Assembly (NCBI GenBank): GCA_003693705.1 | Contig: RBZT01000664.1 | Span: 1-59,092 of the forward strand | DNA from: Polymyxa betae | Lineage: Eukaryota > Endomyxa > Phytomyxea > Plasmodiophorida > Plasmodiophoridae | Length of the DNA: 59,092 nucleotides | Direction of reading: 5' to 3' | In this document: one piece after another, positions 1 to 59,092 of the stretch | How positions within the stretch are numbered: the first letter of the stretch is position 1 | How the letters are laid out: every line of letters begins with the position of its first letter | The notes under the pieces: generated by a model | Told to the model about the DNA's origin: nothing | Databases searched by the model: none | What the model saw: only the letters and a program-made list of their open reading frames with translations | Made by a program: the position numbers and the translations under genes

Positions 1-24
1 GTGACGCTATTCTAAACGATGCCA

Positions 25-746
25 CTATAGGTCAGATCTATCAGAGAACGTTTATGTTAGTTTTTGAGTGAGAATATTTTACTGGCTTCAAATTCAACAA
101 TAATGTACTACATTTGCATTGTTCTAGCAATTGGAAATTCTAAATCTGGCATATTCGGGACTGCTCGTCTTGTGTGTTGCGCTCAACGGAACAATTGCAA
201 GTAAAAGCTCACTTCCAACAACAGTCCTTATCACACCAGGCTAATCCTTTGCGTTTGTTATCAGGATCTTCTTCAAAATAACATTTAAGTTGACAGACAT
301 CACATTCATCAATGTCATAACCATCAAAATACAAGTATCATGATACATCAGACAAGAGCCGATACAATGTTCCACCAGAGACAGCACTTGTTGCGACAAT
401 ACTCAACTCGACAGTCATCATGGTGACCATGACAATTGTGGCATCGTGTAGTGCCGTTTTCCAGGGCTTCATCACAGTTATCACATCATAGACAATTTGT
501 ACAGGGACATTGGCGAGTGGCATCGTTTGGTCTTGCGATCATCGCAAATGATGATGTCGTTGTTATTAGACATGGCTGTGTAGAATGAAGCCATGGTATG
601 GCTTGGACGTGGCCGAGGTGGCCGAGGGTGGTCTCGTTCGTCAGACCGGAACTTGACGACCTCCTACCCTTTGGCTTCCAATACGCGGCATGGAATGTTC
701 CCCTGGAATATTGGAGCGCTATAAAGGGGGCTCAAGCTATGGTTAT
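25..746 (-). repeat. Dispersed repeat, copy A (inverted relative to copy B), with decayed Cys-rich ORF
   Basis: About 720 bp that recurs in reverse complement at 10,381-11,082. Similarity runs from CTATAGGTCAGATCTATCAG near position 25 to the CAAGC/ATGGTT stretch near 745 and then stops on both sides. On the minus strand it encodes a cysteine-rich protein with CPCTNC and CDNC motifs and many further CxxC pairs. The frame is broken by an in-frame TGA just before CDNC and again after the CCLWW motif, so this copy cannot make the full protein without splicing or recoding. Copy A carries a tandem duplication of GTGGCCGAG near 610-630 that copy B lacks. The terminal flanks show no convincing target-site duplication. 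It is probably a dispersed element rather than a host gene. Confidence 0.75.
720..726 (+). promoter_or_regulatory. TATA-like box in repeat copy A
   Basis: TATAAAG follows GGAGCGC and precedes a G-rich run. The equivalent site in copy B reads TATAAAA on the minus strand (10,401-10,407). It points away from the Cys-rich frame, so it would serve a transcript leaving the repeat inward toward 800. Being kept in both copies gives it some weight, but no transcript is known. Confidence 0.3.
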
Positions 747-862
747 ATATAGCCCATAGGTATTGTCCAACCCTAAACCAGAAAATGTAGATGTTAAAAT
801 TCCGGCTCTGTATTTTTAAATGAAGTTATTTACAGAATAGATTAAGATACAAATATTTAAAC

Positions 863-3800
863 TCAAGCAGTCTTTGCAGACTGATGGAAGAATGCAGGGC
901 TTGATTTTCGAAATGAACTGTCCTCGTCCACAATCAAAGCAATTTTATGCATGTCTGTCTTCTGACGTTCGTGCCCATAAACCATGCTCACCATTTGGCG
1001 GCGCATTTTTGCGTTTAGACCAAGTCGTTGCCAATATAGCTGTACGAGTTCATCTTTGGTCACTTTAGGGATACACCTCAAGATATCGTCTTGCTGTAAT
1101 GCCGGGCAATGATTCAGCACATTTTCCCAGATTGTTTCATGGCAGAATTCGGTTCTCAGAGCATCGGCAGCAGCTTTCCTGATGTTAGATACCGTTTTTG
1201 GGGTAATGTCTCTGATGATTCTCTCAATATCTCCAATGGCGTTATTAATCCGTTGGAAAATATAATCTGGAGAGAATCGTTCAGATTGTACAGTGATTGA
1301 TAGACCAATCACATCGTTCAATAGCTGAGGCTTGCTTTGGACGACATAGCCCAACTTCTCCTGCGTCCTCAATTGCTCAAAAATTGGAGCAGCCAGAAGA
1401 TGAATAAGAACAAGCGCGATCGCTTTGGAATGGCATGATTCGTTCGATTCTGCTAGCAGAAGATACGCAGTGACAGCAGAGTTTCTATCGGCATTGATTG
1501 CGAACTGGTTGACGATCGACTTTGCACCAGGAGGTAATGCAGTCAATCGAGGTGGTTTGAGCACTGCTCCCACAGCTGTCAGGTCAGTGAACGAAGAACC
1601 TATATCGATAGCAGTTTCAGAAGAAATTCCTCCGGTTGCCTATTATACAAATTTAGCTGAACGTAGCAAATTGTCGGCGCCATTACCAGAATAGTCCAGT
1701 GCCCATTATGGAAGAACTTCCGGGTGAACCCCTTCAGAGTACTGCGATCGACATTCACCAAAGAGCTTTCTGCCTCATGTTTAGGATAGACATATTCTAA
1801 AAGGCATTCAAACAGTTGGCGTTCGGCGATGTCGGTCACGCATGCATCTCTCTGCTCTCTAATTTCGCGCAACAGAGCAACGAATGCCTTCCGATAAACA
1901 GATTTCTTGGGATACCTGGACAGTCGTAATATTTTGGCGATTGCTTCCATCAATAATGAAATCTTGTCTCCACTCCCGCTGCAGTGAACAACAAAACCGG
2001 GGAAATTGCCTGTTGATATCTCAATCCTATACCCTGCCTCAGTGGCATGTCTATGAAGGGACTTTGAGATAAGCACGTTGGCGATCTTGACGAATAAACG
2101 CCCCAGAATCAGTGTCTGACAATCGAGAATCTCACATGACTGAAACATAAGTGAGATTGATGCCGAGCTACGATTCTGACTACAATGCCACAGATCGACC
2201 AGACTTGTGGACAGGAGATTCTGAGGGTGCTGGTCCTGTTAATCAGTGTTAAGGCAACATCTAACAGGTTTCAGTCTACAAACAAGATCTTCAAAAGGCA
2301 GCGATGCTCTTGAAATGGCTGGGATAAACTTGTTTGATGGTTTCAGGAGACAGTTAAATTTCTGAAAGCGAGAAGCGATTAGCTTATTGATCTTCATTGC
2401 GTTTGGTTTCAACGACCACAGAGCGCGTTTGGAAGCATAGCGCTCATGATGGTGGAGCTTCTACAAATAAATTAGAAGCGATTCCACCATGTGTTGATAG
2501 TAAGAACCTCAATCAGACTGCTATGTAGAGATTCCACAGAATATTCGGTCCCATAGAACGGCTCCACGAACACATTCTGGGGTCTATCCCGAAGTTCCTC
2601 CCACGGGTAAAGAAGATCAATTCTGCATTGATCCAGACGAAGCTGTTGAAGACCATCCATGACCTGCTTCATGCATGGTTCTTGTAAAGTCGGGCTTTCT
2701 AGCAGGTTTTTACCTATCCCGACCATCTCCGCCATTGTATTGGAGAAATGCCTAACAGCACAAGTCATTTTAATGTCAGAGCAGTTAAAAAGAGCAATTA
2801 CTGGCATAGTTCTTCAGGATGTAAATCAACTAGATCAGGATATTCATGTGAAGCTTCTTCAAAAGCCGCGCGAATTTCGGATTCGCTTGACATTCTCACA
2901 GTATTCAAGTATTTGAAAGTAAGCAAAATGATCTCATTGACTTTTGCCACTCCCGACTCAGTCAGAATTGCAATCAGTTGAAGATACGAAGTACCCTCAA
3001 ACGGCACAACAGTATAATTTGACGCCAGTCCCTTCGCTCTCAGCCTTTCCAAATATTGAAATCGATCTTGATTTCTCATTAAGCAAGCGATAACGTCATT
3101 AGTGCGAACCTTGCAGTTCCTCAGTTCATCATGATTGATTTCGAACATAAGCGATAAATTTCTGTAGCCTTGCACTGAGCAGATGCGATGAATCTTCTGT
3201 CATAACCGTTAAGATCGATATATTGCAACAAACTCGATGCCACTTAAACCGAAACCAGTGGGCGTTGAAAAATTGCAATGTTCTCACTTTCAAACATGAT
3301 ACTGAATCAAAAGCATTGTTCGACATGGGAATTTGTAAAGGGCGGTGACGGTTTGGAACAGCGGAGAAGAATTCCAAAATCCAAGATTCGATGGCGTCTA
3401 AGGGCTGGCTGCTGAGCACGGTCAGGTTCATTAGATTTGCTGAATAATGCTCTTCGAAGAAGCATTTCAGACGGGAATGCAATTTGAGCCGATCTTGTAA
3501 TAGCGTATCACGAGTCCCGATCAGGATCCGACTGAAAGGATTTTGTTTCGAAGAAGTACCTCTCATCACTTGGAGCTGACGATGGGGATCACTGTACAGC
3601 ATGCTCTCAAATTCGGAATGAACAATCTCCACTTCCTCTTCAACTGTATCAGCGGAAAGCAATGGGGATCTAAAGAACTCCGAAAATCTGAACAATAATT
3701 ACTGAGCATTCCAGTTTGGACATGCTTGAGGTCAACCTTGCCAAAGCCTCTTTGCCATGTTCATCTCTCACGTAGTAGTGAAATGTAGAAACAGTACTCG

Positions 3801-4150
3801 ACGTATTTGCATTCGTCGCCCCTCCCCTCTCTGCCAGAAAAGTTCGAAACTCGCCATTGTTGGGATATTTCTCGGTTCCAAGGAATAAGACGTGTTCAAG
3901 TAAATGAGCTAAACCTGGAATATCTTCCGGATCCATGAAGGATCCCACACGAACGGACATCGATGCTGCGCTCTGATAGAAATTGATTCGCATAGTAATG
4001 AAGTTAAACGATCGACAATACCAAAGCCGATGAGAGGTCTGAGGTCATTACAACTCGCATTCCGTTCGTCAGGATTGCAACTCTACACGACCTGGTTCCA
4101 TACTGGGCTTCATCTACCGTAGATAACTTAGCTGGTTGCGATGGCTGCAT
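863..4150 (-). CDS. Insulin-degrading-enzyme-like M16A zinc metallopeptidase
   Basis: Multi-exon gene read from ATG at 4150 to the stop at 863. The first exon begins MQPSQPAKLSTVDEAQYG and ends in NGMRVVMTSDLSSAL; an intron (GTATTG...TATCAG) joins it to SAASMSVRVGSF. The inverted zinc motif HLLEH followed by VLFLGTEKYP and the downstream Glu region (VEEEVEIVHSEFESML) are those of the M16A family (insulysin/nardilysin/pitrilysin). The C-terminal, non-catalytic half is present: FEQLRTQEKLGYVVQSKPQ matches the conserved QLGY region. Total coding length of roughly 900-950 residues fits the family's ~1,000. Members cleave peptides of up to ~70 residues inside an enclosed chamber, usually in cytosol or peroxisome. 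It is divergent from the PH-domain gene, with about 310 bp between start codons. Exact exon ends in the middle are uncertain. Confidence 0.9.
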
Positions 4151-4458
4151 AAGTTAAATAGACAAAGTTTTTGGCTGTGCCTTCATCTCTGCATTGAACC
4201 GTGACTCACACCTCACACTCCTGAAGCATACAAGCTTCATAATGACCAAAGGGAGATACAATTCCGCATGAATTCGAGCAGTAGACCAGTAGTGGAAAGG
4301 CCCGAGCCGATCATCACGGGTGATGGTAACGTAAGTGGTGACGGGACCTCCTCCCAGTGTAGTTGCCCGATCTGTTCTCGAATATCGATTATCTTCTATC
4401 TGTATCTGGTGTTCCCCAAACTCGCTGCATCGACTTGTTCGTTAGTGTAAGCCTCGAG

Positions 4459-5379
4459 ATGAATTTCGGGCTGACTCCAGCCGATGGATACCTGATGAAG
4501 GCGCCGATCTCCAAGAACCACGACCGCCTTCGACATGGCTGGTCGAAAAGGTGCTGACCTTAACTGTGCCAGTTGCTGTGATAACCTAAATCTAACAGAT
4601 ACTTTATCATCCAAGGCACATCGCTGTATTACTTTCAAGTAAGAACATAGTAGTAGAATTAACTTGCTGGTGAGGGTTAAAGTTTAATTAGCGAAAATGC
4701 GAATTGCTTCCCAAAGGGGAATTCCCGTTAGATGGATCCATGCTGTTCGATTCCGACGACATCACCGGCAAGAAATTTTCGTTCAGACTCACCACCGCTG
4801 ACGGCGAACAAACCATGTATCTGAAGACCGACACCTATGAGGACCGTGAACGTTGGATGAAGGCTTTGATACAATCAGGTGCGAATAAATACTAGCTTCA
4901 TTGAGTGACGCAGATTCGGACCGCGTCCGTAGCGAATTTCGGCTTGTCCTTCACGGCCCCAGAAAGCAATCAACATTTTCTGCGATTGGCTGACATCGCA
5001 TACGCGTTTTTGACGCATGACCGTCTGCTTGATTACGAGGGTGCTTAGGGCGCATGACATCGGCCCTACCTCCTCCGCCCTCGCCCGTATTCGTTCCGAT
5101 CCCTACTCCGACACTTCTTCCGCCGCATCTGGAGCTCACACCACTTGCAATCAAAGCAGTTACGATCAAGTTCGCTTCAATGCGCCAAGCAGAAAGCAAC
5201 CTTCTCTCGACTTGTTGGACTAGAAGCATGATACTTCCAGGACAGGCCGGGAACAACCAGATCGTGGCACATTCTAACACGTGTGATTGGGAAAGATGCA
5301 GTTTTCTGAAGAGTCCTTTGGGCGTTATGGCAACCAGTCGATTCCCCAGAGCCCATCCAGTTCACTAATGCGAGAATGA
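4459..5379 (+). CDS. PH-domain protein with Ser/Pro/Gln-rich tail
   Basis: The start MNFGLTPADGYLMKAP runs straight into a pleckstrin-homology domain: GYLMKAP, GWSKR, then an intron (GTGCTG...AACAG), YFIIQGTSLYYFK, a second intron, then FPLDGSMLFDSDD and the closing helix DTYEDRERWMKALIQS with the invariant Trp. PH domains bind phosphoinositides or proteins and recruit proteins to membranes. After the PH domain the frame continues through introns into a low-complexity tail (DIGPTSSALARIRSDPYSD; SRKQPSLDLLD) and an end near EESFGRYGNQSIPQSP, so the 3' exon structure is less sure than the PH exons. The whole protein is about 200-230 residues with no other domain recognised. Confidence 0.75.
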
Positions 5380-5558
5380 TACTGCAAATAAACTGTGCTG
5401 TAACTAGATTGTGATATATGGCTGGATTGTGGAGGTTCTTAAGATCTTGATGTTGATTGAGGCTAGGAATTTGTTTTGCAAATCAGGTTAAGCCAAGCTA
5501 TTTGAACAAAATATTATCAAATATCAGAATAATTAGTATCAAGCCTGTTTTATGAAGG

Positions 5559-7272
5559 CTAGAATTCACCATACAGTTTTTCGCTCTGTCCTTCGTCATC
5601 CTCGCCAAAAACAAGCTGTTTGTCTTTCTGGTTTCTAACAACTCCACGCGGCAGATATTCACGAAGCTTGCGAGCATGTTCTCGCAACATTCGCTCACGC
5701 TCACGCTCGATGATTTGCAAGCGCTCTTCTTCTTCGAGTATCTCGCGTTCTCTTTCGCGCATCTCTTCTTCGCGCTCTTTCTCGAACAGCGCACGCCGTT
5801 CCTCCAGCATTTTCTGCACTGCACGATGATGTTCGATTTTCGCCCGACGCGCTCGTTCGGCGTTCATCTGATCGATACGGTCGTCCTCTGCAAATTTGGC
5901 CATCATCTGAGTTCGCAAGGCCTACCAACCATTTCAGAACCTATATTATCACCTACAACAAGCCAACCTGTTCTTGAAGCTTTTGTTCGGTTCGTTTTTG
6001 TTCTGCCAAGATTTGTTGGCGTTTGTGGCCCTCTATCATTTCTTGTCGCTGTGCCAGTCGCCTGGCCTCCCGAGCCTTCGCCTCCTCTTCGATTTTAGCG
6101 TCCGCTTCGGCAATGAACATCTCGATAAACAATTGCTCCATCTCTTCTTGTTCTTTGCGTTGTCGCTCCATTCCAGCAGCGACACGATCGTATTTCGCCG
6201 CCTCTTGTTGCTGCTGAGCGGATTTCTTTTCAGCGATCTCCATTAGACGGCGATCTTGCAGTTCTGCCCATTCTTGAATCTTCTGGAGCTCTGCCGCTTC
6301 TTCCTCTTTCAGCCGATATTTCAGGTTTCTTCGTTCAATCTCGTAATGATGAATCATTTCACGTAATTCAGCGCGTTTCTTGGATTTCTCCTCTTCAGCA
6401 CTAAAATACATTTTGAAATAAGAACATTAGCCGGACAAAGCGGGTCTTACTGTTTCTCTTTCTGCAGCACTTTCTTAACGACATCATCCACCTGGGCTTT
6501 CTCCTTGAGGAATTCTTCGTATGCCGCCTTTTTCTTTCGTTGCAGATCAAGAATTTGTCTGTCGAGATCTTCCTTCAGATTTCCCATGTTATTATGACGG
6601 GCTTGCACACGCTCCTTTTCCCAACGCTCCGCTTGTTCACGTTCCTGCGCTAACTTCGCCTCGACTTCAATCTATCAAATCCAGAGTGTAAACTAGATAT
6701 AATATAAAGGGTAACATCTGCACCTCTTTCTCAAGGCGCTCCTTCTTGATCTGATGATTATGTTGTATCTGAGAATGTCTTTCTTTGTTCATCTGCGCTG
6801 CCTGAAGCTTTTCAGATAGTGCTCTCAGCTCTTCACTTTGTTCACAAAGTCGCCTTATTCTGGCTTCCTCACTAGCCTGCTGCGATTTCCGATGTTGTAA
6901 CTCAGCCACCAGGCTGAATTCAAACATGAAAACATGTTACGACCGAAGAGCCATTGTCAAACCGATTCTGCTGCTCGTCTAATATTTTCGCCTCGTATTC
7001 TTGACGTAATTTCTGTTCTAAGATCGCACCTTGATTCTCTTCTGCTTCGCGAAGCCGTCGGAGGCGTTCACGGCGCATCTGTTGGACACGATGTTCGGAT
7101 GTCACCTGAGTCCTGAATTCAGAACAAAGCATTCGATGTAAATGACTGCATCGACCTCGGATTTGATATTGGCATGAGCCTTAAGTTTATCTGCTAAATC
7201 TTGCATTTGGGCCTCAGCCCGGCGCTCTTCGGCCATGCGCTGGTTGAACGAGCGACCCATTCGCCTCGACAT
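5559..7272 (-). CDS. MNS1: MNS1-like TPH-domain axonemal protein
   Basis: Almost entirely charged alpha-helical coiled coil rich in Glu, Arg, Gln and Lys, in about five exons from ATG at 7272 (MSRRMGRSFNQRMAEERR) to the stop at 5559. The C-terminus carries the trichohyalin-plectin-homology signature in the form typical of MNS1: MAKFAEDDRIDQMNAERAR, EHHRAVQKMLEERRALFEKE, and LREHARKLREYLPRGV. In animals and algae MNS1 is a microtubule inner protein of cilia and flagella that stabilises the doublets. Its presence implies a life stage with a motile flagellum. Length of about 480-500 residues matches the family. CFAP53 and CFAP45 are also TPH proteins but lack the AEDDRIDQMNA/YLPRGV combination. 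Confidence 0.85.
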
Positions 7273-8155
7273 ATCTTTGCTTAGTGATACCGAGTACGCG
7301 GGTGATCGGTTCTTTTCAGGATCTGAAGTCGTCCTGAAAGACTGATGAAGACGATCATGTCACTCATCTGTGTAAGAAATAGGTGAGGCGGCCGCGCCAC
7401 ATTTGATGACTCTTCTATTCACATTGATGACTCTTCGTTCTTGGTTGTCTTGCATATGGCGATCTTCAAGATGTTTAGGTTGACCTTTGCATTTATTGAC
7501 TTTTCACAGGCCTTCTGGAAATCTAGATTAAAAATTGTAGGGGTATATGAGTTATCAAGCCTTGTTCTGTGGAAACTAGGAATTCTTTTAAAACTAAATG
7601 ACTCCTCTATGCATATATCATATACTCGTAAATGTAATGATTTTTCTTTGGTAAAAAAAAGTTTTTTTCAAACCTCAGTGCTATATTTTCAACTTCTGAC
7701 TTCTCCGACTCGCGTAAAGTCTGTCCTTTTTGTTTTCGCGAAATAGCGAAATATGCTATGTTCCGTTTGAACACCAAACACCCCAACACTCCCCCATCAA
7801 TAAACTCTTCCCCAATTTCCCTCACCCAGTTCACCTGCAATGCGCAACATAAATCACTGTTGCTGGCAAGCGCACTGTCTCTTGCCAGTACGGCCTTGTA
7901 ATTGCCGGCTATATATAATCATACCATCTTCCATTCCTTGCTTGCTCTCTCGTCTCTTCTCTCGTCTCTTCTCTCGTCGCTTGTCTTTTGACTTCTGCTT
8001 CGGTCAATCTTCCTCATTCAGCGACGTCCAATCTCTTTTAGTACGTTCTCCGCTTCCTGACAGATCTTATTCGATGTAAATATTTATCGATTTCGATCTT
8101 TTCTGCAGCATCTGATAGAGAATTCGTTCTTCCTCGACAACTTCAGCATGTTATT
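7273..8155. other. Intergenic, no convincing gene; CT-rich tandem tract
   Basis: No ORF here looks coding. A TATA-like sequence (GGCTATATATAATC, about 7907-7920) is followed by a pyrimidine-rich tract with a 12 bp unit (CGTCTCTTCTCT) repeated about 2.5 times at roughly 7950-7980. This arrangement could be a promoter and initiator for the open frames beginning at 8156, but nothing proves it. Confidence 0.4.
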
Positions 8156-8660
8156 ATGTCGTGTTTCTTGGCAGAAATTTGTATACGTCAGGCTAAATTC
8201 TGCTTCGATTCGATGCATGAAATTCAATTTCATTCACTATGGAAAGACATCCTCAGTGCAACTATTGCTTATGGTCCTGATATGAAATCCTGTGCATTGT
8301 ATTGGGAGTATCATATTAATTGCTTCGTACACGATTATCCCGGAGATCACCGTATCGATCTGATCCTAGTTTATAACAATCTCCTGGTTCTGTTCGTTGA
8401 GATTGCTGGCACTGTCATTGTCATTAAAACAAGACCATCAAGACTTCCAAAAAATGGCCAGCGATATGTCTCTGGCTCTTCTGGAGATGATCGGTATATC
8501 TTGCACATTCCTAGCTTATTCATACGATCCCGATCAGCTCTTTACATTGTTTTCAGATCGTAATCGATCTTCAGCGATTTCCGAGTGTTCGGCATCCTCA
8601 TCACCAGGTTTGAATACGAATTTGTCTGTGCTCGACCAGTATTCGAAAATGGCAAGCTAG
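8156..8660 (+). CDS. Uncharacterised open frames, possible small gene
   Basis: Two overlapping open frames, 135 and 87 residues (8156-8563 and 8397-8660), have no recognisable domain. The second contains MASDMSLALLEMIGIS and a Ser-rich end that reads like protein, and closes with SVLDQYSKMAS. They lie between MNS1 and a retroelement fragment and could be remnants of the same mobile DNA, a fast-evolving host gene, or chance. A TATA-like site lies about 240 bp upstream. I do not recognise a family. Confidence 0.2.
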
Positions 8661-9049
8661 GTGCCGTCTGTCAGCGTTGTCCTAGAAACCAATAGGGACA
8701 ATCGCTGTCATAACCAACGGTAGCTTGCCGTAGATATTTATTTGTCGATACACTTAAGGGATAGCTTATCGAATAAAGCTTGCAACAGGAACGAACTGTC
8801 CATCAGTTCGTTTAACGCCATTTTGAACCGAAGCTTTATTGGCTTCTTAAAATCGTAGTTTACTCATCGATCATCTGTTCCTTGGTCCAGCTCTCCTCCT
8901 CTCGTACAGCCTAATTCATCCTTCTGATCCTGTTCCTGCTCTCTAATCTTCCTTCTTCTGACCATTTCATCAGACAGTTTTCGGTTTATTACAGTTAAAT
9001 ACGTGTCCGGGCTTGTCTGGATATTTCGGGCAGAACATGTCGATTTCGT
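8661..9049. other. Intergenic, nothing recognised
   Basis: No coding signal was found. The stretch may include the 3' flank of the Gypsy fragment, because the minus-strand frame continues weakly as far as about 9000 (EVLRNEIDMFCPKYPDKPG), but no long terminal repeat could be identified. Confidence 0.35.
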
Positions 9050-9550
9050 TCCTTAAGACCTCAACGCAGGTGTGGCGGAATCGCGAAACTGTGATGCTGA
9101 TTCCAGGTCCGTTCCGCGGGATGCCCGCATCGTACCCTTTCCCATGTACAACGCGATTCTACTATTGATTCGGCTTCATGCAGAGGAAGGCTGGCGGAAT
9201 CTAACATTATCGGTGGTGGAGAAGGCTGGGTGCGATTCGGTATAGTGTTGCGTATATAGATCTCGAATAAGGATGCGTGAAAGACCGGATGAAGGCGAGA
9301 GTCTTTCGGAAGATCTAGTTCGTATGCGACGGGTTAATCGCTCGGCTAGTTTCTCACAGGGTCGTCCGGAGCGGATACGTCCTCGATTTAGCCAGACGAG
9401 ATCCCCTGGGTTGTAGACAGGATGCGGTTGTCGGCGCCTATCTGCATATTTCTTGGAGCTATCTACCGCGGCACGGAAGCTTTCAAAGCGCGACGGTGGA
9501 TGTCCCGTAATTGATCGACAAATTGAGAAGAGCCTGGGCTCCGACATGCG
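9000..9550 (-). mobile_element. Decayed Ty3/Gypsy retrotransposon, integrase C-terminal fragment
   Basis: Minus-strand reading shows the Ty3/Gypsy integrase tail: QFVDQLRDIHRRALKA, then KKYADRRRQPHPVYNPGDL and VWLNRGRIRSGRP, and in another frame YELDLPKDSRLHPVFHASLF. The KYADRRR, GD.V.L and HPVFH signatures are diagnostic. At least two frameshifts separate the blocks, and protease, reverse transcriptase, RNase H and the integrase catalytic core are absent, so it is a dead fragment. Similarity begins abruptly near 9548, next to an AT-rich hairpin repeat. Confidence 0.85.
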
Positions 9551-9640
9551 TTCTATGGCTTATAGCAAATATTTATAATTGATACTCGCTTATAATTGAT
9601 ACAGAACCCCTCCATCGACTGTATTAATTATAAGAGAGTA
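9548..9640. repeat. Small AT-rich hairpin repeat, copy 1
   Basis: GTTCTATGGCTT (from 9550) is followed by AT-rich sequence and an imperfect inverted repeat: CTTATAATTGATAC (9589-9602) and GTATTAATTATAAG (9621-9634) around an 18-base loop. The same order, GTTCTATGGCTT then TTATAA-type arms ending TTATAAGAG, occurs at 31,630-31,700. It could be a MITE-like end or a conserved insertion site. Confidence 0.4.
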
Positions 9641-9659
9641 TACTTTATCATCAAAATTT

Positions 9660-10380
9660 ATATCTATAAAATGATCTCCTAGCTAGTTTACAGGCATCGC
9701 AGAAGGTCTGCTTGAGACTCTCTTCTTGCGATCGATATGTAGGTCCTGGACGAATGAACCTGTTTTTGTCAGACCGACCTGGATCATATCGTCCTGCGTG
9801 ATGACCGTTAGAGCGATCAATATGATCATGATGCAAGCGCAGGGACGTGGCTGATGGCTCTCACAGTCTCCCTCCCACCTGTGATAATGATACACATCGC
9901 TTAAGCTTATTCTGCAGGGTCCGTTTTACAATGGACAAGCACGATATAATTTACTCATGCGATTCAATGATTAGACACTAGAGGTGAGTGAGGGAGATGT
10001 GATTAGTATGGAGAAGTACTGATGGTGGTGTACGCCCAGTCCTGCCACAGTTGCATCTGAGACATATGATCTGAAGCGAAGACAGCTTCTCACACAAGGA
10101 GTAAGAATCATAACCGGTTAATATCGAGTTGTACTACCCCAGCATAACGTAAAATTATAGGCCAGAAAACGAGTCCAATACCGAGATTCGGGGTCATAGA
10201 TTTTCTTGGTTCTCCGGGAACGTCCTAACTGTCCCAAATATCGACAATCCCAGGACACCAATTATCGAACAGTTCAAAAGTCGAGATAATTGAGTGCCTC
10301 ACCAACTGGCTTCCAATAATCGGTCCTGTAAATTGCTTGGGTAGAAGGGTTGCTATAATGACACTCTTTACAATGATCTA
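9660..10380. other. Intergenic, no gene supported
   Basis: Only short open frames (60-70 residues, minus strand) with odd compositions and no domain. The stretch separates the retroelement fragment from repeat copy B. Confidence 0.4.
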
Positions 10381-11082
10381 AAACCATGGCTTGAACCCCC
10401 TTTTATAGCGCCCCAATACCCCAGGGGAACATTCCATATCGCGTATCGGAGGCCAAAGGGTAGGAGGTCGTCAAGTTCCGGTCTGACGAACGAGACCACC
10501 CTCGGCCACGTCCAAGCCATATCCTGGCTTCATTCTACACAGCCATGTCTAATAACAACGACATCATCATTTGCGATGATCGCAAGACCAAACGATGCCA
10601 CTCGCCAATGTCCCTGTACAAATTGTCTATGATGTGATAACTGTGATGAAGCCCTGGAAAACGGCACTACACGATGCCGCAATTGTCATGGACTCCGTGA
10701 TGACTGTCGAGTTGAGTATTGTTGCAACAAGTGCTGTCTCTGGTGGGACATTGTTATCGGCTCTTGTCTGATGTATCATGATACTTGTATTTTGTTGGTT
10801 ACGACGTTGATGAATGTGGTGTCTGTCAACGTAAATGTTATTTTGGAGAAGATCCTGATGACAAACGCAAAGGATTAGCCCGGTGTGACAAGTGAGCTTT
10901 TACTTGCAATTGTTCCGTTGAGCGCAAAACATTAAACGAGCAGTCCCGATTATGCCAGATTTAGAATTGCCAGTTGCTTGCCACCAAACAATGCAAATGT
11001 AGTACAATTGTTAAATTTGAACCCAGTAAAATATTGTTACTCAAAACGAACATCAACGTTCTCTGATAGATCTGACCTATAG
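10381..11082 (+). repeat. Dispersed repeat, copy B, with decayed Cys-rich ORF
   Basis: Reverse complement of 25-746 at roughly 90% identity by eye. On the plus strand the Cys-rich frame shows CPCTNC, CDNCDEALENGTTRCRNC, VEYCCNKCCLWW and later DVDECGVCQRKC. In this copy the frame stays open past CCLWW (through GSCLMYHDTC), where copy A is shifted by one base. The in-frame TGA before CDNC is shared by both copies, so the common ancestor already carried it, or it lies in an intron. Copy B has lost the final CCWK-type ending seen in copy A. The repeat ends about 130 bp before the start codon of the Rho GTPase gene. Confidence 0.75.
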
Positions 11083-11213
11083 TTGTAAACGTTTGTCGAC
11101 TGTTTGCTGCCTTCTATGAAAATCTCCGCGACACCTTTGCAGGCTGCAGTACACTTTCTGTCGTCTTTATCTTTCAGATCGCCTCTGTCTGCCTGTTTTG
11201 CCAGTAAACCGCC

Positions 11214-11945
11214 ATGGCTGATGCTCCAAAGCACAGCACCGGCGATGGCCAAGCTCCGCAGCTTGTGAAAATCGTCGTTGTAGGCGATGGTGCCGTTGGT
11301 AAAACTACCTTATTGTGCTGACCTTGTCTTTCCTATCGGTGGCAGACTGATTTTTCCTTAGGCTGAGATATGTCGAGAACAAATTTCCAGAATCGTATGT
11401 TCCAACAGTATTTGAAAATTATTATCGCGAAGTCAACTTCCAAGGTGTCCCGGTCACGCTTGGACTTTGGGGTGAGCATCTTTCATTAGAGTACTCAGAG
11501 CTTCACTAAGTGCATTGCAGACACGGCCGGTCAGGAAGATTTCGACCGATTGCGCTCATTGTCCTATCACGAAACGCATCTTGTACTCATCGTCTATTCG
11601 GTCGATTCGCCCTCGTCGCTAACGAATGTCGGAGCCAAATGGGTTCCTGAAGTACAGCACCATCTACCAAAAGTCCCATTTATCCTGGTGGGCACAAAGT
11701 GCGATCTTCGAACTGACGAGCATACGATTGAGAAGCTGAAGGCAAGAAACCAGAAGATCGTCGATGTATCGGTGGCATCGGCCGTTGCTAAAGAAATCGG
11801 CGCTCAATGCGTTATGGAATGTTCTGCCTTAACAGGGACCGGGGTCAAAGAGATCTTCGACGAGGCTTTGAAGATTGTCCTAACAAGACAAGGCCTGATT
11901 AAACATGAATCGGCTTCTTCAAAAACATGCTGTATCTTAGTTTGA
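11214..11945 (+). CDS. Rho/Rac-family small GTPase
   Basis: Three exons. ATG at 11,214; introns at 11,315-11,361 and 11,472-11,520 restore perfect frame. The protein shows the P-loop GDGAVGKTTLLL, switch I YVPTVFENYYREV with the effector Thr, switch II WDTAGQEDFDRLR with the catalytic Gln, the guanine motif GTKCDLR, and the ECSAL motif. An insert helix with EKLKARNQKIVDVSVASA lies between the last two, which separates Rho from Ras and Rab. It ends in a CaaX-type box (CILV) preceded by another Cys, so prenylation, and perhaps palmitoylation, would anchor it to membrane. Rho proteins switch actin, cell polarity and NADPH-oxidase effectors. The N-terminus has a short extra segment (MADAPKHSTGDGQAP). 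Length about 210 residues. Confidence 0.95.
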
Positions 11946-12098
11946 TAATATATACTGTATGCACAATGTGATTACTACCTTCTTCCTAATTCGGCATAAA
12001 ACCAGACCTATCTCAATCCGGTTCCGATTCCTGGATGAGTCATGCCAAAAGCGGCTCGATCCAGCCGGAAAGCATCGAATTCGTCATTTTGCAGAAGA

Positions 12099-12551
12099 AT
12101 GTTCGCTTCACTAATATTGGTGGCGACCATAGCTCTCGTACGCGCCGAAGTTCAGTCGCGGTCGCCTCCACCGGCAATAACGCCAGACCTAATCTTCGAA
12201 CCCGACTACAAGATTCAATGGACCCCAATGCCAGTGCAGCGAAAGTCGCTGCGATCCGAAGGCGCCTCAGAACGCCGGCCGAGCGCCAGCGGCAACAGTC
12301 GACGAATGGCATCCCCGACCTTCATGGTCCTGCAGAATACTGACATCCATAACGCGGGCAAGACGACTCAACAGCATCCAAATGGAGTTCTGGATCGCAA
12401 CAAGCTGCCTGTGCACAACGAGAACGACATGTGCTTCTCGATTTGCCAAGGTGCAAGGGCGACTTCGGAATTCTGCATCAAATGTCAGAGACGGCAAGCG
12501 GGCCTAAAGGACGGGTCATTAGAGGGAGGATTTCTGCAAAAATCAACTTGA
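12099..12551 (+). CDS. Putative small secreted protein with a C-terminal Cys cluster
   Basis: From ATG at 12,099 the frame starts with a textbook signal peptide, MFASLILVATIALVRA, with a plausible cleavage before EVQSRSPPPA. The mature ~135 residues are Pro/Ser/Arg-rich and contain four cysteines near the C-terminus spaced C-x3-C-x10-C-x2-C (CFSIC...CIKC). The open frame begins further upstream at 12,042, but starting at the internal Met gives the signal peptide an N-terminal position. I recognise no family. It lies 150 bp after the Rho gene on the same strand. Alternatives are an unspliced exon of a larger gene or a chance frame; composition and the clean signal sequence favour a real gene. 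Confidence 0.45.
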   Translation: MFASLILVATIALVRAEVQSRSPPPAITPDLIFEPDYKIQWTPMPVQRKSLRSEGASERRPSASGNSRRMASPTFMVLQNTDIHNAGKTTQQHPNGVLDRNKLPVHNENDMCFSICQGARATSEFCIKCQRRQAGLKDGSLEGGFLQKST

Positions 12552-12664
12552 TGATAATGGTACCGTTCTCAACGCTAGTTCATACAATCCTTATAAAATA
12601 TTCTCGAACGCAATGCTGAGTTGCAGCAAGCTTCATGATTATCAGCAAAAAAGGAAATTGATAG

Positions 12665-13009
12665 TCAGGATTTCGGTTTATTGCCGATAGTTGGTGATTC
12701 TGGCTGTGTACCAGCGACGGGGCTTGATTTTGGTGATGGCTGTGCGATCCTTTCAGTCCCGGCTTCCACAAAGAAGGTCATCGGTGAGGAAATGGCATCG
12801 GGCGACGACAGCGGAGTCATCTTATGAAAATGTCGGGATACTTGAGAGTACACCGATGGCGCTGAGAGCCTGACCATGAGTTGGGTGAGTGCCGGTGACA
12901 GCGCCGTCAGCACCCGCGAGCTCCCGTTCGCCCGATCAATCAACACACGCGCGCGCGAACCGATTTCTGACTGATCGGCGTTGTCCGAGATATTATCTGG
13001 GAGTCCCAC
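12665..13009 (-). CDS. Uncharacterised Ser/Pro-rich frame, doubtful
   Basis: A 114-codon open frame without an ATG at its 5' end, so if real it is a terminal exon or starts at an internal Met (MVRLSAPSVYSQVSRHFHK). The sequence is rich in Ser, Pro and Thr with no domain. The opposite strand is also open for 60 codons, which weakens the case. Confidence 0.2.
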   Translation of the reverse strand: MGLPDNISDNADQSEIGSRARVLIDRANGSSRVLTALSPALTQLMVRLSAPSVYSQVSRHFHKMTPLSSPDAISSPMTFFVEAGTERIAQPSPKSSPVAGTQPESPTIGNKPKS

Positions 13010-13336
13010 GTGTCAGGCGAAAGACGACACCATAACAACTTCGTGCAGGAATCTACAAAGCGCCAAATGAATGAAATTGACTCAGGGAAAATTGCGCCAT
13101 ACATACGATGTTAATTTTTGACTGCGCACAGTTCAATGCTTTTTCCTTTGTCAAAACTGAGCCTCTCTCACAGTCGCGCTATTTGTATATTGCGCTGTTC
13201 CTTACTTGAAACTCCGCGCAGCTTGTATAGTTCTAGTCAATTTTAACAAAGTCGAGGGGGGATTGGTTCGCAATGCGATGCGGCAAATGCGGCCTCGTCC
13301 CGTTACGACGAACCACGCGACACGCGTCAAACTATC

Positions 13337-14107
13337 ATGGGCAACGTATTCTCTTGGATCCAGCGATTATGGCGATATTCACATCTGGAAATGGCTATTC
13401 TCGGGCTTGAGAATGCCGGCAAGTCCACTTTAGTCCAGATTATCGCCGGAAACACACTGCCTTGTACGCCTATCTGGTTCTTGACTTCACCGGCTGAAGA
13501 CAGATAGATGCCATCGTTCCTACGGTCGGTTTCACCATGGAGCAGTTCAAACGGGACAACGTTATTATTAAGGTTTGCTTTTTCTCTCTCATTTCAATAT
13601 GCTGAATGCTTCTAGGTATGGGATCTAGCTGGCTCTGCTCGATTTAGGTCAATGTGGCCGCGTTATGTTCGCGGCGTCCAACTGGTGGTTTTCGTTGTGG
13701 TAATTATCTTTAATAAGCTCAAAAGTATTGTTGATAATCTGTTAGGATTGTGCTGATAAAACGGCTTTCTCGACTGCGAAGTCAGCCATGCATGAAATCT
13801 TCCAAAAGTCGCACTTGAAAGATGGTGACTTTGTTTGGAATATCATGAATTCTGTTTGCTGAAAATTCCCAGTTCCTCTTCTGCTGATCGGTAATAAGAC
13901 TGACTTGCCGAATGCAGCATCCGAACAAGAGCTGTTTGAATCTTTGTAAGAAGCAGCATGGGAACGTTGACCGTTTTACATTGACTCGATCGCAGTGATC
14001 TGAAGTCTTTGAAACTCCAGCGTGATGTTCAGATTGTATCAACGTCATGCAAAACGCATGATAATATAGAACAAGTCGTGGATTTTTTAGTAAAGCACTC
14101 AACGTAA
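13337..14107 (+). CDS. ARL8: ARL8-like Arf-family GTPase with an atypical switch II
   Basis: Five exons joined by four introns of about 46-66 bp. The first exon reads [20 protein letters not shown] and carries the P-loop [10 protein letters not shown]; then [12 protein letters not shown] (switch I), [19 protein letters not shown] (switch II and the ARL8-typical MW.RY.RGV block), [22 protein letters not shown] and [18 protein letters not shown]. Order, length (~185 residues) and the RFRSMW...RGV block match ARL8, which recruits kinesin and HOPS to lysosomes in animals. The family's catalytic Gln (GGQPRF in ARL8) is replaced by Ser (AGSARF), so intrinsic GTP hydrolysis may be slowed. No myristoylation is expected in ARL8, yet this protein does begin MGNVFS. 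Confidence 0.85.
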
Positions 14108-14431
14108 TGTGATTTAACCCGTTATGTTCAAACATCTTGATTCTGTCCGACTAGCCCATTTTGTTTGAGTTTGCGACAGCTGCAATTTCGTTCACTGCAA
14201 GCCTGATACTGTGCGAACAATTGTCAGTTAATTGCGAAGGTATATCTCTATGGGTTTAGATTCTTGAGGGTGAATTGACAATTCAGCATTATGGATAGCA
14301 AATACTGTAGCAAACCAGCAAACTCGCTGTGAAAAAAACATTTGCTTAAAAAGTGCGCCTGTCGGTTGTCGCAGTGACTTTCCATTTAAACAATCGGTTG
14401 CAGCGCCTTACTTCATCGGCTATCGCTCACT

Positions 14432-15188
14432 ATGGGTCGGAAGTCAAAGCCGAAGCTGAAACCATTCTGCTATTACTGTGAACGCGTCTTTGACGATGAG
14501 ATGGTTCTGGTTACGCATCAGAAGGCGAAACATTTCAAATGCCATCACTGCCAGAAGAAACTCGGCTCTGCTCACTCGTTAACTGTGCATGTTTTCCAGG
14601 TCCACAAAGAGACGCTCAAAGTGTCTGCATATTTGGTCACCGTTAATTTTTCGATTGATTCTTGCTTCTAGAGTACCTAATGCCAAGAAGGGTCGCGATA
14701 GCCTGGAACTCGGCATCTTCGGTATGCAGAATATTCCTCCAGACGTCTTGGCCCAGAAGCAAACCGAACAGTTTGGTGGCCAGCAACCGCCTGCCAAAAA
14801 ACTTAGAAAAGAAGACGAAGCTCCGAACTCTGAATCTGCTCTATCTCCCACTCTAGATGCTGTGGCTCTCACATCGGCGTCGGCTCCTGGAGAGCTTCCA
14901 GCCGTTAATAACGCTGCGTATGCTGTCCATCCATACGCTGGGTACATTCCACCGGCGGCTCCATGGCCTTCGGTTATGCCGACGGTCGTCCCTCCAACCG
15001 CGGCCGAACCCGTTGAGCAAGTTCTCATCTACGACGATGAGAATTTCTCAGTAGAAGAGAAGCGCGCTATTCTTGCCAAGTACAAATCCCAGAATGCCGA
15101 AGCAGCTCTAGACCGCCACGTCAACTCGCTACAGGAGTCGATTCAAGAGCGTCTAAGGAGCTTACAAGCGGAGGGAGCTACTGTGTAA
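14432..15188 (+). CDS. BuGZ/ZNF207-like C2H2 zinc-finger protein
   Basis: Two exons. Exon 1 encodes [20 protein letters not shown] followed by two C2H2 fingers ending [11 protein letters not shown], the invariant N-terminus of the BuGZ/ZNF207/SUF4 family. The intron at 14,623-14,671 (GTCTGC...TTCTAG) leads into [18 protein letters not shown], the same junction seen in the family. The remainder (~160 residues) is Pro/Ala-rich and contains [19 protein letters not shown] before an acidic/helical end ([18 protein letters not shown]). In animals BuGZ binds microtubules and the checkpoint protein Bub3; in plants SUF4 is a transcription factor. No obvious GLEBS motif is visible. About 235 residues, shorter than the human protein. 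Confidence 0.9.
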
Positions 15189-15541
15189 ACCAAATTATCA
15201 TAAATATAAATTTTATTTCATTCCTTTAAGAATGGCACTTCGTTGCTTCTGTTAGGGGTCTGAAAGCATTATCGGTCATCTGCAAATTCATGTCGTTGAT
15301 TTTGCAGTTCAAACTGAGAAGGCCAACCACAGCCAAAACAGAAGTAATCCTTCTGTTCTAGTGTTATGTTTGCAAGATTCTAACTAGATAGCCCTGAATT
15401 GCATCGTAGACCAGCTCCATCATGAAGCGAGAAATGATGAGTACGGTGCCATGAAGTGAACAGACAGTGCCAGTTTTTTTATAGGGCCGCTGTCATCAGG
15501 CTCGTCGATCCTGGGCATCGAAGTCGGAGATCATCCAGCTT
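15189..15541. other. Intergenic, nothing recognised
   Basis: AT-rich 3' flank of the BuGZ gene (ATAAATATAAATTT at 15,200-15,215, a likely polyadenylation region) followed by the 5' flank of the phosphodiesterase. No open frame of interest. Confidence 0.5.
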
Positions 15542-17827
15542 ATGTGGGATGTCCTTCTTCTCTTGATCGTGGTTATCGGTATCGTATTCATCTTGATGAC
15601 GCTCATTAGCCTATGGTCATGTCTCCGCACGCACCGATACAATAAGAAGAATTCCACTCTGGATTCCCATGCGGCATTCGAATCATCGGTGGAAAAGGCG
15701 ATTCGCGTGATCGGGACCGTCAGGTATGTTAGCCGATGATCGCTACAGTGAACTGAGTGTGAACAGAGGCGATCTGGAGTCGAGCCTGTCGTTATCGCTG
15801 CTGCCGCTTTGTTTCCGGCGACGAGAGATCAAGCGGCAGATCGCCGCCCTAAGAGAGGTGGAAGCGCTGTTAGCAGACCCCACCCCATTACATATGCCAG
15901 ATGTATTGCAGGTGAGCCGGACCCCAGCACCCCAGCACCGTCACATTCATAATGTATCGTAGGCTGTTCATAGTGGTGATATCCTGGCCGATAAGGACAT
16001 CGAGGCATGGCTGTCCTACGAGCTGGCCAACCGGTCGCAGATGATCGACAAGTGGCTTGTCAACCGGGAGCAATTTCTGCAATCAGAAGCCCAGAGGAAG
16101 CATCTGAGCCGGTCCCCGTCGATCATCTCCATGCGAGATTCGACGCAAATGTCTACTCATCTGGAGATGATAGGGTCCTGGGACTTCGACGTCTTCAGCC
16201 TTGTCGATCAAGGAAAAGAAGAGGTCGACTGCTTCCAAAATTCTAAGAAGATTGCTCACATTAGCGCAGCTGCCACTGGCCGCTGTCGGATTCTGCTTGT
16301 TTCTGAAACACGATTTGTTTAACAAGCTGAATCTGGATATGGACACAGTCGAAACGCTGATGGCCATGATCGATGATTCGTACACCAAGAATCCGTATCA
16401 CTGCAATTTACATGGCGCTGAAGTCGCCCATACGATCTCGTACATGCTGATGTCGGGTCAGTATGCCCTAATAGCAGTCTGTTTGCTGACAGAAACGCGA
16501 ATTCAGGCGGCTTTTATCATCTGTTGAAACCGACCGACGTCTGTGCCATGATTCTGAGCGCTTTGTGCCATGATATTGCACATCCTGGTCAGACGAATCA
16601 CTATCATATTGCAACACAATCAGAGCTTGCACTCCGATATAATAACATTGCGGTACTGTGCTCAGACTTTTCTCGTCTGTTTTAACAAGCCTTCATTTTT
16701 CATTCATCAAACCTTGTTGGTCAAGTTCTCATGCTTTTCCAGCATTGTTGTAAATGCTTGTATTCGTTCTTCGATTTTTTTTAAGCTATGGATCCAGGTT
16801 TTAGAGAATTTCCACGCTGCATTCACAAGGAAACTATTACGGAAACCGGAAGCGAATATCTTCTCAAAACTCGACGGCCAGGCAGTCAAGGGTAGACGAG
16901 CCATCGTAGTCGTTGTGGTTGCAACCAGGATAACACGCTTGTTCTAGAGGTGGATGAGCTGCTAATTTCCGTCATACTGGCCACCGATATGAGCACGAAC
17001 TTCGAATGCTGCGCCAAATTCAGGAGATCGCAGGCGTCGGCCAGCAGCACTCGCCGTGGAAGCAATTCACGGTCATCGTATGAAGTGACAACCGGAAAAT
17101 CCTCCCTCGTTCTTAAGCGAATATCAGATCGATTGATCCGGTTGACGTTAACGCCATGCTGGCCCACAGGGAAAGTTTCTTCACCATGATACAGATGTGC
17201 ATCAAATGTGCCGATATCTCCCATTGCGTCAAGAAATGGGACATCCATAAACGATTCACGGTAGCGATCATGGATTACGCATATGAAAGAAAGCAACTGA
17301 CCAGAGGCGTTTGCATGCAGGATATGATTGCTGAGGAATTCTACATTCAGGGCGACCTGGAGCGAGAGGCGAGCATCCCGATCTCGCCCTACATGGATCG
17401 GTATGCCCTGAACAATATCGCCAAAAATCAGGTCCGATTCCAATTTGCGGCATTGAACTTGTAGTTACCCATTCTTTTGCATAGATCGGATTCTTCCAGT
17501 TTCTAGTGCAGCCGGTAATCAGCGCTCAAATCGCTAAATGCTTTTAATCATTGTGTCATATAGGCGTGGCAGACCTGGCTGTCGCTGTGTCCTGTTCCTG
17601 GAGCTGAGACCAATCTTGTGTCGAACCTGAAGGAATGGGAGCGTCTGGCTGTCGTGTGGAACGCAACGCATAGCACGCCGGAACCGGTTCAGCACGCTCA
17701 CAGCATGTGTAAGGCGAATACGGCGGCGCAATTCCTGATCGTCGCCGACCATCGCAAAAGCCAGTCGCTGTCGGAGGTAAAGATCCTTCCCTGCCCAGAA
17801 ACGACCCCAATATTAGATAAAGAGTGA
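15542..17827 (+). CDS. Membrane-anchored class I 3',5'-cyclic-nucleotide phosphodiesterase
   Basis: About nine exons. The N-terminus, MWDVLLLLIVVIGIVFILM, is a single transmembrane segment, followed by a ~130-residue linker and a full PDEase_I domain. Catalytic landmarks are YHCNLHGAEVAH, the metal motif CHDIAHPGQTNHYHI, TQSELALRYNN, CADISH with the metal Asp, QGDLEREA, ISPYMDR, and, after removing an intron, NQIGFFQFLVQP with the purine-gripping Gln. The next exon supplies AWQTWLSLCPVPG. All metal and nucleotide ligands are kept, so the enzyme should hydrolyse cAMP and/or cGMP at a membrane. No GAF or PAS regulatory domain is seen. A long intron (about 16,650-16,800) precedes VLENFHAAFTRKLL. 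Substrate preference cannot be read from sequence alone. A cyclic-nucleotide-binding protein lies 7 kb downstream. Confidence 0.92.
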
Positions 17828-17911
17828 TATCGATTTGGCCCGAACGAGGACAGTACCGACTTTGTCCTTTATACAGTATTTAATTGAGCAAGGTAGCAAT
17901 CTGCTCTGAGG

Positions 17912-18353
17912 CTATTCCCGCTCACGTTTGCGACTGCCGCTGGATTCGCGATCATCTCGTCGCTTTTTCGAATGCTCTTCGGGATCCCTCCTGCGTTCAT
18001 GTTTTCGTTTTCGTTTCTTCTCTTTCCTTTTCTTTTCTTCCTTCTCGTGCTTTTTGAGGCTTTTTCTACGTCTCCGACGTTCTTTACTATCGCTAGTGCT
18101 GGAATCGCTTAGCGAATCGAGACCATCCGAATCGTCCAAATCAACAGGCTTGGATAGGTCGGAGTTGAGAAAGTTTCTGCACTGGAATGTGAAATGCCCA
18201 TCCTAAGTACGTTAAAATCAGTATAAACATTGTCCCGTTCTGATAAACGGACCACGATATCATGACGATCCGTTCGAGGGACAACATTACCTCATTGCAT
18301 TTCTTGCAAGAGCCGCGCTTGGGACCTGACGAAGACGATACCATTCTGGTCAT
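17912..18353 (-). CDS. SREK1IP1-like CCHC zinc-knuckle protein with basic RS-like tail
   Basis: Two exons. The first, from ATG at 18,353, reads MTRMVSSSSGPKRGSCKKCN; a short intron follows; the second begins GHFTFQCRNFLNSD. Together they form a CCHC knuckle (CKKCNEVGHFTFQC) directly followed by RNFL, the hallmark of SREK1-interacting protein 1 (p18SRP). After DLDDSDGLDSLSDSSTSDS the tail is an extreme Lys/Arg/Glu stretch (KKHEKEEKKRKEKKRKRKHE) ending at GSRKRERE. The homologue binds a splicing regulator, so a nuclear mRNA-splicing role is likely. About 110 residues. An alternative upstream non-ATG extension exists, but this ATG gives the usual short N-terminus. It converges on the phosphodiesterase gene with about 85 bp between stops. 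Confidence 0.8.
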
Positions 18354-19592
18354 GGATCGCAGACGCTCTCTCTCTGCTTCGAGCGTTAACAAGGACGAAC
18401 GGTCGTCGCTAGGAAGCCGATCGCGGCCGATGGTGTCCTATCTGGATCGATCAGCTGAAATGGTGTGGGCGGCAGCATCTGCCAATGGCCTACCCATATC
18501 GCATGCGTCTCCAGGGCTCTAGATCCTTCAATACGGTTATCTGGAGGCATGGGAACGCGACCGGCCGTAGCAGGCATGCTTATGGACAATGATCTAGCAA
18601 CGGGAACTGCGTGGTTCTGCCTACTTCTGATGACCGAGACCAGATTGAGAAATATAGCGATATGATAAAACCAAGGAGAGAGGTAATACTTATTACAGTA
18701 CGGTACTTAAGAACTCAGAGTTACATTGACGTTACAAATAAAGTGATGCTGGGCTTTTGGATGTTCTCAATAATGAGGTTAACGGACCGTTCCTCTATCA
18801 TTATGTTCATTGTTCGATGACTCCTTGGTATCGATCGCCCTGACGGCAAATGGATATGCTAACTGAAAAAGCGCTGTCAAACAGAAAGCCCCTTTACAAA
18901 GTTTGAATCTTTGTTAAACATCCTTTTTCTGTGGATGACGATCGTGGCAATCGGAAGCGTTAAGCCAACATTATAGAGACTCATTAAAGCTCGTGGTAGC
19001 GGGACAAGACAATGAGCGATGTTGCGGGAGCTGAGAAGTTATACTTTATATTCTTGATTCAGACAGACAGGCATGTCTTGTCCTTTTATGGGGCACACGA
19101 GCCATTTCTGGAATTCTTGGCAATTTGAGCCTACGACGATGACAGCATTTGTCAGCAACCCAATGATGCTGCCTTTCCAGGCTTTTCAAACTATTGTAGC
19201 TACAGCAGCATTTAATAATGATTTCGAGCCAAGATTTTGGCATTCGGGCCTCTAGGCTGGAAAATTTGCATCTACGTTAGCTGAGTGCTGAAGGAATCTG
19301 GGCGCTGTCGTTAATGTTTGGGATTGTTGATAGATGAATAAATGACAGAATCGAACCGGGAAATACACGATAGTCGATAGGTGACTCCAAGGACGCCGTT
19401 TTGCGCATAAGCGAATATCGCACAGTTAGTTGCACTGGTCATGTAAAAACTCGTCTGTTGCACTTAATATAATCACACTCAAGGGAGTATTACATAGACC
19501 AATATCAAGGTCAGCGTTTCCAGTGAGAAGCCCCCAGCAGTGACGTGGCCTGTAACGAGAGGGCTGCGCCATGATACCACAGGCATCTGCCC
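18354..19592. other. Intergenic, one coding-like stretch, otherwise nothing
   Basis: A plus-strand frame (18,262-18,522; MDRRRSLSASSVNKDERSS) runs antisense to the SREK1IP1-like first exon, and a nearby stretch (18,600-18,680) could encode VVLPTSDDRDQIEKYSD. Together they might be exons of a small plus-strand gene, but no splice solution is compelling. From 18,690 to 19,590 no coding signal was seen. Confidence 0.3.
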
Positions 19593-19601
19593 TCTATATA
19601 G
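19593..19601 (+). promoter_or_regulatory. TATA-like box upstream of HPPD
   Basis: TCTATATAG lies about 60 bp before the HPPD start codon, a plausible core-promoter distance for a gene with a short leader. Confidence 0.35.
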
Positions 19602-19658
19602 TGATTGGACCCCGATCATTCTTCAAATCGCTCTGTATCTGGCATTAATATCGCTGCT

Positions 19659-21064
<1,406 letters not shown>

Positions 21065-21166
21065 CTCTTTTAAAGTGTCGTTAATATATGCAACGAAGCT
21101 TTACATTATGGAAGATTGACTTTATATTGCAATAGTATATGTCGTATGTGCGTAGGAGAAAGAGTA

Positions 21167-24265
<3,099 letters not shown>

Positions 24266-25015
24266 GTATCAATTATCACTAGCTAAATGGAAGTGATCTG
24301 AACAGATAGATAACGCAACATTAACACCCATCACGGACACTCCAACAATTGATCCTTCATTCTTTACTCGCTGTGGCGTCCTTTGCGTCTGCATTCCATC
24401 TGCTCTTGCTCTGAACAGCTCTCGATTCCGCATAAACCAAAGTTCTGAGCTTTGGGGTCTCTTTACAGTTTTCTCACATCACTTCTATGGTTTTAATGAG
24501 ACAACAAACGTGACTTCTCCAAAAACCAAAATAATGGCTATCCTTACATCCCAGTCGAAGATGACTTCATCCCTTCAAATAATTATGTTTTATGCAATTT
24601 TTTCAGTTAAAAATAAAAAATTTGCAACAGTCATTATTCCCATGTCACCATGTCATCGTCTGTATCGTTTCAAGAATTACGATCAAACTGGTTGGAGTCA
24701 TGTAAGTTAAGCCCAACTATGGCATAAATATGCCATTATTGAACAGATTGCTCATCGTGTTCTCAGACACCGGATGATCTTACAGAAAAGCATTCTTTCA
24801 TCATAGTCCCGTTAGGCGTGCGCAACAACCACACTTCTGAATCGTACAGACCCATATCGAGTTCACGGAAAGTTCAATCAAACATAGCGAATGACTTTAA
24901 TTCCAATTGATAGCGATACTCATTGGTTATCAGACGAAAGCCCAACCATAAAGCCAATGTAGGATATGCTCGTGGCGCGTGCATCCATAAGCAGCCAAGC
25001 TGAGGCCAAGCCTCG
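24266..25015. other. Intergenic, divergent promoter region, nothing recognised
   Basis: It separates the divergent m-AAA protease and cyclic-nucleotide-binding genes. The only open frame (24,510-24,710) is AT-rich and shows no domain. No repeat or RNA gene was identified. Confidence 0.45.
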
Positions 25016-26475
25016 ATGCCTTTGGACGATCATGCGATTCCCAGAAAGAACCCACGCCAGATCTTCAAGGCCGCCCTCGCCAAGATCAAATCGCATCGAA
25101 AAGCGACCAGCGCCTTAACAGAGACGAGAGCCGCTCTGAAAGAGCGCACTTTAGTAGCCTATCATGTCTCTAGATTTGCTAATCAGGCCAGTCTGCAGAT
25201 TAGTGGTTATGATGCCAATGAAGGACATGGTCGTAGCCGGGTAGTCTCACGTCTAGATCTATCCCCGGCTCAGGTGAAGAAGGCCAGGTCGATTCTCTCG
25301 AAGAAAGGCTCGTGTCGCACGTTCGATGAGGCTGGATACCTGACCAGTTTGATTCGGATTCTGCATGTGGCTGTTGTCAGCGATCTGAACGACGACGAGC
25401 TCATGTATCTATCGACCTGCGTCGAAGGGGTCTCGATCGACGCTGGCCAGAGCGTTTTTGAGGTTGGGGATTTGGGTGATCGATTCTATATCGTCGTTAG
25501 TGGAACCTTGACGGTTCACATCTGGTCATCTGATAAAGAACTCATACAAGTTGGTGTTCTATCATCAGGTATCAGAGATTGGTTTGGTATGAGATCGCCT
25601 GAAATCTGACAGGCCGTGGATTCGGGGAGCGCTCCATTCTGGATCACGAGCCGCGAAAGGCGACGGTTCGATGTTCGCACCCGTCATTGTTGATGTCGTT
25701 GGGCAGCGCTACATTCAATTGGATGATGCAAATATTGTTCGATAAGAAGCTCAATGTCAAACTGGATTTCTTCTCCAGTTTGCCGCTCTGCAGGCGTTGG
25801 CCGAGACGGGATATCTTACGATTCGCATTGCCGTTTGATAGCGCCGATGTTCGACGTGGGACGACAGTCGCGAAGCAGGGAGAATTACGTCAGACGATTG
25901 ATATTATTGTCCAAGGCCAGTTTTCTGTGAAAAGAAACTCGATCCAGATCGCATCGATCGGCCGAGGAATAGTCATCGAAGCGTTCGAAGCGTTAAATGG
26001 TCGACCTTGTACGAACACTGTTGAATGTTCGCCACAACGATCGGCCTCGCTGTATTCGGTGTTGTGCAGTGACCTGACGGCGTCATTACGCTCGTCTCGT
26101 TCTACATGGACTCTATTGCTCGAGCATCTAGAAACGATGTGGCGTCTGATGAATGCCCATTATGAATCAGCAGCGGCAGGGACCAAGCGAAGAGAGCCAG
26201 AGGCGAGTAAGCACAAACCAGCGCTGAACTTTCTGAAGCTGCATCATGCGCTGGAGAGAGATAAAACAGCATCAGCAAATGTTGGCGCCATAACGATTCA
26301 CAACAACAGCTTCCAATCCAACACAAGTCTGGCAAGTTCGCAGAGGTCGCTGGTGAATGTCAGAAGAATCCATTGCGCTCACTGGCAGGTGAAAGCTGAA
26401 GAGGAATTTACATTTCCAGAGCCCTTCCAGTATGCTGTATTGAACAACCCCGAGGAAATCGTTACGCCGAGATAA
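25016..26475 (+). CDS. Tandem cyclic-nucleotide-binding-domain protein
   Basis: Two exons split by one 48 bp intron near 25,569. The first cNMP-binding domain is intact: VFEVGDLGDRFYIVVSGTLT, then across the intron RGFGERSILDHEPRKATV, which keeps the phosphate-binding Glu and Arg of the FGE...PRxA cassette. A linker (FSSLPLCRRWPRRDILRFAL) leads to a second copy (GTTVAKQGELRQTIDIIVQG) that lacks the FGE and Arg positions and probably cannot bind nucleotide. The N-terminus is basic and the C-terminal ~110 residues are Ser/Glu/Lys-rich with no domain. There is no kinase-inhibitor site, dimerisation domain, channel or GEF, so it is neither a classical PKA regulatory subunit nor a channel. It ends 31 bp from the convergent RAD50 stop. 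About 470 residues. Whether cAMP or cGMP is the ligand cannot be told. Confidence 0.85.
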
Positions 26476-26506
26476 AAACGATGTTGACATCGGAAATGAT
26501 AATGAT

Positions 26507-29500
26507 CTAACAATTTATAGGAATACGTTTGATACGCGAACAGTTGCTGACATCTTTGAAGACTCGCCAATAGCAATCGGCATTGTCTCTTTTGCGAAGC
26601 AGTTCGACAAATTCTTCATCGTGTGTGATCAGAATTAGTTGAAAGTTTTCATGACCCTTCCTGCGCTCAATTAAAGCGTTCAGAGCATCGGCCAGAGCGC
26701 GAATATTCGCCTCATCTAGGTTCTGGGGAAATCTTAGATTGATAAAAAGAACCGCACTCGTAGTTCTTACTTGAGTAGGCTCATCTAACGCTAATATTCC
26801 ACATCGAACACAGAATGTTTCCGATAAAGCCTGTAAACGTCGTTTGGATAGGGAGCAACGATGAAAAATAAAGGTACCAGCCGAATAAGTAGAGACGCCA
26901 GAACTCGCTGTCCTGCACTTGATCTGCCTCGCATATCAAGCTCAATATCACCCTGTCCTTAGGATTAGATGTGCATAACCAACGGGAAAATTTTACAACC
27001 TGCATCATTACTAAGCGGTAGCTATATTGCTTTCTTTGACGAGCGGCCCCTAAATCAGCCGCTCCTTCGGCATGGTCTGACCTTATAGCAATGGCGTCAA
27101 TATCATTGCCGCGATATGTACATTGCCAAAGCTCTTTTAAAACCAGATTGATTTCACTAAGGTATTAAATCAGCTAGGTCCTCCCTTGCGTTGATGGTAT
27201 TCACCTCATCTTGATCGAATGGAAATCCATCAAAGACTTATCCAATGCCCTATAATACTGATCCAAGTCAGCCAGCATCATTTTTGTCGACTCCAGGTCG
27301 ATCATGGCATCGCGATGTTTCGTTGCAATGTTCCGGTAACGATCCTCCGCTAATGTGGATTCAAACGATTGCAGTTGGTTCAAAAGCGCAGAATGTTCGC
27401 CTTGGCTTGCAGCACTCACTCTTTCACATTCCAACACCATCTTTTGAGCTTTGTCGTACTCTCTATTTACGACTTCACGAGGACGAAATTTTCGGTTCCC
27501 GTTTCCTTTCAGATTCTCAAGCAAACTGACTTGCTTTTCATACGTTTCAAGGCGTTGCCGATATTCGATATTGTCTTGTAGACTGCGCTGATCAGACTCA
27601 CATTCGGCGATAGCTTTACGTTGCTTCTGTAACTCGATTTGCAGGTCACGAACAGCAGCACGAGCGTTTTGTGATTCAGAGTTCAGTCGAGCAATCGACT
27701 CTTGATTTACTCGTAAAGCTTGTAGTTCTTTCGAGATTTGTTGGAATTCCTGATAAATTATTTGAAGTTGCCGTTGCTGAGATTGAATAGAAATCAATGA
27801 CTCCTCTAGAGATCGAATCTCTGAAGACGATTCAGATTCATATTGTTCCTTTGAAGACAGAAGCGACTGAGCTTGCTTCTGAATGGGCAAGCTGGCTTCT
27901 CGACTCCGGGAGATGGCAGACTCAGATTGGTTCCGGCGTTCTTGATAATCGGCAATGCTTTGCTTCACTTCCTCAATCTTGGTTTCGATGCGAGAAAGCC
28001 CACCAGCTTCGTCACGCAAGAGCTGAACTTTCGCGCGTAATGCCCGAGTAACTCCATCGTTACGTAGCATTTGTGTGCGAACATCGTTGATTTGACTGGA
28101 AAGCTGTTGAGATCGAGACTGGAGAGCGGTATATCGCTGTTGGGTTTCCTCAACGGTTCCAGCCGGAAATGTCTGACAGGCTTCTTCGGATTGCCTTAAG
28201 TCAGATTCAAGACGAAGCATTTCTTTCTCGGAATCCATCAATGATACTAACTGGCCCTGCGCTTGACGCTGCTCTTTCAGAATCCCATCAAAATTCTGCG
28301 ATTTCATCGAGAGTTGGCGAATCTCTTCTTTAAGAAGTCGCTCGCGGTTGTCAGCTTCCTCCAGACCGGAACGAGCTGAGGAAATTTCGGTCTGACAGGA
28401 GTTGATTTTTTGAAATATATCTCGAAATTGCTCCAGCTTGGCAATACGGCGTTCGACTTGCAGCAGCTGGTGTTTATTCGATTGCAGCTCTTCTGGCGAT
28501 CGTAAAGCCCGGACACGTTCGGCGTTGCGAGCGACAAAGCTTTGCAATTCTGACGAGCTGAAAGCACGATCACAAAGTCCACAAGAGTGTGCTGCCGATT
28601 CAGACATAGCATGTTCAGCTTCAGTGCCCCAATCAGCAAACAGATTGGCGAATTCAGTCGCATTCCTAACAAGGGTAAATGCTAAAGAAAATTACGGCAA
28701 GTGTTCTGACCTGATATTGCTATCAAGACGATCGCGTTCCACTTTACGCGCACGAAGAAGCTCCTCGGCTTGCTGAAGGGACGAAATTTTCGCGCTTGCA
28801 ATTTGAAGTCTCAGAGGTGTTATCTGAGATTCCGCCGTTTTCACTGAAAGCGTATCAGTGATCAACATTGATAGAGAGGAAAAACGTCAAACATTGCTGC
28901 GTGAGCGTCTTAAGACGATTTCCTAGCAATAGCAATTCATCCTGCTTGCTTCTTTCATCACGCTTGACTGCATCAGTATGGGCCAATGTTGATGCGAGAG
29001 CACCATCAAGCTCTCGCAGACAGGCTTTCATTTCTGTAGGATGATTGGGACCCAAGACATTCAGAATCTAAGCTCAGAATGAACACAGAGTACGATGGAC
29101 CAAAAATTGGTTTACAACTGCGAAAACAGACTGCTTTGTCTGTTTGAACTTAGACTTCGCTTGCTCGTACAGTTTCTCTTGCACAGCGACTCGGTTGCGA
29201 GCCTCATTGCTACACTGTAGTGCATTTAAAGTCTTGTTAACATTGTTTAGCTCGCTGTTGCAATCTTGCAATTGACGATTGTATTGCTCAATCTGGAGCA
29301 TCAACGATAAGAGACAGAAAAAGTTAGGCAAAATGCTTTCACCTTAAGTTCCAACTGTTCCGAGCCAACTGATTTTAAGTGATTGTCGAGCTCAAGCTGA
29401 GCCTGGCCAGCTTGCTGCTTCAGCGGAAGAACCCTTTCCAGTTTACGCTTCGTAACCGTTAAATCGACATCTAGGTTAGATATATGGCCCTAAATTGTTA

Positions 29501-31239
29501 AAAGTTAAGGCAAGAATCGCAGCGGTTGCTCTTGAGCAGAAATTACCGAAAAAAGCTCCATTTGCCTTTTTTCAAGCTGCTCAGTCTGGGCATAATCTTG
29601 TAGCTGCTGTTTTAGCACCAATACTTGTTTTTCCATTGAAGACAAACTTTCTTTTTGTTTGGCTTTTCTTTTAGAAATGTGATGCTGCTTAGCAGTTACA
29701 ACTTCAGACAACTTGGACAACACAGGAGACATGTCATCAGAGTCCAGACGTTCGCAGCTGGGAATCGAGAGTCGAACCTCATCAGGTAAACGTGCAATTA
29801 ACTCAGTGCTTTCCTGCGTACAAGTTCAGTAGGCGCAGAGCCAATTATTATCCATAACTACTGAAAGTTTTGAGGCATGTTGCTGCTCGAGAAATTCAAT
29901 CTTGCCTGCAGTTTTCACAGAATTCTGATATCGAGCTGAGATTTCCTCCTAACAAACGGTGAGGTACGGAAATTGATAAGAACAATCGCCAACTTCAAGC
30001 CTCACGGCAGTATTGAACTCCCTCTCCAATCCTGCCAACTTCGTTTTGCGTTTTTCAAGCTCGTCAGAAAATTGCGACAGACGCTGGACAAGCTCGGTTG
30101 TGCTTTCTGTATATTCCTAGCGGATCGCTTATAACAGGGATTCAACCTACAGAATTCCGAGTTACAGTCTGCAAGCGATTCCGAGCTTGGACGAATTCTT
30201 GCTCCATTGTATGTAGTTCCCGTTCTAACACCGTTAAGTTGTTTTCGAAATCTTCAATCTGACATAGCTAAGCTTAGTCGAGAGACCAGATAATAATGTG
30301 CTTACTGCAGACAGCTCTGCAGAGAGGTCATTAAAGGAGAGACTGTAAGATTGTTTCTGACGCTGAGCGGCTTCCCTATTCAATGTTAGAGAATGGCGAG
30401 AAAATATGAGATCAATACCATTTTTCAGAAAGCATCTCAAGTGCTTGTCGAGTACGAGCTTTATCTGCTTCGACTTTCTGAACAGTCTCGAGATTATTAG
30501 CGATGATGTCAAGGTCTCGCTGAAGATCTTTGCATTTCGACGACCGTTCGTTTCGAACCTTCTTGATGCTTTCCAAAGCCCGGGTGTACTTGGTGGCTGC
30601 AAAAATGTCATCAAACCGCTTCTTCAGCGACTTATCATCACTAAGAGGCCAATCGGCATCCAACTGATGGCAGAAAATGACATTCTCAAGAATTGGCGTC
30701 GTGACTCCCATTAACTGGGTCATTAAATCATCCATTCGAGCACATTTATACGACACCGTCTTTTGTTGTCCTGTAATTGGTTTATGGTCAGTAAACTCTT
30801 TAAGCAAGATGGTTACTACCTTGCTCATCAGTAGTAGATAGAACAGAGTCGATTAATTTGAAAGTTCGTCGACCTTTCTGTGCAGTGACTTGAAAACTCT
30901 TGATAGCAATGACGTTCTTATCAGCTGCGGTCTTGAAGGCAAGCTTGATCTGTCCTTTGACAATCGGCTCCCCACATGAATCAGGATCATGTACAAAGCT
31001 TTTGCCTTTGTCAGAAAGAGGAGGAAACTCTCCCGAACAGACGTATTTCAGGCATTCGATAATAGAAGTCTTTCCCGAACCATTAGCACCTGTCATCAAC
31101 TTAAAGCTGCATCAAATGCTTCCTAGTAGAATCTCTGACCGACAATAATCGTCAGCGGATGCTGGAATTTGATAACAGATTCGGTATCAGGAGAGTAAGA
31201 GCGAACCCCTCTAATAGAGAGTTTATGTAATGTTGTCAT
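26507..31239 (-). CDS. RAD50: RAD50 double-strand-break repair ATPase
   Basis: Read from ATG at 31,239 (MTTLHKLSIRGVRSYSPDTE) to the stop at 26,507 with more than ten introns. The N-terminal ATPase lobe has Walker A ANGSGKTSIIECLKYVCSGE and the Q-loop region ENVIFCHQLDADWPLSDDK. It is followed by a very long coiled coil rich in Gln, Glu and Arg. In mid-coil sits the zinc hook HSCGLCDRAF (CxxC), which dimerises RAD50 through zinc. The C-terminal lobe supplies CGILALDEPT (Walker B), NLDEANIRALADALNAL and LILITHDEEFVELL. With MRE11 (not in the window) it senses and tethers broken DNA ends. Total length of about 1,300 residues fits the family. Confidence 0.95.
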
Positions 31240-32178
31240 TAAATGAGATCAGATTTTACAGAGCCCAGTGCGGCTGGCCTCTGAAGCTCTGCACTAAATC
31301 CTTTCTGCCTTTCGTATTTAATAAATGCCCAAAAATGACAGGAATGAATTTCCCGCATGTGTAAATGTAACATTGCAAGAATTATTTCCCTCGGTGTCGA
31401 AATTTTTAAAGAGTTTGTTATTCATTTTTTTGACAGTGCGGGCAGTTTACAACCGACAACTTTGAATGGAAAATCATCAAACATGTTCGTAATTCGACAG
31501 ATCTCATCGTTTAGAAAAAAGTTACGAAGGAAAATTTCGACAAAAAAAGTTCCGGTAGGAACTGCAAAAAATATCTAAACTTATAACTTTTATTCGCTTA
31601 TATATTATACAAGGCGTCCACCGATGTCCGTTCTATGGCTTCTAACTTATAATCTCTAAATTTATAACTTACGTCGGTTTTGGCAATATAAGTTATAAGA
31701 GCTAGAGTCCGCATAGAAACTCAAAAATCAAGTTTAACTCGCTGACGAAATGGCTAAATGGCAACGGCGCTAAATGGAAACATTGGTCGGTGACAGTAGG
31801 ATAGGAAATCATAAGTAAATCGTGCATTTTGGACCAAGCCACCAAATCCCAACAAATAAATCCCAAAATCCCCGCCGTCATTTTGCACAAAAATCAAAAA
31901 TCCAAATCCAAAAATGACATTCTCGGGAATATCCAGGAAAGAAACCATAGCCAACAAACTCTGCCTTGCTCGTACGCCTGCGGCGAACATGAAGGAGTTC
32001 CTTTGTTAGACATGTATACAAATCAGAACACGAACTAGGGTACTGTAGGTAGGACAAAAGCGACGAATCGCACATCCGGGAGAATCGATTTTGAAATTCT
32101 GCGTTGATTTAAAACCATATCTGTGACTGTTCTGTCTGGTTTGTTTTTATCAGTTACCTATCCACTAAAGCTGTAAAG
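31240..32178. other. Intergenic, AT-rich, with a hairpin repeat; no gene supported
   Basis: It lies between the divergent RAD50 and thioesterase genes. Small open frames on both strands (31,357-31,578; 31,754-31,990) are low in complexity and overlap each other. The stretch contains the hairpin repeat described separately. Confidence 0.4.
31628..31702. repeat. Small AT-rich hairpin repeat, copy 2
   Basis: GTTCTATGGCTT at 31,630-31,641 is followed by a perfect 10 bp inverted repeat, TTATAACTTA (31,662-31,671) and TAAGTTATAA (31,689-31,698), around a 17-base loop. It shares its opening motif, arm style and TTATAAGAG ending with 9,548-9,640. Confidence 0.4.
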
Positions 32179-33505
32179 TATGGCGGCAGCAACAGCTGCC
32201 CAACACCAAGAAAGTTCAGCAAGCCAACAGCACCGGGAGCTGATTTTGGTAAAAAATCGATCTTGTCTTGAATCTCTTCTTCGTGTCAAAGGTCTGTCGC
32301 CAGGTCTATAATGATGCCATGTTTCGTTATATTAGAGCACAGAATCGGGCACACATCAGTACAAAGCGGACTCTTTACCCGCTCGTTTAAACAGGAATGT
32401 TTATGGAGGTCAGCTTTGTGCTCAGGCACTACTGATCGCTTATAAAACTGTTCATTCTGGCTTCCTTGCGCATTCATTGCACAGTAATTTCATTTTTGCT
32501 GGAAAGCTGAATGAGACGATAGATTATAAGGTTTCTAAGCTTGTGCTTTTTGGCTAACGAAATTTCTGAAAAGAGTTCGTGCAGGTAAAGATAATTAAGG
32601 ATGCGAAACGATTCGCTTTGCGTCATGTTTATGCATCACAATCGGGCACGGTTATGTTCTTCGCTAGCATCTCGTTTCATGCGATGGCTGTTGGTGGGCC
32701 ATCACACCAGAAGCGAATAAAACAGGCCAGAATCCCGCCTCCATCTGTAACTTGTCAAGATCTTTTATATCTTGATGGCGATTTGAGATGTTTCAACAGA
32801 GCGTAGTTAACGAGCAGGAATCCCTTTATCAGCTGAGTCTGGACGAGCGATTAACCAGACAAACTCGCGAAAAATTCCTGGAAATAAGCAGAAAGCCTAC
32901 AGCTGTAGAGATAAGACGAATCGATCCTGCTCGTTAGACCTGATCAGTGAAGATCCGTCGGATTGCTGATGACAACGCTAGATATAATTTATCCAACGAA
33001 ACAAGAACCGCTGCTGTACCAGTGGATGAAAAGCGTCGGGCCACTGAACGTCGAGCCAGTCGTGCATCATTGTCTATTGGCATATGCAAGTGATTCTTCA
33101 ATGACCAGCGTCGCTCTTCGGTATTGCCACAATCTGTCTGCACGAAATCCTGATTTTGTTTAGGCCCCATGGGATTGGTCTTGGAGATCCCAGAATACGT
33201 GTTGTCAGCTTAGACCATTCTATTTGGTTCCACGAAGATTTCAGGTTGAAATGAATCTGTTCTTCACCGTCTTTTGATTGTAACTGTGATGATAGAGCTG
33301 ATGAATGGATGCTTTTTGAAATGGAATCGCCAGTTACTACAAACGGGCGAGGGGTAACTAGTTGTTTGTATGTTTGCACGTATCTGCCTTATATCTGCCT
33401 CAGTTAATCCATGGCCATGTTTATGACAAAGCTGGTAAACTTGTCGCCAGTGTTAGCCAAGAATGTCTGATTGAGTACAAGACTCAGATGAAGTCCAAGT
33501 TGTAG
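32179..33505 (+). CDS. Acyl-CoA thioesterase II (TesB/ACOT8 type)
   Basis: About seven short exons from MAAATAAQHQESSASQQHRE. Family blocks in order: RNVYGGQLCAQALLIAYKTV with HSLHSNFIFAGK; KRFALRHVYASQSGTVMFF; a linker matching the family's PP...EIR..DP region (TAVEIRRIDPA); WMKSVGPLNVEP and LAYASDSSM, where the catalytic-triad Asp is expected; LDHSIWFHEDF; ADEWMLFEMESPVTTNGRG; and LIHGHVYDKAGKLVASVSQE. The double-hotdog fold hydrolyses fatty acyl-CoAs, in peroxisomes for ACOT8. The protein ends in KSKL, close to but not the canonical SKL peroxisomal signal order; the last three residues are in fact SKL, a perfect PTS1. The reading was pieced across introns because no single open frame is long. 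The first exon boundary is uncertain. About 330 residues. Confidence 0.85.
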
Positions 33506-34432
33506 TGCTGATCTTTCTATCACAATATACTCGTCTTCAATCAATGTCGAATTGTTCTCCGCTTCTCAAAGGGTTGTTTGCACTCATCTGTGGCTTGTTA
33601 AGCAGCGGAACGTCAAACATCGGATGCACTAGGTCGGTCGGACGCCTTGTGCAATTCGGAAGGCAATGTTCGGAATCTCTTTTTTCCGCTGGAGAAACGC
33701 ATGCTGCTAATTTTGGTATTCGAGATTTTTCGAATAATGATGAACTAAATACAGTATGTCCAGGATACGCCCCTTAACATTAACAGAGGAAATGATAGAC
33801 GTACCGGTACCTAAGGGCGAAAACATTGGTGAAGTTACCACTCCATCATCGAGCCTTTCATCCTTTACAAAGATATTTCTAAGAGCTCACAAGATGCCGG
33901 CTGCCTTAGGAGGTCTGGAGTTTCGCTGACTTCGCTTTGCAGTCTCCTCTCATTTGTCACATGATTCAGACACCTTGACGCATTCGAGTTGTGGGCAGCA
34001 TTAGAAATACATCGCTCATGAGGATTGATCATTGACGAAGTGAAAGTCGTTCTTGATTCGGCCGCTGATGATTCATCGGCACGATAATGGCAATGCCGGT
34101 GAAGTTATAGCTCGGGGAAGTTTTCAAACTCTAGTGGCTAGATGTTCGATAACAGTGCTAGATATCAATCTTGTAGCTAGATTCCGTTATTCGATGTTCC
34201 ATCACAAACGCAATCATTAGGTCAGTTTTTGTATTCATCTTCTTGCATCGATCTCCCGTATGCCAAGGATTCCAATTGTGTTCCAAAAGATACAAAACGC
34301 GGCTGATAACGAAGGTAACTAGATAAGCCCCCGTATGCCGATCTAGAAGCTCAGGTTTCGATCATGGTTGGCGTCGGCACTCGAAGAGATCAGAACAAAA
34401 ATACAAAACCTCATAACAAATAATAACAGTCT
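33506..34432. other. Intergenic, one possible small gene
   Basis: From ATG at 33,756 a plus-strand frame reads MSRIRPLTLTEEMIDVPVPK and continues into FTKIFLRAHKMPAALGG, which looks like protein. A 30 bp putative intron would extend it to a stop at 34,004. That intron is shorter than any other here, so I do not call a gene. The rest shows no signal. Confidence 0.25.
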
Positions 34433-36092
34433 TTATTTCTCTTCTTTGGGCAATCTATCGTTACAGTGATTTTCTTGATCGTAGCCATTGATATCGAGCT
34501 CGATGAATTCCTCATGGACGGCATTCAGTGCTTCTACGACATCTTCCTGATCGATGACGACAGATATGTTTCGTTCGCTGCGCTCCAAATTAGCCACGCG
34601 TAAAGAATAATCCAAAAACTTACGAAGCGCCTTGACTGATAGCCCGAATGTTGATCTTCGCTTTGCCCAGAGAACTGAGAACGCTACCAGCGATGTTCGA
34701 GCGAAATCGCATGCCGTCACCGACAGCAGCCAAACAGGCACACGGTCCAAACGTATCGATAGTTTGGATCTCTTTCGACTCGAGTTCGTCGCGGAATTCT
34801 TTCTCGATGCCGGCAAGAGCTGCCGACGCCTCATTCATCGGTAATGCGAAACAGATGGAATGCTCAGAACCCGCCTGCGTCACAAGCATAACGGAGCAGC
34901 CGATCACATGCATGGCTCCGAATAGTCTCGACGCAATCCCAGGAACGCCAACCATACCGCAACCCTCGACGTTAATCAGCATTAGGTCCAGGATCGTTGA
35001 GAATCCTTGAATACGGGGAGCGTTCTCAATACGAGAGGGCAGGATCGTGCTGCCAGGAGATTCGGGTTTGAACGTGTTTCGAATGCGGATTGGAATCTCG
35101 GTTCCGACCAGAGGCGTCATGGTCTTCGGGTGGAGGACCTTGGCCCCGAAATACGCCAATTCCATCGCTTCTTTATAAGACACCTTCGACCGGATCACGG
35201 CACGATCGACAATGTTCGGGTCGGCACTATAGACCCCATCTACGTCGCTCCAGATCGTGAGTTCGTCCGCACTGATCAATGCAGCCATTATCGACGCCGA
35301 GTGATCGCTGCCGTCTCGTCCAAGTGTGTACGGCACCCCATTCTCGGTCGAGCAGATGAAACCGGTAATGACGACCAAATCGCATTCCTCATGCGCTTGC
35401 AGCCACGTTTGCCAGCTTTCGCGAGAGCGATCGAGCAGCGGGACGGTATGACCAGGGCGTCGGGTCGAAACAGTGATGACATCGCGAGCATCGAGCCATT
35501 GGACCGATCGACAGTCAGCCGCTTGCCGCAGATAGGCGGCCATTAACCGAGCTGACCAGATCTCACCATAGCCTGTCCACCATGGGCACGTCTTCTATGA
35601 TTCAAGTCAGCATAAGCTTACATAGCGATATCTTTATAGCATACCGTATCCGCCGTCTTGCTAAGCCATGCGTTTTTCAAGACGTACCTCAGGTCATCGG
35701 CGTCTGCATGCAGCTGCTCGACAATCTTCGATCGCTGATCGCTTTCGCCTCTGAAAGCAAAACGTTAACAGCAATAAAAACAGCGAAGGTGATTATCCTT
35801 ACAGTAACTGTTCGGCGGTTTCAACGCTTCGATTAATGACCGCTCGCAGCACATTCTCATAGGAAGGGTCACGAGCCGCCGCCAGACGGGCACATTCAAT
35901 CAGCAAAGATGTAACTTTGTCGTAGACGGTGTTTCCTGCTTTGTCCTTTAGCTTTCCCTGGGCGCTGACGACAACAGCCAGGCGGCGCTTGTCAGTGCTA
36001 AGGATGTTGGCGGCGTGGCGATAGCAGTCAGCGTCGGCCAGGCTGGTGCCGCCGAACTTGTGAACAGCCCAAACTGGCTTAGCTCCGACCAT
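34433..36092 (-). CDS. Aspartate kinase of the ThrA (bifunctional) lineage, without homoserine dehydrogenase
   Basis: Starts MVGAKPVWAVHKFGGTSLAD at 36,092 (kinase KFGGTS motif). It continues with VITGFICSTENGVPYTLGRD, GSDHSASIMAALISADELTI, WSDVDGVYSADPNIVDRA, SYKEAMELAYFGAKVLHPKT and IPIRIRNTFKPESPGSTI. Two ACT regions follow: VEGCGMVGVPGIASRLFGAM and AKINIRAISQGAS/ERNISVVIDQ, the last joined across an intron. These are closest to the kinase part of aspartokinase-homoserine dehydrogenase. Reading stops about 35 residues later with an acidic end (CNDRLPKEEK), and no dehydrogenase domain follows. The enzyme phosphorylates aspartate, the first step to lysine, threonine and methionine; the ACT domains suggest feedback control by an end product. 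About 480-500 residues. Confidence 0.93.
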
Positions 36093-36859
36093 GATCGCTT
36101 ATTTAACGGAATGAAGGGGATGGGGTGACGGCGACAAAATGGGGTGATGGGGTGGGTAGGCACCCGAACGGGACCGAACATATGGCGAAATCGCGTCCGC
36201 TGTAGCACGAGAGTCACGTATTGACACACGAGGGCGAAATCATGACCCTCCTAAGTCTGGCCAACGCGTCCTTTGGTGAGTTTTGGACGTGTCTGGGCAC
36301 GATTTTTGGCAGTTGGATTCCACCAGCTTGGTAATGGATAGAAATAGCCAGGCCTCACCAAACTGTGGCGATAATCTATTGTATGTCAATTTGATCAGAA
36401 CCTTCGTAACGAATTGGCATCATGGATATCTCAATGATTCTGTTTGTAAACAGGATCCAGCACCTGAATTCGCCTCAATAGAATCCGGACGCCTAATGAG
36501 CTAATTGAAGACGCCGACTGTATATCCAACGGTTGCTACTGATGACATACTCGAAATACTGGCCCAATGACGATCTGCAACATTTGCTAGCCCAACAGCT
36601 CATGAATTTATAAAAATATTGTTTACAAAAGTGGGTATTGTAAAGCGAATACTGAGATAAACAGAGATGCCGTCAGAATTACCAGCTCGACTTTATTTTT
36701 CATCATGGGCTTCTGGCAATTTTCTCATTTCCGCGGTTTAACACGCAGTCCGTGGCGGAGTTTTTTCCGCCGCTCTGCTGTGGCTGGTTCCATTCCAGGT
36801 TGTCCTCCATACCGACAGTCGTCTCTTTCGATTCGCTACATCGATTAATTATCGGTACG
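36093..36859. other. Intergenic, possible short spliced gene, unproven
   Basis: On the plus strand MTLLSLANASF at 36,242 is followed by a GTGAGT...GGCAG intron-like stretch, then further short pieces (NLRNELASWISQ; DPAPEFASIESGRLM; TVYPTVATDDILEILAQ) separated by GT...AG blocks. They could form a small multi-exon gene divergent from the aspartate kinase gene, but the pieces are too short to be sure. The rest is AT-rich. Confidence 0.2.
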
Positions 36860-37464
36860 ATGGTTGACCCGAAGTTGTTGGCTAAAGTCATCAAGGAAGG
36901 TGGCAAGAAGGTATATCAGTATTGAGATTTATGAGGCCTTTGGTTTATCGTACATAGGGTGTCGAAATCGAAGGTGTCGCCGATATGGGCGGCCTCAAGT
37001 TCTTCGTCACCAACGTCGAGACGCCCGAAGGCGACATTGACCTGCTGGTCGAATGTATGAACGCCATGAACGCTAAGGTCGAAGAGGGCGCTGAAGAACG
37101 CAAGGGCGGTTCCGGCAATGTCGGAAAGATGATCTTCTCCTTGGATGCGTCTAAGCTGATTGTCTTGGGTTACGTCCCGGAAGCCCTCGCTTCGGAGTGC
37201 AGCGTCCTGGAGTGGCTAAACGATGTCTTGGCTCAGTACGGCGGCAAGATCATCGCCAGCAACACGAAGGTTGAGGGCGGCTACATCGCCAAGGGATACG
37301 TCGATGCCGACGCCGACAAGGGCGTTTTCCCATTGAAGATCCGCGACCAGGCTTTGAAGACCGCCATTCAGTACCTGATTAACAAGGGTCTGTTCCCCGA
37401 CGATGATGATGAGTCTGAAGAGGAAGCCATGGGTGACGACTTCTTCGACACCCTGGATGTCTAA
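36860..37464 (+). CDS. Unknown abundant-looking protein with acidic C-terminus
   Basis: Two exons; the intron at 36,911-36,957 is clean (GTATAT...CATAG). The 185-residue product starts MVDPKLLAKVIKEGGKKGVE, has a compact alternating alpha/beta-looking body (DMGGLKFFVTNVETPEGDID; KMIFSLDASKLIVLGYVPE; GGYIAKGYVDADADKGVFPL), and finishes in an acidic tail (FPDDDDESEEEAMGDDFFD). It has no signal peptide or membrane segment, so it is probably cytosolic. Third-position GC is clearly higher than in neighbouring genes, with repeated use of a few codons (AAG, GGC, GTC, CTG), the usual mark of a highly expressed gene. The fold resembles duplicated halves, each with a Lys-rich helix and strands. I have a vague memory of similar proteins in other protists but cannot name a family or function. 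Confidence 0.85.
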
Positions 37465-38201
37465 ATCTACACATTTCTCGCTTCTATTAAATTGCTAAAC
37501 ATATTCTTATTGCATAACGCTTTGATCGAGTTATCCATGCGACATCGAATGGTTTATTCGTTTCTATCTTTGCAGCCTTAGAACTAAATTAGACCATTGA
37601 TAAATGGGTTCCTTGTGGAATGAAAGTTTTATATACAGCAATGAGATCCTGGCGACTCCTATCATGATAGGCCATTCTTTACCTGAGTTGATCCTCTACA
37701 GCGGTCCTAAAAAGCTAGGAGAAAATAACGGATAAATTCACCAAACAATGAAAATCAGAACAGCTACCTAAGAGCAAGATATCCTGACGCTTATAATTGC
37801 TTCATTATAGGGAGCTGTTAAATCTATACGAGTCAATTAATATTCAGAGCGAAAGCCCTACATCATATCCGAGGTCCAGGCTCCGAAGGGGGGGATTTTC
37901 CCAGAAAAGGCCCATTCTCGGCTCCGGAATCGACCGAAATAGCAACCCATGTCGGTCAATTCCAAAACATTGTTCCGAAGGCTATGATCAGTACGCTTTA
38001 AGCCGTAGGCCAGACGACTCCGACCTTTCAAGGACGTTAGTTGCTTCTGATTCCTGCCCACGTCGGAATTTCTGCGTCATTGAGTCACGGAATCATCCCG
38101 GAAACCCCTATAGGCGAGTGGAATCTGTCCTCATTCCATTCATCAGTCAGCCACGTTACAATAGAGGCCTGTAGAGGGAACCCCATTTACATCCAAACCT
38201 A
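37465..38201. other. Intergenic, nothing firmly recognised
   Basis: Contains the 3' flank of the acidic protein and the leader of the ABC transporter. A 125-codon plus-strand frame (37,797-38,174) is Arg/Ser-rich with no domain and does not join in frame to the transporter start. Confidence 0.35.
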
Positions 38202-41200
38202 ATGAAGCGCTGTAATTCGGTGCCCAATCTGAAAGAAAATGGCACCAGCGAGCTCGTTCCCGAGCCCAGGCAGCGCTCGCCCCCGTCTCCGGGGCAGGCA
38301 GAGACTCGAATGCGCTCCCGATCAAACAGCGTCTTGGACATCTCTGCAGTGATGCAGAAAATTGAAAGGATCCTGGGAACTCCAAACTTCGAGGCTTGCG
38401 ATCTGAACACGATTACGAAGGAGCAATTTGCGATGCTGAATAGCGTAATGCAGGAGGCGAAGCTGGTTGAACAGCCTGCTTCTATAGTATGGAAAAATCT
38501 TTCGTATATCAAGGACGAGAGGCGAGTGTTCCAAGGCATCTCTGGGTTTGCGAAACCTGGAATGATGATATGCTGCCTGGGTCCGTCATCCAGTGGAATC
38601 TCCAGTTTCCTTCGAGTTTTAGCAAATCGGAATCAGGGAGGGCTGGTCCATGGTGAGATCCTTCTCAATGGTCAGTTTTTTTTGTTTCATTGTATTCGGA
38701 ACGTCATTACTTTTGAAGGTGTTCGGATGCCAAGCAACTTTCGTCAAGTAGTTTCGTACGTTCCATTCGAAGATTTGCATATTGGGTAAGCTAGTAGCAA
38801 CAATTGGTCTAAAATTCTGATCCTGCTTAGTCATATGAAAGTCAAAGAAGCAATTCGGTTCTCGATCAGTCTGCGAGCGTCTCCTCGGCTGCCACAACGT
38901 TTTCTGGATTTACACGCCAGAATTATTTTGCATCTATTGAATGTATGCTTCTCGCCTATTGGAAATGCTACAGCTTATGTTCCTAGTTGAGCCACAGATC
39001 CAGATCTCTAATCGGCGGCGGGACCCTTCGTGGAATCAGTGGAGGTGAGCGAAGGCGCCTAACAATTGGCCTGGAGGTAGCCGCGGGAAACTCAAGTATG
39101 ACTGCACGATCTGTTTCATTGGGGCATTCTTTTTTTAATGTAATCTTTTGCAGTAATGGTTATGGATAGTCCAACAAACGGCCTGGATTCTGTGTCTGCT
39201 ATGGAGCTTGCAAAGATCACCAAGGCTCTTGTTGTAAATTCAGGTAGATCGGCAATAATGTCCTTAGCACAGGTTATGCGATTATCTTTATTCAAAATCT
39301 GTTTGTTTAGACATCTACAGGCCTCCCCTGACTTATTCGGAATGTTTGATTATTTACTCTGCTTATCTCAATCTGAACTGATCTACTTTGGACCTGTCAC
39401 TGGAGCTGTCAGCTACATGAATTCTTTAGGGTTTTGTGAAAGAAATCTGTTTGGTTAGCGGGCTGACAACTATTTTCGTAGGTACCGTAAACCAGCATTC
39501 AGGAACGTGCCCGATTTCCTGTCCGACATTTGCGCCGATCCTTCAGCATATTATTATGGCCCGGATCCAACAGGGGATCTGATTCTGACGTCTTCATACT
39601 GGAACAAGGCACGGAATCAGTTCTTCAAAGTTGCCCATGAACGACCTGATCCTCACCAAATCAAGGGCATGATGTTTTTGAAGAAAGATATTGAGAAAGA
39701 AATTTACATTGTCACATAGGAGGGACAATTCGCGCTTTAGCGGAATCTTACAGAAAATCTGTTCTGTTTGAAGAAGTTGGTCGAGTTGTTTGGCAAGAGC
39801 AGGCTCATAATGCGTCCCAATATGTATGGTTTCCGTTTTTTTTTGTCTTTCTAGTTTGCTGATCGTTAGCCAGAAACTTTCCGTTCCTCTTTATCAACAG
39901 AGCCTGGCCGGAGCCGTTCGAGAGGCATTTGCAAAGAATGCACTTAACATTCGGGCCAAGAAGGAAGGGGAGCCAGCCTCCAAAGTTAACTCATTCAAGC
40001 AGTTCTACGCCTTGTTTGTTCGGTTGGTATCCCCACCCATCCTCGCGCTTTCGCTTAATATCATTCTAGTGCAATACTCCTGAACATTCGTGAAAAATCC
40101 AAGTCACTCGGTCGAGTTGCTCGTGCCATCCTTGTAGCTGTCGTTACTGGAACAATATTTTGGCGTCTTGAAGACTCACAGGTACCTAACTGGTTGTGTT
40201 TGAGGAATCTTCTTTTTTGACAAGTACCATAGGCAGGCGCATTGTCTAAACTCGGAACCAGTAACGTGCCCCAGAACCATTGCAATACTAACTCTAAACG
40301 GCTTTTCAGTTTCGGTAGCAGCCGGTTTCCTGGGCTTCGATGCAGTCGATGAAATTCCTCAGATTTTTCAGTCCAGGTCCAGAAATTGCTTTCGCTTTAT
40401 TCAAAATCGTGTATCAGCTGTGTTTAGGTCAATGTTTTATGCCCAACGTAACGCTGGATACTTTAGCGTTTTTTCGTACTTCGTCGCTCATCTACTTGCT
40501 GATTTGCCTATTATCATTGCACAGACATCAATATTTTCAGTGATTATCTATGCAATGACTGGTATGTAGATGGTTTGGTAATAGATCTCTATGTCCATTT
40601 TTTTGAAAACTTAGGTATGCGGGATGGCGTGTTTAGTGTCAGGTTTTTAATATTTGCTTTACTGATCCTGCAAACCGCAATGGCTGGTAAATAATGATTT
40701 TTTCTGCTTGTTATACTTCGTTGTTCAGGAGCTTAGGTCGAGCCTGGACTACTTTTATGGCCAACTTCGTTCCAAATGAGGTATTTTTCCCGGGCTTTTC
40801 TGTTTCAACTCCTGAGTGCTTGCAGTCCATGGCTATTACAATGTCAATTCTGCTTAACGACGTGTTCTGGTATTTCCAAGGTTACTTTAGGAAAGCCGAC
40901 GAAATCCCAGCTGGTTGGAAATGGGTACATTACATCAGTTATTTCTCTCGTCTATTTCAGGTTTCTATCCACCCAATTCCGTTTTCAGAACGTTCCTTAA
41001 CTAGCTCACAGGCGCTAGCTATCAATGAGCTGGACGGTCTTGAATTAAACTGTGCTGCCACCGACAATTTATGTCGATGGCAAACCGGCAACGATTTGTT
41101 GAGAGAGTTTTATTGGGATACAGGTGACACTGCAATCGGCCTTTGGCTGCAGTCCTTCATCTTTCTAGGTAATGCTTGCAAATCCAATTCGTCCAACTGA

Positions 41201-43706
41201 TTGTCATGATAGGAATATTCCATTGTCTCTCCATTGCATGCATGCTGATGTTGAACTTTGAATATTCTGTGGCAGATGATCCGGTAGCCTCAGGCTCTTC
41301 GGGAAAGAAAGCGAGGGAAGCGGTAGAAATGGCGTCTGGCCTGGAGCGTTCTGATCGCGCTCACATCGTTGAGTTTTCAGGTGGGTGTGCTGCTACGCTA
41401 CTTGGTCATTTTTTTTATGCTCTTCTAGATAACGCATTAACAGTCGTTCCATCAATGATCAAGCCCCCAAAAAATTTGGAAGCTTCCCAAGGAATCTGTA
41501 TGGTTGCTCGCCAGATCAATTACCACGTTGGAGACCTACATCTGTTAAAGAACATCAATCTTTTCGCAAAACCCGGCATGCTTATAGCCATGGTAACTTT
41601 CCAAATGCGGCTCTTCAGTTTCAATGTGCCAACTTCCTATAGATGGGAGCTTCCGGTGCTGGCAAATCTACATTGATCGACGTTTTGGCTCAGAGGAAAA
41701 CAACTGGAACCATAACAGGTTCCATCACTGTCAACGGTCAGACTCTGAGTAGATCAAACTTACGCAGACTCTGTGCATATGTTGAACAGTTCGATTCATT
41801 ACCTGCTTTTTGCACTGTATGTTTTTTTGTTTTTGTGTTGCATACTTTGCTCAGTCTGCCATACAGGTGCGTGAGATTATAGAGTGTAATGCCAAGTTAC
41901 GGTTGCCTGCTGATTATAGTCCTGAAAAGAGAACTAAACTCGTTAACGAGTTACTAGAAAGCCTACATCTATCTCACGTTCAACATGAAATCGCAAATGG
42001 TTTAAGCGGGTTGGTTTTGACGTACCAACTTGATAACGAACGCTGCTAATCAGTTGCTAGTGCTGTTCGAAAGAAGGTTTCAATTGCTGCTGAGCTGGCC
42101 TCTATTCAGCCGCAAACTGGAATCCTATTTTGTGTTAGACATTCGGTCAACTCTTATATAATTGCTGAGGATTTGCTCAGGACGAGCCAACTACTGGACT
42201 GGATTCTCCAGCGGCAATGGATATTGTCACTAGCATCTCTCGTGTTTCAGAGCACACTCCAGTGATTTGTACGATTCATCAGGTTGCTTACTGTTTCATC
42301 ATTTCGTTAATTGTCCTCACAATGCCTTTAGCCTTCAATGGAGCTGATGACATCGTTTAACTGGATTTTGCTTCTCCGAGCTGGTGGTATTCCTGTTTAT
42401 TTCGGACCGACCTGCGAAGTCGCTGACTTCTGTGTTAAATCTGGTACCTTTTGCTTTTTACAAAACAGCTCTCGGTTTGCTTATATTCATGCCCAAGGAT
42501 ACCCTCCTCTGATGGAAAAAGAGAACCTCGCTGAGTACGTGCTACGTACGATATGCAAAGGGCCCCCTAAAGAGGATTCTTTTGCACTCGATCCTCTTTC
42601 TGTGCCTCTGCCAGATAAAGATTCTCTCCCGGATTCTCCTCCTTTTCAGTTCCGCCAGGTTTCATGGTTCCGCAGGTTCCGAACTCTTCTGGAGAGACGT
42701 TTCAAATGCGAGCTTCGTGACAAATATGCTCTTTATGCAAGGCTTTGCTGCTCGACATTTTTTGGCCTGGTTTTGGGATCGATATTCTACCAGCTTCCTC
42801 TAACGTACGCTGGCATGATGGCCAGAGTATCGTTTTTCTTCTGCATTGGTTTGTATGTCTCTCTTCGCATTGGATGATGCTAATAGGAGTATAGTGAATA
42901 ATGTCACATGGTCTCAATGCGCAAAGGTTTCGAACATCGTTAACGACAGACCAAGTTATTACCGAGAATTAGCTTTGGGAATGTCTGCATAATCTATCTC
43001 TTTGCCTTTAGAATGATATTGAGCATTATCTTAGGTATGACGAGAGCGCGTATTTTCTGTCGTGGTCGCTTGCGGAAACCCCGTTCCTCATTGCCCAGGT
43101 ATATCTTGTGCTCCGAACAAAATCGCTGTATTTGTCAGACTTACAAAATCTTTAGGTATTCTGTGCTTCCGTCGCGCCATATTTCCTTGCTGGGATGTCA
43201 CCCTCGCCATCGACATTTTTATCCTACTTTTTGACAATGTGGCTGGTTACTGAATCCGCTTCTGGAGGTATCCATTTCTTAACAGCTCTCTCACCGAACA
43301 CTATTATTTCGAATGGATTGATTACCGCTGTATACACGACCTTCATGGCGTTTTCAGGTTTCTTACTTGTTTACTCGGTAAGTTGGTTTTGCAAACTGTA
43401 TCTGGTTAACTATTGAGCTCCAGTTAACAGGCGATGTCGAGCTTCACGATGGTGTTTTTCTACATCTCTTTCTTTAGGTACGCCGTTTTCTCTTCTGTTG
43501 CTGGAGAAGCCAGTACGCTATCTCCGGACGCTTTCATGTGCGACATCCATGGGGTGGGAATCAATTGCAGAGACGACATACTGCATCAATACGGCATCCA
43601 TATCGATGGACAGTGGCTTTATATTGCAGAACTCTGCTGTGTTCTGATTGCTTTCCGAATTTTAGCTATCATTGCTTTGAAAGCAATCAAGCATATCAAA
43701 AGATGA
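38202..43706 (+). CDS. PDR-type full-size ABCG transporter
   Basis: Roughly 20 exons encoding two NBD-TMD halves in reverse order, the ABCG/PDR arrangement of fungi, plants and oomycetes. NBD1: degenerate Walker A LGPSSSGISSFL (no Lys), canonical signature LRGISGGERRRLTIG, and Walker B VMDSPTNGLDS with Ser in place of the catalytic Glu. NBD2: canonical Walker A GASGAGKSTLIDVLAQRKT, Walker B/D-loop DEPTTGLDSPAA, but a degenerate signature, LSVASAVRKKVSIAAE. So one composite ATP site (NBD2 Walker A with NBD1 signature) is complete and the other is dead, as in yeast Pdr5. Membrane segments lie around 39,830-41,260 and 42,660-43,700; the second TMD has the expected large loop (CDIHGVGINCRDDILHQYGI). 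Likely plasma-membrane export of lipophilic compounds. Start at MKRCNSVPNLKENGTSE. Some small exons in the TMDs are not resolved. Confidence 0.9.
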
Positions 43707-44642
43707 TATGATAAACATCACCGGGATGTCCTAACCCTGACAACCTTCTGGAATCCCGTAGTGTCCACAACTTGTCATGCTGTCTGTTGGAACCATTCCG
43801 ACTGTGTTGTTTCTTTATATTGTCATTGAGTGCAAGAACGGATGACAAGCCTTAGATTGTTGAGAGAGAAAATAATGAAATGGGTTTTGGGGTTGGCATT
43901 GGGTTTCTGCAAATCTCTTTACACTAAAGACATTGCAGCGTACATTTGCCGTGTTCCCAATCTTCGTCAGTATTCGTTGATGTCTCCTTTTCAAGCATAT
44001 GAATCATAATCCTTTGATGACGAATCTGCCACGATGCTTACTCTTTTGCAGTAAGTTATCATGGATATTGGCATTATATTACAGAACTTTGACTTGTTCG
44101 AATTGCATTCCGAATTTTAGCTATCATCACGTTGAGAGCAATCAACAAGATGATATGATAAATATCGCCGAGCTACGACCGAGACTACTCACTGCACAGA
44201 ACGAAAATGAGATGAATTCACCGATCGCTGCATTTGTTTCACGCAAAGAGGTAGAACTCGTTGGCGAACAGTCCAAATGCTGGTGCCTCTTTTCAACATT
44301 GGCATCTTAGCGCAAGAATGGAAATCGTTACAATCTACCACGAAGTAGCCATCTTGTAACACGAAGCAGGTGCAACATATCCCACTATGACAGGCAGAAG
44401 CAATCGTACAGCAGTACCCGGCTCGTCCCGTTCGCTCCTGAAACGATTCCCTATATTGACATAACGCCAAATCCTCATATTCAATTCCCTGTATTGATTT
44501 ACTCTATTCCAGAGTATATCAATTGGCCTGACCGGCTGCGAGCCAGCACAGGGACCACCACTCACCTGGTACGGTGACGGTGACAGCGTTACAGCGACGC
44601 AGTCCGCTTTTCCCCTTTCAGTTGAAGTCGTTGCCCTCTTGA
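43707..44642. other. Intergenic, with duplicated transporter exon fragment
   Basis: Apart from the duplicated piece at 44,057-44,172 nothing is recognised. Minus-strand frames near 44,190-44,650 overlap the start of the DUF1664 gene and have odd composition. Confidence 0.4.
44057..44172 (+). pseudogene. Partial duplicate of the last ABC-transporter exon
   Basis: About 110 bp nearly repeats the end of the transporter gene (43,606-43,720). Both contain TTCCGAATTTTAGCTATCA, both have TTATATT(G/A)CAGAACT upstream and GATGATATGATAAA downstream. The copy has small deletions and shifts, lies about 455 bp downstream in the same orientation, and has no promoter or start, so it is a dead tandem-duplication remnant, perhaps the last trace of a second transporter copy. 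Confidence 0.75.
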
Positions 44643-45467
44643 ATGGCAACGCCGATCCTCGTCCAAGGGGCAGGCCGGGCGTTCATGCCTGGTCTAATGG
44701 CCGGGCTCATGGGCAGCGCCGGCATCCAATATGGGCCGCAGCTGTTCAAGAAGGACAGCGACGCCTCGCAGCTGGCTGCCGCTCTGGCTGCAATCCGTCA
44801 GGGTCCCGGCGTCACAGTCGTCACGAGTCCGAACGGCGGGAGCAGAATTCCATCGCTTTCATTAGCTGCCGTCTGCTTATCAGGAGTCGGGCTGATTACA
44901 CTGAAGCTCGCTGGCGTCTCGCTGACTTCGTTTTTCTGGGTCACCCGCCGTCACTTCCGCAAGGGTATGATAACTCTTGAGAAAGGAATGGATGGATTAT
45001 CGAAACGTATCACCGAGGTTCGCGTCGGATTACTATCGAAAATCGAGCAGGTCATGGGCAAACAGGACAAGCTTGCGGCTTCTCAGCAAGAAATTCGAAG
45101 TGACCTGAATTCGCTCTCTATCAAAGTCGGCGAAGTCGAAGGTGGTATCAACTGTGTTAAAGGCGTCGTTGATGCCGTCGCCCAGAAGATTGATAGTGTC
45201 GAAGTGAAAGTCGACGAATCTACGGCCATGCTGCAAGAAGCTAATCGTGGTGTGCTTCTATTGTGCCGTATCGTCAGCAACACGATCGAGAGTCGGGAAA
45301 CGTCTTTCGAGGAGGCGAAGATGTTGCGAGAATTCGCCGAAAAACGAAGTATTGAACCAGGCAAGCTGTCATTCTTTTCCGCAACGAAAACGGATTTCAA
45401 AGATGTCGTCACATCAATGCCTTTTGGCTGCCGCTCTAATTTCAACAAAAACTGGATCCATACTTAA
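44643..45467 (+). CDS. DUF1664-family membrane/coiled-coil protein
   Basis: Single uninterrupted exon of 274 codons, unusual for this window. MATPILVQGAGRAFMPGLMA is followed by a Gly/Ala-rich region, a hydrophobic segment (SLSLAAVCLSGVGLITLKLA), then FFWVTRRHFRKGM and a long coiled coil (EKGMDGLSKRITEVRVGLLS; EVEGGINCVKGVVDAVAQKI). This order, a membrane segment then a VT+ motif and heptad repeats, is that of plant DUF1664 proteins, whose function is unknown. The C-terminal ~50 residues are not conserved. The hydrophobic N-terminus and coiled coil suggest an organelle or endomembrane scaffold. A viral or bacterial origin is not suggested by composition. It ends 174 bp from the convergent E4 gene. 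Confidence 0.75.
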   Translation: MATPILVQGAGRAFMPGLMAGLMGSAGIQYGPQLFKKDSDASQLAAALAAIRQGPGVTVVTSPNGGSRIPSLSLAAVCLSGVGLITLKLAGVSLTSFFWVTRRHFRKGMITLEKGMDGLSKRITEVRVGLLSKIEQVMGKQDKLAASQQEIRSDLNSLSIKVGEVEGGINCVKGVVDAVAQKIDSVEVKVDESTAMLQEANRGVLLLCRIVSNTIESRETSFEEAKMLREFAEKRSIEPGKLSFFSATKTDFKDVVTSMPFGCRSNFNKNWIHT

Positions 45468-45641
45468 TATTTTCAATCTTGAAGAATATCCACAATTAAA
45501 ATAAAACTATTCATTGTTTCACACCTAAATTAATCCAAGCACGATTGGCCGATTGCTATTGTCGTAATACCAAGTACTCAAAACTGGTCACTTTTTTACA
45601 AGCAATCACGATAAATTTTTTATATTAAGAGCTTGAATAAA

Positions 45642-48600
45642 TTATTGTTTGCATCTGTCTTTCCATTCCTCAATCCTCTCTTGCAACTCAACATCTAAAA
45701 AAAAAATAGATTAGCACACTCAAACCAATCATATTCCTACTTGGGAGGAGCATTTCAAGAGTCAAAGGCTCACGACAAAATGGATCTGATCTTGAGGATA
45801 AGAGATGTCGGCAAATGACGGCTCGATCCATGGTCACCCCCGAGCTTGGCAAAATAACTGGATCTTCCATAAGGGTATTGAGGATCGGATCCAGAAATTC
45901 ATCGGGAACATCTCCAAGCTCTACAGCGTTAAATGAGTATAGATGTCATTCAGGTGAAACCACGAATACCTTCTCGCATGTTCTTTTGCTGCTCGCACAG
46001 AGCGACAAGCTCATCAAAGTACTTTTCGAGATCTGTAAGAAAATGGGGATACCAGGGGTCGGAATGGTCGATCAGGGACTCCGATTGTCGTAATATCTGT
46101 AAGCAATTCGGGAATAGATCAGGCCTGAACGATTGCTCGTCGGAAACAACTGCCTGTGACACAGTTAGCACTTGGGCCTTCATGGATAGAAATAAATACC
46201 AAGTTGAATTGATGGTACGGGCTCAGATTTACATACAGCTGTCCGAATGCCTTCAGCCAGTTAGTTGGCACGAACCCCAATGTAGCAAGAGCCTCCCGCT
46301 CGGCGACAGGTATGATATCCACTAGTTTAGCCATATAATGAGAGATCATCTGTGCTATTCGTTCCACCATCTCTGGTCTCATCAAAATCATCTGAACGCC
46401 TACAGAGGATTCAGCACATAGTTGGAAGCAGAGCATTATTCGTTACATGGGAATGAGGCAAGATTCAAAAGCGTCCTAAGAGTTTCGTTTGAAAGCGTCG
46501 TAACAATCCGCAAATGGCGGCGAATTGGACCCGAGTTTCTAGCCTACAGCTCATTAGAAATTTCGCAATAGTGATAGCAAACCAGCAATTACATCATTGC
46601 TACGACCGGTTTCGTAGAACTGTTCCGACTTCAGGAGAACTTCGTCCATGACGAACACCATATCGGATACCAGACAATGAATGAATTGCAGCGCCTCATC
46701 ATGATTGTTTTTGCTGAAAACTAATGTTAATTTGATGACAGAGTTCAGAAGTCAAAAGAAGCGATACAAAAAAGGCGGAGATTTTATGACGAGGATAAAC
46801 TTCAAAACAACTTGCGCGAAAAATTGGTAAACATACCAGTAATGAGAGAGTGTATGTTTGTGAGTGTCAGACAGGATCACATAATTGATGACAAGCTCCA
46901 GCAGGTTCCGTATCTATAAAAGCACAATATTAACAAGGTAAAACACACCGGTAGCTGGAGAAACTCACATTGAATTTGTCGTAAAACTGAGAAGTCGAGC
47001 CACTATGTTCTGCCAGAATATAGTGACGAATGAGTGCAGGCAGCAGGCGATCGACCATGAAACTTAACGATGATGAGAACAAAGATATTGCAAAAAATGC
47101 TGAACTTACCGATCAGTGGTGATCAAAGTGTTAAAGCGTTGAGACCCAGGACCGTGTGATGTGGGAATCGGTGCCAAACCGCACAGTACTTCAACGAACT
47201 TCGATCGAAGATGCGGGTTCCTTACGTAATCTGGACTACAAAAACTTAATAAAGCAAAACAAACTTTGGCAACATTGCAAATAACAACATTGCAAATAAA
47301 CTCGAATCAGGCAAGAAGTAACTGAGGAATGCAAAAAAAATCAAACAAGCAGCAAACCTGGCGATTAACGAGACAAACAGGCGTAGAATGAAGGCACAGT
47401 GATGATCTTCCGTAAATTCAGGATTGCTTGCCGGCGGCAAAGCGGCCTCTAACGCAGCGCAATCATTTTCACAAAGGAACAGGCAGAAGGCAGCCATGTC
47501 TTCGAGAAAATACTCCGGAATCATAGCAAATTCTTTTGGGCAGGGCTCCGGTAAAGGAAATGCAGGACCGCCAATCAGTATCAAAACGAATCGTGCGCTA
47601 AGACCGTAAAACGCAAGCGTGGTTCTCAGCATGATGGGGTCGAGCAATTCCACAGCCATGGTAAGCTTCATTTTAAGTATAGAAGAAAACTGCGGATTAG
47701 ACCGATTAGAACCTGCCAAGATTGATCAGTCAACGGTGAAGAGCAAAGCTAGTAGCTGCCTAAAAATATATTGACACTACAAAAGCCCAAAAACAGCAAA
47801 GAGCGCAAACACCGACCAGAGCTTTGAATTGTTTGAACGAGTGAGCTGTATCTGGAGCAGGTTTGAATAACGCCCAGATGAAGAGCGTGCATGGTGAGAA
47901 AGAACCATTCACTATGCAGATCGACACCAAAGCTTCCGGTGACTGCATTCGGATAGATCGGAATTGCAGGCAACGTTTCCGTCCATGGGCCCGGACGAAC
48001 TGGCTGCATAAGCTGCATAAAAGTATGATCCGGCGGGTGCGACTGTCGCACTTGCTCTTGCGATTCGCAATCGCTGCACAGATCAAAGGTTGCAGGACAG
48101 TTGATGCAAACAAACCGGATTCTGAAAGAATCTTACATAAGCACAAAAAACGCAGAGTTAAAAAAACAGAGTGGAGGGAATTTCAGATCCTGCAAACATC
48201 GCAAACCTACAAATGGAAAGAAAAATGACAAACAGGAGATTTGATGAGTTACCCTCGAATAGGCGAAACATTACAGGCTTTGCAGCGCGTACCTTCGTGA
48301 ACGACCAATTCCTGCTACAATCAGCAAACAGAAATCTGAAGAGGAAGGAATGACTACCTGATCAATTGGTGCCTCGCTGAGGAGCTCGGGAATTGCCATG
48401 TGCAGGGTTCGTTTCCAGGGACTGCAAGTGATCATGCGCCTGATTTTCAACATTACATGATGAAGATGGTCGTGATTGTCGGGATGCTCGCGTTGTATAT
48501 GTTCGTGCAGATTGGAGTGAACAGAATCGACATTGTTGACTAACGGTTTAAATTAAATCACAAGATGGTGGACAAAGCAACATTACTGGAGCAGATAGGA

Positions 48601-50674
48601 CACCTTAATGGAGAGTGATTTTCGTGATGAGCAACAATCACGTGAGATCGAAGCTCAGATTCCGAGAAACTGGTTGTTACAGGATTTGTACGACATTGCC
48701 GAAAAGGGCATTGGTACGTTGTTGGAGGTTGCGTTGGGTGTCCCAAAGTCCTCATATACATCTCGTGATCGCACTGCTTACCATTCAGGAATTGAGAGGC
48801 TAGCACAACAGTTAAGCAGACCTTCTCACATAAGTCGAAGTCTTGACAGTGGATGCATTTGTATCTGATTCCTTGAATGCACCGCGATCGACATAGATCG
48901 CCTATATACAGATTAAGCATAAAAACTCACATAAAGACGTTTGCATCGTCCTACAAATTATGCCATAATGCGAGTCGTTGATAACCGTTCGAAAAAAATT
49001 TTGATCAGAATCCGATTGTGGAACACCTCGCCTGTTTTCCATTATTTCTTGGACCTAAAAGAATAATGTTGATAAAAGCGAAGAATGCTCAAATTACAAT
49101 AAAAGCACAAACTTCTGAGAGCGGAGCATAGATCCTGGTCTCGTTCTCTCCTAAATCCAATCGCGAGCGTGACATAAAAAAGTCAGGCTTAATTTTGTCG
49201 GCTTCAACTTTGAGCACATTTAGGGCAATATTGGTCATCAGGACGCAAACGCTCATAAGAAACTCGTCTGCGCAAGAATTAGACACGACATGAGGCCGAT
49301 ATGAACAAGTACTTGTCGAGCCAGCCCGATTCCTGGAGCGTAGACGTGCACGACCCCAGTTGCCGTGCAGGATGCAAGCGATCCACGCTAACAATGATGA
49401 GCGACAAACGCCATCCTCAGACAGCATTTCTCGCCAGATACTCTCCAGAATCGAATGCACTCTATAGCCATTCAGAATGAATGGTTTCAGGAAAAAGAGA
49501 GCAAAAGGGAGATAGAATTTGTGATAAAAATTGAGCAGAATAATTCGCAACAGAATAGAGAATAAAAAAGCAATCCGTGAAAAAGTGCAATATGCAATGA
49601 CAATAACCTGTCAAGTTTGTGCCGAAGATTGGTGGTATTGATGAGGATATGTTGCTCAGACATTGAGTCGGCTTGAGCGAATACCGCGTCAGCAACCGAG
49701 AAATCGCGTTCTGTTAGAGTCGACAGGCGAAGAAAGACGCCCATGATACTGTCGAATTCAAAATTCGGGCCATTAATCCAGGACGTGATGAAATCAGGAA
49801 GCGTTGAGAGAGTCTGCAGTACCCGCCGGCTACATAAAAGCAGACGACGAAGTCCTCGGAGCTGATCCTGATATGTACTGCTTAACAGATTCTCTTTTCG
49901 AATGGCGTTAACCAAAGTATTAACAACGATATTGACAGCGTCGCGAATCTCTTCAGTCGTCATCGAATTGAAAAGAGCGGATAAGAACACATCGTTAGCC
50001 GGTGTGATAGGCTCGTCGTCGCCTTCTGGCTTCACCAATGCCTTAACAGAGCGGTTATTAGCGCGACGATCTAGACAGAGCCAATCACAGAATGTCTGCG
50101 ATCCAAGCTGCCTGGCATCCGACATCGGAATCAGCTCAGGGCGGATGATAATCAGCTTCGCGTATCTCAACAAGATGCGGGCAAGCTGGTGGCATTCAAC
50201 GCGAGCGCTGGCGAAGCAGCCCTGGAGGAAATCGAAAGGGTCGGGGTCGCCCAGCCGATCGACGATAAAGGCGTCGATATTGTCGAATGACATACGGCGG
50301 GTGCGACCTTCAGTAACACGGTCCCATGATCGCCAATAGTCATCACTAGAGTAATCTAAAGGGAGCTGCAACAGACCGCGTAGGAGGGCATCTTCGTCAG
50401 CCGATGATGGAGACGATATCGTCGACGTCGGCAAATCCATATGGATTTGCCTGATTGGGGCGTCGGCGACTCCCGGCACAGGCGGCCGACGAGATGTCAC
50501 TCGAGGACGATCAACTGGGATATGATATGCCCCAGGCAGAAACGAATGAAATTTGAAAATTAATTTTCGCACTATTTTTAGTGCCGCTCTGCGAACAGTC
50601 GAACACGTCTTTGGAATTCTTCGCCCGCTCATCCTTTGTGCTTCTTCGTATTTCTCCAACTGCAACGTTTTCAT
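45642..50674 (-). CDS. UFD2: UFD2/E4 ubiquitin-chain elongation factor with an inserted ZZ-C2H2-ZZ zinc cassette
   Basis: Starts near ATG 50,674 ([20 protein letters not shown]) and ends in a U-box, [20 protein letters not shown]...[16 protein letters not shown], closing [16 protein letters not shown]. The UFD2 core is clear on both sides: [58 protein letters not shown], then [31 protein letters not shown] and [20 protein letters not shown]. Between [10 protein letters not shown] and [11 protein letters not shown], where homologues have only a short loop, four zinc modules are spliced in frame: ZZ finger 1 ([24 protein letters not shown]), two C2H2-like fingers (YQCPFRQC...HVIVAHH; CPIC...HEHIQREH) and ZZ finger 2 ([34 protein letters not shown]). 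E4 enzymes extend ubiquitin chains with CDC48/p97. Introns are mostly 44-50 bp, one about 130 bp. About 1,300 residues. Confidence 0.88.
48010..49060 (-). other. Zinc cassette of the E4 gene (ZZ1, two C2H2-like, ZZ2)
   Basis: Marks the exons for the inserted module inside the E4 gene. Frame is kept through every intron I tested: SLC|DLCRSRC; CEK|CDHEMYM with the acceptor [34 protein letters not shown]; and PIRG|IRFVC after a ~130 bp intron, then [17 protein letters not shown] and [10 protein letters not shown] into the UFD2 core. ZZ1 plus C2H2 fingers resembles the KCMF1 arrangement. The C2H2 spacing is of the Di19 kind. Confidence 0.8.
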
Positions 50675-51216
50675 GGGTACTATCTATGCCCAACACCACA
50701 TGCGCCTGTCCAAGTGCAAGACATGGACGGCAATAGCATGCAGAATTTCAATCTCAGCACAGACTATAAATCATGATAGGGTAATTTGCTGCAAATGAAT
50801 TCCGAGACAGTAAAACCCTTTCAGTTTCTCAAGAACATAGGATTATATGATACATCACCATCGAATGACAGTTTTTCTGTCCGAAATGAAAGCTGTCCAC
50901 AGCATAAAACTCACAATCAAAGTTCGCACTTTACTGATGATCATTTCTTGTCTTTGCTGGACACAATAAACGCGTGCTTTGGAATAGTTTGCGTTTGCTG
51001 AGTGAGGTATAAAGTTGCAAACTGCTTCATCAGTTGCAGGGTGCGCGACCTACAAGGCTGCGCGTGCTGTCTTATTGTAACGGAAGGCAGCACTGCTTCG
51101 TGTTACCGGTAAACTGACATCGATTTAACTTCGCGCAATATTGCTTTTGGATCTAAAATCGTCTTAAGCAGACTCGTCACGATCGGTCGAGGCGAATCGT
51201 CGGGGCGACTCCAATC
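50675..51216. other. Divergent promoter region, nothing recognised
   Basis: Upstream of both the E4 and clathrin genes. One 71-codon plus-strand frame (50,786-51,001) has no domain. No TATA or RNA gene was recognised with confidence. Confidence 0.45.
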
Positions 51217-54200
51217 ATGGCCGCTGGACAGGAACCGCTTCGTCTTGCCGAAGTCTTGAACGTACGCATCGGCCGTGCCTTAGCTGCCCGACGCTTGCTA
51301 ACATTGAGCTAGCTCACGGCTCTGGGCATTAGGCCCGACCATATTAAGTTTAAAAATGTCTCGTTGGAGTCAGACAAATTCGTATCTGTGATTGAGGAAG
51401 GCACCGGCTCCGTTGCCATCGTTGATACCGTGACCAAGAAAGTGACGAAGTTACCTGCTCGGGTTGATTCTGCGATCATGAACCCTGTATCAATGGTTGT
51501 TGGATTTAGAGGTAAATTCGGGAGACGTATTTACTATTTCATTTCCTCTAAATTTTTTATTAGCGGGAAATAATCTGCAGATTTACAATCTCGAAATGCA
51601 AACCAGAATGAAGGTCGCGGCAATGAGCGACAACGTTGTGTTTTGGAAATGGTTGTTCTATCTCCAAATTTTTGTTGACTTTTCTCACAACTCGTCAGGA
51701 TTAACCCCAACACAATAGCCATTGTTACTGAGAAGACAGTATATCACTGGTCCATGGCTGGAGACGCTTCCCCTGTGAGAATCTTCGATCGTGCGGCCCA
51801 TGACGGCGCTGTTCAGATATTAAACTATAAGGTTTCGTGAGATGCAATCTTCCTGGACTGGCCGCTCAACTGTTTTGTAGGCGTCCTCGGATGAGAAATG
51901 GCTCATTCTCGGTGGATTGGCAGCTAAGCCCACTGGAGGTACTTTATCCATGCTTTTCCATTGAGCAGTGTTGACGATATAATAGGCGTCGCTGGTGCAT
52001 TGCAGCTGCACTCAGTCGAGCGTCAAGTGTCACAGCCGACACTTGATGCTCATGCTGGCACATTCGCCACAATCAAATTAGATGGGCGAGATACGCCCTC
52101 CACGCTGTTCTGTTTCGTGACCAACTCCCCGCAAGGGCCTAAAGTTCGTAGCAAGGCTCCTGATTATTTTATTTTTCTTATTTAGCGTTAGCTGTCGATC
52201 ATCGAAGTCGGTGCTCCTAAAGAGCAAGCCTTTAAAGCGATGACTGATGTGCGCTATCAAAATGATCAAGTATAAAGTCTGTTCATTTGGCAATTTCACT
52301 TTTTCATTTTCCTGCTTAAGGATTTCGCTCTTTCCATGCACTCCGATGATAAACATGGTACTCTGTTCCTGCTGACAAAAGCTGGTTTTTTGTATCTTTA
52401 CGAGATACAATCTACCAAGCTTATCTTTGCCAAACGAATTTCACAAGCCACGCTCTTCCTTTCGGTAAAACTTTAACTGCTTTTAAGAGCATGTCTGACG
52501 AAACTGTTAGGTACCTCACAATGAATCTAGTGGCATCGTCTCAATTGAGCAAACGGGTCGTCTTTTCCTAATGGCTCTTGACGAGCCTAATGTTGTTCCT
52601 TTTGTGATCAACACTTTAAAAGTATTGGGCTCTCCCGTTAGTTTCGAATGTTGATTTCGATGTAGGATGTTGAATTGGGTGTCCGAATGGCGGCAAGATA
52701 TAATCTGCCAGGAGCTGATGGCATATTTAAGTCTCAGTTCGAGAAATTAATGGCCAGTGGCCAAATTGCTGCGGCTGCTCGAATTGCGGTGGAGGCACCT
52801 CAGGAAATTCTTCGTACTCCAGATACTATCAATGCATTTAAGCGTCTTCCTGCTGTTCAGGGGCAACCTGCTCCAATCCTTCAGTATTTCTCGCTGCTGT
52901 TAAAGAAAGGTTATTTGACTGCCTCATTGACGTCATGTACCGAGTGATCGTCTCTAGGCAAACTAAATGCAATCGAATCGATTGAGCTGACCAGACCCGT
53001 TGTATCTTCTGGTTCACCTCAGGGCAAAGAACATCTCAGGGGCTGGATTGCCGAAGGCAAATTAGAATTCAGCGAAGAACTTGGCGATTTGCTACGCCAA
53101 TTTGATATCAAGTTAGCTTGTTCGGTTTATCTCCGGGCAAACTGTCCCGATAAGGTTATCATCTGTTTCTTACAGCTTGGAGAATTCGATAAGGTATTAC
53201 TAATTTTTTGTCGTGATTTCGACATTTAATTATCTGCAGATTATTGCATATGCTGCTAATGTCAAGCATACTCCAGACTATGCCATGCTGCTTCAGCAGC
53301 TCCACCGAATCAACCGTGACCAAGCGCTTAGTTTTGCACAAAAACTGAAGTTGGTTGACCTCACTGTTTCGTTTTCCTGGGTTTATTATGTACATAGCTC
53401 GACCGAGAATGGATCGCTGCTTCCGGTCAAGGACATTGTGGAAATTTTCATGGCTTCTCAGGACGCGAAATCTACTACTTCGTTCTTGTTGGATTACTTC
53501 ACCTCGCGCGGAGATCTTGCAGAAGACGCGGATCTTCAAACCAAACTGCTGGAAGTCAATCTAATGTTTTCACCTCAAGTATTTTGCTCGTTGCATAGTT
53601 TGTATCAGGCGTAATGTTATCTAGGTTGCCGATGCCATCCTTGGTTCAAATCAGTACAAGATCAGTCACTTTGACCACCAGCATATCGCTCAGCTATGTG
53701 AACGCGCCAACCTATTCAATCGAGCTTTGGAATACTACGTCGATATGGCTGATATCAAGCGTGTTCTGTTAATGGGTTCGTCATTGCTTCTTATTTGTTG
53801 TAAAGTCAAAGATTGTTTCCATAGGATTGAACTCGGGTATGATCAAACCGGAGACGATTCTTTCATATTTTGGTCGTCATACCCCTGAAAACTGTGTTGA
53901 GATTCTCCGCGAGATCATGAAATTTAACCCTGTCCAGGTTTGAGCCTTTTTCGTCATTAACTTGTAACTAATTTATGTAGCATTTACGTCTAGTTGTCGA
54001 AGTTGCAAAGACCTATTCTAAAGAGCTATCGCCTGCTGCTTTAATTAAAATGTTTGAAGACTTTGATTCTCAACAAGGCCTGTTCTTCTATCTTGGCTCT
54101 TTCGTCAATTACTGTGAAGATCCGGAAATTGTCTTCAAATACATTGAGGTAGCTTTGCTTACCTCCTAGTTTTATCGTTTACACTCATTTTTTTTATCTT

Positions 54201-57200
54201 AGTCTTGTATCACTGTCAACCAATTGAAAGAAGCTGAGCGAGTTTGCCGCGATCACAACCATTATGACCCCAAGCAAGTCAAAGATTTCTTGATTCATAA
54301 GGTCGTCCACTTCGATTTTCCACCCTTCTTTTTTAAAAGTAAATGGCTATCAGGAGCTTGCTGACCCTAGGCCTTTGATCCATGTCTGTGATAAGCATGG
54401 GTTCGTTGACGAACTGACTAGATATCTGTATTCAAAGAACATGCTCCCATTCTTAGAAGCTTATGCTGTTAAGATGAGCCCTGCCCAGGCGCCGAAAGTT
54501 TGGCATTTTAAAGCTATCTCTGCCTTAGTTGAATAGTGGAATAGGTTGTTGGATCTCTTATCGATCTTTCTTGCGATGATCAGCGAATAAAGGATATTGT
54601 CAATCAGCTACGTCCACCAACTTGCCCTATCGATTCCCTGTGTGAGGAAGTTGGTAAACGCAACCGCCTTCGTCTTTTGATTCCTTGGCTGGAGAACCGT
54701 CGCAATGAAGGTATCTTCGTGTCTGTCCACGGTATCTTGCTATCAATGTTGATTTTGTTCAGGAAATAACGAGGTTGCCTTGCACAATTCGCTAGCAAAA
54801 ATCTACGTGGAGACTAACAACAACCCCAAAAACTTTCTGCTCACTAACGAATATTATGACAGCAAGGTATAGTGTTCGTAGACGTCTTCAATATTTCTCC
54901 TAACAGTCTTAGGTTGTTGGTCAATTCTGTGAGAGCCGCGATCCCCACTTAGCTTTCATTGCCTATCGTCGGGCGAAAGGCTCGTGTGATGACGAACTTC
55001 TCGATATTTCGAATAAGCACGGTTTTTACAAGGATCAGGCCAGATATCTTGTTGAGCGTCAAGACCCTGTACTCTGGGAAAAAGCATTGCAGTCAAACAA
55101 CGAGCATCGCCGTGCCGTTATTGATCAGGTATCTGCGATTTGTCATAGCTTGTAATTTTTTAAACGATTTTCTAGGTTGTTGCTACAGCTCTGCCTGAAT
55201 CAAGGCAGCCTGAGGAAGTTTCTGCAACCGTCAAGGCGTTCATGGCTGCCGATCTTCCTAAAGAGCTTATTGAATTGCTTGAAAGAATCGTTTTGCATGG
55301 TCAGTTTTCTACCATAGATCATGCTTCTTGCTTCTGATACTTGCCCAGGTCCCCCAGATTCAGAATTCCACACCAACCGTAATCTGCAGAATTTGTTGAT
55401 TTTGACCGCAATTAAGGCCGATCCGTCACGTGTTATGGATTACCTTAACCGTATGGATAAATATGACGGTCCCGACATCGCCCGAATTGCCATCTCTGAT
55501 CAATACAAGGTATTCTTTACGTCAATCTGTAGATTCCATTCTCAGGCATTAATATAGCTATATGATGCTGCCTTCTTCATTTACAAGAAGTTCAATCAAG
55601 GTGAAGATGCCATTCGCGTCCTGCTGGACCATATCGATTCCATCGAGCGCGCTATTGAATTTGCGGAATACTGGAATAAGGTGAATCTCTTCCATTTTTC
55701 TCAAGGATTGTTCTTAAAAAGAATTAGCCTCCTGTCTGGTCAATCCTTGGCCGTTCGCTCCTCGAACATAATCGTACTGCGGAAGCCATTGATGCATTCT
55801 TAAAAGCCGGTGATGCGTCAGCGTATGACAATGTGATCGCTTGCGCTTCCAAGGATGGACTGTGGGAGAAGCTTATTGTCTTCCTCAAAATGGCTCGAAC
55901 TAAGCTTCGTATGCAAATTGGATCTAATTTCTTTTGGATTCTTATCTCGTTCAGGTGAATCTGCTATTGATAACGAAATGGTCTATGCGCTGGCCCACTC
56001 CGGAGATCTCGGCGCTCTGGACGATTTCCTATCTACGCCAAACATCGCTAAACTTGAGCACATTGGTGACCGACTATTTGATGAAGGTTAAGTTATTTTT
56101 CCTGGTTTCTTTCACTTGGTGATTTTACTCAGGCATGTTTGAACCGGCGCGTATTATTTACAGCCATCTCAACCTCTATGCCAAACTTGCTTTGTGTTAT
56201 GTGCACCTTCATCAATTCCAAGCAGCTGTGGATGCTGCTCGAAAGGCCAACTCCATTCCGACGTGGAAGGCGATCTGCTATGCTTGCGTTGATGCTCAAG
56301 AATTCCGTTTAGCCCAAGCCTGTGGTGTTCATATTATTGTTTTCATGGATCATTTGAACGACCTGGTCCAGCATTATGAAGTTGGGTGCCACTTTGAGCA
56401 AGTTATTGCCCTTTTGGAGCAAGGTGCGTCTATTTTCGTTCTAGAAACACCATCGCTGATTTCGAACAGGTGTAAACCTCGATCGCGCTCACCAAGGTAT
56501 CTTTACAATGCTTGGCCAACTTTACGCCAAATATAAGCCTGAAAAGCTCATGGAACATATCAAATTGTTCTGGTCGCGTTTGAATATCCCCAGTCTGTTG
56601 GGAGCATGTTTGCAGAATATGCACTATGTTGAGGCTGTCTTCTTGTACTCTCATTATGATCAATACGACAATGCTGTTGATGTCCTAATTGAACATTCGC
56701 CTAATTGCTGGCAACATGACTTATTCAAGCAAACTATAATTCAATGCAGCAACACTGAAGGTGAGACACTTTTGTTCTTTTCAAATCATCAACTGATTTC
56801 GTTAGTTTTCTACCGCTCCGTAACTTTCTATCTGCGTGAGCATCCGATGCTGTTGAATGACCTGCTGATCGAAATTAGCGGGAAAATTGACCACACTCGT
56901 GTTGTCCATCTTTTACGTCAAGAGAGCTCTTTGCCTATTGCCTTGAAGTATTTGCTATTCGTCCAAAAAGACAATGTTGTTGCTGTGAACGAAGCTGTGA
57001 ATCAACTGTACGCTATCTGCTGGCTCTGTTCATTTTATCCATGACCGCTTTGTAGGTTTTATGAGACTGAAGACTATAAGGCTCTGAGAGAATCGATCGA
57101 AACTTACGACCAGTTCGATCAAATTGCCTTTGCTCAAAAACTTGAATCCCATCCTCTTCTGGAAATGCGCCGACTTGCTACTCACCTGTATAAGACGAAC

Positions 57201-57912
57201 AAACGATATCAAGTTAGATTATCGTTGATTGCTGTGTTAGTCGTCGATGTCTTACTATCATTAGGTTGCGATTGACATTGCCAAGAAGGATCTTCTGTAT
57301 GAAGATGTCATTTCTACTGCTGCCGTATCCAAAGACACTGCCATTGCTGAAGAACTTGTCAGGTTCTTTGTCGACAAGGACGAAATTGCTTGCTTCACTG
57401 TTAGTTTTGCACCACAGCATTGCACCTTTATTCATATTCTCTCAGGCTATGCTTTTCGCGTGCTACAGCCAGATTAGGGCAGATGTTGTTCTGGAACTTG
57501 CTTGGCGACATAACATTGTCGATAATGTTATGCCTTTCATGATTCAGACTTTCCGGGAATATGACGATAAACTCTGCGATATTACCAACAAATTTGAAGC
57601 TCAATCAAAGGTTTGTGAAATGACGTCATTCTTTTTGCCCTGTTTTGAACTCTGCCCTAGGCGAAAGAGGAAATCGCCAACGAGGAAAAGAAGAAGCAAG
57701 AGCAAGAAAACGCTAAAGCTGCTCAGTTCATTGGCATCCCAAGCTTCAGCGCCGGCCCGACTCCACTTGCGATTATGCCGCCGATGCCGGCTTATGGTTC
57801 TCCTTCGCCCATGATGTATCCATCAGGGCCGCCTGCCGTCATGAACGGTGTAATGCCTGATAACTATAGCCCGATGCAGCCTGGGGCGCCTGGTTACCAT
57901 CATGGGTTCTGA
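51217..57912 (+). CDS. CLTC: Clathrin heavy chain
   Basis: Complete gene of about 30 short exons. Start [15 protein letters not shown], then an intron, [20 protein letters not shown]. The N-terminal beta-propeller continues with [19 protein letters not shown] and [11 protein letters not shown]. Then the alpha-zigzag legs: [101 protein letters not shown]-type TPR-like repeats, and the trimerisation region [20 protein letters not shown]. The C-terminus is Pro/Met/Gly-rich ([18 protein letters not shown]) ending [10 protein letters not shown]. Estimated length of about 1,690 residues matches the family. It forms triskelions coating endocytic and trans-Golgi vesicles. All the expected repeats are recovered in order, so the gene appears intact. 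Confidence 0.97.
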
Positions 57913-58062
57913 ACTTCTATAAACAGTGTGAATTGTATTGTAGCGACAGCATCATATCGTCTTAGTCACGCTGCAGCTGAAGGTGTAGTCCTCTTCAATC
58001 ACAGAGTGAACATTTTTGATGGCATTGACATCGATAGCCTCCATTTGGCTTAGGGTCGTCAA

Positions 58063-59092
58063 ATGGTTTCAACGCAGGCAGAAACGGTGTCAGCATCCCC
58101 AGCCTATTCGCAGTCATTTATATCGCTGGTAAGCCCTGGAGCCGTATCGAATCGTGTCCTCTATCTGGACTGGTTAAGGACGATTGCAGTCTATCTCGTA
58201 TGATGTTGCTTCTTTCTTGCAGAATCTGCTAAATGACCGATACAGGTAGCCATTGTTCATACAGCAATTAGTCTCGCAAGAGTCGCGAATTACACCCACG
58301 ATGCTCTTCAGCAGCAATATGCCGCCATTCGTGGGTTAATTCAGTTCGGCATGCGTAAGCCGTGATTTCGCTTCGAGAATCGACCTTCTGACTATTGCAG
58401 CATTTTTCTTTTATCTCAGCGGATCTGCTGCTTATTTGTCCAATGACCAATCTTTCATGGTTTTCTTCAGTACGCTTGCTGGGCATAGTGAAATCTTTAC
58501 CTAAGATCTGTTAGGAAAAAAGCTGCTTAGACTTCTAATCCCGTGCTTAATTGGGCTGGTCTTCATCGTATTGCCGACAGCGTTTATCGGCCGGCATTAC
58601 CGTCCGTGTGCGGCTAAAGACATTGACGACTTTTTTGACTTTGCTTTCGATTTCTTCACAAATCAATTCGCTTGTGGCGGCTTTGAATGGTGATATGCTT
58701 CCAGAATATAAATAGTCAAACTGAACTACTCCGTTATCAGGCTCTGGTTTCTTCCGGTATCATTTATCCTGTCTGTTGTTAATTTTCCGTTGTTCTCTGT
58801 CATTCGGGCCATTTACAAAGATGAGAATGCGATCCTGTTATCACTACCCATCTTGCTATTCGATGGAATCTGGTGCGGCACTCTCTCTTTTCGTTTAAGT
58901 TCTTTGTTCTTCGATTTTCGTTCCTTGGCGGATAGTTGCTTAACTGCCGTTTTAGGATGTCATTCATGATGTTGGTGGCGTTTTGTGCAACCTTGTTTGT
59001 CGACATTTCGCTTCTTCAGGCGTGTCTGATTCTAACGCCATATCTTATAACTGTCCCTCTTTACCGATCTCTCTCATTCTTTCGGCGCTTTC
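58063..59092 (+). CDS. Acyltransferase-3-family membrane protein, partial (3' end outside)
   Basis: Starts MVSTQAETVSASPAYSQSFI; YLDWLRTIAVYL is followed by an intron and VAIVHTAISLARV, matching the acyltransferase-3 signature (DxLR-x-hydrophobic-H). Later exons give FYLSGSAAYLSNDQSFMVFF, then LLRLLIPCLIGLVFIVLPTA and FIGRHYRPCAAKD, then further membrane segments (VNFPLFSVIRAIYKDENAIL) up to the window edge. Members use a multi-pass membrane core to transfer acetyl or other acyl groups to sugars or lipids. Only part of the expected 10 or so segments is in the window. The substrate is unknown. It follows clathrin by 150 bp on the same strand. Confidence 0.8.

Follow-up and report, generated by a model that had tools for sequence, protein, structure and literature searches.

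A UFD2/UBE4-type E4 ligase gene of Polymyxa betae with a KCMF1-like zinc cassette between its core halves: a candidate built-in substrate receptor

Introduction

Two ubiquitin systems that extend chains (E4 systems) are UBR4-KCMF1 and UFD2/UBE4B. The ZZ domain and double zinc finger of KCMF1 (ZZ-DZB) form the substrate receptor of UBR4 (PMC7618180) and read N-terminal degrons for this E4 ligase (PMC7618180, PMC12286842). KCMF1 residues Asp29 and Asp31 are required for a client (PMC12286842) and its C-terminal helix pins into UBR4 (PMC7618180); whether KCMF1 is an E3 or a receptor only is a matter on which PMC12286842 and PMC7618180 disagree. In human cells, UBR4-KCMF1 and UBE4B were reported to share ubiquitin-fusion substrates (PMC12552062).

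In animals the ZZ domain belongs to KCMF1, and in plants it is part of UBR4 itself (PMC7618180). Plant BIG/AtUBR4 resembles the candidate described below, as this E4-type ligase carries a ZZ receptor within the same polypeptide (PMC7618180), but its scaffold is UBR4 and not UFD2, and its DI19 partner is a separate protein. Plant PRT1 (RING-RING-ZZ) is likewise a single-chain ligase, the ZZ domain of which reads N-termini (PMC11668491). It differs in being a RING E3, the architecture of which is described without a UFD2 core or double zinc finger. Here we describe a gene in which a KCMF1-type unit sits inside a UFD2 polypeptide.

Results

Gene model and domain layout

The window, that is the whole stretch of 59,092 nucleotides analysed here (contig RBZT01000664.1 of Polymyxa betae), contains on its minus strand a gene with its start codon at 50674 and its stop codon ending at 45642. 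These are exactly the limits given by the original prediction, which had been made from the sequence without database searches. The features are as follows.

45642..50674, minus strand: whole gene, UFD2/UBE4-type E4 with internal zinc cassette (homology and GT-AG sites; Pfam)
49113..50674, minus strand: N-terminal region and N-terminal half of the UFD2 core, exons 1-2, residues 1-472, ending in [11 protein letters not shown] (Ufd2P_core profile)
47914..49054, minus strand: insert between the core halves, residues 473-744, exons 3-8 (part)
48771..48970, minus strand: ZZ1, KCMF1-like, residues 501-533, two introns across
48627..48710, minus strand: first C2H2 (C554, C559, H576, H581), first half of the KCMF1-like double zinc finger (zf-Di19 at residues 551-613, below cut-off)
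48484..48602, minus strand: second C2H2 (C590, C593, H608, H613), one intron
48025..48299, minus strand: ZZ2, residues 660-707, one intron
46067..47916, minus strand: C-terminal half of the UFD2 core, residues 744-1159
45657..45909, minus strand: U-box, residues 1196-1264, one 46-nt intron inside (Pfam 8.6e-27; 1wgm)

The gene model comprises 18 exons encoding 1268 residues, with a mass of about 140 kDa as estimated from the length. Its 17 introns of 46 to 146 nt, modelled from genomic DNA and placed by eye and by homology, all have GT-AG borders, and reading through them led to a stop in 13 of the 17 cases. The introns keep the frame, as had been predicted: the spliced frame contains no internal stop. 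A first splice model with a 29-nt intron within ZZ1 was rejected because a 53-nt alternative restores the motif H-Y-G-I-I-C-D-x-C, as in the relatives. Retention of intron 4 (48 nt) would leave the frame open with 16 additional codons; it was disfavoured because splicing gives a CxxC motif and the spacing seen in the relatives. The acceptor of intron 6 can be placed only to within one codon.

In Pfam searches the spliced protein matched Ufd2P_core (5.7e-90) and, at its C terminus, the U-box (8.6e-27; 6e-24 against the E4A U-box, PDB 1wgm), the two domains expected from the original reading and shared with UFD2/UBE4A/UBE4B (yeast Ufd2, PDB 2qiz, 9khs). The order in the protein is N-terminal half of the core, insert of 272 residues, C-terminal half of the core and U-box. 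The ZZ match (3.1e-13) consists of two stretches, both within the insert, and the zf-Di19 match (4.4e-4) lies with 20.9 bits below the Pfam cut-off of 27.5. Positions 48-156 of the Ufd2P_core profile recognised the N-terminal half of the core at 49086-49457 (3.0e-10); its alignment with yeast Ufd2 gave 0.2 bits, which alone is not significant. The points at which the core had been proposed to split match the spliced protein, in which the insert is flanked by [11 protein letters not shown] upstream and SEWFFLT downstream, the zinc modules occupying about residues 501-707. Yeast Ufd2 differs in having a short loop at this place, as judged from a weak alignment. From the sequence we regard the fused architecture as near certain to be real.

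Relatives with the same layout

A search of UFD2 homologues for the same insertion, as suggested in the original prediction, yielded seven other database proteins that carry the insert, whole or in part, ahead of the same core motif, which makes chance or a chimaeric contig an unlikely origin of the layout. Three of them (P0002, P0004 and P0005) show both insert junctions. P0001 and P0006 start shortly before the insert, in intein-like sequence; the first residues of P0003 and P0121 already lie within it, their partial inserts having been recognised by reading. P0002 and P0004 take up 85% and 84% of their contigs, respectively, and are therefore probably intronless frames. In a tree of the C-terminal core half and U-box, from which the insert was excluded, the carriers formed one group (100/99), which persisted when either long row was dropped; the end branches of two carriers exceeded one change per column. 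In the predicted structure of P0121, which is without the N-terminal core half, the C-terminal core half and the U-box were ordered, the linkers of the zinc modules had pLDDT below 50, and the core aligned to yeast Ufd2, consistent with a shared core fold.

The core search scored the 7994 candidates sharing most words and gave 221 hits. Among the best 120 of these 221, five had ZZ together with Di19 according to precomputed Pfam annotation, none of the five being organism-named, and no organism-named UFD2 hit among the same 120 had a ZZ domain there. With the insert of the window protein alone as query, no match at E <= 0.001 was obtained among 254 candidates, and none of the carriers was recovered. 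An alignment search gave 58 hits, with a UFD2 core by Pfam only in P0121 and the other 57 being other ZZ proteins; recall of the protein search was poor, P0004 and P0005 not being re-listed. That the layout is absent from named organisms can therefore be claimed only weakly, since the insert query missed carriers and the core listing covers the best 120 of 221 hits. Scans of prokaryote-genome and viral contig collections confirmed no relative. The earlier statement that no E4 with this layout has been described held after a literature search, but proteins with the layout do exist in the databases.

The zinc modules and their relation to KCMF1

The insert contains modules in the predicted order ZZ, C2H2, C2H2, ZZ; counting them as four modules has to be revised, as by homology the first three are one known unit, the ZZ plus double zinc finger of KCMF1. 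The insert of the window protein matched PDB 9jni (KCMF1) at 1.4e-10, and a family profile of five rows matched the same entry at 8.4e-24 over profile positions 2-115, an end-to-end KCMF1 match of the first three modules. KCMF1 (PDB 9jni, 9d9z, 9qws) has the same ZZ followed by two C2H2 as one unit, and it has the same pocket aspartates: D507, D526 and D528 of ZZ1 align with D10, D29 and D31 of KCMF1, which belong to the acidic N-terminus pocket. The D-x-D of this pocket is present in all seven covering rows and CDxC in four of four.

KCMF1 is a separate subunit of the UBR4 complex, whereas here the unit lies inside the UFD2 polypeptide. Further differences are the added second ZZ, the position of KCMF1 R20, where the four covering rows have I, V, P or A, and ZZ1 itself, which is without the conserved His pair (second zinc site, after the last CxxC) in 7/7 covering rows, so that it may fold and bind differently from the ZZ of KCMF1. 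In ZZ2, six Cys and two His are invariant in seven of seven aligned rows (P0004, a near copy of P0002, was omitted), but the acidic amine-binding pocket of ZZ N-recognins such as p62 and PRT1 is not kept, with D-x-D in none of the seven rows and CDxC in one. ZZ2 also matched PDB 8zg8 (PRT1). The zf-Di19 match was above the Pfam cut-off in P0001, P0002, P0005 and P0121, below it in the window protein and P0006, and was not found by Pfam in the partial P0003.

Possible function of the cassette

The fused layout, its recurrence, the KCMF1 homology, the kept pocket residues and the complete core and U-box are all present in the sequences. We consider it rather likely that the gene encodes a UFD2/UBE4-type E4 ligase with a built-in substrate receptor for N-termini or degrons. 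If the gene is expressed and the modules bind zinc, the KCMF1-type ZZ-DZB and the second ZZ would occupy the loop between the UFD2 core halves, probably on flexible linkers. ZZ1 and the double zinc finger would bind the free N-terminus (an N-degron or other) of a client that carries ubiquitin already; the UFD2 core would bind this ubiquitin, and the U-box would bring the loaded E2, whereby the chain on the bound client would be lengthened. The earlier proposal of recognition and chain building in one E4 gains from the ZZ-DZB homology and the ZZ1 aspartates; it is weakened by the apparent loss of the ZZ2 pocket and of the ZZ1 His pair.

The cassette could instead receive a ligand other than an N-degron. 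Like the ZZ of HERC2, it might bind histone H3 or SUMO at their unmodified N-termini; further examples are a chaperone and a fixed partner by which the E4 is positioned. Each ZZ matched an entry of HERC2: ZZ2 that of its ZZ linked to SUMO1 (6ww3), ZZ1 one that includes histone H3.1 (6ww4). The replacement of R20 in all four covering rows points in the same direction, R20 belonging to a residue set whose mutation impaired UBR4 binding (PMC12286842). The best and longest match, however, is KCMF1 with its double zinc finger, which is absent from the short HERC2 entries, and we regard a receptor of this other kind as unlikely.

Very little probability was assigned to the zinc modules being a second catalytic or E2-docking element, by which two ligase activities would be joined. 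The KCMF1 ZZ was reported to support ubiquitylation (PMC12286842), but PMC7618180 obtained no E2 interaction for KCMF1 when predicted complexes were screened, and saw no ligase activity of it with the E2s tested, and ZZ1 is less complete here than in KCMF1. Just as improbable in our estimate is a structural or regulatory loop that has lost ligand binding, with the missing ZZ1 His pair and ZZ2 pocket as signs of decay: the ZZ1 pocket aspartates and the C2H2 and ZZ2 zinc ligands are fixed in the aligned rows, even though two of the carriers have such long end branches. An artefact of the gene model or assembly (two genes or a contig join) might be suspected from introns set by eye and homology and from relatives known as protein rather than DNA sequences, but is practically negligible given seven other sequences with the same order in whole or part, three with both junctions and two filling about 85% of their contigs, all in one phylogenetic group.

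Returning to the built-in receptor, such a natural fusion of a KCMF1 receptor and a UFD2 core would, if true, be independent evolutionary evidence for clients common to both E4 systems. UFD2 would be a third home of the ZZ domain, beside KCMF1 in animals and UBR4 in plants (PMC7618180), and a small E4 of about 140 kDa could allow recognition and extension to be studied together, rather than in a ring of 1.3 MDa.

Other genes in the same genome

A second UFD2 gene of the genome is without the insert and has a short loop at that place, as read by eye. A separate KCMF1 was not found with the ZZ and Di19 profiles and a relative's ZZ-DZB as genome queries, a search that an intron-split or gap-located copy could escape. 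The ZZ profile gave seven matches, two being the window gene itself. Of the others, C173 and C204 are presumably Ada2-like and C296 we take to be a RING-ZZ protein, as labelled by eye; C308 is a ZZ match with no family label, and C425 is weak. The Di19 profile gave eight matches, one being the window gene and none above the cut-off, several on the minus strand being viewed only through a both-strand pattern scan, with L016 and L017 outside that scan. The relative's ZZ-DZB matched only the window and the ZZ of C204.

We tentatively suggest that in a deep eukaryote lineage the client-reading unit of UBR4-KCMF1 may have been transferred to UFD2, an unrelated E4, perhaps taking the place of a stand-alone KCMF1, to give a single-chain E4 that would read N-termini and extend chains. 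The genome has UBR4 on C338; in 30 kb around it the minus-strand frames showed no uninterrupted ZZ pattern, a scan that a ZZ split by introns could escape. ATE1-like and UBR-box places also occur in this genome.

Gene model and domain composition

The gene, with its exons placed from homology and GT-AG sites, occupies exactly the coordinates of the original prediction:

50674 to 45642, minus strand: UFD2/UBE4 gene with zinc insert, 18 exons
aa 473-744, 272 residues: insert with the zinc modules, between the UFD2 core halves

All 17 introns (46-146 nt) have GT-AG borders, and read-through meets a stop in 13 of them. They keep the frame as had been proposed, the spliced product comprising 1268 aa with no internal stop. 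Pfam analysis of this translation, which had been suggested as a check, bore out the expected domains: Ufd2P_core (5.7e-90), U-box (8.6e-27) and ZZ in two stretches (3.1e-13), together with zf-Di19 at 4.4e-4, under the family cut-off. The last core residues before the break are [11 protein letters not shown], and the core restarts at SEWFFLT.

Identity of the zinc insert

Among solved structures, human KCMF1 (9jni) matched the first half of the insert at 1.4e-10, spanning the ZZ and both C2H2 fingers, and the last module matched the ZZ of HERC2 (6ww3) at 8.2e-8 as well as those of ZZZ3 and PRT1. A ZZ1-C2H2-C2H2 profile was built from five rows, namely the window protein and the database proteins P0005, P0002, its near copy P0004 and the partial P0001. 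KCMF1 matched this profile at 8.4e-24 over positions 2-115, whereas the top non-KCMF1 entry, HERC2, reached 1.8e-9, about 14 orders of magnitude below, and covered the ZZ alone. Because of this difference in strength and span, the insert is, on profile evidence, a KCMF1-type ZZ-DZB unit (DZB, the two C2H2 fingers) followed by an extra ZZ. The four zinc modules originally described are thus present, though not as four separate fingers, the first three belonging to the KCMF1-type unit.

In ZZ1, D507, D526 and D528 occupy the positions of KCMF1 D10, D29 and D31. The D-x-D motif is kept in 7/7 covering rows and CDxC in 4/4. In a ZZ finger, a His pair completes the second zinc site; as a conserved feature of ZZ1 this pair was found in none of the seven covering rows, the window protein having H535 and H544 and the other rows lacking both. 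For ZZ2, seven rows were aligned, P0004 being omitted because it nearly duplicates P0002. All of them share the six Cys and two His (7/7), and none has the pocket D-x-D (0/7). The two fingers have therefore kept opposite halves, the pocket in ZZ1 and the zinc ligands in ZZ2. In P0003, about 33 additional residues separate the second and third CxxC of ZZ2.

Recurrence and phylogeny

The search of UFD2 homologues, also suggested originally, recovered all or part of the insert in seven database proteins, giving eight carriers with the window. Core C-half plus U-box as query gave 221 matches, and among the best 120 of these, five (P0001, P0002, P0004, P0005 and P0006; sources ena, lgn, jgi) combine Ufd2P_core, zf-Di19, ZZ and U-box. 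P0003 (ncbi, jgi) starts inside the insert, as does P0121, which was found by alignment search. P0001/P0006 and P0002/P0004 are near-relative pairs. Both junctions are visible in P0002, P0004 and P0005, and only the downstream one in 4/7 database carriers. P0002 covers 85% of its contig and P0004 84%, so that the fusion in these two is probably independent of intron calls.

P0001 and P0006 start in intein-like sequence, and the upstream junction is therefore not visible in them. By eye, each has two such segments, called intein-like from their motifs; searches of Pfam and NCBIfam gave zero intein matches. The first precedes the third Cys of ZZ1, its VVGQC end lying directly at a zinc-binding Cys of that finger, and the second lies in the core between LPLPT and the PMEFAALPEY motif, with a CFDV start and a VGNC end.

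A 42-row tree was built solely from core C-half and U-box. It comprised the window, the seven carriers, P0007 (truncated past the insert site) and a further 33 rows taken from the remaining 113 matches among the best 120 of 221; 34 had been picked by hand and P0034 was removed as its anchor was absent. A branch supported at 100/99 separates the carriers and P0007 from all other rows. The window and P0003 have long branches, flagged by the tree tool as meeting, and the carrier grouping persists without either. The long end branches of carriers (1.31 changes per column for the window, 1.46 for P0003) suggest that the insert is old. Among tree rows with an organism name, no animal sequences were recognised.

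The organism's own genome

In the 24.4 Mb searched (541 contigs), a second UFD2 gene lies on the minus strand of C449:8000-17000. Read by eye (frame 12958-12605), it has a short cysteine-free linker at the insert site and serves as an internal control: same genome, zinc insert absent. UBR4 was found on C338, UBR boxes on C30 and at two places on C508, and ATE1-like places (ATE_C, arginyl-transferase C-domain) at C479:7993-8499 and C461:22266-22664, suggesting two genes. Since all three components were found, an N-degron pathway is likely in this organism. An exon-by-exon search, with part of the weak matches read and the assembly possibly incomplete, found no stand-alone KCMF1-like ZZ-DZB. Two distinct ZZ genes, at C173:107956-108060 and C204:89747-89839, look Ada2-like by eye.

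Probable function and relation to known E4 ligases

According to PMC7618180, KCMF1 ZZ-DZB is the substrate receptor of the UBR4 E4 ligase, with a preference for N-termini whose second residue is Thr. In PMC12286842, recognition of a processed mitochondrial client is abolished by ZZ deletion or by Asp29/Asp31 mutation in KCMF1, in an experiment performed once; the two papers differ over an additional E3 role for KCMF1. In human cells, the same ubiquitin-fusion substrates are stabilised when UBR4, KCMF1 or UBE4B is knocked down, with a smaller effect for UBE4B (PMC12552062). By analogy, ZZ1-DZB would hold the client's N-terminus, the UFD2 core would hold its ubiquitin and the U-box would deliver further ubiquitin, and we infer that the fused protein probably joins these three activities. 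The main objection to a simple copy of KCMF1 binding is the absence of the His pair from ZZ1. The cassette may bind free N-termini of a different kind, those of histone H3 or SUMO.

Literature searches found no description of a UFD2/UBE4 protein with such an insert, in line with the novelty originally claimed, and no report of a ZZ receptor in UFD2. In plants, the ZZ lies inside UBR4 itself (PMC7618180), so that moves of the receptor from one host protein to another are known; here it lies within UFD2. Judged by sequence, the window protein is a UFD2-family E4 with a putative built-in KCMF1-type receptor, recurring within one lineage.

Two other frames were noted in the window. An adjoining single-frame protein at 44643-45467 (plus strand) carries a DUF1664 domain (1.7e-17), and an aspartokinase-like frame at 34620-35594 (minus strand), with amino acid kinase and ACT domains, hints that the organism may make its own aspartate-family amino acids.
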